Shown here: positions 1-57,848 of the stretch, piece by piece | How the letters are laid out: every line of letters starts with the position of its first letter | Numbering within the stretch: position 1 is the stretch's first letter | Assembly: GCA_947307225.1 (NCBI GenBank) | Contig: CAMZIL010000001.1 | Span: 284,120 to 341,967 of the forward strand | Source: an uncultured Candidatus Saccharibacteria bacterium | GTDB taxonomy: Bacteria; Patescibacteriota; Saccharimonadia; Saccharimonadales; Saccharimonadaceae | Reading direction: 5' to 3' | Length of the DNA stretch: 57,848 bases | Position numbers and translations under genes: made by a program | The notes under the pieces: generated by a model | Seen by the model: the letters and a program-made list of their open reading frames with translations, nothing else | What the model was told of the DNA's origin: nothing | The model's database searches: none

Positions 1-22
1 GAGTAGATTATAGCAGTTAGAG

Positions 23-34
23 TATAATAGAACT
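23..34 (+). promoter_or_regulatory. Leaderless promoter of the FemAB gene
   Basis: A perfect TATAAT at 23-28 is followed by 6 nt and then the ATG at 35. Transcription would start at or next to the start codon, so no Shine-Dalgarno sequence is possible. The same spacing recurs at many other genes in the window. Confidence 0.75.
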
Positions 35-1165
35 ATGAATTTTGTGGAGCTAAGCGACGACGAGTTTCGAAAATTTGAGCGTAAACAGCCTTGCGGCAAC
101 TTTTTCCAGTCGGCTGAACGCGCGGAATTGCGTCGCAAAATGGGCTGGCATGTCTACTTGTTGGGCGTGAAAGAAGACGCAAAAGTCGTGGCCGGATGTT
201 TGTTGATGGAACGCGGCGGGGAAGCGCTGGTGCAGCTCGGGCCGATTTTGGATTATTCGAACACCAAATTAGTTGAATTCTGGATAAAATCTGTAGTCGA
301 TTTTGCAAAATCGCATAATTTTATATCACTAGAAGTATTTCCGGCGGCATTGCTATCTGTTCGCGATCCAAAAGGTGAGATTTTGAAGGATTTGGAAGAT
401 AAAAAGGTCGAAAAAGCCTTCGAAAAGGCCGGTTTTAGCTATCTTGGCCGTACTGTTGAGCTCGAAAACAAGGCAAATCGCTGGATGGCGGTGAAAAATT
501 TGCGCGGGTTTAAAAATATGGACGAGATTCGCGCGAGCTATAAGAAGAACGTTCGTAATAAGCTACGTAAAATTAGCCCAGAGCTCGAGGTTTATGAGCT
601 GAAAGACAAGTCTGAGATTCCGCTTTTAGCCGAGGCTGTTGATCAGAGTAACCACAAGAATGGCGTTGTGAGCCGCTATCTCTCTTACTACGAGTGGATG
701 TGGGATGCTTGGGGTGATCAGACTCGCTTTATCGTGGCACGTCGCAAAGAGGACAAGGCGGTTGTGGCTGGTCGCATTTTGATTTATCATCCGAACGAAG
801 TTGTGAGCTTTATTTCCGGTACGACGCAGCGCTATAAAAAGCTGAATGGTATGACGTTCTTGCAGGATTGGCTGCTAGAGGATTGCTTGGAGCGCGGCGT
901 GAAGCGTGCGAATTTCTACGGCATTGACGGCATTTTTACGGAAGATAACAAGCTGCTCGAGTTTAAGAGTGGTTTTGGCGTTGATATCGAGGAATATGTT
1001 GGCGGTTTTCGCTTGATTTTGAAGCCTGGCAAGTATCGCCTGAACAATGCAAAGAAGGCGGGTATGAACTTGCTCCGCAGCGCGCGCAATGCTGTGCGAG
1101 ACGGCGCAAAAAAGCTGCGTAATCGCAAGACGAAAGTCGTTCGCAAAGTAGAAGCTAACGAATAA
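35..1165 (+). CDS. FemAB-family peptidyltransferase (cell-wall interpeptide bridge)
   Basis: The 376-residue product has the look of the FemAB/FemX family, which adds amino acids from aminoacyl-tRNA to the peptide of lipid II at the inner face of the membrane. The N-terminal part (about 1-170) and C-terminal part (about 175-350) fit the paired GNAT-like folds of the family. The stretch near residues 255-325 (FISGTTQRYKKLNG, then NFYGIDGIFTEDNKLLEFKSGFG) is typical of Fem proteins. The tail after about residue 345 is strongly basic, which would suit membrane contact. The start follows a -10 box by 6 nt. The 3' end overlaps the convergent tsaD by 11 nt. The amino acid transferred cannot be told from the sequence. 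Confidence 0.85.
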   Translation: MNFVELSDDEFRKFERKQPCGNFFQSAERAELRRKMGWHVYLLGVKEDAKVVAGCLLMERGGEALVQLGPILDYSNTKLVEFWIKSVVDFAKSHNFISLEVFPAALLSVRDPKGEILKDLEDKKVEKAFEKAGFSYLGRTVELENKANRWMAVKNLRGFKNMDEIRASYKKNVRNKLRKISPELEVYELKDKSEIPLLAEAVDQSNHKNGVVSRYLSYYEWMWDAWGDQTRFIVARRKEDKAVVAGRILIYHPNEVVSFISGTTQRYKKLNGMTFLQDWLLEDCLERGVKRANFYGIDGIFTEDNKLLEFKSGFGVDIEEYVGGFRLILKPGKYRLNNAKKAGMNLLRSARNAVRDGAKKLRNRKTKVVRKVEANE

Positions 1166-2195
1166 CCGAACGGGGGGAGATATCGAGCGTGTAAGGATCG
1201 CTCGATTTTTCTCCGGCCTGGATAGAGTAGTAGGCGGCAGAAGCGACCATGGCGCCATTGTCGGTGCTGTACTTGAACTCTGGTACGTAGACTTGGTGAG
1301 TGCTGTCGAAGGCTTTGTGCAGTTCAGAGCGGAGCAATTCGTTGGCGGAAACGCCGCCTGCGAGAAGGATAGATTTTACCTCTGGGTGGATTTCGGCGGC
1401 TTTTTTGAGTTTTTTCACGATGATGTTGACGGCGGTTAGCTGGAAGCTTGCGGCGAAATCTGCAATTTGCTGGTCGGTCAGGTGGTCTTTGAGTTCGTGC
1501 GACGGAGTAGTAATAGGTAGACCGAGCTCGTTTTGGACGGCGCGGAGCACGGCGGTTTTGATGCCGCTAAACGAGAAATCTAGGCCATCGACTTTCGGAA
1601 TTGGCAGCTGGTATTTGTGAGGGTCACCGCTTGCGGCTTTTTTGGCGATATTTGGGCCGCCAGGGTAGGGAAGTCCGAGAATTTTGGCGACCTTGTCGAA
1701 ACATTCGCCGATAGCATCGTCGCGTGTGGTGCCGATGATCTCGAAGTGATCGTGGCGCTCCATGTAGATAATCTGAGTGTGTCCGCCGCTAATAACGGCA
1801 GCGAGGAGTGGAAACTCTGGTTGATAGCCACTAAGCCAGTTGGCATAGATATGAGACTTTAGGTGGTGAACAGGATAAAACGGTTTGTTGTGCGTGATGG
1901 CGAGCGTGCGGGCGGCAAGAGTGCCGACGAGAAGACTGCCGACGAGGCCTGGAGTATGAGTAACGGCGATGGCGTCGAGGTCGTCGACGGTTAGGTTGGC
2001 GTCTTTTAGGGCTTTTCGGATAACTGGATTGACTGCCTCGATATGACTGCGGGCGGCGATTTCCGGGATGACGCCACCGTATTCGGCGTGGATGTCGATT
2101 TGGGACACAACAACATTAGACAGGACCTTTTGTCCGTCTTCGATAACGGCTGCGGCGGTCTCGTCGCATGAAGATTCAATACCGAGGATTTTCAT
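1155..2195 (-). CDS. tsaD: tRNA N6-adenosine threonylcarbamoyltransferase TsaD
   Basis: TsaD (Kae1/Gcp) transfers threonylcarbamoyl to A37 of ANN-decoding tRNAs together with TsaB and TsaE. At 346 residues it has the family length. Visible motifs are the N-terminal GIESSCDETAAAV, the metal-binding histidines in HHLKSHIYA, SGGHTQI, the FDKVAKILGLPYPGGP loop, DFSFSGIKTAV, LAGGVSANELLR and a late STDNGAMVA. All expected blocks are present, so it should be active. A TATAAT lies 7 nt before the ATG, making the mRNA probably leaderless. The partner genes tsaB, tsaC and tsaE are not in this window. Confidence 0.97.
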   Translation of the reverse strand: MKILGIESSCDETAAAVIEDGQKVLSNVVVSQIDIHAEYGGVIPEIAARSHIEAVNPVIRKALKDANLTVDDLDAIAVTHTPGLVGSLLVGTLAARTLAITHNKPFYPVHHLKSHIYANWLSGYQPEFPLLAAVISGGHTQIIYMERHDHFEIIGTTRDDAIGECFDKVAKILGLPYPGGPNIAKKAASGDPHKYQLPIPKVDGLDFSFSGIKTAVLRAVQNELGLPITTPSHELKDHLTDQQIADFAASFQLTAVNIIVKKLKKAAEIHPEVKSILLAGGVSANELLRSELHKAFDSTHQVYVPEFKYSTDNGAMVASAAYYSIQAGEKSSDPYTLDISPRSVIR

Positions 2196-2208
2196 CTTAC
2201 AAATTATA
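2196..2208 (-). promoter_or_regulatory. Leaderless promoter of tsaD
   Basis: On the minus strand TATAAT occupies 2203-2208 and is separated from the tsaD ATG by 7 nt. It lies 7 bp from the -35 box of the divergent promoter at 2216-2244, so the two could interfere. Confidence 0.7.
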
Positions 2209-2215
2209 CCTCAAA

Positions 2216-2244
2216 TTGACTTTATGGGGCAAGTGTGGCATAAT
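2216..2244 (+). promoter_or_regulatory. Sigma70-type promoter of the gene at 2307
   Basis: TTGACT at 2216-2221 and CATAAT at 2239-2244 are 17 bp apart. It predicts a leader of about 55 nt ending in a GGAGGT Shine-Dalgarno at 2295-2300. This leadered layout contrasts with the neighbouring leaderless genes. Confidence 0.75.
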
Positions 2245-2306
2245 AGCAACATTGTACTGGTAGGCACTATTTCCAGACAAAATCTTATTTTCACGGAGGT
2301 GCTTAT

Positions 2307-2759
2307 ATGGTAAGCATCATTATTGAGGGTAAATATCGTCGGATTGTTGGTAAGAATATTACTCGAGACGAATCGTTCGCTGGAATTGGAGAGTGGTCGG
2401 GTTATTCGGCGCTCTTGATTGATTGCGATGGTGGTAACCACATAGTGCTAACTGGAAACCCGTCAATTGAAACGCACACTATTATCGACAGTGCGCTTCA
2501 CAATGATTTGGATGACGATGAGTGTGAGGCCGTATGCTTGCATTATGGCTTGATGTGCCGCGGAAAGAAACGGGATCTTTCTAAGACAACAATCGCACTC
2601 AATAAGATTTATGGTTGTTTCCACGATAAGGTTTACCACGACGGAGAAGTGAACAAGCTAATCAATTCTGCCATCGAGAAACTGACAAAAGACGAAAATA
2701 TCCAAGAATTAATCAAAGAACGAACCAGTAGTATGCATGGTTCGAGTGCAGCTCCTTGA
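2307..2759 (+). CDS. Hypothetical protein, 150 aa
   Basis: I do not recognise the family. It is a soluble-looking protein with an N-terminal part rich in beta-type residues (1-55), an acidic stretch around DLDDDECEAVC (about 68-80) and a helical C-terminus. There is no signal peptide or membrane segment. Four cysteines (about residues 40, 75, 78 and 85) could bind metal, but no standard spacing is seen. The start is supported by GGAGGT 6 nt upstream and by a good promoter. The last codons form the left arm of an intrinsic terminator and the TGA stop lies in its loop. The gene is a single-gene unit. Confidence 0.75.
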   Translation: MVSIIIEGKYRRIVGKNITRDESFAGIGEWSGYSALLIDCDGGNHIVLTGNPSIETHTIIDSALHNDLDDDECEAVCLHYGLMCRGKKRDLSKTTIALNKIYGCFHDKVYHDGEVNKLINSAIEKLTKDENIQELIKERTSSMHGSSAAP

Positions 2760-2775
2760 TGGAGCTGCTTTTTTA
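2748..2775 (+). terminator. Intrinsic terminator overlapping the end of the 2307 gene
   Basis: GCAGCTCC (2748-2755) pairs with GGAGCTGC (2761-2768) around a 5-nt loop, followed by a run of T. The stop codon TGA at 2757-2759 lies within the loop, so terminating ribosomes would cover the hairpin. Confidence 0.88.
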
Positions 2776-2806
2776 TTGCAAATAGGGATAGCGCTTGTGG
2801 TATAAT
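2776..2806 (+). promoter_or_regulatory. Promoter of the DUF5663-like gene and giant protein gene
   Basis: An extended -10 box, TGGTATAAT (TATAAT at 2801-2806), lies downstream of a weak TTGCAA at 2776-2781 (19 bp spacing). The leader is about 33 nt and carries TGAGGT at 2832-2837 as ribosome binding site. Confidence 0.7.
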
Positions 2807-2841
2807 TTAACATAAGGATAATAATATTTTGTGAGGTCAAA

Positions 2842-3186
2842 ATGCAAAATCTGGATGATTTTATGGAATCTCTTTTGCAAGAGAAGGATATCAAGGTTGA
2901 GGGTGAGGTCCGTGATCAGCTAAAGGCTGATATGGTGCAGCGTTTGATGACGCAAATTGATCGCGCGACGCTGAATCGCTTGACTGAAGAGCAGGCAATC
3001 GAGCTCTCCGACAAGCTAGACGATCCAAACTTTGGCGACGAGCAGGCAGCCGAATTCATCAAGAACTGCGGCATCGATACGCAAGAAGTAGCGCTCGAAA
3101 CGATGCTTCAATTCCGCGCATTGTATCTTGGTGGTGGTACTGGCGACGTCGTACCTAATGAAACCGAAGCAGTAGCAGCGGAGTAA
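2842..3186 (+). CDS. DUF5663-like small acidic protein
   Basis: This is a 114-residue acidic, mostly helical protein. The layout (an LDDFMESLLQEK-type start, a VRDQLKADMVQRLMTQID helix, then an EQAIELSDKLDD segment) resembles the small DUF5663 proteins seen in candidate-phylum bacteria. That assignment rests on memory and is moderate. No membrane segment or catalytic motif is visible. It is 4 nt upstream of the 1856-residue gene and shares its promoter, so the two products probably act together. The ribosome binding site is TGAGGT, 4 nt before the ATG. Confidence 0.7.
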   Translation: MQNLDDFMESLLQEKDIKVEGEVRDQLKADMVQRLMTQIDRATLNRLTEEQAIELSDKLDDPNFGDEQAAEFIKNCGIDTQEVALETMLQFRALYLGGGTGDVVPNETEAVAAE

Positions 3187-3190
3187 AACG

Positions 3191-6100
3191 ATGGATAAAC
3201 CTAAGCAAAATATGGAGAACGGAGGAGCTGGGAACGGCTCTGATGAGCTCAATGAATGGGAGATCATGGCCCAGGAGGCTGCAAAAGAAGCAGCCGAGCA
3301 AGCTGGCGTTGACCCAAATAATGTATCCGAGGACGACATTGCCTATCAAAAGAAAATGATGGAAATGGCTCGTCGTTCAACTGATTTTGACCCACTATCA
3401 GACGAAGAAATGTCTGCAAATGAAACAAACACTGGTGTTAACAAAGATGGTGAAGAGTATGAGCGTATGCCATGGAATAGATGGGATATGTATGGCCGCG
3501 TTGGCAAAGATAGCAAGCGTGAACATTACGACGCTCGCATGGCTTGGAGCAAGCACGTAGAGGAAGTTGCCGCTACGATTCCACGCCGCGAGACGATTCG
3601 CACGACTTCTATGGAAGGCAGCGATTATGTCGGTGAGCACACTGTCCCAGAAAGCGATAAAGAATATCGCCTACGCGTGATGAACGCGGTTTATGCCGAG
3701 ATTGCAAAAGAGCAGGCCGAGGATCCATCTCGCAAGTTAAGCCAGATTGAGATCGAAAGCTTGCAGACTTATTACCCACGCGAAGAGGGCGAGAGTACAA
3801 AGGATTGGGCTCAGAGAATTACCGACGAAACTGGTGTCCGTTTTGGTGCAACAAAGACCGTTGAGGTCAAGAATGGTGGTGAACCTGAACCGATCGAAGA
3901 GCCTGAAGAAACTGAACCAATAACCGAGCCGGAACCTGAACCGATCGAAGAGCCAGAAGAGGAGCCAGAACAGCCAGAGGCTGAAGAGACTATGACTGAC
4001 CAGGAGAGCTGGGATGCTCGTATGGCCGATGCAAAGAGTAAGTTCGAAAAGATGCACTTTGTCGACGGTACGGAAGAGAGCGACGAGGACTATGAGCGTC
4101 GTATGGCGACCCTCGTTCTCAGTAATGTTTCTACCGAGATGGCAAATGATTTGAGTCGTCAGTTGACGGATGTTGAGCTCACAAATCTTGCCGACATGTA
4201 TCCTCGTGGCGAAAAAGAGACCGCAATTCAGTGGGCGGCGCGCATCAAGGATGAAACGAATATTTCTGTTGATCCTAGAAGATTGGGCGACCTTACTTAT
4301 GACCCGAGCAAATATGAGAATCCTGCCGAAGAGCCATTGACGCCAGATGTCGAGAGGTTCAACACGCCAGAAGAGCAAGAGGCTAGAGAGAAGCATGAGC
4401 GCGCCGAAAAGCTACGTAAGCTGTTTAAGAGTGACGCTTTGAAGTATCTATGCGAAATGTATAATGTTTCGCCAGATGATATCGATGGCTTTGATGATGA
4501 TGAAATTATCGCGATGTATCGTGCCTTTGGTCAGAAACTTGAAGATTTCGCAAAGAACGAACTCGGTATGACCGACGAAGATTTGCAGAGAATCGCTCAG
4601 GACGGCAGCGCGATGGATCTTATCTTGAAGTACAACGAGTACCTCAAGAAGAAGCTTCATGGCGAAGATGAGCCAAGCACCGAAGACGGTGAGCAAAATG
4701 AGGCGATGGAGGCAGAAAAAGCTGCTTTGATCGAACAAATTGACTGGCTAGATTTGCGCGACTTCCTCAAAGAAGAAGGTCTCAGGATTTCCGATATTGA
4801 GAACATGAGCATCGAAGAGCTCAAAGACCTCAAGGAGCGCCTACGTAAACGTATGGTCGAGAGCCTCGATATTGAAGATATGATGGATGTCCTAAAGGCC
4901 GATGGCTTCCGCATTAAGGATCTCGAAGAGGCAAATTTCGAACGCTTAGTAGATATTCGCGAAGCTTATCGTATGCGCTTCATTTCGGATTGTGATACTG
5001 AAGCAAATGCAGATAAGTTGAAAGAGTGGGATATCAAGGTTATCGATCTTCAACAGATGACGCTTGAGGAATTGATTGATCTCAAGAAGAGATTGGCCGC
5101 CGAAAATGGTCAAGGTGCAGTCACTGAAGAAGAACCGGTGCCAGAAGAGAGGGATCCGCTCGTGGCCGTAATGATTGATCGCGAACGCGATGCGAAGATT
5201 GCAGCGCGCGCCCTAGCGGAGGAAATGTTCCAGAATAAGCTTAACGGCGAAGGTAAGAAGATTGGCCGCATGGGTAGATGGTGGCGCCAGATGGTCTTTG
5301 GCCAGATGCTCAAAGATGCGACGATGCTCAAGTATGAGCGTGAGGCGTTGGCTGCAATCAAAGAAGGCAAGGCCGATGTTCGTGGCGTAAATGTCGATCA
5401 GTTCTGGGATAAGAATGGTGATGGCGCGAGCGGCAAGGTTGTCGAGCGCTTGACGATGGCTTACGTGAATGGCATCGAGGATTCGTTGCTCCACGGCGCA
5501 GCTGGTAACGAGATGACGACCTATGGCGTCGAGCTCGATGAAAACGGCAATAAAGTTGTATTTAAATATAGCGAAGGCGGTAATAGAAAGGAAGCTGTCG
5601 ACGCAGATAGCGTTGAGGCTAAATCTACTATTGCGATTCGCGAAGCAGTCGCGGCATTTGCAAGCGGTACGATGAACGAGGACGACTTCCGTGAGGCGGT
5701 CAAACGCGAAAAGGCCAACATGGCCAAGGAAGGTCTCGATGATAGCTTGATGGCCGATACCTTGCTCGAGGTAGCACAGGCTGCAAAGGAACGCTTCAAT
5801 CACGAAGAGAGTATCGAAAACGTGATGGAAGGTTTCCGCTTCATCAATGCCGACTATCAGGCACAGGTTCGCACTGAAGTTCACCGTTCAAAGATTGATG
5901 AGATTTCAGAGAAAATTTCTGGCAAGCTTGGCTTTGCTCAGCCAGAGGTCATCGCAGCGGCAGCTGGTATCGCGCTCTTCTTCACGCAGCGTGGTGCAAG
6001 TACGGTCGCTCGCTCGTTTGCTCCGCTCGCAGGTGGCGCACTTGTCTCTGGTACCTTCGCAGCATTCAAGGAACATAACCGCGTAGCAGTCGATCGCGCA

Positions 6101-8761
6101 GAGCTTGCACGTCGTATCGCCCGTGGCGAGGAAATTGGCAAGACGAAGTATGACCAGCAGATGGAGCAGACGAACTACAAGAACTACACTGCTACTGAAT
6201 TGACGAATGGTCTCCGCGAGGCAATCGCATCTGGTGATGCTGATCAGATCCAGCAGAGATTGGCAGCAATTGAGGTCTTGTCGCAGATTGGTGACTCCGA
6301 GAAGATCGACCTTATCACCTTCTCCGGCGGCGACAGCACGACAATTGAAGATGAACGCTTGGCGCTCGACGTCCAAATCGCACAGGCTAAGGTTGAGCTC
6401 AGGAACCGTGGCATTGAAAATAATAGCCAGACTTATGTCGATGCAGCCAACAGGGCATCCGAGTTTATCCGTAGCGATATGGAGGCGAAGGACGCAGCAT
6501 TCAAGAAACTTCAGCGTAAGCGGGTGGCAGCACAGTTTGCCAAGACCGCAGTAGTTGGTGTCGCGACGGCAGTAGTTGGTCAGGAAGTCGCGGCGGCATT
6601 TAACCCGAGCTCCTACGGTATCTTCGATAAGATCAATGATAGCCTCGATATTCGCTTCGCACCACTTGGCATCGGCGTCAACAATGTCGATGCGCATAGA
6701 ACCTTGCTTGCAGGCGCCTTGGGTATCACTCAGACTGAGATTCAGATTACTCATGATGTCGTTAGGGCAGCAGAAGCAAGCGGCGCACATCTCACTCAGC
6801 AAGAGATCGATCAGCTTCGCAAAGAAGGTTATACGGTCAATGGCCGCAACGTTACGACCTATACGACTTCGTCGCATACCGAGCAGATGACTGGTTCCGA
6901 GTTCATGCGCGAAAATGGTGTTCACGTTTCCCGCGAATGGGGCAGCAACGGTACTTCGGTCTCCGAAGGCAACGAGCTTGGTCTCTGGCGCGCAAACGAT
7001 GGCCATCTATACACGCATATGCACGGCAACTCCTTCTCTTACGATGGTACGACTTACAACTTCGATGATGTGGCTCAGACTGGCAACGTTAGCTTGCTTG
7101 TCACGCTCTCGCGCGATGCTCAGAGTACGCCAATCAGCGTCCCAGGTGTGCTTGGTCCTGATGGCCAGCTTTCATTCGTATCTAGTGATCCAGCAATCAA
7201 CGATATTCTCTCGTCTGGTCGCTATGCCTTCACCGAGGTTGCATACGATACTGGCGCAGTTGCATCGAATGGTGCGCACGAAATGTTTGTCTTCGCAACG
7301 CATGTTGGTTCGAACAATGTTTCCGAGACCTTCGAAAAGGTCGTCACCGAGACGATTCCTCATGTCGATACGGTCTACGATGTTATCGGCTTCGAGACTA
7401 ATGCAGAGAAGATTATTGAACACGCTAACTTGATTGATGGCGGTATCCCACTTCCATTCGTTACCCGTAAGAATCTTACTCGCGGCGAAAAGGGTCAGGG
7501 CCATGGTCCTCGCGGTCCAGAAACCTTCAACCCAGGAAATGGCGGCAGTGGTCACACTGGCGATAACACGCCTCCGGCACCTACTCCAAATGGCGGTACC
7601 GGCTCGACTGGCACGAATCGTCAGCCAAATCCACCAGCACCTGGTCCAAATGGCCCATCCGGCCCAGCTCCGAATAATGGTGAACAAACACCGAATAACA
7701 ATGAACAGACTCCGAGCGGCGAGCAGACTCCTAGCCAGCCTACTAGCGAGACGGAGCCACAACAGCCATCGAGGCCAGAAGCACAATCGGTTGCAAATGG
7801 TGAACCAATTACCTTGAGCTCTGATCAGCTAAGGCAGATGTTGACGAATGAAACTTACCCAGATGAAATGGTGGCTCGCGCAGAGTATGCTATCCAGCTA
7901 TGGAACCAGTACACTACTGAGCAGCGTCGTGCGATTTTGGCCGGTGACTACAGCTCATTCGATAGTCCAGATTTAATCAAGTCCGATTATGACTTCCTCA
8001 TTTCAAAGAATATAATCAGGCCTGATGTTGCGCCGGATATCTCTAGACTTCAATCGGTCGTCGATCTTGGCGGCGTTTGGGGCAAGCAGGCAACGCGCGC
8101 AGAGTTCACCGATGATGAAATCGACGCAATTGAGCTTGGTGACGCCAATAGAAAGCAGATTAAGGATGCAATCGCAGTTTGGAACGCAGCTTCTGAGCAA
8201 GATCGCATTGCCTTCTTGAAGGGTGATGGCAGAATTGGTACGCCAGTAAATGATGCGGGTATTGCATTGATGCATCTTGGCCATCCATATATTGGCTTCG
8301 CTGAGGATGTTGCTAACTTGAAGCAAGAAGCATCTGAGGGTGCAGTCAGAATTAGGCAAGAGAGAGAACGCCGTGAGGCTGAAGAAAGAGAACAGCGTAT
8401 CCAGCAGGATATGGCCGAGGCAAGCAACTTCCAGACCATCACGAACCCAGTCTTCGCACCATTTATCAAGGTGACGAACGATAGGATTGATGCGATGAAT
8501 GGCCGCAACATGGGTGACGCAGAACATGAGGTCATTCGTGAGGCGATTAGTACCTGGAATCGCGAGTCTAGAAGCAACCGTCGCATGATGGCAGTCGGTA
8601 ACTATGACGTCTTGAGGCAACGCTTGCTAAGAGAGAAGAGCGCCAATGAGGTCGAGGCATACATTGCTAAGATGAAAGATAGCATGAAGACCTTGGAGCA
8701 GTACGGCATTGTATCCTTCCCGAAGGTAGCCAGTGACGGCGAGCGCGCAGAAGCAGCCTAA
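3191..8761 (+). CDS. Giant membrane protein of unknown function, 1856 aa
   Basis: No family is recognised. Residues 1-480 are very acidic, with a module of about 90 residues present twice (near 113-212 and 275-355: DARMA..., then QLTD/KLSQ, Y-PR-E, W-A-RI-DET) separated by a Pro-Glu linker. Residues about 510-640 carry repeated helical units of the type DLR/DMMDVL...I.DLE.....L..L. Two hydrophobic regions, near 915-960 and 1115-1140, may span the membrane. They flank a charged helical segment. A Pro/Gly/Asn/Thr-rich linker runs from about 1437 to 1540. The last 300 residues contain three repeats with a W-N core (about 1560, 1657 and 1779). There is no clear N-terminal signal peptide, so topology is uncertain. 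It is co-transcribed with the DUF5663-like gene and ends in a strong terminator. Confidence 0.85.
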   Translation: MDKPKQNMENGGAGNGSDELNEWEIMAQEAAKEAAEQAGVDPNNVSEDDIAYQKKMMEMARRSTDFDPLSDEEMSANETNTGVNKDGEEYERMPWNRWDMYGRVGKDSKREHYDARMAWSKHVEEVAATIPRRETIRTTSMEGSDYVGEHTVPESDKEYRLRVMNAVYAEIAKEQAEDPSRKLSQIEIESLQTYYPREEGESTKDWAQRITDETGVRFGATKTVEVKNGGEPEPIEEPEETEPITEPEPEPIEEPEEEPEQPEAEETMTDQESWDARMADAKSKFEKMHFVDGTEESDEDYERRMATLVLSNVSTEMANDLSRQLTDVELTNLADMYPRGEKETAIQWAARIKDETNISVDPRRLGDLTYDPSKYENPAEEPLTPDVERFNTPEEQEAREKHERAEKLRKLFKSDALKYLCEMYNVSPDDIDGFDDDEIIAMYRAFGQKLEDFAKNELGMTDEDLQRIAQDGSAMDLILKYNEYLKKKLHGEDEPSTEDGEQNEAMEAEKAALIEQIDWLDLRDFLKEEGLRISDIENMSIEELKDLKERLRKRMVESLDIEDMMDVLKADGFRIKDLEEANFERLVDIREAYRMRFISDCDTEANADKLKEWDIKVIDLQQMTLEELIDLKKRLAAENGQGAVTEEEPVPEERDPLVAVMIDRERDAKIAARALAEEMFQNKLNGEGKKIGRMGRWWRQMVFGQMLKDATMLKYEREALAAIKEGKADVRGVNVDQFWDKNGDGASGKVVERLTMAYVNGIEDSLLHGAAGNEMTTYGVELDENGNKVVFKYSEGGNRKEAVDADSVEAKSTIAIREAVAAFASGTMNEDDFREAVKREKANMAKEGLDDSLMADTLLEVAQAAKERFNHEESIENVMEGFRFINADYQAQVRTEVHRSKIDEISEKISGKLGFAQPEVIAAAAGIALFFTQRGASTVARSFAPLAGGALVSGTFAAFKEHNRVAVDRAELARRIARGEEIGKTKYDQQMEQTNYKNYTATELTNGLREAIASGDADQIQQRLAAIEVLSQIGDSEKIDLITFSGGDSTTIEDERLALDVQIAQAKVELRNRGIENNSQTYVDAANRASEFIRSDMEAKDAAFKKLQRKRVAAQFAKTAVVGVATAVVGQEVAAAFNPSSYGIFDKINDSLDIRFAPLGIGVNNVDAHRTLLAGALGITQTEIQITHDVVRAAEASGAHLTQQEIDQLRKEGYTVNGRNVTTYTTSSHTEQMTGSEFMRENGVHVSREWGSNGTSVSEGNELGLWRANDGHLYTHMHGNSFSYDGTTYNFDDVAQTGNVSLLVTLSRDAQSTPISVPGVLGPDGQLSFVSSDPAINDILSSGRYAFTEVAYDTGAVASNGAHEMFVFATHVGSNNVSETFEKVVTETIPHVDTVYDVIGFETNAEKIIEHANLIDGGIPLPFVTRKNLTRGEKGQGHGPRGPETFNPGNGGSGHTGDNTPPAPTPNGGTGSTGTNRQPNPPAPGPNGPSGPAPNNGEQTPNNNEQTPSGEQTPSQPTSETEPQQPSRPEAQSVANGEPITLSSDQLRQMLTNETYPDEMVARAEYAIQLWNQYTTEQRRAILAGDYSSFDSPDLIKSDYDFLISKNIIRPDVAPDISRLQSVVDLGGVWGKQATRAEFTDDEIDAIELGDANRKQIKDAIAVWNAASEQDRIAFLKGDGRIGTPVNDAGIALMHLGHPYIGFAEDVANLKQEASEGAVRIRQERERREAEEREQRIQQDMAEASNFQTITNPVFAPFIKVTNDRIDAMNGRNMGDAEHEVIREAISTWNRESRSNRRMMAVGNYDVLRQRLLREKSANEVEAYIAKMKDSMKTLEQYGIVSFPKVASDGERAEAA

Positions 8762-8776
8762 TAGAAAGCTCAAATA

Positions 8777-8804
8777 AAAATATCCCCGAACGGGGATATT
8801 TTTG
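8777..8804. terminator. Bidirectional intrinsic terminator
   Basis: AAATATCCCC and GGGGATATTT pair around GAAC, with A and T runs on both sides. It can stop both the giant gene and the convergent ABC permease gene. Confidence 0.9.
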
Positions 8805-8816
8805 TGGTTGCCGTAA

Positions 8817-10046
8817 TTAACGGTAGAACTTTAGGCTCGTGATTGGATCTTTGTGGGCGGCCTTTGCAGCAGGGTAGACGCCGAAGATGACGCCGACGCT
8901 GAAGCTGACGAGGCCGGTAATGCCAAGAATTTGCCAGGAGATATGTGGTGCGAATGGCGTGACGAGCGAGATTAGGAAGGCGAAGATGTAGCCTAGAACG
9001 AAGCCCATGAGGCCGCCAATGACGCTGAGAATGATGGATTCGAAGAGGAACTGCAATAGGACGTGGCCTGAGCTAGCGCCGACTGCCTTGCGGATACCGA
9101 TCTCGCGTGTGCGCTCGGAGACGGAGACTAGCATGATGTTCATGATGCCAACGCCGCCGACGATGAGCGAGATGCTAGCAACGATGGTGAGCATGTTGGA
9201 AATGATCGAGAGAAGGGAACCGGCTGGATGGAGATTGTCGGTGCCGGAGATGATCTTGTAGTTCTTGTCGCCCTTCTTGGCCTTTGAAAGCTTATCGTTG
9301 ATTTCGCTCATGACATTGGAAACCTGATCGGTGGTTTCGGTGCGAATGTCGATCTGCTGAATCTGGATGGACGATTCGAAGGTGCTGGCGTATTTAATGT
9401 TGATAAGAATAGAGTTATCGAAATCGACACCGTTGAAGTTGATCGGGTCATTCATCTCGTCTAGAACGCCGACGACCATGAATTGCTGACCATTGTAGTT
9501 GAAGGTGCGGGTGGTTGCCTCGGTGGTACCAAAGACCTGTTCGGCCATCTTGTAACCGAGCACCGCGACGTTTTCGCGGAGGCTATAATCGAGGAACTGA
9601 CCGCTCTTTAAACGGAGGCTAAGAATGTCCTTGAGATCGTCGTTAGTAGCAACAACGGTCGTAGACTGGTAGGCTTTGTCTGCAATGGTGATTGCGGCGG
9701 TGCTGATTGCAATTGGAGCAACAGATTTGACGCCATTGACTTCCTTGATCGCCTCGACATCTTCGAGAGTGAGATTCGATTTGGAATACTGGCTGGTATT
9801 GGTTAGCTCGTCGATGATGCTATCTGCGACGTCCTTGCCTGAAGATGGGCGGACGAGGATGAGGTTTGCATTATCTTTGTCGCTGCTAGCGCTGATGAGC
9901 TGGTTGATGCCGCCGGTAAGGGAAAGAATGAGGACGATGCTGGCGACGCCAATAGCAATACCGAGAGCAGAGAGGAAAGTGCGGCCACGATTTTGGCGAA
10001 GGCTATCGATGGCGAGGTGGAAGTGAGTATTAATTAGTAGTCTCAT
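8817..10046 (-). CDS. ABC transporter permease, MacB/FtsX type
   Basis: A 409-residue permease of the MacB/LolC type. The N-terminus carries SALGIAIGVASIVLILSLTGG as the first membrane span. A large extracytoplasmic domain (about 45-280) follows, then three spans near 285-310, 330-360 and 370-395. The segment GGVGIMNIMLVSVSERTREIGIRKAVGAS is the family's coupling motif. It overlaps its ATPase gene by 4 nt (ATGA), so the two are translationally coupled. Such pairs export peptides or lipoproteins, or act as mechanotransmitters. No MacA-like or TolC-like partner is seen, as expected in a cell with one membrane. The substrate is unknown. Confidence 0.9.
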   Translation of the reverse strand: MRLLINTHFHLAIDSLRQNRGRTFLSALGIAIGVASIVLILSLTGGINQLISASSDKDNANLILVRPSSGKDVADSIIDELTNTSQYSKSNLTLEDVEAIKEVNGVKSVAPIAISTAAITIADKAYQSTTVVATNDDLKDILSLRLKSGQFLDYSLRENVAVLGYKMAEQVFGTTEATTRTFNYNGQQFMVVGVLDEMNDPINFNGVDFDNSILINIKYASTFESSIQIQQIDIRTETTDQVSNVMSEINDKLSKAKKGDKNYKIISGTDNLHPAGSLLSIISNMLTIVASISLIVGGVGIMNIMLVSVSERTREIGIRKAVGASSGHVLLQFLFESIILSVIGGLMGFVLGYIFAFLISLVTPFAPHISWQILGITGLVSFSVGVIFGVYPAAKAAHKDPITSLKFYR

Positions 10047-11005
10047 TTTTTGCTCTCCTTTTTAGCCTTTTTTCTTGGTTTGAGGCTGCGTTTGCGAGTT
10101 TTTGGCTCTTCCTCTTTGGTTTCTTTGGACTTTTTGGTCTCTTTTGAAGCCTTTTCTTCGGTCTTTTTCTTTTCGGCACTGACTTTGTCGCCAGATACGA
10201 CGACTTCACTCTCCGAGTCGACTTCCATCTTGATTGGGTTGCGGGTCGAGAGGACCTTTACGGAAACTTTTTCACCCTTGCCGCCACGTGGAAGGTCGGA
10301 ATCGTCGACGGTCTTGATATCGGTGTCAATTTCACCGTCGAGCATGTTGATAACGCGGGTGGCGTAAGTAGTTAGGGCAGGGTTGTGCGTGACCATGATG
10401 ATGGTGTTGCCAAGGGAATGGATCTCCTGAAGCTCTTCCATGATGATGTGGCTGTTGCGGCTATCGAGGTTGCCGGTTGGCTCATCCGCGAGGATGATGC
10501 TTGGGCTAGCGATGAGACTGCGCGCAATGGCGACGCGCTGCTGCTGACCACCAGAGAGCTGGTAAGGCATGTAGTATTCGCGTTCGCGAAGATGGAAATG
10601 CTCAAGAATGCTGTCGGCCATATTTAGACGGCGAGTCTTGTGATAGCCGGAGTAAATTAGCGGCAAAGAAACGTTTTCGAGAATAGAAAGGGTAGGGACG
10701 AGGTTGAAATTCTGGAAGATGAAACCGATCTCTTTGGCGCGGAAACGTGCCTTTTTGCGTGCGGAGACGCGAGCGACGTTTTTGCCGGCGAGGTAATACT
10801 CGCCAGAGCTGGCCTGGTCGAGGAGACCGATAATGTTTAGTAGAGTGGTTTTGCCACAGCCCGATGGCCCCATGATCATAATGAACTCGCCGCGCTTTAC
10901 GGTGAGGTCAAAATTGCGTAAGGCATACGACTCGGCGTCACCAAAGCCGTAGCGTTTCGAGACGGCTTTGAGCTCGATAATTGTGTCGTTTTCTTGGTTT
11001 GCCAT
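10043..11005 (-). CDS. ABC transporter ATPase with a long charged tail
   Basis: The first 220 residues form a normal LolD/MacB-type nucleotide-binding domain: Walker [10 protein letters not shown] (about 44-52), the Q-loop in FIFQNFN, the signature LSGGQQQR, Walker [13 protein letters not shown] and the H-loop in MVTHNP. After residue 225 there is an extra tail of about 95 residues, first beta-like and then dominated by K and E (many KKTEEK/KETKK units). This tail is absent from ordinary family members of about 225-235 residues. Transcription starts from a TATAAT at 11050-11055, with a leader of about 40 nt ending in AGGGT. It is the first gene of the exporter operon. Confidence 0.92.
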
Positions 11006-11049
11006 TTTACCCTAAAAAAATAATTACGTTTGATGTTGCGTTTGCCCTA

Positions 11050-11055
11050 ATTATA
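11050..11055 (-). promoter_or_regulatory. -10 box of the ABC exporter operon
   Basis: TATAAT on the minus strand lies about 45 nt upstream of the ATPase start. This gives a normal leadered mRNA with AGGGT just before the ATG. Confidence 0.6.
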
Positions 11056-11089
11056 CGCTGTTTTCTGGGTAAAAGTAAAATGCTAATGC

Positions 11090-11115
11090 AAAAAAATGCT
11101 GGCATTTCAGCCAGC
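11090..11115 (-). terminator. Intrinsic terminator of the 11116 gene
   Basis: On the minus strand GCTGGC pairs with GCCAGC around a 6-nt loop and is followed by a T run. The hairpin starts at the base directly after the TGA stop of the upstream gene. Confidence 0.85.
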
Positions 11116-11466
11116 TCAAGTTTGCCTCAATTTATTGACGTCTTCGGCGAGCTTTTTAACTATGTCAAAGACTGAAGAGGCGCCCTCTTTTGTTAAACGG
11201 TTGTGCAGCACTTCGTGCAGATTGCAGGTGCATTCGAGACTGACGCATTTACCGCCGACGGCAACACCGTCACTGTTTTTTAGGGGACAATGCGCGATGA
11301 CCGTGTCGCCGCTTTCGAGGTGCTTGATCAGCTCCTGGCGGCGTTCTGTTTCGCTATCCGTTGAGATGATAATAGTCGAGTCTGACTCAGGGCCAAACCA
11401 ACGGATGGGGGATTGCAGTTGTGTTGACGGCTTTGCGTCAACGAGAACGAGGATTACTTTCGCCAT
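11116..11466 (-). CDS. Hypothetical protein, 116 aa
   Basis: I do not recognise this family. The N-terminus (MAKVILVLVDAKPS) looks like a first beta strand of an alpha/beta fold. Residues about 52-83 hold four cysteines and two histidines (AHC, GGKC, LECTC, NLH) that might form a metal site. No membrane segment is present. A TATAAT at 11515-11520 (minus strand) and GAGGT before the ATG support the start, and a terminator follows the stop directly. It is a monocistronic unit. Confidence 0.7.
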   Translation of the reverse strand: MAKVILVLVDAKPSTQLQSPIRWFGPESDSTIIISTDSETERRQELIKHLESGDTVIAHCPLKNSDGVAVGGKCVSLECTCNLHEVLHNRLTKEGASSVFDIVKKLAEDVNKLRQT

Positions 11467-11514
11467 AGTTGTTACCTCTTTTCTGTCGTATTTTTGAAAG
11501 TAGCCTATCTGTCT

Positions 11515-11520
11515 ATTATA
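11515..11520 (-). promoter_or_regulatory. -10 box of the 11116 gene
   Basis: TATAAT on the minus strand sits 48 nt before the ATG. The leader contains GAGGT as ribosome binding site. Confidence 0.6.
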
Positions 11521-11589
11521 TCACACTTTTCCCAAAAAGTCAATGGAGTCTAGCTTTGGGCGGCGAAATGTGGTAGTATGTAGGGAGCT

Positions 11590-11679
11590 GGAGAGGTGTC
11601 CGAGTGGTTGAAGGAGCACGCTTGGAAAGCGTGTAGGGTCGCAAGGCTCTCGCAGGTTCGAATCCTGTTCTCTCCGCCA
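11590..11679 (+). tRNA. tRNA-Ser (GGA)
   Basis: The 7-bp acceptor stem (GGAGAGG with TCTCTCC), the anticodon stem CACGC/GCGTG with loop TTGGAAA, a long variable arm typical of class II tRNA-Ser, and a T arm with TTCGAAT are all visible. The anticodon GGA reads UCC and UCU. The CCA end is encoded. Confidence 0.97.
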
Positions 11680-11693
11680 TTTTTTGTGAAAAG

Positions 11694-11724
11694 TTAAAAG
11701 AGCGGCCTAGGGTCGCTCTTTTTG
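11694..11724. terminator. Bidirectional terminator after tRNA-Ser and the CDP-alcohol gene
   Basis: AAAAGAGCG (11696-11704) pairs with CGCTCTTTT (11714-11722), with A and T runs outside. The TAG stop of the minus-strand gene (11707-11709) falls in the loop, so the last codons of that gene are part of the terminator. Confidence 0.88.
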
Positions 11725-12231
11725 CAAGATAGTAAGTTGTTCGTGATAGTCGGCAATAGCAAGGAAGCTCACGATAAGAAATACTACTAGAGTAAGCAGG
11801 GCAATTGCTTGGTAGCAGTAAAGCGTCGTGAGGCAAACGCCGGCGAACAGCACGCAGCCGATCTTGCCAAGCAGGTTTGGCTTGATAAGCGTGCCGTGCT
11901 TGTAGGCCGTGACGCTGATACCCGCAATCCAGAGCTCCACGATACTCGCGGTAATGATGATGTGCGGGTGCGCTTTGAGAGCTACAGCCAGTGCGACTAA
12001 AAACATGCTCAGTTTATCTATTATCGAGTCTAGCATTCGGCGTGATTTTGTTTCAGGTTTGCCAGATTTTCGATAGACTGCTCCGTCTGCGATATCAAAC
12101 AGTATTATGAGGACAATTAGCGATACGACTGCGATGCTATGTCCTTTCTGAATGATAAGTGCGGCGGCGATAAAAGCCATGACAAATCTTGCTATTGTCA
12201 TGCTAATACTGATAATTCGAAGAGCGCTCAA
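11707..12231 (-). CDS. CDP-alcohol phosphatidyltransferase-like membrane protein
   Basis: A 174-residue protein with about five to six membrane spans. It carries a recognisable CDP-alcohol phosphotransferase signature near residues 46-78: D-x2-D-G-x3-R, then LDSIIDK giving D-x3-D. Family enzymes join a CDP-linked lipid and an alcohol (inositol, glycerol phosphate and similar) in phospholipid synthesis. The alanine before the arginine in the usual motif is a tyrosine here. The start is TTG at 12231, supported by GGGGGAG about 6 nt upstream. An in-frame ATG at 12201 is less likely because it would remove the first conserved helix. The acceptor alcohol is not predictable. Confidence 0.75.
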   Translation of the reverse strand: MSALRIISISMTIARFVMAFIAAALIIQKGHSIAVVSLIVLIILFDIADGAVYRKSGKPETKSRRMLDSIIDKLSMFLVALAVALKAHPHIIITASIVELWIAGISVTAYKHGTLIKPNLLGKIGCVLFAGVCLTTLYCYQAIALLTLVVFLIVSFLAIADYHEQLTILQKERP

Positions 12232-12256
12232 GATACACTCCCCCTTCCGTACTGAG

Positions 12257-12289
12257 TTGACCTTATAGTATCGTTAAATATGGTAAAAT
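12257..12289 (+). promoter_or_regulatory. Promoter of the 12317 gene
   Basis: An extended -10 box, TGGTAAAAT (TAAAAT at 12284-12289), is the main element. A TTGACC at 12257-12262 is 21 bp away, which is long for a -35 box. A leader of about 20 nt carries AAGGGTGAG before the ATG. Confidence 0.55.
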
Positions 12290-12316
12290 AAAAGCATAAG
12301 TTTTAAGGGTGAGAAT

Positions 12317-13066
12317 ATGAATCCGCAAGAGCAGTATCCTAATGGTTTTGGCACGGAGCCAACTGCAGCTCCAACAGGGCCAAATATTATGCAGGCGGTT
12401 GAAACTGCAAGTCCAGATCAACTTGATATTGAAACAACGACAAAAGGCGACGTCCAGATGAATATCGTGAATGCCGTAAACGCAAACGGCATCGTGAGCG
12501 GTCGCAAAGTAGTCGACTTTATTTGGCAGAGAATTGGTGTTTGCGCCATGATTATCGCTGCTGGTTGTTTGTTGGCAGTGGTTGCGACTGTTATTATCGC
12601 GAACAGCTACAATGTGAATGCAATTCAGCAAGAAGCCTGGAAGAATGAGGCAAATAATAAGCTGTCTGCGATTTATGAGGCTTTGCATGTCGAGAACCAG
12701 GCGGGTGCGATGTCGGTGCTCGCGCAGGACAATTTGTTGACCGGTTCGGATATTGAACAAATTAGTGGTTTGCTGAAGAAAAAATATGGTGAGACTGCCA
12801 AAATCGATACGACGGACGCTTCGCTGAACCTTGTGAAAGTAAATAACATATATAAAGTGGCCAGCTTCAAGATTGCGGTTGGGGCCGAGTCGAAGCGCGC
12901 GCTGCTTTATGCAAAACTCTCTGATAATAAGTGGACGATGGCCGCGTTTAATGCCGACGACGAGAAGAAACCTTGCAAAGATTCTTCGGAGGAAGAGCTC
13001 GCTGCGTTAAAGGGCATTGTGAAGTGCCCAGAGCAGCAAGAGGACGACGAAGAAGAATCTGAATAA
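12317..13066 (+). CDS. Single-span membrane protein of unknown function, 249 aa
   Basis: The cytoplasmic N-terminus (about 1-70) is low in structure and rich in P, T, N and Q. One membrane span lies at about 76-98. The outer part (100-225) is an alpha/beta domain of unknown fold, with two cysteines in its C-terminal part (about 218 and 237), and the protein ends in an acidic tail. The start has a good ribosome binding site (AAGGGTGAG). No homologue is recognised. It resembles the many one-span proteins of unknown role in candidate-phylum genomes. Confidence 0.75.
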   Translation: MNPQEQYPNGFGTEPTAAPTGPNIMQAVETASPDQLDIETTTKGDVQMNIVNAVNANGIVSGRKVVDFIWQRIGVCAMIIAAGCLLAVVATVIIANSYNVNAIQQEAWKNEANNKLSAIYEALHVENQAGAMSVLAQDNLLTGSDIEQISGLLKKKYGETAKIDTTDASLNLVKVNNIYKVASFKIAVGAESKRALLYAKLSDNKWTMAAFNADDEKKPCKDSSEEELAALKGIVKCPEQQEDDEEESE

Positions 13067-13128
13067 GTCAAGTGATGATTTTTTGAGATTTTGTGCGACA
13101 ATAAAAGAGTTGTGTAGAGTGTTCCAAA

Positions 13129-14046
13129 ATGAAACGTTTATTTATTGTATACAATCCGCGTAGTTCGCATTATAAGTCGGTTAAGAAAGATATTATTGAT
13201 CGCTTGCAGGGTCTGAAGGGGGTAATGGTCGGCAAGTTTGAAGTAGCTGCAACGAATGTTGATGAAAATGCTCAGCGCCTGGCGAAGGTTTTGGCGACGG
13301 GCGATTTGGTGATTGCCGCTGGTGGCGATGGCACGGCGAATATTGCGATTAACGGCATTATGCTTTCGCGTGCGCAGAATGTGAAGTTTGGCGTAGTTGG
13401 TTACGGCAACTTTAACGATGTGGCGCGCACTTTCGGTAATTTGAAGTTGGACGACATTTTGAAGGGGCACGTAAAACGGGTTTATCCGTTGGAGTGCAAG
13501 ATTAACGGAAAACATTGGCGCTTTGGCATGTGCTACTTTACGCTCGGTATGTTCGCAGAGGCGTGCGCAGTTTTTGATGCGCCGCGTACGCGCAAGACTT
13601 TGCGTAAGGGCGGTCGCAAGACGATTTATAGCTTGATGACGCTTGCGAAGTGGTGGCTAAAGAACCGCCGCCGCAAGTTCTTACCGGAGAGCTTTCATCT
13701 TGGTGATTCATCCGAGGAGTTCATGGAGTGCAAAAAAGTGTCCGATTATATGGCCGTGAATGGTCGTTCGGTCGCGAAGATTATGAAGGGCTCGGATTGG
13801 TATCTGCGTGATGGTGCATTCCTTAGTATGACCGGCTGTATGACGAAGTTCCGCAAGCTGATGCCGATGATGACGAAGTCGATGTTCAAGAGGATTCCTG
13901 GCTCGGAGAGCGATTATGATTGTTTGGTTTTCCCAGAGCCGACAAAAGTAATGATTCAGGCCGAGGGTGAATATAAGATGATCTCGGGCGTCAGGACGGT
14001 TGAGATTACGAAGGTCGGCAAGCCTTTGTTGGTAGTTGCAAAATGA
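13129..14046 (+). CDS. Diacylglycerol kinase-family lipid kinase
   Basis: A 305-residue member of the DagK/YegS/LCB5 family, which phosphorylates lipid alcohols such as diacylglycerol. The N-terminus FIVYNPRSSH, followed by the nucleotide-binding AAGGDGTAN (about 64-72) and VGYGNFNDVAR (in place of the usual PLGTGNDFAR), is diagnostic. The C-terminal half is the beta-sandwich domain of the family. It overlaps the next gene by ATGA, so the two are coupled. The ribosome binding site is poor. With the CDP-alcohol enzyme next door, it suggests some local lipid remodelling, although the substrate is not known. Confidence 0.85.
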   Translation: MKRLFIVYNPRSSHYKSVKKDIIDRLQGLKGVMVGKFEVAATNVDENAQRLAKVLATGDLVIAAGGDGTANIAINGIMLSRAQNVKFGVVGYGNFNDVARTFGNLKLDDILKGHVKRVYPLECKINGKHWRFGMCYFTLGMFAEACAVFDAPRTRKTLRKGGRKTIYSLMTLAKWWLKNRRRKFLPESFHLGDSSEEFMECKKVSDYMAVNGRSVAKIMKGSDWYLRDGAFLSMTGCMTKFRKLMPMMTKSMFKRIPGSESDYDCLVFPEPTKVMIQAEGEYKMISGVRTVEITKVGKPLLVVAK

Positions 14047-14603
14047 GCGAAGTAGTTGGACGAGCAGAGTATAAGATTGCGGATGCGGCGAAGGCGCTCA
14101 AAGTAGATTTTCGTGGCAAAGTTGTTCTCGATATCGGTTCGTCGACGGGCGGCTTTACGGAATTTGCGTTGCGCCAAGGTGCGACGAAAGTGATTGCCGT
14201 AGAGAAGGGCACGGGCCAGATGAAGGCACCGCTACGCTTTGCACCAGAGGTGGAGCTACATGAAAAGACTGATATTTTTGAGTTTACGCTTGATGAGCCG
14301 GTAGATTTAATTCTGGCAGACGTGAGCTTCGTGAGCCTGCGTGAGGTTTTGGACTATGCGCGCGAGATGCTTGCTGCGCCCGGTACGGAGTTTTTTGTAA
14401 TGCTGAAACCGCAGTTTGAAGCGCGCCCGTTCCAGCTTAAGAATGGCGTTATCAAGAATAGCAAGATGCGTCGCGAGATTATTGCCGACTTTGAGACTTG
14501 GCTAAAAATGAATGGTTTTGTGATTGCGGGGAAGCGCGACAACGAAGTCGCGGGTCGTTTCGGTAATGTAGAGCGGTTCTATTATTTGAAATTAGCTAGA
14601 TAG
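14043..14603 (+). CDS. TlyA/FtsJ-like rRNA methyltransferase lacking the S4 domain
   Basis: The 186 residues correspond to the FtsJ-type domain of TlyA/YqxC, which 2'-O-methylates rRNA. SAM motif I is VLDIGSSTGGFTE (about 29-41). The K-D-K-E residues are represented by an early lysine, LADVSFVSL, MLKPQFEA and a late glutamate. TlyA proteins normally have about 250-270 residues with an N-terminal S4 RNA-binding domain. Here the protein starts directly at the equivalent of the SRGGxKL segment. The S4 part is missing, and the reading frame upstream belongs to the lipid kinase. It is translationally coupled to that gene. Confidence 0.85.
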   Translation: MSEVVGRAEYKIADAAKALKVDFRGKVVLDIGSSTGGFTEFALRQGATKVIAVEKGTGQMKAPLRFAPEVELHEKTDIFEFTLDEPVDLILADVSFVSLREVLDYAREMLAAPGTEFFVMLKPQFEARPFQLKNGVIKNSKMRREIIADFETWLKMNGFVIAGKRDNEVAGRFGNVERFYYLKLAR

Positions 14604-14607
14604 TTTT

Positions 14608-14636
14608 TTGCAAAGAAAAGCAGAAGCGGTTATACT
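14608..14636 (+). promoter_or_regulatory. Promoter of the first InlB-repeat surface gene
   Basis: TTGCAA at 14608-14613 and TATACT at 14631-14636 are 17 bp apart, with the ATG at 14647. The leader would be only a few nt. The TTG that could be taken as an earlier start is the -35 box itself. Confidence 0.8.
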
Positions 14637-14646
14637 TATAACAGGT

Positions 14647-16506
14647 ATGAAGTTTTTTCGTACACGTTTGGTGAGAGGTAATAAAAGAGCAATCAGTATT
14701 TTAGCGATTGCTTGTGTTGCCTTTTTTGGCGCCACGATTGTTATTAATACTCTGCGCGGTAACGCCGAAGAAATCGACGACGGCATCCGCGTACAAGAAA
14801 ACTCTGAGCTCAAATATTATTTGCAAGTAAAATATGATGGCGTTGACCGTCAGGGTGTTGAGTCTAGCGATTCGACGACGGCTGAGGTGCGCAGCGATAT
14901 TATTAATGTTTCGGATAAGATCCCGGATGGTTTGACGTTCTTGGGCTTTGTTGAATCTGAAACCGGAGCATTTGGCGCAGTCGAGCGCAGCAACGGTACG
15001 ACTCCTTGTGCAGGTAAAGTTGTTGACGATACTGGCGATACGACCGGTTGGAACACGGCGAATACGGAATATGTTTATCATGGTTTGCACTATGATCTCG
15101 CATCGCGTACGGTAAACTTCAAGGTGAAGAATTTGAAGGCTGGTTGCCAATTGCAGGTCGGCATCATTACGCGCACGCCATATCTACGCGAAGGCGAAAA
15201 GCGTCGCGATTTCTACAACTACGCAAGTGTGCTCGAGGGTAACCTTGGCAATAATTCGAATACGGTTCATACCTTCATTGGTCGTATGGATGTGCCGACT
15301 TACAAGGTAAAGTATGAATATACCGGCGATGTGCCAGCAGGTGCGCCGGCTGTTCCGACGGAAACTTTCTATCCGGCTGGTTCGGAGGTTGGTGTTGCAG
15401 CCAATGTTAACTTGAATGGCTATGACTTTAGTGGTTGGAGTACCAATGATGTTTCGATCACTAATGATAGCTTCACGATGCCAGAGCAAGAAGTGACACT
15501 CACTGGTGCATTCGTGGCGAAAGAGAAGTATACGGTTAGCTACACGATTAATGGTGCGGCGCCGACGTCTTACCACGCTCCAAATACTAAGAGTTATGGC
15601 GAGGGCGATAGCGTAACTGCTGATGATTTGGTAGCTGGCGCAGTTATTGGCGGCTATACCTTCAGCGGTTGGAGTACCAATGATGTTACGGTCACGGACG
15701 GTGACTTTGAGATGCCGGCGCATAACGTTGCATTTACCGGTAGTTTCGAGAAAATTAGTTATACGGTTCAGTATAAATTTATCGGTTCGGTATTGCCGCC
15801 AAATGCCGCTAGTATGTTGCCAGCAACGCAGGAATATCACGTAGGTGATGAGGTTACGGTTGCTGCAAAGCCATCGGCAACCGGTTATCAATTCTCCGGT
15901 TGGTATAGCGATGACAGCTTTACGATGGAGGCTAAGGACGTTGTGATTGAAGGTGAGTGGAGCAGAGTGACTTCGCTCTTTAGACCAAAGATCACGCAGG
16001 TAATTACGAATCCGAAGAGTGCCTTCTTGGAAGGCGATACGGTAAAGTTTGAGATCACTGTAACGAATACGGCCAGCTTTGAGATAAAAAATGTGAACGT
16101 TGCAATTCAGACGGATGGCGCAACCTTGGCGGCGGATGATGGTTACACGATTCGTCCGGGCAAGATCGCAGAGATCGCTAGCCTCGCCGCTGGCGCTTCG
16201 GCAAAAATTTATGTCGAATATCCAATTACGGCTGACGAAGATATTGAGCTTGAAGAGATTGCGCGTTTGATGGGCGCGACGGCTGACGGCTACAATGAAA
16301 TGGATACGTCCGATGAAGCTATGGCTAGCTATATCGTAAAGACCGCATTTACGGTAAAGCAGAAAGGCCAGGGCGGCGGCGGTGATACGCCAAAGACCGA
16401 AGATGATGTGATGCGGTATGTAATTATTGGTGCGATTTCCGCGGTGGTATTGTTGATATTGGCCGGCGTCTACATAATATTCAAGAAGAAAAACAAAAAT
16501 CATTAA
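14647..16506 (+). CDS. Cell-surface protein with InlB-type repeats and C-terminal anchor
   Basis: A 619-residue secreted protein. Residues 1-38 are a signal segment (basic, then hydrophobic). A domain of about 180 residues (to about 210) is shared with the paralogue at 17249. Three Listeria-Bacteroides (InlB B) repeats of about 70 residues follow, each ending in a F-SGW-(T/S)ND...F-MP block. Next comes a DUF11-like beta domain (about 455-565) with the typical ITQVITNPKS...F-ITVTNTA motif. The C-terminus has PKTEDD, a hydrophobic span and KKKNK, resembling a degenerate sortase signal. The role is probably adhesion to a host cell. The start was chosen because the promoter lies between 14608 and 14636. 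Confidence 0.85.
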   Translation: MKFFRTRLVRGNKRAISILAIACVAFFGATIVINTLRGNAEEIDDGIRVQENSELKYYLQVKYDGVDRQGVESSDSTTAEVRSDIINVSDKIPDGLTFLGFVESETGAFGAVERSNGTTPCAGKVVDDTGDTTGWNTANTEYVYHGLHYDLASRTVNFKVKNLKAGCQLQVGIITRTPYLREGEKRRDFYNYASVLEGNLGNNSNTVHTFIGRMDVPTYKVKYEYTGDVPAGAPAVPTETFYPAGSEVGVAANVNLNGYDFSGWSTNDVSITNDSFTMPEQEVTLTGAFVAKEKYTVSYTINGAAPTSYHAPNTKSYGEGDSVTADDLVAGAVIGGYTFSGWSTNDVTVTDGDFEMPAHNVAFTGSFEKISYTVQYKFIGSVLPPNAASMLPATQEYHVGDEVTVAAKPSATGYQFSGWYSDDSFTMEAKDVVIEGEWSRVTSLFRPKITQVITNPKSAFLEGDTVKFEITVTNTASFEIKNVNVAIQTDGATLAADDGYTIRPGKIAEIASLAAGASAKIYVEYPITADEDIELEEIARLMGATADGYNEMDTSDEAMASYIVKTAFTVKQKGQGGGGDTPKTEDDVMRYVIIGAISAVVLLILAGVYIIFKKKNKNH

Positions 16507-16512
16507 CAAAAG

Positions 16513-16547
16513 AACCGCTCCTACTTCGTAAAGAGGGGCGGTTTTTT
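16513..16547. terminator. Terminator between the surface gene and DHFR
   Basis: ACCGCTCCT (16514-16522) pairs with AGGGGCGGT (16534-16542, one G-U), followed by a T run. It serves the plus-strand surface gene. The minus-strand DHFR gene ends just beyond it. Confidence 0.82.
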
Positions 16548-16552
16548 GTTGA

Positions 16553-17062
16553 TTAGTCTACTGGTATGAATCGCGGATTTTGATACGTCACGAAGCAATA
16601 AGGCAATCCTTTGTAGGTGATAGTGGGTGTTCTCGTAATTTCTTTCCAGCCCTCTGCGGCGAGATTCGGAAAAAAGGTATTACAATTTGGCACTTCTACA
16701 TCTACGTGAGTGATAAACGCATAACAGCATTCTTTGTACAGCTGCCGAAAAGCGTTGGCGCCACCGATTAGGTAAAGGTTGCGTTTAGGGTAAATTCTCT
16801 TTAGGCGCTCAATGTCGTACATGACAGTTGCGTTCTCGTCCATATTCTGGATCAAGGGGCGAAGAGCTACCGGATCGCATGCCTCTAGCGGTCTGCTATC
16901 ACATTCGTGAAGAGCGCCGAAGGATTCTAGGCTGATAATGACTGTATTGTCGTTTGTTATCTGCCGGAAGTATTCCTTGTCGACATCTATATTGCAGAGA
17001 GGTTCGCCATTCTCGCCGATCGCCATTTTTGCTCCAGCGACGGTCGCAACTATGAACAACAT
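16553..17062 (-). CDS. Divergent dihydrofolate reductase-like protein
   Basis: The 169-residue product aligns with DHFR, which reduces dihydrofolate with NADPH. AMAIGENGEPL, an acidic residue at the Asp27 position in NIDVDKEYF, LIGGANAF (the GG cofactor loop) and the C-terminal ITHVDVEVPNCNTFFP are clearly DHFR-like. Several key residues differ: the Trp after the Pro-rich turn is Cys, and the GR-H-T segment that binds the NADPH 2'-phosphate is S-L-E-S. Cofactor choice or activity may therefore differ. The start at 17062 has AAGGAGGTGAACCAC in front. An upstream ATG at 17128 lacks such a site. It lies between two surface-protein genes on the opposite strand. Confidence 0.82.
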   Translation of the reverse strand: MLFIVATVAGAKMAIGENGEPLCNIDVDKEYFRQITNDNTVIISLESFGALHECDSRPLEACDPVALRPLIQNMDENATVMYDIERLKRIYPKRNLYLIGGANAFRQLYKECCYAFITHVDVEVPNCNTFFPNLAAEGWKEITRTPTITYKGLPYCFVTYQNPRFIPVD

Positions 17063-17098
17063 GTGGTTCACCTCCTTCTTCGTGGTACGTGCAAAAGC

Positions 17099-17143
17099 GA
17101 AAAGTAGACTTACAAATATCATAGTCAAAAAAGACTACTTTTC
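17099..17143. repeat. Inverted repeat in the DHFR leader
   Basis: GAAAAGTAGACT (17099-17110) and AGACTACTTTTC (17132-17143) are inverted copies with a single mismatch, 21 nt apart. They lie about 37-80 nt upstream of the DHFR start, and the loop holds a second small repeat (AGTC-AAAAAA-GACT). It could be an operator or an mRNA hairpin. No regulator gene is near. Confidence 0.6.
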
Positions 17144-17187
17144 TAGTGTATATTTAGCGGAAAAGGAGAGCAAGCATAAACAGTTTA

Positions 17188-17196
17188 TGTTATAAT
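17188..17196 (+). promoter_or_regulatory. Extended -10 promoter of the second surface operon
   Basis: TGTTATAAT (TATAAT at 17191-17196) is preceded by TTA, matching the GCTTATGnTATAAT form found at pilM and the LRR gene. The leader is about 45-50 nt. Confidence 0.6.
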
Positions 17197-17248
17197 TATT
17201 GTAGAGTGTGAAATAAAAACAAAAATACTGCGAAGTTTGGGATTATAA

Positions 17249-19132
17249 GTGATGCTTTTTTGCAGTAAAGGCAAAAGATCTATAACGAATCGATTTAGGC
17301 TGTTTTTGGCGGCTGGTTTTTTGGTTTTTGGTGTAGTCGGTATTGCGAGCGTGCTTGCGGCTTCTCGTGCTAGCCAAGCGGAGCAGATAGCCGACGGAAT
17401 CCGGGTCGAAGAGAATTCGGACCTCGATTATTACTTGCATATTGGCTATGACGGTATTGACCGCAATGGTACTCATTCCGATAGTGAAACGCGCGTAGAA
17501 GTACGCAGTAGTGTTATGAAGGTGATCGATAAAATCCCAGATGGTTTGATGTTCCAGGGTTTCGTGGAGACTGATAATGGCATTATTGCGGCTTATCCGA
17601 ATGGCTGTTCCGGTTTGGTAATTGATGATACTGGCGATACGACTGGTTGGAACGCGGACGAGACCGAATATGTTTGGCATGGTCTCCATTATGATAAGGC
17701 GTCTGAAACAGTTTCTTTGAGAGTAAAGAATGTGATGGCGGGGTGCCAGATTACGGTTGGCATTCGCACAAAGACGCCGACTCTTCGCGATGGCGAGAAG
17801 CGCCGCGATTTCTATAACTATGCGACGCAGATTAGCGACAACGCCAGCGTGAATTCGAATTTGACGCATCACTGGATTGGTAAAGACGACGAGTCTACAA
17901 AATATACTGTTCGCTATAGCTTCACCGGCGACGTACCGAGTAGTGCGAAGCTTCCGGCAGAGCAGCAGTATAGCGCTGGCTCAACGGTTAACGTGGCGAT
18001 GGATCCAGTTGTCCGTGGCTATGACTTTTCGGGCTGGACAACATCTGACGCTACAATCGATGGCAATAAGTTTACGATGCCTGCGGGTGACGTTACTTTA
18101 GTAGGTACATTTACGCAAAAAGCAAAATACACGGTCAAGTATCAGATTGAAGGCGATGCACCAGAGGACTATTTGCCGCCAGTAGAGCATAGCTATGGTG
18201 CAGGTGAATTCGTAGAGCTCGATACGACGGCAGCTGGCTGGACGTTTAGAGGCTATAAGTTCCTAGGGTGGACTTTTGACCGGATGGTAGTTGAGAACGG
18301 TGGTTTTACGATGCCGGAAGCAAATGTGACGATTCATGGTAGCTTTGAAAAGATCAGCTACAAGGTGAAGTATGAGTTTGTTGGCGACGTAAAACCGAGT
18401 AACTGGGAGAGTCTGATCCCAGCTGAACAATCGTATTATCCAGGCGATACGGTTCAACTCGCAGCCGCACCAAGCGCAAACGGCTACCAGTTTATGGGCT
18501 GGATGCATGACGATAACTTTACGATGGCGGAAAATGATGTGACGATCCAGGGCAAGTGGATGTCGGTCGGTGAGGGTGTTTTCCAACCGGAAATTACGCA
18601 GGAGATTACGAATCCAAAGGATAAGTTCTATGCCGATGACGAAGTGAAGTTCAAGATCACGGTAAAGAATACGGCAAACTATACGCTTAAAGATATAAAT
18701 ATATATGCCGATCAGAAGGGCACGACATTCGAGGAGCCGGGTGATGGTGCAAGCTTGCGCTCAGCACATTTGGCGCAGATTGATAGTTTGGCGCCTGGCG
18801 AATCGCGCGTACTAAATGCTAGCTATGATGTTCATGAAGATTACGAAACGACAATTGAAAATCCAGTCGAGCTCTTAAGCGCGACGGCAGATAATCATGT
18901 GATGAATAGTAGTGCGGCGGCAAGAGCGACGTATCGTACGGTAACTGAGTTTGACACGGGGGTGAAGGGTGATACGCCGGATCCGACTCCGGATACCCCA
19001 GATACTCCAGATACGCCAAAAACGTACGACGACATTGTTTGCTATCTTGCCATTTTCTTAGGCTCCGGATTGGGCTTGGGGATTGCTGTTGCAATTGTCA
19101 AAGCGCACAGAAAGGAGGTGGGCGATGAATAA
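17249..19132 (+). CDS. Cell-surface protein with InlB-type repeats, paralogue of the 14647 gene
   Basis: A 627-residue secreted protein with the same plan as the 14647 product: signal segment (about 10-37), shared N-domain with DDTGDTTGWN and GEKRRDFYNYA, three InlB B-type repeats, a DUF11-like domain near 435-560 and a Pro-Thr-Asp linker (DPTPDTPDTPDTP). The C-terminus has PKTYDD, a membrane span and a short basic tail. GTG at 17249 or ATG at 17252 may be the start. Its last 8 nt overlap the vWA-BspA gene, whose ribosome binding site AGGAGGTGGG lies in its C-terminal codons, so the two are coupled and may form one surface complex. Confidence 0.85.
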   Translation: MMLFCSKGKRSITNRFRLFLAAGFLVFGVVGIASVLAASRASQAEQIADGIRVEENSDLDYYLHIGYDGIDRNGTHSDSETRVEVRSSVMKVIDKIPDGLMFQGFVETDNGIIAAYPNGCSGLVIDDTGDTTGWNADETEYVWHGLHYDKASETVSLRVKNVMAGCQITVGIRTKTPTLRDGEKRRDFYNYATQISDNASVNSNLTHHWIGKDDESTKYTVRYSFTGDVPSSAKLPAEQQYSAGSTVNVAMDPVVRGYDFSGWTTSDATIDGNKFTMPAGDVTLVGTFTQKAKYTVKYQIEGDAPEDYLPPVEHSYGAGEFVELDTTAAGWTFRGYKFLGWTFDRMVVENGGFTMPEANVTIHGSFEKISYKVKYEFVGDVKPSNWESLIPAEQSYYPGDTVQLAAAPSANGYQFMGWMHDDNFTMAENDVTIQGKWMSVGEGVFQPEITQEITNPKDKFYADDEVKFKITVKNTANYTLKDINIYADQKGTTFEEPGDGASLRSAHLAQIDSLAPGESRVLNASYDVHEDYETTIENPVELLSATADNHVMNSSAAARATYRTVTEFDTGVKGDTPDPTPDTPDTPDTPKTYDDIVCYLAIFLGSGLGLGIAVAIVKAHRKEVGDE

Positions 19133-22100
19133 TAAAAAGAAGACGATCGGAATCCTAGCTGGCGTTCTCGTCCTGAGTGCTGTGATTTTCTTGCCGATTT
19201 TTGCTGCGTTTGCTGCAGATGTGCCGGTGCGCAACATTGGCTTTAGCTCTACTGAGACTAACTATGAAAACGGAGACCCGGGTGCTTGGCATATTGAAAA
19301 AGAAGCATACTGGACAAAGAAGGGCATCGCCAAAATGAACATTGAGCTTACCGGCAATACGCCTGCTCGTTCGGATAAGCATTACGACTTGGTGCTTTTG
19401 ATCGATGAATCCGGCTCGATGTTTGATGGAGAACTCGATGAAGCAAAGGCCGATATGATTACGTTTGCTAACGGTCTTTTGTCTGACGGCCAAAGTAGAA
19501 TCGCTTTAGTCGGTTTCTCTACGACTAGTCATATTGTCACGGATTTTACGACTGATAGTAGCCGTATCGCTGGCGGTATAAATAGTCTCAATGCCAATGG
19601 CCAGACAGACTATTACTATGGTTACCAGAGAGTGAACCAATTGCTCGAAAACTATGAGCCGGTTGAGGGGAATGAATTGTGTGTGATGCTTGTTTCGGAT
19701 GGTTACCCGAACAATCACCACCCAGAAGAAATAGCGGAATATAAGTTATTAAAAGAGAATTATCCAGATTCGCTCGTCTATGGCATTCGCTATGGCAATG
19801 GTGGCGGCTATATGAATGCCGTTACTGATAAAATGGAAAACAGCGACAAAGCGACTTTCTTGGATACGATGGTTAGTCTGACCAAGATCTACGAGTCGTT
19901 TAATCCGATGATTATTACGGATTATATCAATGATAAGTATTTCGAACTTACGGGCAAGTATTCTGGTGATGGTTTGTGGAATGTTACTTCGGCAGACGAT
20001 GGCACGCCAATGGTAATTTGGGATCTTTCGAAGTCTTACTTTAATGGTACTGCGCCAAGGAATCTATCGATAGAGCTTAAATTGAAGGACGAATACTTAA
20101 ACGACGAGGATGGCCTTTTCCCAACTAGCAAGAAGACGCGTGGCGTCAGTAGCGTTAAAAATATGGGCAGCGTAATTAATGAAGATACAACTACGTCGCT
20201 CTCGCCAATTTTGAAGCTAAAGTATTGGGTGCACTACGAAGCGAATGCTCCGTCGGGCTGTACGATTGAAGGCACGCTCCCGCAATCGAAAGAAGAGGTT
20301 GTGTTTAGCACGGTGAGAATAGCTAGCAATCAGCTTTCTTGCGGCGACTGGTCTTTCAAGGGCTGGCAGATAAGGACTTCGACGGCAGAGCGCATCAATA
20401 AAGATTACTTTATTATGGGCAACGAAGATATCTATATCGAAGGTACGTGGGGCAGGCCGGCAATTACGAAGTCGACAGAAGGTACGCCATGGCAGGAGAG
20501 CTACGCGTTGCTTGATACTGGTCCTAATGTCAACAGAAAACTAAGAGCCTTGGCTACAGATAACGTTTTGGCGGTCAAGAAAGCTGACGAATTGCTCGAG
20601 GATAGGATCACCAGTACGAATAATAAGATTTCCGCAGCTTCATCACCGGTGAATATTTATGCCTGGTTTAATACAAGCGATAAGACGATTTACATCTATT
20701 CTGACGCAGAAACAATTAAGGGTAATTCAGACTCGTCTGGTATGTTTAATGGTCTAGATGCTAGGAGACTGAGAACCGTTGTAGATTTCTCTGGTTTAGC
20801 GGATTGGGACATGACCGGTGTTCGGAGCTTGGACGCTTTCATGGCCTATATCACGGGCGCGGCTAACATTGATGCGCTAGCAAGTTGGGATGTTTCTCAC
20901 GTGACGGATATTGACAGCTTCTTCTCGCACACTGGTATTAGCGATTTCTCGGCTATTGCGGACTGGGACGTCTCGAACGTAGAAACCGCGAGGAATCTGT
21001 TTGGCGAAAACACTGCTATGGTTAATGTTGATGCTTTGGCTGGATGGAGATTTGACAACTTGAAAGACGTCACGGGCATGTTCTATAAGATGACCAATTT
21101 GGTTAGCATATCTGGAGTCAGGAACTGGAATCCGGGTAAGCTAGAAAATATGTCCCAGTTTATTACTTGGAGTAAGAAAGTAGCCTCTCTTGATGGGCTC
21201 CAAGATTGGGATGTATCTCACGTGACGACGATATATAACGCTTTCCAGTTGATGGATAGTCTTGTTGATATTAGCGCACTTGAAAAGTGGGATACGTCCA
21301 ATATGACAAGTATGTACGGTCTATTCTATAGCGATTCGAAGCTAGCTGATTTCTCGGCACTGCGTCGTAGGACTATTACGAGAGAAGACGGGACGTCGTA
21401 CGTTACCTGGGACGTTTCCAATGCTACGAGCTTTGAATCATTCTTCATGGGGACGAAGTTCTCAGATTCGGCAATTTTGTCCGATTGGGACGTATCGTCT
21501 GCGAAGAGTATGTATCGCATGTTCTATAGCTCTACGCTGATTAATACGGATGGTCTTGCTGACTGGGATGTCTCGCATGTTACTAATATGACGCAAATGT
21601 TTAGTGGCGTAAACGGATTGACCTCCCTTGCTGGTTTGTCGAAGTGGAATATGTCGAATGTTCAAACGATGTCTGGCATGTTCTCCGGTGGCTTTGTAAC
21701 CGGGAAAATAGTTGACTTGACCGGCCTCGAGTACAAGCTCGTCGAAGAGGAGGGCAAGGAACCATATTATGCTTGGGACTTGTCGAATGTAACCGCGATT
21801 GATAATTTGTTCTATTCTCAAGAAAGCCTCCAGAATGTCGATGCGATGTTGGATTGGAAGATACCAAAAGTCAGGTCTATGGAGGCCATGTTCAGTGAGT
21901 GCACGAGTTTGACGGATCTTTCTGGATTAAGAAAGCTTGATGTTGGGCAGGTCACTTCCATGAAAACGTTGTTCGCGAAGACCACCGCACTCAGAGACTT
22001 AACTCCACTACAGAATTGGGATACAAAGAACGTTAATGATATGACGAGTCTATTTAGTAGTTCTGGTGTCTTGGATTTGACTCCAATTCGCGGATGGAAT

Positions 22101-22796
22101 GTTGGAAAGCTGACGAATATTTATAATGCCTTCTCTTATACGTCTCTTGCCACTCTTGACGGTTTGCAGGATTGGAAGCCGTGTGCTGTGACGAACTTGA
22201 AGGAAACGTTTAGAGGCACGAAGCAATTAACCAGCATAAGTCAGTTGGCCGGTTGGGCAAAGAAGGCTGATGATAGTGTGTGCATCAAACCGGTTAATAT
22301 GATTGGTACATTCTATGACTCTGGGATCGTGTCGACGCATGGTCTTGAGGACTGGGATATACGCAGTGTAACAGACTTTGTTCAGACATTCCAGAACGCA
22401 AAGAGTCTCACCGATTTGACGGGTCTTAGCGGGACGTACTGGAATCAGCCAAAGACTGCCGTGGCGAGCTACCAGGGAATGTTTGTTGGCGCAACTGCTC
22501 TAGTAAGCTTAAATGGTATAGGTGGCTGGCCGATGAATAATACGAAGAATGTAAGGGAGATGTTTAACGGCGCAACGAACTTGGAGGATATCGATGCTCT
22601 AGGCACCTGGCAACCTACGGTGATTGCCGATATGGTCCGCATGTTCAGGAATGATGCCAAGCTGACAACTGAGGACCTGGCAGTGCTCGAAAACTGGAAT
22701 GCGACTTTAACGACGACGCCAATGATTACGGGAGCGTTTGACGGTATCCCGGCCGATGTCGTGCGCCCAACGATTGGCCCGGCTAACGGCGGTTAA
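19125..22796 (+). CDS. Secreted vWA protein with about 22 BspA-type repeats
   Basis: The product has 1223 residues. A signal peptide (about 1-33, ending AAFA-AD) leads to a von Willebrand factor A domain (about 70-285) with an intact MIDAS DESGS and a later SDGYPN. A linker with an InlB-like segment (about 365-450) follows. From about residue 555 to the end, roughly 22 repeats of the DUF285/BspA type (L--WD-S-V--M--MF) form a solenoid. No C-terminal span or sorting motif is seen, so it is either released or held by a partner, perhaps the anchored protein encoded just upstream. BspA and vWA domains commonly bind host proteins. The start at 19125 follows AGGAGGTGGGCG; an earlier ATG at 19083 would have no such site. 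Confidence 0.88.
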   Translation: MNNKKKTIGILAGVLVLSAVIFLPIFAAFAADVPVRNIGFSSTETNYENGDPGAWHIEKEAYWTKKGIAKMNIELTGNTPARSDKHYDLVLLIDESGSMFDGELDEAKADMITFANGLLSDGQSRIALVGFSTTSHIVTDFTTDSSRIAGGINSLNANGQTDYYYGYQRVNQLLENYEPVEGNELCVMLVSDGYPNNHHPEEIAEYKLLKENYPDSLVYGIRYGNGGGYMNAVTDKMENSDKATFLDTMVSLTKIYESFNPMIITDYINDKYFELTGKYSGDGLWNVTSADDGTPMVIWDLSKSYFNGTAPRNLSIELKLKDEYLNDEDGLFPTSKKTRGVSSVKNMGSVINEDTTTSLSPILKLKYWVHYEANAPSGCTIEGTLPQSKEEVVFSTVRIASNQLSCGDWSFKGWQIRTSTAERINKDYFIMGNEDIYIEGTWGRPAITKSTEGTPWQESYALLDTGPNVNRKLRALATDNVLAVKKADELLEDRITSTNNKISAASSPVNIYAWFNTSDKTIYIYSDAETIKGNSDSSGMFNGLDARRLRTVVDFSGLADWDMTGVRSLDAFMAYITGAANIDALASWDVSHVTDIDSFFSHTGISDFSAIADWDVSNVETARNLFGENTAMVNVDALAGWRFDNLKDVTGMFYKMTNLVSISGVRNWNPGKLENMSQFITWSKKVASLDGLQDWDVSHVTTIYNAFQLMDSLVDISALEKWDTSNMTSMYGLFYSDSKLADFSALRRRTITREDGTSYVTWDVSNATSFESFFMGTKFSDSAILSDWDVSSAKSMYRMFYSSTLINTDGLADWDVSHVTNMTQMFSGVNGLTSLAGLSKWNMSNVQTMSGMFSGGFVTGKIVDLTGLEYKLVEEEGKEPYYAWDLSNVTAIDNLFYSQESLQNVDAMLDWKIPKVRSMEAMFSECTSLTDLSGLRKLDVGQVTSMKTLFAKTTALRDLTPLQNWDTKNVNDMTSLFSSSGVLDLTPIRGWNVGKLTNIYNAFSYTSLATLDGLQDWKPCAVTNLKETFRGTKQLTSISQLAGWAKKADDSVCIKPVNMIGTFYDSGIVSTHGLEDWDIRSVTDFVQTFQNAKSLTDLTGLSGTYWNQPKTAVASYQGMFVGATALVSLNGIGGWPMNNTKNVREMFNGATNLEDIDALGTWQPTVIADMVRMFRNDAKLTTEDLAVLENWNATLTTTPMITGAFDGIPADVVRPTIGPANGG

Positions 22797-22818
22797 TCAG
22801 ATTGATTGTCTTTCGTGA

Positions 22819-22830
22819 TAAAATAAAGAC
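22819..22830 (+). promoter_or_regulatory. Leaderless promoter of dnaE
   Basis: TAAAAT at 22819-22824 is followed by 6 nt and the ATG of dnaE. No Shine-Dalgarno sequence is present. Confidence 0.7.
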
Positions 22831-25800
22831 ATGGCAAAAGAGGAGATTCAGCTAAAACCGAGTGATTTTGTGCACTTGCATAATCACACGCACTATTCGT
22901 TGCTTGACGGTTTGACGAAAGTCGATGAGCTGGTCAACCTCGTAAAAGATACGGGCATGGAAGCTGTGGCGGTTACTGACCATGGCACGATGTCCGGTTT
23001 GATTGACTTATACAAGACGGCAAATGACGCTGGCATAAAGCCGATTTTGGGCTTGGAGGCCTATGTTGCGGCGCGCAGACTAGAAGATCGCGACCCGGCT
23101 TACGATAAGGAACGTTTCCATATTACGCTTTTGGCGCAGACGAATAAGGGCTTCGAGAACCTTTGCCGCATGATGACTATTGCCGAGACGGAAGGCAAAT
23201 ACTACAAGCCGCGTATCGACCATCGCTTGATGGAAGAGTATAACGAGGGCATTATTTGTCTTTCCGGTTGTGCCGGTTCAGAGATTTCGATGGCAATTCG
23301 CAACGACGATTTGGATCGTGCAAAAGAATTGATCAAGTGGTACGCAAAGACATTTGAGGGGCGTTTTTATCTGGAGATGCAGGATCACGGTCATCCGGAT
23401 TCGCCTACGCACTGGAGTGAGCAGAACAAGATCAATGAGACTTTTATGAAGCTCTCAAAAGAGATGAATTTGCCGCTCGTGGTGACTTGTGACGCGCACT
23501 ATATCAAGCACGAGGACCAGGACGCGCATGAAGTCTTGCTTTGTATTGGTACCGGTTCGCGTATTCAAGACGAAAAACGTATGTCGTTAAAGGAGTTTCA
23601 GCTTCACGTCATTACGCCAGATGAGCTCATCCCGCGCTGGCAGAAGACTTGTCCGGAGGCTATTCTAAACACGAAGAAGATTGCCGATAGCTGTAATGTG
23701 ACGATTGATCTTGGCCGCATTTTGATTCCGAAGTTTCCAATTGATACTGGGGAAACAGAGAAGGAATATCTGGATAAATTGGTGTTCCGCGGCCTTGCTG
23801 AACGCTACGGCTACATGACGAAAGAAGAGGCAGAGAAGGCAACAATCCCAGAGATCCGAAAAGTGCTATCGGATGAGATCCTGGAACGCATTGATTACGA
23901 GCTCGAGACAGTCGACAAGATGGGCTACAACGGCTACTTCTTGATCGTCCAGGACTTCATTAACTGGGGCAAGAATCAGGGTATTATTTACGGCCCAGGA
24001 CGTGGTTCGGCGGCAGGTTCGCTCCTCGCATATGCGATTCACATTACTGACCTTGATCCACTGAAGTACCATTTGCTCTTTGAGCGCTTCTTGAACCCGG
24101 ACCGTATCTCCATGCCGGATATCGATACTGATATTCAGGATAACCGCCGCGATGAGGTGATTGAATACTGTACGGAGAAGTACGGTAAGGGCCGCGTGAG
24201 TAACATTGTAACCTTCGGTAAGATGATGGCGAAGAACGCCGTGCGCGATGTGGCGCGCGTATTGGATGTGCCATACGCAGAGGCGGATAGAATTGCGAAG
24301 CTCGTGCCGGATCCAGTGATGGGCCATCACGTAAAGCTAAAAGATGCGATTGTTAACGAGCCTGATCTGAAGAAGGAATATGAGACAAATCCGACTGTAA
24401 AAGAGGTGATTGACCTCGCAATGCGCCTAGAGGGCACGATTCGCAGCCATGGTGTGCACGCTTGTGGCGTGGTGATTGCGCCAGATGATTTGGTGAAGTT
24501 TATGCCGCTTGAAGTTTCGGCCAAGGGCCCACTTGCGACGCAGTATCCTGGTCCTCAGGTCGAGGAGCTTGGCCTTCTAAAGATGGACTTTTTGGGTCTA
24601 TCCAACCTTTCGGTGATTCAGCAGACTTTGCGTATTATCAAGAAGGTTCATGGCAAAGTAATCGATATGAACAAGTTGCCGCTTGATGACGATAATGTGT
24701 ATGCATTGTTCCGCCGCGGCGATACGACGGGCGTATTCCAGTTTGAATCTGCGGGCATGAAGCGCTATCTCCGTGAGCTTCAGCCGACGGCATTTGACGA
24801 TCTTATCGCTATGAACGCACTTTATCGTCCGGGTCCGATGCAGTTCATTGAGAGCTTTATTAAGCGTAAACACGGGGAAGAGCCGATTACTTATCTGCAT
24901 CCGGGTCTCGAGAACTCGCTCAAGAATACCTATGGTATTTTGATTTATCAGGAGCAGTTCATGCAGGCGTCCAAGGAATGGTGTGGCTTTACTGGTGGTC
25001 AGGCAGATACTTTGCGCAAGGCCGTGGGTAAGAAGAAAGTCGACCTCATGAATAAGATGAAACCGCTCTTTATTGAAGGCGCGGTGAAGGTCGGTGGGGC
25101 AACAGAGGAGATTGCGGAGACCTTCTGGAGTCAGTTGCTCGACTTCGCTAACTACTGTTTCAACAAGAGTCACGCTGCATGTTATGCATTGGTTGCCTAT
25201 TGGACAGCTTATCTAAAGACTTATTATCCAGACGCCTTTATGGCGGCATTGATGACGGCAGATATGCGCTGGACCGATCGTCTCGCAATTGAGATGACCG
25301 AGTGCAAGCGTATGGGCATTCCAGTGCTTGGCCCAGATATCAATGAGTCTTATGCGGACTTTGCAACGGTCGGTAAGGAGAACAAGATTCGCTTTGGCCT
25401 CGCCGCAATTAAGGGTATGGGCCGTGCACTCGCCGAGGAAGTGATCGATGAGCGCGACAAGAATGGCCCATTCAAGTCGGTCTGCGATTTTGCAAAACGT
25501 GTAAATACGACGAAATTCAACAAGAAATCTTGGGAATCGGCGATTAAAACCGGTGTGTTTGATAGCTTTGGCGACCGTTCAGATTTGTTGTTCAACCTAG
25601 ATAAGATTCAGGCCTATGGTGCGAAACTACAAAAAGATGCAGCGTCTGGCCAGACGGATTTGTTTGGCGCAATGGGCGCGGCGGCTGAAATCCCAGAGGT
25701 AGAAATTGTGCCGGCGCCGACAAAGTATACCGATAAAGAGCAGTTGATGTGGGAGCGCGACTTGATGGGCCTCTATATCTCTGCGCATCCGCTTGATAAA

Positions 25801-26535
25801 TACGATACATATTTCCAAGAGCAGACAATGCCTACGAACGAGATTAAGCCTACGCTTGACGGGGCAGCAGTGATTGTTGGCGGTTTGATTACTAATGTAC
25901 GTACGCTGATTACGAAATCTGGCTCAAAGATGGCCTTTGTAAAGATTGAGGACAAGCTTGGCGAAGTTGAAGTGACGGTATTCCCGAGGACTTTCGAAGA
26001 GGTTGGCGCAAAGCTTATTGTCGATACAGTCGTGAAGGTGTCCGGTAAGGTTAATGCGCGCGATCGCGACGGCGTATTGACGGACGAAGCAAAGATTAAT
26101 GCTGAAGAAATTACCGTAATTACAGATGAAGAACTTGAAAACTATGAGTCAACGGGTGCAACGCTAAAGGCGCCAACGAAGGGCGTTGCGCCAGCGAAGC
26201 CACGTGGCAAGGTGGCGGCAACATCGGTTGGAGGCGGTCCTCGTCGTTCGTCAGAAAAGCCTACGACGCAGTACAAGACCTCTGCAAGTGCTGATGCTAA
26301 TGCGCAACCAGTGAAGCCAAAGAAGCTGTTTATTCGCGTCGAGGATTCGTCTAATACGAAAGCATTGATGGATCTAAAGAAGATTTGCGGTACTTATCCG
26401 GGTCTATCCGAAGTAATTTTGGTGATCGGACCGGATAAAAAAGCAATGCGGATGCCGTTTAGGGTAGAGTTAGAGGATGTCTTAGTCTCTGGGCTCAAAG
26501 AAATATTCGGCGACGAATCGGTAGTAGCGAAATAA
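22831..26535 (+). CDS. dnaE: DNA polymerase III alpha subunit DnaE
   Basis: The replicative polymerase, 1234 residues. The N-terminal PHP domain keeps its likely metal ligands (HLHNHTHYS, VTDHGTMSG, GLEAY, RFHITLLA, CDAHY), so it may proofread by itself. The polymerase core shows YGPGRGSAAGSLLAY, the catalytic MPDIDTDIQDNRRDEVIEY (about 430-448), RSHGVHACGVVI and KMDFLGL. The helix-hairpin-helix part is near 840-880 and an OB-fold near 1010-1090. The tail from about 1110 has a Pro/Lys/Ala linker and a further small domain. It is a single-gene unit with a leaderless start and a terminator. Confidence 0.98.
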   Translation: MAKEEIQLKPSDFVHLHNHTHYSLLDGLTKVDELVNLVKDTGMEAVAVTDHGTMSGLIDLYKTANDAGIKPILGLEAYVAARRLEDRDPAYDKERFHITLLAQTNKGFENLCRMMTIAETEGKYYKPRIDHRLMEEYNEGIICLSGCAGSEISMAIRNDDLDRAKELIKWYAKTFEGRFYLEMQDHGHPDSPTHWSEQNKINETFMKLSKEMNLPLVVTCDAHYIKHEDQDAHEVLLCIGTGSRIQDEKRMSLKEFQLHVITPDELIPRWQKTCPEAILNTKKIADSCNVTIDLGRILIPKFPIDTGETEKEYLDKLVFRGLAERYGYMTKEEAEKATIPEIRKVLSDEILERIDYELETVDKMGYNGYFLIVQDFINWGKNQGIIYGPGRGSAAGSLLAYAIHITDLDPLKYHLLFERFLNPDRISMPDIDTDIQDNRRDEVIEYCTEKYGKGRVSNIVTFGKMMAKNAVRDVARVLDVPYAEADRIAKLVPDPVMGHHVKLKDAIVNEPDLKKEYETNPTVKEVIDLAMRLEGTIRSHGVHACGVVIAPDDLVKFMPLEVSAKGPLATQYPGPQVEELGLLKMDFLGLSNLSVIQQTLRIIKKVHGKVIDMNKLPLDDDNVYALFRRGDTTGVFQFESAGMKRYLRELQPTAFDDLIAMNALYRPGPMQFIESFIKRKHGEEPITYLHPGLENSLKNTYGILIYQEQFMQASKEWCGFTGGQADTLRKAVGKKKVDLMNKMKPLFIEGAVKVGGATEEIAETFWSQLLDFANYCFNKSHAACYALVAYWTAYLKTYYPDAFMAALMTADMRWTDRLAIEMTECKRMGIPVLGPDINESYADFATVGKENKIRFGLAAIKGMGRALAEEVIDERDKNGPFKSVCDFAKRVNTTKFNKKSWESAIKTGVFDSFGDRSDLLFNLDKIQAYGAKLQKDAASGQTDLFGAMGAAAEIPEVEIVPAPTKYTDKEQLMWERDLMGLYISAHPLDKYDTYFQEQTMPTNEIKPTLDGAAVIVGGLITNVRTLITKSGSKMAFVKIEDKLGEVEVTVFPRTFEEVGAKLIVDTVVKVSGKVNARDRDGVLTDEAKINAEEITVITDEELENYESTGATLKAPTKGVAPAKPRGKVAATSVGGGPRRSSEKPTTQYKTSASADANAQPVKPKKLFIRVEDSSNTKALMDLKKICGTYPGLSEVILVIGPDKKAMRMPFRVELEDVLVSGLKEIFGDESVVAK

Positions 26536-26560
26536 AAATCGCCCTTTCGGGCGGTTTTTA
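26534..26560. terminator. Bidirectional terminator after dnaE
   Basis: AAAATCGCCC and GGGCGGTTTTT pair around TTTC, with A and T runs on both sides. It separates dnaE from the convergent LOG gene, whose stop overlaps the right arm. Confidence 0.88.
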
Positions 26561-27268
26561 TTTGTTCACTGGGTTGTTATAGAGGTTTTCGTGGATACTT
26601 GGGTGGCCGATCTTGTTTGCGGCCTTCACTACCTCGGTAATATCGTCAGTAATCTTGTAGATTTTGCGGTCATTTGCCTTGATGAGGTGCTCTTTTTGCA
26701 TGCGTGACTCGAAGAACTTGTCGAGTGGTTTCCAGTAATTCTTGCCGATGAGGAACATTGGCATTTTTGGCATTTTACCTTCTTGCATGAGGATGAGAAT
26801 TTCGGAGAATTCATCGAGTGTACCAAAGCCACCAGGGAAGAAGACGTAGACTTTGCTCGAGATGGTCAGCATGACCTTGCGCGCAAAGAAATAGTGAAAT
26901 TCGATGGTGTCGGTAACGTATGGATTGATATGTTGCTCGTGCGGGAGCTGGATGTTTAGGCCGATACTGCGACCGCCAGCCTCGTAGGCGCCCTTGTTTG
27001 CGGCTTGCATAATGCTTGGGCCGCCACCAGAAATCACGGCATGGCCGTTCTGGGCGAGCAGGAAGCCGAGTTTTTCAGCCATCTTGCACCACTTACTGTT
27101 TTCTGGCAAACGAGCAGAACCAAAGATGGAAACGCCCTGCGCGAAGGTACGAACCTTTGCGAGACCTTGCTCGAGGTCTTTGGCGTAGCGCAGAGAGCGC
27201 TCGACGTCTTCTGGGTCGAGTTTTTCGTTGGCGATGCTATCTAGCCAGTTAGTTATTGCTTCGTCCAT
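26558..27268 (-). CDS. LOG-family (TIGR00730) Rossmann-fold protein
   Basis: A 236-residue member of the lysine-decarboxylase-like/LOG family, whose characterised members cleave nucleoside 5'-monophosphates to base and ribose 5-phosphate. The motifs SIFGSARLPE, SGGGPSIMQAANKGA and FFPGGFGTLDEF (PGGxGTxxE) are clear. It is the last gene of the gap operon and overlaps the kinase stop by one base (TAATG). A release of ribose 5-phosphate would link it to rpiB and rpe in the same operon; this link is an inference. Confidence 0.9.
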   Translation of the reverse strand: MDEAITNWLDSIANEKLDPEDVERSLRYAKDLEQGLAKVRTFAQGVSIFGSARLPENSKWCKMAEKLGFLLAQNGHAVISGGGPSIMQAANKGAYEAGGRSIGLNIQLPHEQHINPYVTDTIEFHYFFARKVMLTISSKVYVFFPGGFGTLDEFSEILILMQEGKMPKMPMFLIGKNYWKPLDKFFESRMQKEHLIKANDRKIYKITDDITEVVKAANKIGHPSIHENLYNNPVNK

Positions 27269-28221
27269 TAACGAATCTCCTGTATTGGCATATTGTGTAG
27301 CTTTGAGGTTTTAGTTAGGATGCCATCTTTACTGCCGACGTGCTGAACGACGGAAGTCGAGTTGGCACTGGCGAAGATGAGGGAATCGCGGAAGCTTTTG
27401 CCGTCGGCGTAAGCAGCGAGGAAACCAGAGCCGAAAGCGTCGCCGGCACCGGTGGCGTCTTTGATTTTGACGTCTTCGTAGAGGCCGACGCGGTAGACTT
27501 CCTTGTGGTCCGTAGCGATGGCGCCTTGGTTACCGTCGGTGATAATGACATTCGGGACGTAGTTTTTGAGCTTTGCAAGTAACTCTGTAAGGATATTGCC
27601 GCTGACGATTTTTTGCGCCTCACATTTATTGACGAGGAGAACATCGACGTCAGAGAGAAGGCCGAGAAGCTTGCGAGAATGTTCGAGCTCGAGATTGCCA
27701 GGGTTGAACATAATCTTCGCGCCGAGCGATTTTGCTTTCGTAAAGAATTGGTCGAGCATATCCATGTCGCCGCGGAAGGTGGTGACGTAGGCCCAATCAG
27801 GGTAAATTGTGTCGAGATCGTCTGGATTTAACGCGTCAAAATGCGCGCTAGCGCCACGGCAGGTAAGGATAGTGCGTTCGCCGCTAGGGGCGAGCAAAAC
27901 AACCGAGTAGCCGGTTTGAAGGCGGTTTAGATAAGTAATATAGCTGGTATCGATGCCTTCGTCGTCGAGGAAATTGATGATAGCTTGGCCAGCTGGATCG
28001 TTTGCGATGCAGCCCATAAAGATGGACTCATGGCCATGGCGGGCAAAAGTGGTAGCAGCATTAGTGGCGCCGCCACCGGTACCGAATTTAATCTTGTCGA
28101 TATCTACCTTTGTGCCGAGTTCAATTTGATTGAAAAAGCCACGTTTATTCGTGCCAAAGTCATCATGGTCAATGAGATAAACGTCTTGTAGAGCAGCGCC
28201 GATACTGACGATGCGAGCCAT
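27268..28221 (-). CDS. PfkB-family carbohydrate or nucleoside kinase
   Basis: 317 residues of the ribokinase/PfkB family. The N-terminal GAALQDVYLID, the GGGATNAATTFARHG block (about 45-60) and the C-terminal DATGAGDAFGSGFLAAYADG, with its catalytic Asp, are standard. The start at 28221 shares its A with the stop of rpe (TAATG). An extended reading to 28374 would add an Arg-rich stretch read out of frame from rpe and is rejected. The substrate may be ribose, adenosine or a hexose phosphate. The neighbours suggest a pentose, but this is not proven. Confidence 0.92.
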   Translation of the reverse strand: MARIVSIGAALQDVYLIDHDDFGTNKRGFFNQIELGTKVDIDKIKFGTGGGATNAATTFARHGHESIFMGCIANDPAGQAIINFLDDEGIDTSYITYLNRLQTGYSVVLLAPSGERTILTCRGASAHFDALNPDDLDTIYPDWAYVTTFRGDMDMLDQFFTKAKSLGAKIMFNPGNLELEHSRKLLGLLSDVDVLLVNKCEAQKIVSGNILTELLAKLKNYVPNVIITDGNQGAIATDHKEVYRVGLYEDVKIKDATGAGDAFGSGFLAAYADGKSFRDSLIFASANSTSVVQHVGSKDGILTKTSKLHNMPIQEIR

Positions 28222-28871
28222 TAGATTGGATCCTCTTTTTCGGTTTCGGCCATCAGATCGTTGTAGGCTTTCTGCGGATCGGCGGCTTTCGCGATTGCGC
28301 TGCCGACGTTTAGCACTGTGACGTCGCCGTGGACGATGGTGCGGAGCGTGTCCATATTGATGCCGCCGTCCCAACCGATCTCGATACCGTTATGGATTTC
28401 TTTGATGATAGGGACTTTTTCGAGCAGAAGGAAATCAGCCTCGCCGCCGTATTCGCCCATGTTGCCAGAGAAGATCATGGCATGATCTGCAGCCTCGAGC
28501 ACGGCCTTAATTGAAGGAGGGTAGACGCTTTTGACGATAGCGACACCGACTTTCATGCCGTTTTGCTTGAGGGTTTCGAAGATTGGCAAGAGATCATCCT
28601 TTGCCTCGGCGTGGAAAATGACGAGGTTTGGATGTAGCTTGATGAGGTTTTCGACATGAGCGGCAGGATTGGCCGTCATCATATGGATATCAACCTGCCA
28701 ACCCTTTGGCCACCAACAAGCGGTCTCGCTAATAGTGGTATTAGGGGAGAGCGTGCCATCAGAAATATCGATATGTGCACGTTTAGTGAATGGATGATAC
28801 TTTTGGATAATTTCTTTGTACTCAGTCGGGTTACTCGTGAGTATTGTTGGAGCAACAATGGATATAGCCAT
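28221..28871 (-). CDS. rpe: Ribulose-phosphate 3-epimerase
   Basis: A 216-residue TIM barrel interconverting ribulose 5-phosphate and xylulose 5-phosphate. Visible are APTILTSNP, the metal ligands in HIDISDG and DIHMM, a third ligand in FHAEA, and the phosphate-binding GWDGGIN plus NVGSAI. The family phrase LMTVNPGFGGQ is altered to AMIFSGNMGEYGG, so this is a divergent member and its sugar specificity could differ. It lies one base after rpiB and is coupled to the kinase gene. Confidence 0.85.
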   Translation of the reverse strand: MAISIVAPTILTSNPTEYKEIIQKYHPFTKRAHIDISDGTLSPNTTISETACWWPKGWQVDIHMMTANPAAHVENLIKLHPNLVIFHAEAKDDLLPIFETLKQNGMKVGVAIVKSVYPPSIKAVLEAADHAMIFSGNMGEYGGEADFLLLEKVPIIKEIHNGIEIGWDGGINMDTLRTIVHGDVTVLNVGSAIAKAADPQKAYNDLMAETEKEDPI

Positions 28872-28872
28872 A

Positions 28873-29313
28873 TTATTCCTCGTCTAATTTTCGGCAACGC
28901 CGTTGATATTTTTCGTCTGGAAGGGCTTTGCCGTCCAGAAAACTGTCTAGAATCTCGGAGAAGTAGTCGCGAATGTTGTCTGCGGAGACGCAGAGGACGT
29001 TCGCATTGTTGTGGCCGCGCGCCTCGAAGGCGTCGCTGGCGGTGTTGCAAAGAGCGGCGCGGATGCCTTTGTAGCGATTTGCCTGCATACACATGCCTTG
29101 GCCGGAACCGCAGAGAAGAACGCCGTAAGCTTCTTCGTCTGGGTTGCGGAGGATGGCCTCTGCGACCTTCTTTGCATAATCGTTATAGTCATCCTCGGCG
29201 TCGTATTCGGTGGCGCCAAAATCCGTGTATGGGATTTGTTGGCTAGCGAGCCAGTTGATGACGTCGTTTTTCAGTTGAAAACCGCGATGATCGGCGCCGA
29301 GGTAGATATGCAT
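28873..29313 (-). CDS. rpiB: Ribose-5-phosphate isomerase B
   Basis: A 146-residue RpiB that interconverts ribose 5-phosphate and ribulose 5-phosphate. The N-terminal YLGADHRGFQLK, the active-site CGSGQGMCMQANRYKGIRA and ARGHNNANVLCVSAD are conserved. The start at 29313 gives the standard MHIYLGADHRG beginning; the upstream ATG at 29346 would lie inside gap. It starts one base after the gap stop, so translation is probably coupled. Confidence 0.95.
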   Translation of the reverse strand: MHIYLGADHRGFQLKNDVINWLASQQIPYTDFGATEYDAEDDYNDYAKKVAEAILRNPDEEAYGVLLCGSGQGMCMQANRYKGIRAALCNTASDAFEARGHNNANVLCVSADNIRDYFSEILDSFLDGKALPDEKYQRRCRKLDEE

Positions 29314-29314
29314 A

Positions 29315-30325
29315 CTAGTTTTGACCCATCTTGCCGAAGTCGACACTAAGTTCTACGAGGCGATTGCTGTAGCCCCATTCGTTGTCGTACCATGCGACGA
29401 CCTTGATGAGGTTACCATCAACGACGTCGGTAAGCTTTAGGTCAACGATACAGGAGTGAGCGTTGCCACGGTAATCGATAGAAACGAGTTCTTCGTCGGT
29501 AGCAGCGAGAATACCCTGATAGTAATCCTGACCAGCAGCGCGGCGGAAGATATCGTTGATTTCCTCTACGCTAGTTGGGCGCTTGGAGATGGCGGTGATA
29601 TCCGAAAGGGAAACGACTGGGGTCGGGACGCGTACGGAAAGACCGTTGAATTTGCCCTGAAGGCTTGGAATACATTTTGCGGCAGCTTTGCTGGCGCCGG
29701 TGGTCGTAGGAACGATGTTTTCGGCAGCAGCGCGAGCTTCGCGGATATCCTTGGCTGGAGCATCCTGAAGCTTTTGGCTAGCGGTGTAGCTGTGAACGGT
29801 GGTCATCATGGCCTTTTCGATACCGAGGTTATCCTCGAGGACCTTCATGACTGGTGCGATACAGTTGGTAGTACAAGAAGCGTTAGAAATGATTTGATCG
29901 TCAGCAGTGATATCGTCTTCGTTGACGCCGAGAACGATGGTCTTTGCGCCTTCGCCCTTAGCTGGAGCAGAGATGACAACTTTCTTTGCGCCGGCATCGA
30001 TATGTGCGCGAGCCTTGGCAGGATCAGTGAAGAGACCAGTGGATTCGATAACGACATCGATACCCATTTCGCCCCATGGGAGGTTGGATGGCTCTTTTTC
30101 TGCGAGAACGCGGACCTTTTTGCCATCGACGATGATATTTTCGTCGTCAAACTCAACATTGTGGCCATAGGTGCCATAGTTGGAGTCGTACTTTAATAGA
30201 TGTGCAAGGGTCTTAGCGTCAGTAAGGTCGTTGATAGCTACAATCTCTGCATCGCTACGTTCAAATGCGATTTTGAAAGCGTTGCGGCCGATGCGCCCAA
30301 ACCCGTTGATTGCAATTTTGACCAT
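29315..30325 (-). CDS. gap: Glyceraldehyde-3-phosphate dehydrogenase, type I
   Basis: The glycolytic enzyme, 336 residues. The NAD-binding INGFGRIGRNAFK, the catalytic-cysteine block SNASCTTNCIAP (about 150) and the C-terminal WYDNEWGYSNRLV are present. It heads the operon gap-rpiB-rpe-pfkB-LOG. The start has GGAG in a leader of about 35 nt downstream of a TATAAT at 30368-30373 (minus strand). Phosphoglycerate kinase, often next to gap, is absent here. Confidence 0.98.
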   Translation of the reverse strand: MVKIAINGFGRIGRNAFKIAFERSDAEIVAINDLTDAKTLAHLLKYDSNYGTYGHNVEFDDENIIVDGKKVRVLAEKEPSNLPWGEMGIDVVIESTGLFTDPAKARAHIDAGAKKVVISAPAKGEGAKTIVLGVNEDDITADDQIISNASCTTNCIAPVMKVLEDNLGIEKAMMTTVHSYTASQKLQDAPAKDIREARAAAENIVPTTTGASKAAAKCIPSLQGKFNGLSVRVPTPVVSLSDITAISKRPTSVEEINDIFRRAAGQDYYQGILAATDEELVSIDYRGNAHSCIVDLKLTDVVDGNLIKVVAWYDNEWGYSNRLVELSVDFGKMGQN

Positions 30326-30367
30326 TTGGTTTTTTCTCCTATATAGATCTAGATTTTACTTATGCTT

Positions 30368-30394
30368 ATTATATCATATCCGTTGTTGTATAAT
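30368..30394. promoter_or_regulatory. Back-to-back promoters of gap and ppa
   Basis: A minus-strand TATAAT at 30368-30373 drives gap. A plus-strand extended box TGTATAAT (TATAAT at 30389-30394) drives ppa. The -10 boxes are 15 bp apart, so polymerase binding at one would block the other. Confidence 0.65.
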
Positions 30395-30418
30395 AGGGGA
30401 AACGAAAGGAGTTTTTTA

Positions 30419-30952
30419 ATGGCAGATTTTAATCAGGTTTTGAATCCGGGTGAGTACAAAGAAGGCACGATTAACGTCGTTATCGAAATCCCAACCGGCA
30501 GCAACCACAAGATTGAGTGGGATCGCAAGCGTGCATGTTTTATGCTCGATCGTATTGAGCCAATCGCATTTGCAAAGCCTTGCAATTACGGTTTCATTCC
30601 ACAGACGATTGATGAGGATGGCGATGAGCTCGACGTTCTCGTTGTAACCGATCAGCCACTTACGACTGGTATTTACCTCAAGGCTCGCGTTCTCGGCGTG
30701 ATGAAGTTCGAGGATGACGGCGAGGTTGATGACAAGATTATTGCCGTCGTTGATGATGACCGTAACAATGGTGACGCTTATAAGACGCTCGAAGATTTGC
30801 CAAAGCGCTGGTTCGAGCAGGTCGAATTCCACTTCAACCACTACAAGGATCTCAAGAAACCTGGCACGACTCACGTAAAAGGTTTCTTTGGCCTCGAGGA
30901 TGCACAGAAGGTCATCGAGGACGCAATCGCTCGCTGGCAGAAGCAAAACTAA
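30419..30952 (+). CDS. ppa: Inorganic pyrophosphatase (family I)
   Basis: A 177-residue soluble pyrophosphatase that hydrolyses PPi and so pulls biosynthetic reactions forward. IEIPTGSNHKIEWD, CNYGFIPQT and the metal site DGDELDVLVV (normally DGDPLDV) are visible, as are KRWFEQVEFHFNHYKDL and the basic positions of the family. The start at 30419 has AAAGGAG 9 nt upstream. It is divergent from gap and ends at a strong terminator. Confidence 0.97.
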   Translation: MADFNQVLNPGEYKEGTINVVIEIPTGSNHKIEWDRKRACFMLDRIEPIAFAKPCNYGFIPQTIDEDGDELDVLVVTDQPLTTGIYLKARVLGVMKFEDDGEVDDKIIAVVDDDRNNGDAYKTLEDLPKRWFEQVEFHFNHYKDLKKPGTTHVKGFFGLEDAQKVIEDAIARWQKQN

Positions 30953-30963
30953 TAAGATCTCTT

Positions 30964-30997
30964 AAAAAGAATCCGCGTCTAAGCGGATTCTTTTTTG
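30964..30997 (+). terminator. Intrinsic terminator of ppa
   Basis: AAGAATCCGC pairs with GCGGATTCTT around a 6-nt loop and is followed by a T run. Confidence 0.9.
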
Positions 30998-31157
30998 TGC
31001 ATAAATGCGCCGTGCTGCTCCGGTTAGGCCTTGCATTATTTAACGACGACGCATGCGGAGGACCGCATAGAGAGCATAGCTTATAGAGGGCTGGTCTAGA
31101 AGCATGAGCACGAAATTATCCCTGTTGCTCGGATTGTCTAGATGCTATAATTAAATT
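30998..31157. other. Non-coding stretch with hairpins and a 13-nt repeat
   Basis: No open reading frame is convincing here. It contains GCTCCGGTTAGGC (31017-31029), repeated exactly at 31251-31263 inside the structured RNA. A perfect hairpin ATGCGG-AGGA-CCGCAT lies at 31053-31068, and CATGCGG recurs at 31300-31306. It may be a decayed or second copy of the RNA downstream. The promoter of that RNA lies at its right end (TATAAT 31146-31151). Confidence 0.5.
31146..31151 (+). promoter_or_regulatory. -10 box of the structured RNA
   Basis: TGCTATAAT has TATAAT at 31146-31151. Its expected start, about 7 nt later, coincides with the first base of the long RNA helix. A TGTTGC 17 bp upstream is a weak -35 box. 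Confidence 0.6.
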
Positions 31158-31384
31158 GTCTTAAATCAATTTAATAATTTGCACTTAGGCTACAATTCTG
31201 CACTCGCGGAAGCGTTTTTGAAACAACCCGTAAATCCGGGGAGGATCATCGCTCCGGTTAGGCTGTTTCAGTCTAAGTGCAGAAATTGATTTAAGACATC
31301 ATGCGGTGTATTGTCCCCGGATTCATGATGTAACCGGTATTATATTTAGAACAAGACATCGCAAGGTGTCTTATTTTCTTTTTT
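31157..31384 (+). ncRNA. Structured RNA ending in an intrinsic terminator (leader or sRNA), unknown family
   Basis: The 5' end forms a perfect 16-bp helix (31157-31172 with 31283-31298). After an asymmetric loop a 12-bp helix follows (31180-31191 with 31270-31281, one G-U). Inside are a CGC-GGAA-GCG hairpin, a GAAACA/TGTTTC stem and a CCCG/CGGG stem. A second hairpin pairs ACATCATG (31296-31303) with CATGATGT (31324-31331). The third is a terminator, AAGACATC-GCAA-GGTGTCTT (31353-31372), with a T-rich tail to 31384. AAGACATC occurs twice, so the terminator arm has an alternative partner, as in an attenuator. The methylase reading frame begins about 30 nt later. It does not match tmRNA, RNase P RNA or SRP RNA as I know them. 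Confidence 0.6.
31353..31384 (+). terminator. Terminator or attenuator before the methylase gene
   Basis: An 8-bp stem with a GCAA tetraloop (31353-31372) is followed by ATTTTCTTTTTT. It ends the structured RNA and stands between the only visible promoter and the methylase gene. Confidence 0.85.
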
Positions 31385-31388
31385 AGGA

Positions 31389-31420
31389 TTGTGGCGCTAG
31401 GGGTTAGGAGGCGCCATAGC
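31389..31420 (+). repeat. Left copy of an imperfect direct repeat flanking the defence island
   Basis: TTGTGGCGCTAG (31389-31400), then GCCATAGCCG (31413-31422), resembles TTGTAGCGCTAG and GCCATAACCG at 34540-34564. The first block matches 11 of 12. This copy also folds into the GGCGC/GCGCC hairpin around the methylase ribosome binding site. Confidence 0.45.
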
Positions 31421-32555
31421 CGATAATAAAAGCCTTTCAAGGGCAAAAGTTGCAAAACAAGATGAATACTATACTCGCATAGAGGACATCGAAAACGAGT
31501 TGCGCCACTATAAGCACCACTTTAAGGATAAGGTTGTATTTTGCAATTGCGATGACCCATTTGAGAGTAATTTTTTCAAATATTTTGCAATCAACTTCAA
31601 TCATTTAGGGCTCAAAAAATTAATATGTACATGTTACGCTGGTTCGCCAGTTAGTTACACGGAGTTCAATGACTTACCATTGTTTCATAAAAATGAAAAA
31701 TTGCCCTACAAAATCGAAATTACAGAAGTACCTGATTTGAATGGTGACGGAGCGACAGACTTATCGGATATTGAGCTTCTTTTAAAGAGTGATAATAACA
31801 ATCTCACTATATTGGATGGTGACGGCGATTTTAGAAGCGAAGAATCGGTAGCGTTTTTAAAAGAATCTGACATAGTAGTTACGAATCCGCCATTTAGTCT
31901 CTTTAGGGAATATATTGTTCAATTAATTGAAAATAATAAGAAGTTTTTAATAATTGGGAATCCGAATGCACTTCACTATAAAGAAGTATTTCCTTTAGTT
32001 AAAGATAACAAGATATGGGTCGGTCACAAATCAATGAGTTCGGACATGCTTTTTAACGTGAGTGAAGAATTCGGTAATTGGCTAGTTGCGAATAAAAAAC
32101 AAGGGAGCGGTTATCGTATTATTGACGGCGAAATAAAAGGTCGCGCACAAGCTATATGGTATACAAATTTAGACATAGAAAAACGTCATGAGAATCTGAT
32201 ATTGTATAAAAATTATAATCCAATTGAATATCCTAAATTTGACAATTTTGACGCTATTAACGTAAATAAGGTGAGCGATATACCGCGTGATTATGATGGG
32301 TATATAGGAGTGCCAGATAGTTTTATGGACTCATATAATCCGAATCAATTTGAAATACTAGGACGAAGCGGGGACACTGATTGGGTATTTAACGAATGCA
32401 CGTTCTTCACTCCGCCGCCAGAAGATCGAATAGCCTTTTATAAAAAGTATAACCGAACATGGCGATTGCAGAACGTATATCTGCTCGACGAAAACCAATT
32501 GCCGGTAATAGTTTACTCACGTTTATTTATAAAAAGGAGAACCCATGAAAATTGA
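31416..32555 (+). CDS. EcoRI-type adenine-specific DNA methyltransferase, apparent AUA start
   Basis: The product resembles M.EcoRI (DNA N6-adenine methylase) along its length: DIENEL, HFKDKVVFCNCDDP, SNFFKYF, LDGDGDFRSEES, the catalytic VVTNPPFSLFREY and YPKFDNFDAINVNK. The homologous N-terminus (NKSLSRAKVAKQDEYYTRIE) is encoded in frame from 31419, yet no ATG, GTG or TTG exists between the TAG at 31398 and the TTG at 31500. AGGAGG at 31406-31411 lies 4 nt before ATA at 31416, the position expected for the start. Starting at TTG 31500 would remove 28 conserved residues. The gene is much richer in A and T than its neighbours, which suggests transfer. It overlaps the DUF262 gene by 11 nt. Its target sequence is unknown. 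Confidence 0.85.
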   Translation: MADNKSLSRAKVAKQDEYYTRIEDIENELRHYKHHFKDKVVFCNCDDPFESNFFKYFAINFNHLGLKKLICTCYAGSPVSYTEFNDLPLFHKNEKLPYKIEITEVPDLNGDGATDLSDIELLLKSDNNNLTILDGDGDFRSEESVAFLKESDIVVTNPPFSLFREYIVQLIENNKKFLIIGNPNALHYKEVFPLVKDNKIWVGHKSMSSDMLFNVSEEFGNWLVANKKQGSGYRIIDGEIKGRAQAIWYTNLDIEKRHENLILYKNYNPIEYPKFDNFDAINVNKVSDIPRDYDGYIGVPDSFMDSYNPNQFEILGRSGDTDWVFNECTFFTPPPEDRIAFYKKYNRTWRLQNVYLLDENQLPVIVYSRLFIKRRTHEN

Positions 32556-33627
32556 GCTTCATCAAATTAAAATTAAAGATGTCTTTGATGGCTATCGTGA
32601 CAGCGATGAAGAGGGCGTGGTTGGCTATGGCGGTAAATTAGATATTCGTCCAAAATATCAGCGCGAATTTGTCTATAAAGATGCTCAGAGAAATGCGGTG
32701 ATTGATACGATTCGCAAAGAATTTCCGTTAAATGTGATGTATTGGTCGCACAAGGATGATGGTACTTATGAAATCCTTGACGGTCAACAGAGAACTGTTT
32801 CATTCTGCCGTTATATGCAGGGTGATTTCTCCATAGATAATAAGTATTTTCATAGTTTAACTGCCGATGAACGTGAGCAAATTGAAAATTACGATCTCTA
32901 TATCTATATTTGCGACGGTACGGAGAGTGAGAAGCTGGAATGGTTTAAGACCATTAATATTGCAGGCGAGAAGTTGACTGACCAGGAACTTCGTAATGCG
33001 GTTTACGCTGGTTCGTGGACAACTGATGCGAAACGCCACTTTAGTAAAACTGGTTGTGCGGCATATGGCCTAGCAGAGAAGTATATGAATGGCACGCCAA
33101 TCCGCCAGGATTATCTTGAATCGGCTTTGAAATGGATTTCTGGTGGCGAGATTGACGAGTATATGTCAAAGCACCAGCATGACGAGAATGCATCTGAGTT
33201 GTGGCAATATTTCCAGACCGTGATTGCCTGGGTACAAATGTTGTTCCCAAATTACAGGAAGGAAATGAAGGGGTTGGAATGGGGCGAATTCTATAACAGA
33301 TACCACAACAATTCTTATGATGCGCAGAAGATGGAGCAAGAAATTGTTCGATTAATGCAGGACGAAGACGTGACGGCGAAGAAGGGAATTTATCAATATC
33401 TTCTTTGCGGCGATGAGCGCTATTTGAGTATTCGCGCATTTACGGACAACATGAAGCGCGAGGCTTATGAACGACAGAATGGTATCTGCGCGAATTGTGG
33501 TGAGCATTTCGAAATTGGCGAAATGGAAGCGGATCATATTACGCCTTGGAGTCAGGGCGGCAAGACGCTTGCTGAGAACTGCCAGATGCTTTGCCGCGAT
33601 TGTAATCGCAGGAAGAGCGATAAATAA
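32545..33627 (+). CDS. DUF262-HNH nuclease
   Basis: A 360-residue protein. The N-terminal DUF262 domain has the ParB/Srx-like motif ILDGQQRT (about 77-84) that in GmrSD-type systems binds and hydrolyses nucleotide. The C-terminal HNH nuclease (about 305-358) shows CANCGEHF, EADHITPWSQGG, and NCQMLCRDCNRRKSDK with a zinc-binding four-cysteine set. Single-chain proteins of this design act in restriction, in several cases against modified DNA. It starts inside the end of the methylase gene with AAGGAG 6 nt upstream, so the two are coupled. Codon use is closer to the host than that of the methylase. Whether it needs the methylase as antidote is not certain. Confidence 0.87.
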   Translation: MKIELHQIKIKDVFDGYRDSDEEGVVGYGGKLDIRPKYQREFVYKDAQRNAVIDTIRKEFPLNVMYWSHKDDGTYEILDGQQRTVSFCRYMQGDFSIDNKYFHSLTADEREQIENYDLYIYICDGTESEKLEWFKTINIAGEKLTDQELRNAVYAGSWTTDAKRHFSKTGCAAYGLAEKYMNGTPIRQDYLESALKWISGGEIDEYMSKHQHDENASELWQYFQTVIAWVQMLFPNYRKEMKGLEWGEFYNRYHNNSYDAQKMEQEIVRLMQDEDVTAKKGIYQYLLCGDERYLSIRAFTDNMKREAYERQNGICANCGEHFEIGEMEADHITPWSQGGKTLAENCQMLCRDCNRRKSDK

Positions 33628-33638
33628 GGAGGATATAT

Positions 33639-34535
33639 ATGGCATTTTCTGATTTAAAAACTATGGAAAAGGAAGCAGCTTTAACAAAGCTTGCGCTAAA
33701 GACGCTACAGGAACTTGGCGGACAGGCAAATCGCCAAGATATTCGTGAGAAGATTCTTGATTCAGATGAGGAAATTGCTGAATACGAGAAAATATCCAAG
33801 GTGAGCAAAAGGACGGGTGCAGTTTGGAAGCCGTTTAACTGGAATTTTAATTTTGCATTCAAAAATTTGCAGATTGCTGGCTTTGTCGAATATTCGAGAG
33901 GTAGTCAAATTGTGACGTTGACCGAGAAGGGTATCAACGCGGACATCAAAAACCTTGATGTTGAACGAGATATTTTCCCGCTTTGTAATGAATTTTGGGA
34001 GAAGCAAAAAGCCGAAGGGAAGAGCCGCAAAAAGAACGACGAGGAAGATGAGGGCGAAGCCGAGGGCGTTAGCGAATATGACGAGGAGTTTAAAGATAAA
34101 CTCCTTGGCGCGATTGCCAAAATGTCTCCAGCGAAATTCGAAATGTTCTCGCGCGCGCTTCTAAATAAGATGGGTATTGAGTTCACGGAAATAGGTACTC
34201 AGCTAAGTAATGATGGTGGCATTGACGGCTATGGCTATTGTCGAACTGATGATTTTCGCACTTCGCGCGTCGTGATTCAGTGCAAACGTTGGCAGGGCAG
34301 CATCGGTGCGCCGGAAATTAATGGTTTTCTCGGTGCGATGAATCGTTTCCAGGCTGATTACGGCGTATTTATCACGAATTCGCGCTTTACGCCAGCTGCG
34401 CGTGAGGCAGCCCGAGCTGGTACGCCGATTACTCTTATTGATGGCGACGACCTCGTTCGGTTAGTGAAGAAATATGAGCTTTATGTCTATCCAGTTCAAA
34501 CCTACGAACTCGATAGTTTTTATGACATCGAGTAA
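33639..34535 (+). CDS. mrr: Mrr-type restriction endonuclease
   Basis: A 298-residue protein with an N-terminal winged helix (about 12-105, the Mrr_N type), an acidic Lys/Glu linker (about 120-145) and an Mrr catalytic domain (about 165-285). The nuclease core shows NDGGIDGYG and VIQCKRW, corresponding to the D-QxK motif of PD-(D/E)xK enzymes. Mrr of E. coli cuts DNA with methylated A or C. It has a GGAGG ribosome binding site and starts 11 nt after the DUF262-HNH gene, so the three genes form one unit. Codon use is host-like. Confidence 0.93.
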   Translation: MAFSDLKTMEKEAALTKLALKTLQELGGQANRQDIREKILDSDEEIAEYEKISKVSKRTGAVWKPFNWNFNFAFKNLQIAGFVEYSRGSQIVTLTEKGINADIKNLDVERDIFPLCNEFWEKQKAEGKSRKKNDEEDEGEAEGVSEYDEEFKDKLLGAIAKMSPAKFEMFSRALLNKMGIEFTEIGTQLSNDGGIDGYGYCRTDDFRTSRVVIQCKRWQGSIGAPEINGFLGAMNRFQADYGVFITNSRFTPAAREAARAGTPITLIDGDDLVRLVKKYELYVYPVQTYELDSFYDIE

Positions 34536-34539
34536 ACAA

Positions 34540-34564
34540 TTGTAGCGCTAGTGAAGCCATAACC
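34540..34564 (+). repeat. Right copy of an imperfect direct repeat flanking the defence island
   Basis: TTGTAGCGCTAG, then GCCATAACCG, matches the block at 31389-31422 with small differences and a shorter spacer. Together they bracket the methylase, DUF262-HNH and Mrr genes. Confidence 0.45.
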
Positions 34565-34583
34565 GCAAAACGATATAAATCTG

Positions 34584-34589
34584 ATATAC
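34584..34589 (+). promoter_or_regulatory. -10 box of the SPFH operon
   Basis: TGATATACT is an extended -10 box (TATACT 34584-34589). The leader is about 30 nt and contains AAGGAGG at 34607-34613. Confidence 0.6.
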
Positions 34590-34624
34590 TAGAGTCATAG
34601 AAACTTTAAGGAGGAAATCCCAGA

Positions 34625-35749
34625 ATGGCATTTCTAAAAGCTTTCGGTGGTGCCCTCGGTGGTGCATTTGCCAACCAGTGGTTGGAATATATGGCTCCGC
34701 CAAGCACAATGACCGATCATACCTTGATCGCAAAGGCTGTCGCAGTTAAGAAAGACGGTAGCGAGAACAACGATGGGGAAGAGAACGCGAACGTTATTTC
34801 CAACGGTTCCAAGTTCATGGTCCCAGAAGGTACCTGTCTTATCACTGTTGAAAACGGTGCTATCGTTAGCGTCGTTGCTGAACCAGGTGGCTATACTTAT
34901 ACTTCCGAGAACATTCCAGAAGCAAAGTCTATGTTCGCTGGTGATGGCTTCTTCGCAAGCACCTTTGGCCAGAGCTTCAAGCAGTTCAAGTTTGGTGGCC
35001 AGCCAGGTAACCAACAGCAGGCTTACTATGTAAACCTCAAGGATATCATGGGCTTGCCATATGGCACGCAGAACCCAATCCGCTACACGGATGGTAAGTT
35101 CGGCGGCGCTATGCTTGCAGTCACGAGCAACGGTACCTACACCATCAAGGTCGTAGACCCAGTTCTCATGTTCAAGAACCTTATCCCAACTGATATTACT
35201 TCCGGCCAGGGCCGTGGTCAGTTTGATCTCGGCGAAGGTGACGGTGGCGTCGAAGAAAGCCTCTTCTCTGGCTTCATCGGCTCTCTCGCAACTGCACTTT
35301 CTGCATTCACCAAGGGCGGTAAGTCTATCGACGACATTCAGGGCGGTACGGTTGAGTTCGCAAAGGCAGTCAACGAAGCTGTTGAACAGAATTACCAGTG
35401 GGGTACCAAGTATGGTCTCGCTATCGTAAACGTTCAGCCACGTGGCCTCGACTGGGACGAACCATCTGTCGAGAAGGTCGACAAGTTTACTACTGGCTAT
35501 ATGATGCAGGGCAATATTGGCAATGCATACGCTCAGACTCAGGTTGCCGAAGGCTTCAACGCTGCTGGTAACAATGCTGGCACAAACGGCATCATGGGCA
35601 TGGGCTTTGGCATGGGCGCTATGGGTGCAGCTGGCATGAACGTCATGAATAATGGCGGTGGCGATAATCCAATCGCACAGCAGATGCAGCAGAACAATGC
35701 TCCACAGCAGCCTGCAGCTCCAGAAACACCAGCAACTCCAGCGGAGTAG
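34625..35749 (+). CDS. SPFH-domain protein, YdjI/virion-core-like family
   Basis: A 374-residue soluble protein of the SPFH type often annotated as virion core protein, related to B. subtilis YdjI. Residues about 60-280 form the SPFH core (VPEGTCLITVENGAIV, then GGYTY, YYVNLKDIMGLPYGTQ, IRYTDGKFGGAMLAVTSNGTYTIKVVDP). The tail is rich in G, M, N, A, Q and P. Family members gather membrane-linked partners at stress sites. In Bacillus it works with the zinc-ribbon protein YdjG and PspA. Here two zinc-ribbon genes follow directly, which supports the same kind of complex. No PspA gene is seen. Confidence 0.85.
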   Translation: MAFLKAFGGALGGAFANQWLEYMAPPSTMTDHTLIAKAVAVKKDGSENNDGEENANVISNGSKFMVPEGTCLITVENGAIVSVVAEPGGYTYTSENIPEAKSMFAGDGFFASTFGQSFKQFKFGGQPGNQQQAYYVNLKDIMGLPYGTQNPIRYTDGKFGGAMLAVTSNGTYTIKVVDPVLMFKNLIPTDITSGQGRGQFDLGEGDGGVEESLFSGFIGSLATALSAFTKGGKSIDDIQGGTVEFAKAVNEAVEQNYQWGTKYGLAIVNVQPRGLDWDEPSVEKVDKFTTGYMMQGNIGNAYAQTQVAEGFNAAGNNAGTNGIMGMGFGMGAMGAAGMNVMNNGGGDNPIAQQMQQNNAPQQPAAPETPATPAE

Positions 35750-35754
35750 TCTAG

Positions 35755-37248
35755 GTGGTCGAAGCATCGACTAATAACGGTCTGAATCGCTGCCCCCATT
35801 GTGGGGGTAGCGATATCGCGACCGATGAAAAAGAAGGAAAACTGAAGTGTAACTACTGCAAGACGGTTTTTGATGCAATCAGCGACAATGCTGCTGGTGG
35901 CATGGAAAACTTGCATGGTGATACCGTTAACCAGGGTGCATCAGATATTGTCCCTGGTGATGATATTGTTCAGACCTTCAAATGTCCTTCTTGTGGCGCA
36001 GAAGTAGTCATCAATACTGATGAGGCTACGAGCGCATCATGTCACTGGTGCCGTCATATCTTTTCTGTTAACGAAAAGATCAGCAATGGCGCAGTGCCAG
36101 ATTTAGTTTTGCCGTTCAAGATTACGAAAGAAGAGGCGATTGCCAAGGTCCGCGAGTCGGTTGATTTGAACTCGCCAACTTTACTAACGGAATTCCGTCA
36201 GAACTTCAAGCCAGAAGAAGTGCGTGGCGTTTATTTCCCATACATGATCATTGATCTTAATTCACACTGGACTTCGCACGGTGAAGCGCAAAAGACAACC
36301 AGTACGGCACCTCATCCGCCATTCGAATATGAGGAATATAATATCTCGCGTGAGTTTGACTTACTAGTTGATGATTTGACGGTCGAATCATCTGCCGGTC
36401 GGTTGAACCAGGATACCTATGTAAACTCGAACAATATTATTAATGCAATTTTGCCGTTCGATACCGAGAATGCGGTTGCGTGGAATGCAAATTATTTGCG
36501 CGGTTTTGCGTCGGAGCGTCGTAGTGTCGACACGAATAGCTTGAAGGAAGTAGTTGCCTTGCAGGCGGGCGATATGGCTCGTCGCAAAATCAAGGAGGAT
36601 GCTCCGCAGTATGATCGTGGTATCCACTGGGAGAAGGAGCATCTAAAGGTCAATGGTTCCAAGTGGAAGGCGGCATATTTGCCAGTTTGGCTTTATAGCT
36701 ACAAACCAGAGAAAGAATCTCGCATTTATTACATCGCGATTAACGCGCGTACTGGCGAGACAGTTGGCTGCGTGCCGACTGCTCGCGGCTCTTCTGGTCA
36801 AAACATCGAGGCTCGCCATCACCATGAGAATGAAACGCGCTTTGAGATAAAAAATCTCGTCGCGAGGGATGACTTCTCGAAGAAGGGCAAATCGTACAAG
36901 AATGAAATTGATTTCCGTAATGACACGCGCGTGATTGGCTCATTGTCGCATGGGCGCAATGAGATGATTCGGGCGGAGCAGGGACGTTTTGCGCTTGGCC
37001 AGAATTACACGAAACAGAGACCAAAGAAGTCATTCATCAGCAGCTTTATTGAGATTATTATTTGGATAGCTATCATTATGATCTTCATTGCGGCGATAAT
37101 GTCGCCGTCTAGTGGACATCATAGTGGCTCGAGCGGCGGTAGCAGTTACGATTCGAGCTATGATTCTGGCAGTAGTTACGATTCGGGTGGTAGTTATGAT
37201 TCCGGCGGATCGTCAGATTCAAGCGATGGTTTTAGTTATGACTGGTAA
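35755..37248 (+). CDS. Zinc-ribbon membrane protein, YdjG-like (copy 1)
   Basis: 497 residues. Two zinc ribbons lie at the N-terminus (CPHCGG...CNYCK at about 13-35, and CPSCGA...CHWC at about 75-98). A conserved middle part (about 110-350) is shared with the next gene, including GAVPDLVLPFK, FDLLVDDLTVESS, NVINAI-PFDTEN and WKAAYLPVWLYSY. A membrane span lies near 425-450. The tail is a low-complexity S-Y-D-G sequence (about 455-497). It starts with GTG at 35755, with GGAG 8 nt upstream inside the end of the SPFH gene. It probably docks onto the SPFH protein; the role of the Ser-Tyr-Asp tail is unknown. Confidence 0.82.
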   Translation: MVEASTNNGLNRCPHCGGSDIATDEKEGKLKCNYCKTVFDAISDNAAGGMENLHGDTVNQGASDIVPGDDIVQTFKCPSCGAEVVINTDEATSASCHWCRHIFSVNEKISNGAVPDLVLPFKITKEEAIAKVRESVDLNSPTLLTEFRQNFKPEEVRGVYFPYMIIDLNSHWTSHGEAQKTTSTAPHPPFEYEEYNISREFDLLVDDLTVESSAGRLNQDTYVNSNNIINAILPFDTENAVAWNANYLRGFASERRSVDTNSLKEVVALQAGDMARRKIKEDAPQYDRGIHWEKEHLKVNGSKWKAAYLPVWLYSYKPEKESRIYYIAINARTGETVGCVPTARGSSGQNIEARHHHENETRFEIKNLVARDDFSKKGKSYKNEIDFRNDTRVIGSLSHGRNEMIRAEQGRFALGQNYTKQRPKKSFISSFIEIIIWIAIIMIFIAAIMSPSSGHHSGSSGGSSYDSSYDSGSSYDSGGSYDSGGSSDSSDGFSYDW

Positions 37249-37266
37249 ATAAAGAGAGGGCAAAAA

Positions 37267-39390
37267 ATGGCAGAGATGAAGAAAAGTGAGAAAAATGGCG
37301 TTAATCGTTGTCCGCATTGTGGCGCTACCGACGTCAAACTAAACGTAAAAACTGGAAAACTGAAGTGTAATTTTTGCCGCTCCGAGTTTTCGCACAAGGC
37401 CGCAAATGCGCGCGGCGGTGTCGAGAATTTGAAGGGAGATAACATCGGTGAAGGTGCGGTTAATATTATTCCGGATGAGAAGATTATTGTCACTTTGAAG
37501 TGTCCAGCTTGTGGTGCTGAGGTCGTGATTAACACCGATGAGGCCGTGAGCGCACGCTGTCACTGGTGTCGTCATACTTTGTCTTTGAATGAAAAGATGA
37601 AAAATGGTGCAGTGCCGGATCTCGTTTTGCCGTTCAAAACTGAAAAGACTAAGGCAGAAGAAAATATCCGTGCCTTCGTGAAGAAGCGCCAGTTCTTTGC
37701 GCATCCAAAATTCCGCAAGGAGTTTGCGCCAGAAAACGTTATGGGCGTTTATCTGCCATATATGATTGTTGACGTAAATGCGAGCGTTAATATGGAGGGC
37801 GAGGCGGAGCATTTGATTCGCTCCTACACCTCTGGCGGGAAGAGCAAAACTCGTTACTATGATGCAGAGGCCTTCAAAGTTACGCGTAAGTTCGATCTTT
37901 TGGTCGATGATTTGACGATTGAATCGTCGAGCAAGCGCTTGCAGCAGGATGTACACGTAAATACGAATAACGTTATTAATGCAATTATGCCATTCGATAC
38001 TGAGAACTGTATCGATTGGAATCCAAATTATTTGCACGGCTTTGCTAGCGAACGTCGCGATACGAATGTCGGTGACTTGCGTAATCAGCTAAGCCTTCAG
38101 GTTGGTGATATTGCACGCTATAAAGTTAAAGAGTCGATGACTTACTACAACCGTGGCGCAAAATGGGATAAGGAAGACGTTCAGACAAAGGGCACGTTAT
38201 GGAAGGCTGCATATTTGCCAGTTTGGCTTTATAGCTATTTGCAGGACGACGGCAACAAGAAAATGCTTCACTATGTCGCCGTAAACGCGCGCTCTGGCGA
38301 GACGATGGGCTCGGTTCCAATTAATAAAACGCGCCTTATAATCGTTTCGGCAATTATTGAGATTATCGGTATTATTATTGGTTGGTACTGGATTAAATTC
38401 TGGCTCTTTGGTGACATTGATTTGGATGCCGACGACGATAACCCATTCTGGGTTGGTTTGGCCGGCTTTACGCCTGGTTTTATCTTCTATTGGATTCAAT
38501 GCGCACGTTATCGCAACATGAATGCGCGCCACAAACATGAGGCTGAAACGCCGGCTGAGATCAAAAATCTCGAGAAAACTGACGTTTCGATTGGCCGTAG
38601 AAATCATTTGCGCAATTCGCGCATCGCTGGCGAGAATGACTCTATCGTAAAGGGTGTCGTCGCGAAAGCAGGTGAGCGCATGATGGGCGAAAAGATGGCA
38701 AACTGGCTAGGCATTGGCCGTATGGCTGGCACAAAGGCAAATCAGACCGCCGTTGGACAGGACATGGAGGCTAAGGGGCTCCAGCAGAAGAGGGTCGCAA
38801 AGACGATCGTTACAGTTATCGTCGTTATGATGTTGATTTCTTCCATGGTCGTGATGTTCGGCGTTTTGAGTATGTTTGCCAAGAATAGGTCCGGTAAGGG
38901 CGGCGATTCGACCTTGAATAGAGATTTTAAAGATACGTCATCTGCAGTAAAGAAGTGGGCAAGAAAAGAAGATGCAACTTTCAAGACTACTGTGTCCGAG
39001 ATTGCGATTTACAATACTAGCGCAGACGACGGCTATAGCCGCTATCAATTGAGGCCGACGAATTATCATAATGCATTTGAGGTATCAATCAGGGAGAGAA
39101 GTGACGAGAAACTGTCGAACAAACATTTCGTGACGGATTCGGCAAATTATTTGGCCTCTCTCATTGAAAGTCGCGACATTGATCGTCAGATGATTGAAAA
39201 CTTCAAGAACGGCAGTCAGAGTTTGACGGTTGGTCTATATGCAAAAACTTCCAGCAATAGCGATAGAACGATTCTTTGTGATTTGCGCGAGGAAGACAGT
39301 GATAGCAGCCGTCGCAACAAGTATGAAGTCACTTTGAGATGTATTAATGTTGACAAGGTTATTCTCGAGGACGCGGGCATATCGCAATAA
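37267..39390 (+). CDS. Zinc-ribbon membrane protein, YdjG-like (copy 2, longer)
   Basis: 707 residues, paralogous to the 35755 product across the zinc ribbons (CPHCGA...CNFCR, CPACGA...CHWC) and the middle domain. After WKAAYLPVWLYSY it gains an insertion with two membrane spans (about 358-382 and 393-415). A further span lies near 515-540. A C-terminal outer domain of about 150 residues replaces the Ser-Tyr-Asp tail. The two genes are 18 nt apart in one operon, pointing to a local duplication followed by change of the C-terminal halves. Confidence 0.82.
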   Translation: MAEMKKSEKNGVNRCPHCGATDVKLNVKTGKLKCNFCRSEFSHKAANARGGVENLKGDNIGEGAVNIIPDEKIIVTLKCPACGAEVVINTDEAVSARCHWCRHTLSLNEKMKNGAVPDLVLPFKTEKTKAEENIRAFVKKRQFFAHPKFRKEFAPENVMGVYLPYMIVDVNASVNMEGEAEHLIRSYTSGGKSKTRYYDAEAFKVTRKFDLLVDDLTIESSSKRLQQDVHVNTNNVINAIMPFDTENCIDWNPNYLHGFASERRDTNVGDLRNQLSLQVGDIARYKVKESMTYYNRGAKWDKEDVQTKGTLWKAAYLPVWLYSYLQDDGNKKMLHYVAVNARSGETMGSVPINKTRLIIVSAIIEIIGIIIGWYWIKFWLFGDIDLDADDDNPFWVGLAGFTPGFIFYWIQCARYRNMNARHKHEAETPAEIKNLEKTDVSIGRRNHLRNSRIAGENDSIVKGVVAKAGERMMGEKMANWLGIGRMAGTKANQTAVGQDMEAKGLQQKRVAKTIVTVIVVMMLISSMVVMFGVLSMFAKNRSGKGGDSTLNRDFKDTSSAVKKWARKEDATFKTTVSEIAIYNTSADDGYSRYQLRPTNYHNAFEVSIRERSDEKLSNKHFVTDSANYLASLIESRDIDRQMIENFKNGSQSLTVGLYAKTSSNSDRTILCDLREEDSDSSRRNKYEVTLRCINVDKVILEDAGISQ

Positions 39391-39396
39391 CAGTGG

Positions 39397-39408
39397 TAAA
39401 ATAGTTGT
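39397..39408 (+). promoter_or_regulatory. Leaderless promoter of cysS
   Basis: TGGTAAAAT (TAAAAT at 39397-39402) is followed by 6 nt and the ATG of cysS. Confidence 0.7.
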
Positions 39409-40769
39409 ATGAAACTATATAATACACTGTCGCATGGAATAGAAGATTTTACCCCGGCAAATCCGGATGAGGTAAAAATTTATACTTGTGGTCCAACGGT
39501 GTATTCTTTTGCGCATATTGGCAACTTCACGGCCTATGTCTACTGGGATCTTTTGATTCGCGTTTTGCGTCTGAACGGCTGGAAAGAGAAGCGCGTCTTG
39601 AATATTACCGATGTTGGTCATCTAACTTCTGACGCTGATGATGGCGAAGATAAGATGGAAAAAGGCGCTCGCCGCGAGGGCAAGACAGTCTGGGAAGTTG
39701 CTCAGATGTATATGGACGATTATCTTGCAAACTTTCGCAAGCTAGGCTTGATTGAGCCGTATGCGATTTGTCGTGCGACGGATTTTATCGAAGAAGACAA
39801 AAAATTGGTTGAAGCTTTGGATGCCGCTGGCTATCTGTATGACACTACGGACGGCTTGTATTTCGATACATCAAAGTTTCCAAAGTATGCGGATTTTGCA
39901 CGCCTAGATCTCGAGAATTTGCTCGCTGGCGCACGTGTTGAGTTTTCGGACGAGAAACGTAACCCGTCTGACTTTGCGGTCTGGAAATGGATTCGTGGGG
40001 GCGAAGATCATGCGATGAAATGGGAATTCCGTGGTCGCATGGGATACCCCGGCTGGCATCTCGAATGTTCGACGATTATTCACGAAAAGCTCGGTGAGCC
40101 AATCGATATTCACTGTGGCGGCATCGATCATATTCCGGTACATCATACGAACGAGATTGCGCAGTCTGAGGGTGCATTTGGCAAGCAGATGTCGCGTTTC
40201 TGGCTACACAACAATCACATTACAACCGAGGGGCAGAAGATCTCGAAATCGCTTGGAAACGTGTATTATTTGAGCGATTTGGCTGAGCGCGGCTATACGC
40301 CGATTGATTTCAAGATGTGGCTTTACCAGGGCCATTATCAGGCGGAAAGAGACTTTTCGTTTGAGCAGCTCGCTGCGGCGCATTCGCGCTTGATGAATTA
40401 TCGTAATTTCGCAGTTCTGCGCTGGCAGGGCGTTTCGAAGTCTGATTTTGCAGAGGCGCGAGCAGAGATTCTAGAGAATTTGAATTCGAATTTGAATTCG
40501 GCTGGTGCATTTGCTGTATTAGACGGCGTCGCAAAGAGCGGCTTGGCGCCTTCTGATGATTTCTTGAAGTTTATCGATGATGCATTTGGCTTGCAGATTG
40601 CTGAGTCTACGCCAGATATTTCTGAAGAGCTCAAAACAAAGATTGCCGATCGTGTAGCAGCAAAAGCTAACAAGGATTATGCCACAGCAGACAAGCTCCG
40701 CGACGAGATTGCGGAGCAGGGTATTGAATTACTTGATGGCGCCGATGGCGTTAAGTGGCAGTATAAGGG

Positions 40770-40773
<4 letters not shown>
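39409..40773 (+). CDS. cysS: Cysteinyl-tRNA synthetase
   Basis: A 454-residue class I synthetase. The Zn ligand TCGPTVY, the HIGH-type FAHIGNF, LNITDVGH, HLECSTII, HTNEIAQSE and the KMSKS-type KISKSLGN are all present in order. The C-terminal helical domain ends with NKDYATADKLRDEIAEQGIELLDG, as in bacterial CysRS. The mRNA is probably leaderless. The stop overlaps the convergent AI-2E-family gene by 4 nt. Confidence 0.98.
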
Positions 40774-44098
<3,325 letters not shown>

Positions 44099-44111
44099 GG
44101 GTGATATTATA
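44099..44111 (-). promoter_or_regulatory. Leaderless promoter of queA with GTG start
   Basis: On the minus strand TATAAT (44106-44111) is followed by 7 nt and GTG. This is the only leaderless start in the window that is not ATG. Confidence 0.65.
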
Positions 44112-44136
44112 TAATTTTTTTGTTCAATTTGACAGC

Positions 44137-44781
44137 TTAAGCGAGTTTCTTGGCGTTGCAGGCAAGCCAGCAAGCTCTGGCGCCGCCTTGCTGCTCGATA
44201 TCAATATCGGTAAAACCACATTCGCGAACGCAAGCCTCAAGCTCGTCTTTGTCCCAATAACTGAAGTAACGTTCGGCGCCAATTTGGTCGTCGTATTGCC
44301 ATTCTTCGGCGTGCCCCTCTTTATGTTTAACACTAAACGAGCAAATTCCGCCTGGGTTCAGAGCAGAGAACATTTTTGCAATGGCGGCTTTGGCCTCGTC
44401 TTTTTTGAAGTGAACGAGAACGGCGCTGCAGCGAATAAAGTCGTAAGAATCTGGAAATTCGTCGGTGATGAGATTGAATTTAATCGGTGAGAGGCCTTCT
44501 TTTTGGAGGTTTTTGATAAAGAAATCTGCAACATCGCTTGCGGTGATATTTGTAAAGCCGAGCGACTGGAAGGTTTTGATTTCCTGGCCGCTGGCGGAGC
44601 CGACCTCAAATATTTTGGCATCTTTTGGGAGGGAAGCGGTGGCGTTCGCGAGATACTCGCGGCGACGGCGGACGTCTTCTTGATAACGTGGATTAGTTTC
44701 TAGGTCGCGTTTATTACGGTTGAGGTAGTTTTGGCCGAATTGTTCGTAGACCTCAATAGTTTTGTCATTCTCGATGCTCAT
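44137..44781 (-). CDS. Class I SAM-dependent methyltransferase
   Basis: 214 residues with a Rossmann-type methyltransferase fold. Motif I is IFEVGSASGQE (about 56-66), an acidic residue ends strand 2 (ITASDVADFF), and FIRCSAVLVHF and PGGICSFSVKH follow as motifs IV and post-motifs. The substrate is unknown. Short homologues act on small molecules, quinones or proteins. It is divergent from ychF, and their start codons are only 18 bp apart. A TATTAT lies 6 nt before the ATG. Confidence 0.85.
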   Translation of the reverse strand: MSIENDKTIEVYEQFGQNYLNRNKRDLETNPRYQEDVRRRREYLANATASLPKDAKIFEVGSASGQEIKTFQSLGFTNITASDVADFFIKNLQKEGLSPIKFNLITDEFPDSYDFIRCSAVLVHFKKDEAKAAIAKMFSALNPGGICSFSVKHKEGHAEEWQYDDQIGAERYFSYWDKDELEACVRECGFTDIDIEQQGGARACWLACNAKKLA

Positions 44782-44799
44782 AATGATATAATAACAGAT
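44782..44799. promoter_or_regulatory. Overlapping divergent leaderless promoters (methyltransferase and ychF)
   Basis: The plus-strand -10 box TATAAT (44787-44792) lies 7 nt before the ychF ATG. The minus-strand -10 box TATTAT (44788-44793) lies 6 nt before the methyltransferase ATG. The two boxes share five base pairs, and both -35 regions must lie inside the opposite coding sequence. Confidence 0.75.
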
Positions 44800-45858
44800 A
44801 TGAGTTTAAAGATCGGAATTGTTGGTTTAGCGAATGTTGGTAAAAGCACACTTTTTAATGCGTTAACGAACGCTGGCGCTTTGGCTGCAAATTATCCTTT
44901 TGCGACGATTGAGCCAAATACTGGTATTGTTGGTGTTCCAGATGAGCGTTTGGATGTGCTTGCCAAGATGTATGAGTCGGATAAAAAAGTTCCGGCAACG
45001 GTTGAATTTGTTGATATTGCAGGGTTAATTGCAGGCGCATCGAAAGGTGAGGGCCTTGGTAACAAGTTTCTTGCAAATATTCGTGAATGCGCAGTGATTT
45101 GCCATGTGGTGCGTGCTTTTGCCGATGCGAATGTGACGCACGTTGCGGGTGGTCCAGATCCGAAACGCGATATCGAGACTGTAGAGACCGAGCTTGCTTT
45201 AGCCGATATCGAGACACTCGAAAAGACTTTGCCAAAGATTCAGAAAGAAGCACGTGGTGGCGATAGAGATGCAGCGAAGCGTGCCGAACAGGCGAGTGCA
45301 GCGCTCGAAGCTCTAAAGAGCGGGCAGACGCATATTATGCCGGTTGATGGCCTAGATTTGCTTTCCGGCAAACCGGTCTTCTTTATGTTCAATATGGACG
45401 AAAATGAATTGACGGACGATGCGAAGCGCAAGGAATTGGCGGATTTAGTCGCGCCGCAGAAATGCGTGTTCGTGAATGCAAAGCTCGAATCCGAGATGGC
45501 CGATATGAGCAAGGAAGACAAACAAGAATTCCTCGATAGCTATGGCATTACTGAGGATGGTTTGACGCAGCTCGTTCATGTTGCATATGATACTTTGGGC
45601 TTGCAGAGTTATTTGACGGCGGGGAAGAAAGAAACCCGTGCCTGGACGATTCCAAAGGGCGCGACGGCGCCAGAGGCAGCAGGCGTTATTCATACAGACT
45701 TCCAGCGTGGCTTCATCGCAGCCTCTATCTGTAGTTATGATGATTTGGTTCGACTTGGTTCGGAAAAGGCCGTAAAAGAAGCCGGCTTAATGCGCACAGA
45801 GGGCAAAGATTACGTGATGCGCGACGGCGATGTCGTCGAATTTAAATTTAATGTATAA
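44800..45858 (+). CDS. ychF: Obg-family ATPase/GTPase YchF
   Basis: A 352-residue YchF/OLA1 protein, a ribosome-associated nucleotidase involved in stress responses. The P-loop is GLANVGKST (about 9-17), followed by FVDIAGLI, the base-recognition NMDE (the YchF form that favours ATP over GTP), and a C-terminal TGS domain ending with RDGDVVEFKFNV. The start at 44800 was chosen because a TATAAT lies 7 nt upstream and the product begins MSLKIGIVGLANVGKS. The ATG at 44731 lies inside the divergent gene. Confidence 0.97.
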   Translation: MSLKIGIVGLANVGKSTLFNALTNAGALAANYPFATIEPNTGIVGVPDERLDVLAKMYESDKKVPATVEFVDIAGLIAGASKGEGLGNKFLANIRECAVICHVVRAFADANVTHVAGGPDPKRDIETVETELALADIETLEKTLPKIQKEARGGDRDAAKRAEQASAALEALKSGQTHIMPVDGLDLLSGKPVFFMFNMDENELTDDAKRKELADLVAPQKCVFVNAKLESEMADMSKEDKQEFLDSYGITEDGLTQLVHVAYDTLGLQSYLTAGKKETRAWTIPKGATAPEAAGVIHTDFQRGFIAASICSYDDLVRLGSEKAVKEAGLMRTEGKDYVMRDGDVVEFKFNV

Positions 45859-45864
45859 AAATAT

Positions 45865-45900
45865 TTGTTTTTCTTATGACGCTTATGCTATAATTTTGGT
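45865..45900 (+). promoter_or_regulatory. Leaderless promoter of the pil operon
   Basis: TTGTTT (45865-45870) and an extended box TGCTATAAT (TATAAT 45889-45894) are 18 bp apart. Six nt later is the ATG of pilM. The segment GCTTATGCTATAAT recurs almost exactly at other genes of the window. Confidence 0.78.
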
Positions 45901-46947
45901 ATGAGTCTAGGTTATGGGGTGGGCGACTTCTTCGCCTTGGATATAGGATCAGATGCACTTAGAATGATCGAGCTGTCTGGCAACGCTCAGCACGGCTGGG
46001 TTTTGCAGCGTTTCGCATATGTGCCTGTGAGCCGCCAGATTCTGCAGGATAGTAGCGACGCTGGTAAACGCCGTCTCGGTGAAACCATCGTTCAGGCCGC
46101 AGAACAGGCGGGTATCAAAACTAAAAATATTGCTTTGGGTCTTCCTTCCAGCAAGACCTTTACGACTATTATCGAAGTAGCTACTCAAGATAAGAAGTCA
46201 ATCGAAAAAATTGTTAAATACCACATCGATCAGTATATTCCGATGCCGGTCGAGGATGCGAAGGTCGACTTCGTAGTCTTGGGCCCAAGCCCTAACGACC
46301 CGGCGATTACTGAAGTTTTGTTGTCGTGTACTTCTATTAAGTACGCAGAAGAGCGCATGGAAGGCGTTGAAAGCTTTGGGTTCAACTTGATTGCCCAAGA
46401 GCCAGAGCCGATTGCAATGTCGCGCTCATTGACCCCTCCTGGATTAACTGATGCTCGTTTGATCATTGACTTCGGTGAAGATTCCACCGATCTCTCGATG
46501 GTCTACGGTGCACCACGTCTTGTTCGTATGCTTCCTGGCGGTTTGTCCGTCCTCGTTCGTACGGTTGCTAACTCTCTCAACGTAAAAGAGAGCCAAGCAC
46601 GTCAGTTTATTTTGAAATTCGGTCTTGCGCAGGACAAGCTCGATGGCCAGGTCTTCAAGGCGCTTGATAGCACACTTGAAAACTTTGCTTCTGAGCTCAC
46701 GAAGTCTGTACGCTTCTTCCAGACGAAGTATCCAAATGTCAATGTTGGCGGTATTGTTCTTTCTGGCTTTGCCGGCATTATTCCATTCATGGCAGAGTAT
46801 ATTGAAGCGAAGACTGGCATTCAGACGATTCAGGGCAATCCATGGCAGATGGTAAAAGTAACGCCACAGCAGCAACAGGCTTTGTCGCAAGTCGCGGCAG
46901 AGTTCGCAGTCGCAATTGGCTTGGCAGAAAGGTCAAATTCGAGGTAG
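45901..46947 (+). CDS. pilM: Type IV pilus assembly protein PilM
   Basis: A 348-residue actin-like ATPase of the PilM family that sits at the inner face of the membrane and binds the PilN N-terminus. FFALDIGSDALRMIEL (about 11-26) is the first phosphate loop. LIIDFGEDSTDLSMVYG (about 187-203) is the second. VGGIVLSGFAGII is the adenosine-binding block. It opens the operon pilM-pilN-pilO-small gene-pilB. PilC, PilT, PilD and pilins are not in this window. Confidence 0.95.
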   Translation: MSLGYGVGDFFALDIGSDALRMIELSGNAQHGWVLQRFAYVPVSRQILQDSSDAGKRRLGETIVQAAEQAGIKTKNIALGLPSSKTFTTIIEVATQDKKSIEKIVKYHIDQYIPMPVEDAKVDFVVLGPSPNDPAITEVLLSCTSIKYAEERMEGVESFGFNLIAQEPEPIAMSRSLTPPGLTDARLIIDFGEDSTDLSMVYGAPRLVRMLPGGLSVLVRTVANSLNVKESQARQFILKFGLAQDKLDGQVFKALDSTLENFASELTKSVRFFQTKYPNVNVGGIVLSGFAGIIPFMAEYIEAKTGIQTIQGNPWQMVKVTPQQQQALSQVAAEFAVAIGLAERSNSR

Positions 46948-46950
46948 TTT

Positions 46951-48138
46951 ATGTACGAAATTAGCTTAGTACCAGATGTAAAATCCGAATTGATCAAGAA
47001 GCTCAAGCTTCGCAACTTTGTATTCTTGGTTTGTTTGATTGTTGCCGCATCCTGTGGTGGCGTATTCCTAATCCTCTTTGGTATCACCGGTGGCCAGGGT
47101 TTAACGCTCAAGGCCCAGGATAAGGAAATGGCTTGTCGCTCCGATGGAATTCTCAAGGACAAGAATGATAGATGCGATTCCAGCTATGGCACCGCTATCA
47201 TGAAGTTCGAAAACGAGAAAGAACTTTTGACGATCCAGGATCAGATGAAGAACCTTTCCTATTTGAATGGTAGCAAGATTAAGATCTCTCGCGTCTTTAA
47301 TATCATGGACACGATTCTTCCACGTATGGACCGCGGTGATGATAATACGATTCAGATCAACAAATTGACGACTGATATTAGCAATAATACTTTGTTCTTT
47401 GAAGCAATGGGCTATTCCTCTAATAATATTGGCTATCGCGCGCTTGAGGCATTCAAGAAGAATGCAGCCCGTGCTTACTATGATTACGGTAGCTATATGC
47501 GCCAGGATTATGAAACCGGCGATTTCGTAGCAATCCCAAGCTTCTGTATTACTGAGGAGAGAGATAAGGCGGGTATTCTTTATGGTATTTACCACAAGGG
47601 TATGCCTGGCTGTGAAGCTCCAATGGTGGAGAAGGAAGAGGATGAGACTGTCGATTCCGAAGAGGAAGACGAGGATGTCGCTGAGGACGAAGAAGAAACT
47701 GAGGCCGGCGAAACAAAGAAGAATGAAATCCAGGATATCCGTATTCGCCGCACCTACAACGATTCTTCCGATCGCGATGACTATAAGAACGGCAACGACC
47801 GCTACGCAGCTGAAGGTGCAGAGAAAATCAAGGGCTACTATTTTGAGAGTAAGTGCTTGCAGTATGATGAAAAAGGCAAGTTTGACGAGCCTTCCACGCT
47901 CAGCACATGCCCACTCTTGACGGAGGATCCATCAATCTCTAACTCTTCGTATGGCCGTGATAACGATGAGCGTATGGTGCTCACGTTCTCGGCAAGCCTT
48001 AACATTTCGAAAGACGTTTTCCTATCATCGAATAAACACATGGTTGTTGTTGGCCCAACACGCCAGAACGTGACGGATAGCTACATCCAGATCAGAGGCA
48101 TGTTTGCTCAAGCAGCGCATGATACGGAGGAGAAATAA
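46951..48138 (+). CDS. pilN: PilN-like pilus alignment protein with a long outer domain
   Basis: 395 residues. The short cytoplasmic N-terminus (MYEISLVPDVKSELIKK) resembles the INLLP segment by which PilN contacts PilM. A single span follows at about 23-48. The outer part holds a coiled region and a ferredoxin-like domain, plus an acidic insertion (about 228-255, many E and D) and a further C-terminal section. Usual PilN proteins have about 180-220 residues, so this one is unusually long. The start has GAGGT 6 nt upstream, 3 nt after pilM. The gene name rests on position and topology rather than on sequence identity. Confidence 0.75.
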   Translation: MYEISLVPDVKSELIKKLKLRNFVFLVCLIVAASCGGVFLILFGITGGQGLTLKAQDKEMACRSDGILKDKNDRCDSSYGTAIMKFENEKELLTIQDQMKNLSYLNGSKIKISRVFNIMDTILPRMDRGDDNTIQINKLTTDISNNTLFFEAMGYSSNNIGYRALEAFKKNAARAYYDYGSYMRQDYETGDFVAIPSFCITEERDKAGILYGIYHKGMPGCEAPMVEKEEDETVDSEEEDEDVAEDEEETEAGETKKNEIQDIRIRRTYNDSSDRDDYKNGNDRYAAEGAEKIKGYYFESKCLQYDEKGKFDEPSTLSTCPLLTEDPSISNSSYGRDNDERMVLTFSASLNISKDVFLSSNKHMVVVGPTRQNVTDSYIQIRGMFAQAAHDTEEK

Positions 48139-48983
48139 TGGCTGGTAAAACTGATGCCGCAAAAGGTAAGGGTAAAGGCGTAGCTTTTGCCAAGTGGGCA
48201 AAGATCGATAGCGCTCAGCGCAATATGTTCTTGGCTGTTTGTGGCGCTTCCATTGTACTCGGTATCACGGTTGTTGGTATTGTATATTTTGCAAAGGTAA
48301 TTGCCTTTAACGGAAAATTGATTGGCGAAAAAGATCAGGTTATTAAAGATTACAAGTCTATTCAGACTAGCCTAGAGAACATCTCTAATAGCGTTAGGGA
48401 GCTCGCGACGAACGAAAGCCTTGAGGCAGTTGGTCGTACTCGTGCAACCGATTGTCTTTCTCGTACCAATGAGAACATCCTAGGTGATGATGCGATTCAG
48501 GATGTGGAGCTCGCTCGCGTCTGTACGGCTCTTCGTGTTATTCCAGACGCAATTCCATCATCTGAAAACCTTGAGGCTACGATGTCTAGCGTTAACCAGC
48601 TTCTTCTTTGGAGCGACCCTTCTCTTAGGATTGAGGGTATCGTTATCCAGGAGCTTGAAACTGACGAAACTATTAGCGTCGAACACGAAGATGGCACTAC
48701 GACCCCTACGACTTTGAAGCCAATTGGCGCTTCGGTCTCTCTTGATGACTCAGTGCCAAAGGTCCAGAAGGCGATGGATACCATTGAGAATTCCATTCGT
48801 AACTTCGACATTATGTCGGCAACGATTGAGTATTCTGGCGAGGACTTCGTCTATTCCGATACGGTTAAGCTTTCGGCCATTTACCGCAGCTACTACTCGT
48901 CATCGATTAATATCGAGAAGAAGTCGAAGAAGGTTTGTGCCGACGATACTAGCGAGAAATGTACAGGAAGGAGGAGTCGCTAA
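48138..48983 (+). CDS. pilO: PilO-like pilus alignment protein
   Basis: 281 residues with a basic cytoplasmic N-terminus (about 1-30), one span (about 31-55), a helical coiled segment (KLIGEKDQVIKDYKSIQTSLENISNSVREL) and an outer alpha/beta domain. This matches PilO topology, and the gene lies in the canonical place after pilN. It overlaps pilN by one base (TAATG). Two cysteine pairs may form disulfides, which fits the DsbA-like oxidase downstream. Sequence identity to known PilO is low. Confidence 0.72.
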   Translation: MAGKTDAAKGKGKGVAFAKWAKIDSAQRNMFLAVCGASIVLGITVVGIVYFAKVIAFNGKLIGEKDQVIKDYKSIQTSLENISNSVRELATNESLEAVGRTRATDCLSRTNENILGDDAIQDVELARVCTALRVIPDAIPSSENLEATMSSVNQLLLWSDPSLRIEGIVIQELETDETISVEHEDGTTTPTTLKPIGASVSLDDSVPKVQKAMDTIENSIRNFDIMSATIEYSGEDFVYSDTVKLSAIYRSYYSSSINIEKKSKKVCADDTSEKCTGRRSR

Positions 48984-49312
48984 TGAAGAATACTGATATT
49001 GCAATGGTTATTCTCATTGCTGCTATTTCTGTCGTTGCTTCCTACCTAATCGGCAACGCGATTCTCGGTGATCCAAATAATCGCGTAGAGAATATTTCCT
49101 ACATGGACCCAATTAGTAGCGATATTGAGCAGCCAGATCTCGAAACGTTCAACCCATACACTCTTAACCCAACAGTTGAGATTTATGTTGGTAACTGTGG
49201 CCCAATGGAAAAATGGAACGCCGATAAGCGTGTTTGTGAGCCAAAAGACACTGAGGAAAAAGATTCTGATGAATCTTCGAATGAGGATTCGTCAACGACT
49301 GGAGATGAGTAA
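48983..49312 (+). CDS. Small one-span acidic protein in the pil operon, 109 aa
   Basis: No family is recognised. A membrane span lies at about 6-28, followed by a Pro/Asn-rich outer segment, a two-cysteine loop (NCGPMEKWNADKRVC) and a strongly acidic Ser/Asp/Glu tail. It stands where pilP or pilQ would be in other bacteria, but it lacks a lipoprotein signal. The start at 48983 overlaps the pilO stop (TAATG) and has GGAGG in front. It also overlaps pilB by TAATG. An unknown pilus component is the most natural reading. Confidence 0.75.
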   Translation: MKNTDIAMVILIAAISVVASYLIGNAILGDPNNRVENISYMDPISSDIEQPDLETFNPYTLNPTVEIYVGNCGPMEKWNADKRVCEPKDTEEKDSDESSNEDSSTTGDE

Positions 49313-51066
49313 TGCTGCTCTCGAGAGAGCAACAGGATAATATCGTAAAACTCCTTCTTGAGGATGGTCTTGTTGATGGCGCAATCGTCAAAAAGACTTA
49401 TGCCGAGGTAGAGAAGAGCGGTCAGCCAATTTTGGCTGCACTAAAGTCGAAGAACCATGTAACCGATGATGCGGTACAGCATGCAACGGCAATCGTTACT
49501 AAGACGCCATATATTGATCTCCGCAACATCAAGTTTGATAAAGAGAAACTACTCAAGATTCCGCAGGAAGTTGCTGAGCGACAAAAAGTAGTCCCGCTTG
49601 GGCTTCAAGCTGGACAGCTTGTTGTGGCTGTTTTGGACCCTACGAACATCCAGCGCATGGATTATATCTCTACGCTCGTAAAGATGCCTGTGCGTCCAAT
49701 GATGACGTCTGAAGCAGGTATTCAGAATGCAATGATGCAGTACGTTGCTGACCTTAAGGATGTCGATAAGGTCGCAAAGCGTGAAGAGCAAGAGAAGAAG
49801 ATCAGTAGTGAAGCCCAGACGATTACGCAGGATTCGCCAATTTCGAAGGCTTTGACCTCGATTCTCGATTATGCCGCAAAGTCCAAGGCTTCGGATATTC
49901 ACATTGAGCCGCTAGAGAAGTCTCTAGTTATTCGTTGCCGTATCGATGGCGTGCTTCGCAAGACGATGGAATTACCAAAGTCGATTGAGCCGGCATTGAT
50001 TTCGCGCATCAAGATTATGGCGAAACTAAAGATCGATGAACACCGTATTCCGCAGGATGGTCAGTTCGCCGTGATTGTTAATGATAATGAGATTGACCTT
50101 CGTATTGCGACTTCGCCAGTTGTTTGGGGCGAGCAGGTCGTTATCCGTCTTTTGGATAAGTCTGGTACCTCTATGGAAGTCGAGTCGATGGGTATGGTCG
50201 GTAAGGCCTTGGCGGATGTTACGGAAGGTATTTCGCGTCCAAATGGCATGATTTTGACGTCTGGTCCTACCGGTTCCGGTAAGTCCACGACGCTTTACGC
50301 TTTGATTAAGAAGATTAAGGACGAAACGATTAACATTGTCACGCTCGAGGATCCGGTCGAGTACAAGATGGATGGCGTGAATCAGATTCAGATTAATACT
50401 GATGCCGGTTTGACCTTTGCGTCCGGTCTTCGTTCTATCTTGCGTCAGGACCCTGACGTAGTGATGGTCGGTGAGATTCGCGACTCTGAAACGGCAAACC
50501 TTGCGGTGCAGGCAGCACTTACGGGTCACTTGGTGTTCTCGACATTACACACCAACTCTGCGGCAGGTATTTTGCCTCGTCTTCTCGATATGGGCATTGA
50601 GCCATTCTTGATTGCTTCGACTTTGAATACAGTTATTGGTCAGCGTCTTGCGCGCCGCGTTGCTGAACGTCGCGAGAGCTATCAGTCGTCTGATTTAGAG
50701 ACGGCTTCAATCAAACAGATCGTAGGGAACTTGTTGCCACAATCCGCTTCTGAAGTTGCCGCAAAATCTGAACAGCTTGGTTACGGTACTTTGCCGATTG
50801 CGACGAGTCCAAACTTCACCTTGGTGAAGGGCCTCGATACCGATGATGCGCCTGGCGGCTACCAAGGCCGCGTGGGTCTCTACGAGACGATTTCCGTTGA
50901 TGAGGATATTCAGAAATTGATTGTTGCGCACGCGACCTCTGGTGACATTATGCGCGTTGCAAAGATGAAGGGTACGATTACGATGCGCCAAGACGGCACA
51001 CTAAAAGCCCTCACCGGTCTTACGACGATGGATGAAGTCAATCGCGTTGCAAGCGATTTGGCTTAA
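49312..51066 (+). CDS. pilB: Pilus extension ATPase PilB (GspE/PulE family)
   Basis: 584 residues. The N-terminal T2SSE_N/MshEN-type domain lies at about 1-150. The ATPase shows Walker A TSGPTGSGKST (about 320-330), the Asp box ETINIVTLEDPVE, Walker B RQDPDVVMVGEIRDSETA and the His box LVFSTLHTN. The zinc-binding four-cysteine motif usual in PilB and GspE (after RRL) is missing: the equivalent region, from RRVAERRESYQ to GGYQGRVGLYE, holds no cysteine. The gene is coupled to the small gene upstream and ends 8 bp from the convergent dsbA-like gene. Confidence 0.95.
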   Translation: MLLSREQQDNIVKLLLEDGLVDGAIVKKTYAEVEKSGQPILAALKSKNHVTDDAVQHATAIVTKTPYIDLRNIKFDKEKLLKIPQEVAERQKVVPLGLQAGQLVVAVLDPTNIQRMDYISTLVKMPVRPMMTSEAGIQNAMMQYVADLKDVDKVAKREEQEKKISSEAQTITQDSPISKALTSILDYAAKSKASDIHIEPLEKSLVIRCRIDGVLRKTMELPKSIEPALISRIKIMAKLKIDEHRIPQDGQFAVIVNDNEIDLRIATSPVVWGEQVVIRLLDKSGTSMEVESMGMVGKALADVTEGISRPNGMILTSGPTGSGKSTTLYALIKKIKDETINIVTLEDPVEYKMDGVNQIQINTDAGLTFASGLRSILRQDPDVVMVGEIRDSETANLAVQAALTGHLVFSTLHTNSAAGILPRLLDMGIEPFLIASTLNTVIGQRLARRVAERRESYQSSDLETASIKQIVGNLLPQSASEVAAKSEQLGYGTLPIATSPNFTLVKGLDTDDAPGGYQGRVGLYETISVDEDIQKLIVAHATSGDIMRVAKMKGTITMRQDGTLKALTGLTTMDEVNRVASDLA

Positions 51067-51074
51067 TATTTGTA

Positions 51075-51908
51075 TTATTTATCGAGTTGTTCGTCAATTG
51101 CGTCTCGGAGGGCCGTTAGCAGGCCATTGAGAGAGTCAAATGAGATTTCTTCGCCATTGACATAGATGGACGGAGTGCCGGCGATTTTTTGGTAGTTTCT
51201 GCCAAGCATGGTGTCGAATTCGATTTTCTTAGAAAGCTTTGAGTTGTCGAGGTTATCTTTGAATTTATCGACGTCGCCATCTGGCGCAACTTCTTCGAAG
51301 ATCTCGGCAAACTTTTTGTTTAGTTTGCTCTTGCTAGAGATATCCATCCAGGAGTAGCGCTGAGCAAAGAGTTCCTCGGCCATATCCCAGAAATAGCCTT
51401 GAAGACCAGCGCTTTCGGCGGCCATAGAAGCGGCCTTTGCGTTCACGTGATAGCTGAGAGGGAAGTTACGATAAACGAATGCTACATCTTTTTTGTATTC
51501 TTTGTAGATTTGTGACATGTAAGGCATGACGGAGGCGCAGCCAGGGCACTGGAAGTCGGCGTATTCGACGACAACGACCCTGGAGTCTTTATTGCCACGA
51601 ACATGATCGCCAATACCGCCGTTGTCGGAATTGCCACCGATGATGGTATTTACGCGTTTTTTGTAGTTGATATTGTCGCCATCTTTGTCTTTTTCGTCTT
51701 CAATGACGCTAATATCTTCGTCGGATTTGGATTTTTTGGTAACGTCGTCTTTCGCGCCAGCGAAAATACAGACAAGAACGACAGTGACAGCAATGATAAT
51801 TGCAACGGAAATAATAAGGATAATAATGGCTACCTTGTTGCTGGATGGTTTATTGACCTCAGCGACAGGAGCGGTTTGTTCTCGGTTCATAATTGACATG
51901 TCGTTCAT
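51075..51908 (-). CDS. DsbA-family thiol oxidoreductase, membrane anchored
   Basis: 277 residues. An N-terminal span at about 25-50 is followed by a charged linker and a DsbA-type thioredoxin fold (about 95-275). The active site CPGC lies in EYADFQCPGCASVMPY. The helical insertion and the cis-Pro loop GTPSIYVNG are present. It should form disulfides in secreted proteins, such as the pilus proteins and surface proteins encoded nearby. The start at 51908 is 6 nt after a TATAAT, so the nearby ATG at 51899 is less likely. VKOR or DsbB partners are not in the window. Confidence 0.92.
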   Translation of the reverse strand: MNDMSIMNREQTAPVAEVNKPSSNKVAIIILIISVAIIIAVTVVLVCIFAGAKDDVTKKSKSDEDISVIEDEKDKDGDNINYKKRVNTIIGGNSDNGGIGDHVRGNKDSRVVVVEYADFQCPGCASVMPYMSQIYKEYKKDVAFVYRNFPLSYHVNAKAASMAAESAGLQGYFWDMAEELFAQRYSWMDISSKSKLNKKFAEIFEEVAPDGDVDKFKDNLDNSKLSKKIEFDTMLGRNYQKIAGTPSIYVNGEEISFDSLNGLLTALRDAIDEQLDK

Positions 51909-51920
51909 GGTTATATTATA
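51909..51920 (-). promoter_or_regulatory. Leaderless promoter of the DsbA-like gene
   Basis: On the minus strand TATAAT (51915-51920) is followed by 6 nt and the ATG. Confidence 0.7.
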
Positions 51921-51965
51921 GAACAGAATAGTTTATCAGAGGTATTTTTTCTTTTATTATGCTTA

Positions 51966-51974
51966 TGTTATAAT
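51966..51974 (+). promoter_or_regulatory. Extended -10 promoter of the LRR surface gene
   Basis: TGTTATAAT (TATAAT 51969-51974) lies in the GCTTATGnTATAAT context. The leader is about 35-40 nt, with GAGGGCG before the ATG. Confidence 0.65.
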
Positions 51975-52014
51975 AGTTGCAATACATAGGTTCCACGGGT
52001 CAAAAAGAGGGCGT

Positions 52015-54441
52015 ATGAAAAGAGAAAAACAAAAATCAAAGAAAGTTTGGTGTGCTTTCTGGGTAACGCTTTTTGCTGTTTGTGGTTTTTGTTTAATTAC
52101 AAACCAGAAACAGGCTATTGCCGATGAGCGCAATTATAAAGAAGTTGGAAGTGAAAAGAAGCTATACGACACAATGGCCGGTCTCTCGAAGGGCAAGTTC
52201 CCCTCAGAGAATAGTAATATAAATAGTCTGCACGGTGTTTATACGTTAGATGAGCATTCTGACGAGCAGTATCCAGTTCATTTTTATAGTGGTAGCAGGA
52301 TCGGCCTATATAACCATGTTCGTTTTGCGGGTTTTTGCTGGATGGCCGTGAGGACTACTACAAATGGTGGCGTGAAGCTTATTTATAATGGGACTCCATT
52401 CAGTGACGGGAGGTGTCCTGACGGCACGCGGCAAGACCAAAGTAGGATTGGTGTTAGCGCTTGGAACAGTGATTATTTGGGAATAGAAAAGGCCGGCTAC
52501 ATGTACGGCGATGGCGATGATACTCCGGTTGAGAGTATACGTGACCACCTGTATTTTACTCGCAACAGAGAAGTATATGGTCATGACGTAGAGTGGGATG
52601 GGACGCAGTATACTTTGGTTGATACGATTACGGTGGGTTATATTAATTCTACCTCTAACAATTTATCTTCCGAACTTCAGCCATTTGCGACACACCACTA
52701 CACTTGCGGTTCGACGAGCACGACTTGCACGCAAGTGTATTATCTCTATAACCCTGACGGTAGTGCCAAGGTGCTCTCTAATGGCCAAAAATATGACGTA
52801 ATTCAAGAGAAAATGTTTAGCGGGTATAACCATAGCTCTCTTGTTAAAACGATGGTGGATAATTGGTACGCGGCAAATATGCGCGGTTATACGTCGCAGC
52901 TCGAGGATGCGGTTTATTGTAGCGATAGAACGCTCAAGACTGGCCCTTTTGTCTCGAATGATGAATCGATTGTGGGTAGTGGGCTGTTTGCTTCTTTTTG
53001 GAGAAACAGCAATGGTGTCTATAGCGTTGATTGCTCGAATGCACGGGATGCTTTCACGGTGAGCGGCGTTAATGGCAACGGAAAGCTTACGTATCCGGTC
53101 GGCCTGTTAACGATGGACGAAGCGCGCTTGGCTGGGACTAGCATTGCTTATGGATATCTATCGATGTCGACTCAGTCGTCTTCTAGCTCCACTACTCATT
53201 CATGGTCGATGTCGCCATATACGGTTATAAATAGCTCTAGCAGAGGCACGTTATATATGATTGCCAGGAACGGCATGGGGGGCGATTTCAAGGCGGCTAC
53301 ATATACGGAAACGGGCTCCGTCAGGCCGGTCGTCACGGTAAACAAGGATGCATTGGTCTATTGCGGTAGCGGCACCACGACGGAACCATATGCTTTGGCC
53401 GACGAATACTGTGACCATATTTACGTTGAAGATGGCGATATGTATAAAGCGTTGCGTGATTGCGATTTGGAAAAATGTCCTGAGTTGAAAAAAGACGCGT
53501 TCTTTGACGATGAAGAACAAATGATCCGATTGCCGGCGATTTCGCATGTTTATGATTTGAATCTCGACAATAGCAATCTAAAGGATGTTAGCGATTTGGT
53601 GGTATTCGAGAAACTAAAAAATCTGAGTTTAAGAAATAATCATATTGAAGACATTTCGCCGTTGGTGTCATTTACAAATCTCGAGAGTACAATACAATTA
53701 GCGGGAAATAATATTTGGGATACGGATCCGATTAGCGATATTTGCGCGGCGCGTGTGGACCATTTCTATGATTGGTGGTGGGATATGGAGTTTACGCCAG
53801 AGCCATGCGCGGATGGTAGCTATGATGGTGCACTTAACTTAGCATTTGATTGGATAACGAGCCAAAAACTTGAGGATTATTATGAGGAAGAGACATATGA
53901 GCTGCCAAGTACTATGCTAGTGGCGCGGTATTTGACCGAGATGGTCTTTGACTATCAGCCAGTAGAGGATGAAAATGCTTGTAATCCAGAGATTGAGTGG
54001 TGCTACGAGCCATATTATCGTTACGATTATGACGATGAAATAACGCCTGCGGTTGATATAGCGCAGTATTTCGACGATAGTATAAAGCCGAAGGATTTGT
54101 TATACATCAAGAATGCTACGCTTGAGACTGGTGATGAATTTGATACCTTGCATATGTCAGATTTGTCGAAGGAGGTTGTATTGTCCTATCGGATTAGCTG
54201 GAAGAAGTTGTTTGGCAGTAATTGGGACACAATGGATGCCAATATGAAAGCGGACATAATATCTCGTACCGGCGGAAATGGGGAATATTGGGAGATTGCT
54301 ACTATTATGCTGCATCCAACACATGAGCCGGTGCCGGAATCACCACAAACGATGGATAACATTATTACTGGCGTTATCGGTTTGGCTACGACTCTATTCG
54401 GCGGTTTCGTAGTATTTAGATCTGTCGCGAAGAGAAGATAG
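52015..54441 (+). CDS. Cell-surface protein with leucine-rich repeats and C-terminal span
   Basis: 808 residues. A signal segment (about 10-37) leads to a large N-terminal domain (about 45-470) rich in G, S, T and Y that I cannot name. It contains many paired cysteines, and ends with DSVRPVVTVNKDALVYCGSG-like sequence seen in Firmicutes surface proteins. Internalin-type LRR units lie at about 498-560 (LKNLSLRNNHIEDISPL). An acidic Tyr/Glu-rich domain and a beta segment precede a C-terminal span (about 780-800) and the tail AKRR. It is a single-gene unit with terminator. A role in adhesion or host contact is inferred. Confidence 0.8.
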   Translation: MKREKQKSKKVWCAFWVTLFAVCGFCLITNQKQAIADERNYKEVGSEKKLYDTMAGLSKGKFPSENSNINSLHGVYTLDEHSDEQYPVHFYSGSRIGLYNHVRFAGFCWMAVRTTTNGGVKLIYNGTPFSDGRCPDGTRQDQSRIGVSAWNSDYLGIEKAGYMYGDGDDTPVESIRDHLYFTRNREVYGHDVEWDGTQYTLVDTITVGYINSTSNNLSSELQPFATHHYTCGSTSTTCTQVYYLYNPDGSAKVLSNGQKYDVIQEKMFSGYNHSSLVKTMVDNWYAANMRGYTSQLEDAVYCSDRTLKTGPFVSNDESIVGSGLFASFWRNSNGVYSVDCSNARDAFTVSGVNGNGKLTYPVGLLTMDEARLAGTSIAYGYLSMSTQSSSSSTTHSWSMSPYTVINSSSRGTLYMIARNGMGGDFKAATYTETGSVRPVVTVNKDALVYCGSGTTTEPYALADEYCDHIYVEDGDMYKALRDCDLEKCPELKKDAFFDDEEQMIRLPAISHVYDLNLDNSNLKDVSDLVVFEKLKNLSLRNNHIEDISPLVSFTNLESTIQLAGNNIWDTDPISDICAARVDHFYDWWWDMEFTPEPCADGSYDGALNLAFDWITSQKLEDYYEEETYELPSTMLVARYLTEMVFDYQPVEDENACNPEIEWCYEPYYRYDYDDEITPAVDIAQYFDDSIKPKDLLYIKNATLETGDEFDTLHMSDLSKEVVLSYRISWKKLFGSNWDTMDANMKADIISRTGGNGEYWEIATIMLHPTHEPVPESPQTMDNIITGVIGLATTLFGGFVVFRSVAKRR

Positions 54442-54454
54442 CAAAAAATGGAAT

Positions 54455-54484
54455 AAAAAATAGCCCCTACGGGGGTTGTTTTTT
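54455..54484 (+). terminator. Intrinsic terminator of the LRR surface gene
   Basis: AGCCCC pairs with GGGGTT around TACG (54462-54477), followed by GTTTTTTC and preceded by an A run. Its end touches the 3' end of tRNA-Gly on the other strand. Confidence 0.8.
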
Positions 54485-54485
54485 C

Positions 54486-54560
54486 TGGTGCGGGTTGAGA
54501 GAGTCGAACTCTCATGTTGAGTTTGGAAAACTCACATAATAACCGTTATATGAAACTCGC
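54486..54560 (-). tRNA. tRNA-Gly (TCC)
   Basis: The anticodon stem TGAGT/ACTCA with loop TTTCCAA gives anticodon UCC. The T arm GAGAG-TTCGACT-CTCTC and an encoded CCA are clear. The acceptor stem GCGAGTT/AACCCGC has one A-C mismatch at the fourth pair. The D arm is AT-rich and the discriminator is A. These features are unusual for a bacterial tRNA-Gly but do not look like decay. Confidence 0.85.
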
Positions 54561-54576
54561 AAATTGCTAATACGTA

Positions 54577-54654
54577 TGGGGTGGGTAAAAGGGTTCGAAC
54601 CTTCGACCTTCGGTGCCACAAACCGACGCTCTAACCAGCTGAGCTATACCCACC
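54577..54654 (-). tRNA. tRNA-His (GTG)
   Basis: The anticodon stem TCGGT/ACCGA with loop TTGTGGC gives GUG. The acceptor end has the extra G at -1 opposite C73, the identity mark of tRNA-His. D arm, T arm (TTCGAAC) and encoded CCA are all regular. It lies upstream of tRNA-Gly in the same direction, 16 bp away. Confidence 0.97.
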
Positions 54655-54691
54655 AAGGGATACGTACCATGGAATTATATCAGATTTTCGC

Positions 54692-55432
54692 TTAATGCGC
54701 AAAGACTAATAGATAGGCGAGGTAGCCTAGACCGCCGCCGGCAAGGATAACGCCGAGAACGATGAGAGTCCAAAGCCAACCGGATTGTTTCTTTGGATCC
54801 TGAGTAACAATATGTTTTTTAGCGTTTTCAGTTGCGCGCGCAGGGTTTTTCTGGCTGTAAATATTGTGCGTGCTACGAAGAGCAGAAGTGCTGGTCTCTG
54901 GAATGCGCTTGCCAAGTGGGCGCTTTTCAACCTTTGCATTAGTCATGAAAGGAGAGCGACCGCCGAGGGAATAATTATTTGCATTTGGTGCTTCGCGCTT
55001 CTTTAGAATCGGTTCTGGTTTTGGTTCTTCCTTTGGCTCAGCTTTTTCAACTGGCTTTGGAGCCGGTTTTGCGACAGGCTTTGCGGCGGGGCGCATAACA
55101 GGTTTACTGACTGGTCTTGCGGCAGCGATAGTAGGTTTCGCAACAGTTTTCGTGACTGGTTTTACGGCCGGGCGGCTTGCAAGACGCTTGATTGGTGCTG
55201 GAGCGGGACGTTTAGCGACAGCTTTCTTAGCTGGGGCAGGGGAAACAGACTTGCGTGGGGCAAAATCCATAACAACACCGCGATGTGCGGGCTTTGCGGC
55301 AGCTTTTTGCGGCGCTTTAGGAGTAGCGACCGGTTTTTGAGCCGGTGTTGACTGTGCCTTTGTGGCGTTGCGGGCGCTGATTGCTGCGTTTACTGCTTTG
55401 TCTAGTTCGTCGTAGTCAATGTTATCGCTCAT
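54692..55432 (-). CDS. Ala/Pro/Lys-rich protein with C-terminal membrane span
   Basis: 246 residues. A short acidic start (SDNIDYDELDKAVNAAISAR) is followed by about 120 residues made mainly of A, P, K and V (repeats of the type KPVAKPA), a less biased segment (about 150-205) and a single span at about 220-243. It is predicted to be a cytoplasmic, extended, positively charged rod fixed to the membrane, reminiscent of TonB-like or histone-like low-complexity tails. No family is recognised. It overlaps tpiA by 4 nt. Confidence 0.75.
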   Translation of the reverse strand: MSDNIDYDELDKAVNAAISARNATKAQSTPAQKPVATPKAPQKAAAKPAHRGVVMDFAPRKSVSPAPAKKAVAKRPAPAPIKRLASRPAVKPVTKTVAKPTIAAARPVSKPVMRPAAKPVAKPAPKPVEKAEPKEEPKPEPILKKREAPNANNYSLGGRSPFMTNAKVEKRPLGKRIPETSTSALRSTHNIYSQKNPARATENAKKHIVTQDPKKQSGWLWTLIVLGVILAGGGLGYLAYLLVFAH

Positions 55433-56211
55433 TTATTTACACCTTTAGCTATCTCTACGATAGCACAGAATTGGTCAGCAATCAAACTGGCGCTGCCAAT
55501 TAAGAGGCCATCGATGCCATCGAGCTCGAGATAAGCTGCGGAGGTGTCTTTGTTTACGGAGCCACCATAGAGGACCGAGATGGCCTCTGCGGCGTCTTTA
55601 CCGTAAAGCTTTGCGATGTACTTGCGAATGATTTTTACTGCCTCGATGATGTCGGTCGGGGTAGCTGGTTTAGCATTTTTATTGCTGCTGATAGCCCAGA
55701 CTGGTTCGTAGGCAATGATAACTTTGTCGATATCTTCTTTGCTGACTTCGTGTAGGCCGCTAGCGAGCTGGTCGCAGATTGCGGCAGCCGTTTCGCCGTC
55801 TTTGCGTTCGAGTGCAGTTTCGCCGATGCAGAGAATAGGGGTAATGTTGCTACGAACGGCGGCGGCAACTTTCTGTGCGATGTCGGCTTCGCTCTCGTTG
55901 AAGACGTAGCGGCGTTCGGAATGGCCAACGATGGCGTAATCTACGAAGCCGCGGATCTGGCTGAGAGCGACCTCGCCGGTGTAGGCACCGTATTCGCGCC
56001 AGTAAAAGTTCTGCGCGGCGAGCTTGAATTGGCGGCGGTTAACCTGGAGAGAAAGTGGCTGAAGGGAAATGGTGCTTGGCGCCAAAACGATTTGAACTTT
56101 GCGTGATGGCTGGATGCGATTGCTGAGCTTGTTTAAGTAGAGGCTAGCTTCACCGGTGGTGAAATTCATCTTCCAGTTAGCGACGATATATTTTTTACGA
56201 GAATTATCCAT
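55429..56211 (-). CDS. tpiA: Triosephosphate isomerase
   Basis: A 260-residue TIM barrel interconverting dihydroxyacetone phosphate and glyceraldehyde 3-phosphate. The substrate-binding VANWKMNFT, the catalytic His in YAIVGHSERR, the catalytic Glu in IIAYEPVWAIS and the phosphate loop LYGGSVNKD are intact. AAAGGG serves as ribosome binding site. It lies 12 bp after the small membrane-protein gene and is coupled to the Ala/Pro/Lys-rich gene. Confidence 0.98.
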   Translation of the reverse strand: MDNSRKKYIVANWKMNFTTGEASLYLNKLSNRIQPSRKVQIVLAPSTISLQPLSLQVNRRQFKLAAQNFYWREYGAYTGEVALSQIRGFVDYAIVGHSERRYVFNESEADIAQKVAAAVRSNITPILCIGETALERKDGETAAAICDQLASGLHEVSKEDIDKVIIAYEPVWAISSNKNAKPATPTDIIEAVKIIRKYIAKLYGKDAAEAISVLYGGSVNKDTSAAYLELDGIDGLLIGSASLIADQFCAIVEIAKGVNK

Positions 56212-56223
56212 GAGATGCCCTTT

Positions 56224-56727
56224 CTAGATTTTGTAATTTGGTTGGCCGTATGCGCCCCAAGCAAAGATAAAGAGGAGTTCGTTGATAATAAAGGCGAAGA
56301 GCGTCAGGACGCTTGCGAGAGGGAAGGTGAAAATGAGGAGAATCGTAGCGACGGTCCAAGCGAGGAGAGTTAAGACGATCTCGACGGTGAAGATCTGCGC
56401 ATGGAAGAGATGTGCGAGCTTTGCAATGAAGCTGCGCATGTGGCGGTTGTAGATCTTTGCGATGAGCCAGAGGAGGAAAGCAGCGAATACGATACTACAA
56501 GTAGAGATAACGATAATAGTGAAGGCATCTGGTTGCCATCCTGCAGGTTGAACGATCTCGGAAGGCTGCGTAATGACTGGCGCAATGCTGGCCCCCGGAT
56601 GTGAGAATTGATAAAAGTATAGATAAATACTTATGCCGGTGAGACCGATACCGATCATAAGGCCCACAAAAAGTAGTAGCCTGCCGGCGGCACGCAGAGA
56701 GCGCGCGAGCAAATTCCTCTTCTTCAT
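56224..56727 (-). CDS. Small polytopic membrane protein, 167 aa
   Basis: No family is recognised. There are four predicted spans (about 14-36, 68-90, 112-132 and 134-158), with a Pro/Gln/Ser-rich outer loop between the first two and a basic cytoplasmic loop (KIYNRHMRSFIAK). A TAAAAT lies 6 nt before the ATG, so it probably starts the tpiA operon as a leaderless mRNA. Confidence 0.75.
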   Translation of the reverse strand: MKKRNLLARSLRAAGRLLLFVGLMIGIGLTGISIYLYFYQFSHPGASIAPVITQPSEIVQPAGWQPDAFTIIVISTCSIVFAAFLLWLIAKIYNRHMRSFIAKLAHLFHAQIFTVEIVLTLLAWTVATILLIFTFPLASVLTLFAFIINELLFIFAWGAYGQPNYKI

Positions 56728-56739
56728 GCTTTTATTTTA
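56728..56739 (-). promoter_or_regulatory. Leaderless promoter of the tpiA operon
   Basis: On the minus strand TAAAAT (56734-56739) in the context GCTTATGCTAAAAT is followed by 6 nt and the ATG. Confidence 0.7.
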
Positions 56740-56751
56740 GCATAAGCGGAA

Positions 56752-57531
56752 TTATTTGTTGTCGTAAACACCAAGGATACCGCGAAGTGCGTATGCAGTG
56801 TCTTCGTGGCTGCGAACAGTGATCGTGTCGATGCCCATTTGGACAACTGGATAATCGTTGCCGCCAGGCTGGGTCATATCGCCGAAGTAGAGAATTTCAG
56901 ACTTTTTGACGTTGAGCTCTTCTAGAAGATGAGTCATGCCAAAGACTTTGTTCATGCCAGGTACAAAGGCATTGATGCTGGTGGTGCCGCCGATTTCATA
57001 TTCGTAATCTGGCGCAAGTTCCTTGACGCGTGCAACGATCGCCTCGCGCTTTTTGCAATCTGGATCCCAGGCATATTTGGCCTCGGTGCCGGCCTTCTGG
57101 CCGAGGGCAGAGAAGGTGACTTGGCTGAGGCGGTTTTCGATGATTTCGTCACCTGGCTGAAGCTTGTCTGCCTCCCAGTAGCCGAGTTCGATCGCGGCTT
57201 TTTCAATGGCGCCGGTAATCTCTGCGACCTGCTTGTCTGTGAGTGGGAAATTGTAGACCTGCTCCCAATCGTTCTTTGCTGCGCTAAAGCGATAATATTG
57301 GGTACCCTGAGCGACGAAAAGATGCAAATGCTCGAGCTGCTCTGGGGTGGTGCCAACGTCCTTTAGGCGGTCGACGATTTGAATAAGAAATTGCTCAAAT
57401 TTTTGGCCACTAATTGGGGCAATTTCATATTTGCCAAGAAGGTCGCGCAAAAGCTCGGCGATTTCGTCCGGAATTGGCGTCTTGGCGATGTTTAATGTCT
57501 GATCAATATCAAATGAGAGTACCTTTTTCAT
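56752..57531 (-). CDS. HAD-IIB hydrolase resembling eukaryotic-type phosphomannomutase
   Basis: 259 residues. Motif I is SFDIDQTL (DxDxT, about 6-13), motif II lies in APISGQK, and the late GDMTQPGGNDYPVVQMG supplies motif IV. The cap segment ENRLSQVTFSALGQ and a following KREAIV, as well as GTTSINAFVPGMNKV, resemble the PMM2-type subfamily, which interconverts mannose 6- and 1-phosphates. Plain sugar-phosphate phosphatase activity is the alternative. A TATAAT lies 6 nt before the ATG. Confidence 0.85.
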   Translation of the reverse strand: MKKVLSFDIDQTLNIAKTPIPDEIAELLRDLLGKYEIAPISGQKFEQFLIQIVDRLKDVGTTPEQLEHLHLFVAQGTQYYRFSAAKNDWEQVYNFPLTDKQVAEITGAIEKAAIELGYWEADKLQPGDEIIENRLSQVTFSALGQKAGTEAKYAWDPDCKKREAIVARVKELAPDYEYEIGGTTSINAFVPGMNKVFGMTHLLEELNVKKSEILYFGDMTQPGGNDYPVVQMGIDTITVRSHEDTAYALRGILGVYDNK

Positions 57532-57543
57532 ATATCTATTATA
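57532..57543 (-). promoter_or_regulatory. Leaderless promoter of the HAD gene
   Basis: On the minus strand TATAAT (57538-57543) is followed by 6 nt and the ATG. Confidence 0.7.
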
Positions 57544-57557
57544 AGCGGAAAAAGGGC

Positions 57558-57603
57558 AAAAGAAAACCGCGTCTCCTTTTTAGAAAAGGTGGCGCGGGTT
57601 TCG
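57558..57603 (-). terminator. Terminator of the Gln-rich repeat gene
   Basis: On the minus strand CCGCG...CCTTTT pairs with AAAAGG...CGCGG, with an inner mismatch region, followed by TTTTCTTTT. It separates the partial gene at the window end from the HAD promoter. Confidence 0.7.
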
Positions 57604-57631
57604 GGGTGGTCATTGAAATGACCAGGTAGGA

Positions 57632-57848
57632 TCAGATGCCATTGAGCAGGTTGGGGTTGCCGAGCATAGATGCGATTTCCGCCTTGTTGTGGGCGAAAAG
57701 CTCGTCCTTCGTCATCTCGTGCAGCTTCTTGGCAGGTGCCGGAGGCGGAGTCTGCTGCTGCTGAGTGCCGCCCTGGTTCTGCTGAGTACCATTCTGCTGC
57801 TGAGTGCCGCCCTGGTTCTGCTGAGTACCATTCTGCTGCTGAGTGCCG
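57632..57848 (-). CDS. Partial Gln/Gly/Thr-rich repeat protein (3' end only)
   Basis: An open frame enters from beyond the window end and stops with TGA at 57632. The visible 72 residues begin with 13-residue tandem repeats of the type GTQQNQGGTQQQN, followed by a TPPPAPAKK linker and a compact C-terminus (LHEMTKDELFAHNKAEIASMLGNPNLLNGI, split here as a helical tail). Codon choice (many CTG, CAG and CCG) differs from neighbouring genes. The function and the start are outside the window. Confidence 0.75.
   Translation of the reverse strand, partial: GTQQQNGTQQNQGGTQQQNGTQQNQGGTQQQQTPPPAPAKKLHEMTKDELFAHNKAEIASMLGNPNLLNGI
57755..57848 (-). repeat. 39-nt tandem repeat within the partial gene
   Basis: Two full units (57755-57793 and 57794-57832) are identical, and a third continues past the window end. 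Each encodes 13 residues. Identical units suggest recent expansion or length variation. Confidence 0.85.

Follow-up and report, generated by a model that had tools for sequence, protein, structure and literature searches.

The closest described systems are transcription attenuators and the expression platforms of riboswitches, in which a 5' leader can form either a terminator or an antiterminator pairing, each excluding the other. The locus analysed here lies in a window (the whole stretch of DNA under analysis, 57,848 nucleotides) from a Candidatus Saccharibacteria genome of ~1.07 Mb, and it shares this arrangement, including a closing helix (P1) that overlaps a terminator arm. Unlike the known systems, it uses two separate strands, the 5' end and a loop segment (M), to capture both terminator arms, and the pairing of M with the terminator tail (segment R) forms together with P1 a pseudoknot that takes in the U-tract and is absent from Rfam. 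The start codon of the downstream gene has a described counterpart as well, since in Staphylococcus aureus an AUA start combined with an extended Shine-Dalgarno (SD) sequence is reported to reach, in poor medium, ~10% of the expression that AUG gives (PMC13009471). The present locus likewise places AUA after a strong SD, and differs in adding a hairpin over the SD and start codon and a putative upstream attenuator, and in standing before DNA methylases. The literature searched yielded no cis-regulatory RNA of Saccharibacteria and nothing relevant on such an RNA in this group or before methylases, in a comparison made without a reported set of 224 candidate bacterial RNAs.

The elements of the leader are as follows, with positions counted along the window.

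31146-31151, + strand: TATAAT, the -10 box of the leader promoter, invariant in a 13-sequence alignment
31157-31384, + strand: structured leader RNA (putative attenuator), ending at the T2 U-tract and conserved in genomes of the same genus
31157-31172 with 31283-31298, + strand: P1, a perfect 16-bp closing helix (read from the sequence and checked by script)
31157-31171 (5' arm) and 31284-31298 (3' arm), + strand: P1 as compared among relatives, covarying in 57 members; its 3' arm overlaps the T1 left arm
31178-31188 (5' arm) and 31273-31283 (3' arm), + strand: P2, the inner helix, with 100% of cells paired in 13 sequences
31219-31225 (5' arm, TGAAACA) and 31264-31270 (3' arm, TGTTTCA), + strand: stem 2, flanking M, with two pairs changed on both sides
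31234-31252, + strand: segment M, the R-complementary stretch within the stem 2 loop, covarying in 57 members and within the window type
31293-31300, + strand: left arm of T1, AAGACATC; the T1 U-tract is absent in the window type and kept in divergent relatives
31296-31303 with 31324-31331 (span 31296-31331), + strand: 8-bp hairpin ACATCATG/CATGATGT (script check)
31303-31322, + strand: segment R, the T1 right arm and the bases after it, partner of M
31353-31384, + strand: T2, an intrinsic terminator, AAGACATC-GCAA-GGTGTCTT followed by a T-rich tract (terminator scan)

The original prediction had described a 16-bp closing helix, an inner helix, an 8-bp hairpin and a terminator within 228 nt, as well as a duplication of AAGACATC, and both reading and script checks located all of these in their places, with the repeated motif at 31293 and 31353. 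Its view of the RNA as highly structured was likewise borne out: 31157-31384 folds with -75.1 kcal/mol compared with a shuffle mean of -48.9 (z = -5.77), and none of 200 shuffles folded as well. The position of TATAAT puts the predicted transcription start at ~31157, in agreement with the proposed start on the first base of the helix, and this position is derived from the -10 box, no -35 match having been found upstream of it. The arms of T2 are cross-complementary to those of T1, and the extended T1/T2 hairpin reaches -27.6 kcal/mol, while the M:R duplex of the window amounts to -32.2 kcal/mol. As a side observation, CTCCGGTTAGGC is present twice, inside the leader (31251-31263) and past the ppa terminator (31018-31030), and may be the remnant of another copy.

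The competing pairings were compared across 57 non-redundant, similarity-filtered members by calculating duplex energies of each member's own arms and of all mismatched combinations, with 10,000 permutations. Matched P1 arms gave -16.1 kcal/mol and mismatched ones -5.6, with the own partner being the best in 49 of the 57 members (p<=1e-4); for M:R the corresponding values were -23.8 and -18.3 kcal/mol (p<=1e-4). Each pairing exceeded all 10,000 permutations, a procedure that reduces the effects of shared ancestry and does not fully remove them. In a core-free test, confined to the three bases flanking the conserved M core on each side and to the flanks of the terminator arm, own partners matched at 5.65 of 6 positions versus 4.39 for mismatched combinations (permutation maximum 4.86), with matched triplets such as GTT/AAC, GCT/AGC, CTG/CAG, CTA/TAG, CCT/AGG and TCG/CGA. 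Within the window type, too, M and R change together (GGGGA/TCCCC, GGGAA/TTCCC and GGGAG/CTCCC). A separate sample, drawn from methylase homologues across the family, supplied five further leaders (L174, L175, L180, L183 and L185); the pairing is kept in L183, and in the other four the core itself differs, with M having changed along with the terminator (CACUC/GAGUG, CAAUC/GGUUG and GGCCACGUG/CACGUGGUC). In most members M:R extends into the U-tract. The overlap between P1 and T1 is just 2-5 nt in many members, so that P1 might form alongside a shortened T1 there.

An intrinsic terminator stands between promoter and gene (T2 at 31353-31384 in the window, T1 with its U-tract in divergent relatives), and P1 and M:R, conserved in the 57 members, are exclusive with the terminator. 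Since both occupy bases that the terminator hairpin needs, we read the leader as an attenuator, and assign a probability of about 0.7 to its being the 5' leader of a restriction-modification operon that works as a cis-acting transcription attenuator. The switch layout proposed originally is supported by these competing pairings, their strong covariation in the relatives compared, a comparison which that prediction had itself suggested, and the lack of an Rfam family, though it had overlooked segment M (31234-31252), the competitor that tells most, and the unusual AUA start.

The comparison shows the 5' end of the RNA pairing, as P1, with a segment overlapping the left arm of T1, and M, placed within the stem 2 loop, to be complementary to the right arm of T1 and the bases behind it. 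In the mechanism that we propose, as the RNA emerges from the polymerase, either P1 and the M:R pseudoknot would form, allowing escape from T1, or T1 would form and transcription would stop, and the outcome would depend on any factor that stabilises P1 or that releases or masks M; the pseudoknot between the M loop and the tail is perhaps an antiterminator. T1 of the window has no U-tract, and so T2 must be the stop there. In the window and in the other methylase types, pairing of the T1 right arm with the T2 left arm while P1 is intact would give read-through, and T2 alone, or the T1 left arm paired with the T2 right arm, would give a stop. Minimum free energy ladders of the window suggest intact P1 with T1-right:T2-left as the first state, after which the T2 right arm would invade P1 and a long terminator would result. 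This probable routing through T2 is drawn from folding energies alone, by nested folding, which cannot score the pseudoknot. A transcript that reads through would be damped once more by the hairpin pairing SD and AUA start, for a net effect of low, conditional expression of the methylase/restriction operon.

The region that follows the leader comprises these features.

31390-31418, + strand: hairpin over SD and start codon, TGTGGCGCT...AGGAGGCGCCATA, with none of its 9 pairs lost in any of 13 sequences
31416-31418, + strand: AUA (ATA) start codon of the methylase, with an in-frame stop (TAG) at 31398-31400; the orthologous leaders L065 and L066 have ATG here
31416-32555, + strand: gene for an EcoRI-type adenine-specific DNA methyltransferase of 379 aa (PF13651, E 3e-130)
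32545-33627, + strand: GmrSD_N + HNH protein, overlapping the methylase end, presumably in the same operon
33639-34535, + strand: Mrr-type restriction endonuclease, presumably in the same operon

The placement of a GmrSD_N + HNH protein and an Mrr-type nuclease straight after the methylase (32545-34535) is an unusual operon make-up. In the protein started at AUA, the match to the EcoRI_methylase profile begins at residue 7, corresponding to profile position 2, and the mechanical list of open reading frames had put the start at TTG 31500 rather than at ATA 31416-31418. Among 19 leaders of the window type, the start codon is ATA in 15, ACG in two (L011 and L013) and ATG in two (L065 and L066), the non-AUG starts being those of the window, L003-L015, L022, L056 and L064. 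Standard gene callers would miss such starts, and a non-AUG, hairpin-locked start would explain a methylase start that they overlooked. The hairpin is compensated in the divergent relatives L064 and L066, and it belongs to the same leader as the putative attenuator. By analogy with the S. aureus case, AUA would keep methylase expression low, and because the start is AUA or ACG in 17 of the 19 leaders and the SD is locked in a conserved hairpin, expression looks triple-damped.

Downstream of the leaders of the same genus, a DNA methylase or methylase-like gene was found in every case, with the family varying: the enzyme behind L005 is Eco57I-like, L008 precedes a shorter N6-type protein with weak profile matches only, and another methylase-like protein, behind L011, matches Eco57I weakly. 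At the site of the window itself, with ppa upstream, genome G028 carries the EcoRI type and G033 an Eco57I-like type behind the same leader, and G038, which has the downstream SPFH and zinc-ribbon genes in common with the window, carries a third methylase type. Sequence identity of the leaders ends at the start codon. In most members, an SD-preceded, co-oriented open reading frame follows shortly downstream.

These observations bear on whether the RNA acts in cis. The original prediction had left the choice between an attenuator and an independent small RNA, and of these the cis-acting attenuator is favoured, since the leader adjoins a co-oriented gene, stays while the methylase changes and is conserved together with the SD/start-codon hairpin. 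An independent RNA gene ending at T1/T2, sealed at both ends by P1 and M:R and acting in trans with the downstream gene as a bystander, would account for the leader having its own promoter, tandem terminators and a very stable fold, and M:R, which pairs the U-tract in most members, could protect its 3' end; we nonetheless consider it unlikely, as independent RNA genes should show random neighbours, whereas most members have a co-oriented gene close behind them. The high identity of leaders followed by differing methylases, the break at the start codon and the different methylase at the same site in G033 and, judged by its downstream flank, apparently in G038 could alternatively reflect a recombination platform, that is, a shared block before exchangeable restriction-modification genes in which the structure is incidental. 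Recombination alone needs no compensatory changes, yet such changes preserve the pairings in diverged members that stand at unrelated sites, before unrelated genes, making this explanation very improbable.

Two other explanations are special cases of the attenuator, and so their probabilities overlap with its own. One is a metabolite riboswitch: an aptamer built from stem 2, the loop of that stem and P2 would stabilise P1 or keep M sequestered. It is in keeping with a closing helix over a terminator arm, a typical expression platform, and with a pseudoknotted core and the motif that recurs around M among small-class members; for the methylase branch, a natural guess at the ligand would be SAM or SAH. 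Against it, complementarity to R accounts for much of the recurrent motif, L174, L175, L180 and L185 have a changed core, Rfam yields no riboswitch match, and the genes behind the class are heterogeneous, encoding mostly secreted or membrane proteins rather than one pathway, and so we regard a riboswitch as a minority possibility, well short of even. The sign of the switch might also be the opposite, with M:R, a long helix that ends in A:U pairs with the U-tract much like a long terminator stem, acting as the terminator and T1 or an internal pseudoknot as the permissive form, in a T-box-like geometry. This we find rather doubtful, for tens of nucleotides separate M from R downstream, which would leave a large loop, and T1 is a compact GC-rich hairpin right before the U-tract in small-class members.

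That the RNA matched no class which could be named from the sequence held up in an Rfam search: at the gathering threshold, Rfam 15 found only tRNAs in the window, and permissive settings gave only sub-threshold chance matches at the locus and in its relatives. A known housekeeping RNA was rejected on this ground and on copy numbers that vary from none to nine per genome. A leader-peptide attenuator was rejected as well, there being no conserved short open reading frame and single-base indels between close relatives (alignments judged by eye) breaking all frames, and a phage origin was set aside after two scans of viral contigs gave no match. The likeness to T-box leaders lies in a GGCACCGC-like segment able to pair with the terminator right arm, but Rfam gave no T-box match, and the downstream genes identified are neither aminoacyl-tRNA nor amino-acid genes.

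Leader DNA matched in 18 of 101 relatives, some weakly, and the leader with its translation-start element was found in 14 of 45 genomes of the same genus (~1/3); a few scattered chance matches apart, the named records with this element are Saccharibacteria MAGs (e.g. UBA2834 and UBA3304). Model R2 matched 42 of 393 genomes of the order, with up to 9 copies per genome. One match, a small-class RNA (L163), came from another order of the same class, and a search of 380 genomes of the phylum gave none outside the class. Genome and copy counts are lower bounds, since the model and pattern searches used strict filters and R2, being sequence-heavy, misses diverged members. Sequence model R1 recovers mostly leaders of the methylase type and, as P1 is near-palindromic, gives scores on the opposite strand too. 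A scan for the architecture recovered 55 of 71 known members and five further methylase leaders; the lack of a U-tract at T1 makes it miss the window. Most of the assemblies derive from metagenomes, and promoters and start sites are predictions. Across the family, 8 of 17 loci with EcoRI-type methylase homologues carry such a leader, as judged by reading, and several others (L176, L178, L179 and L182) show a -10-like box immediately ahead of ATG, apparently giving leaderless mRNAs.

Shorter, sequence-divergent relatives that share promoter spacing, P1 and terminator occur across the order before other genes, mostly ones for secreted or membrane proteins. An N-terminal hydrophobic segment was found in 31 of 42 non-methylase downstream proteins versus 13 of 48 greedy open reading frames of the window (Fisher p 1.7e-5), an excess that is only indicative, since a single genome stretch supplied the background and the downstream proteins include several paralogues. 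Pfam names were obtained for some of these proteins (Fib_succ_major, NHL and OmpA), and by eye the one behind L097 looks like a type III Mod methylase. With the terminator-competing pairings conserved and relatives standing before DNA-methylase and secreted or surface-protein genes, the leaders look like an undescribed family of on/off switches of the ultrasmall Saccharibacteria, a putative new RNA class of a known kind, the transcription attenuator. We give roughly even odds to the full proposal, namely that Saccharibacteria hold an undescribed attenuator family, with up to 9 copies per genome, in which P1 and the pseudoknot of M loop and tail compete with an intrinsic terminator, that it provides conditional expression of restriction-modification operons and of surface or secreted proteins, and that its methylase branch carries a hairpin-locked non-AUG start. 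If true, one RNA switch before DNA methylases and surface proteins would offer a direct handle on how these episymbionts time defence and host contact, and, if its signal were found, possibly a native inducible element for Saccharibacteria genetics. Its architecture, with M set against the terminator right arm and U-tract and P1 against the left arm, can be searched for by pairing rather than by sequence.

The small-class RNA also occurs in tandem, with two copies ~480 bp apart at L089 and two model matches ~190 bp apart at L124. Finally, the leaders or flanks at L129-L137 and L152-L153 resemble one another and stand before large secreted proteins that are paralogues within a genome, one of them with a Fib_succ_major match; these loci are possibly a system of surface-protein variation.
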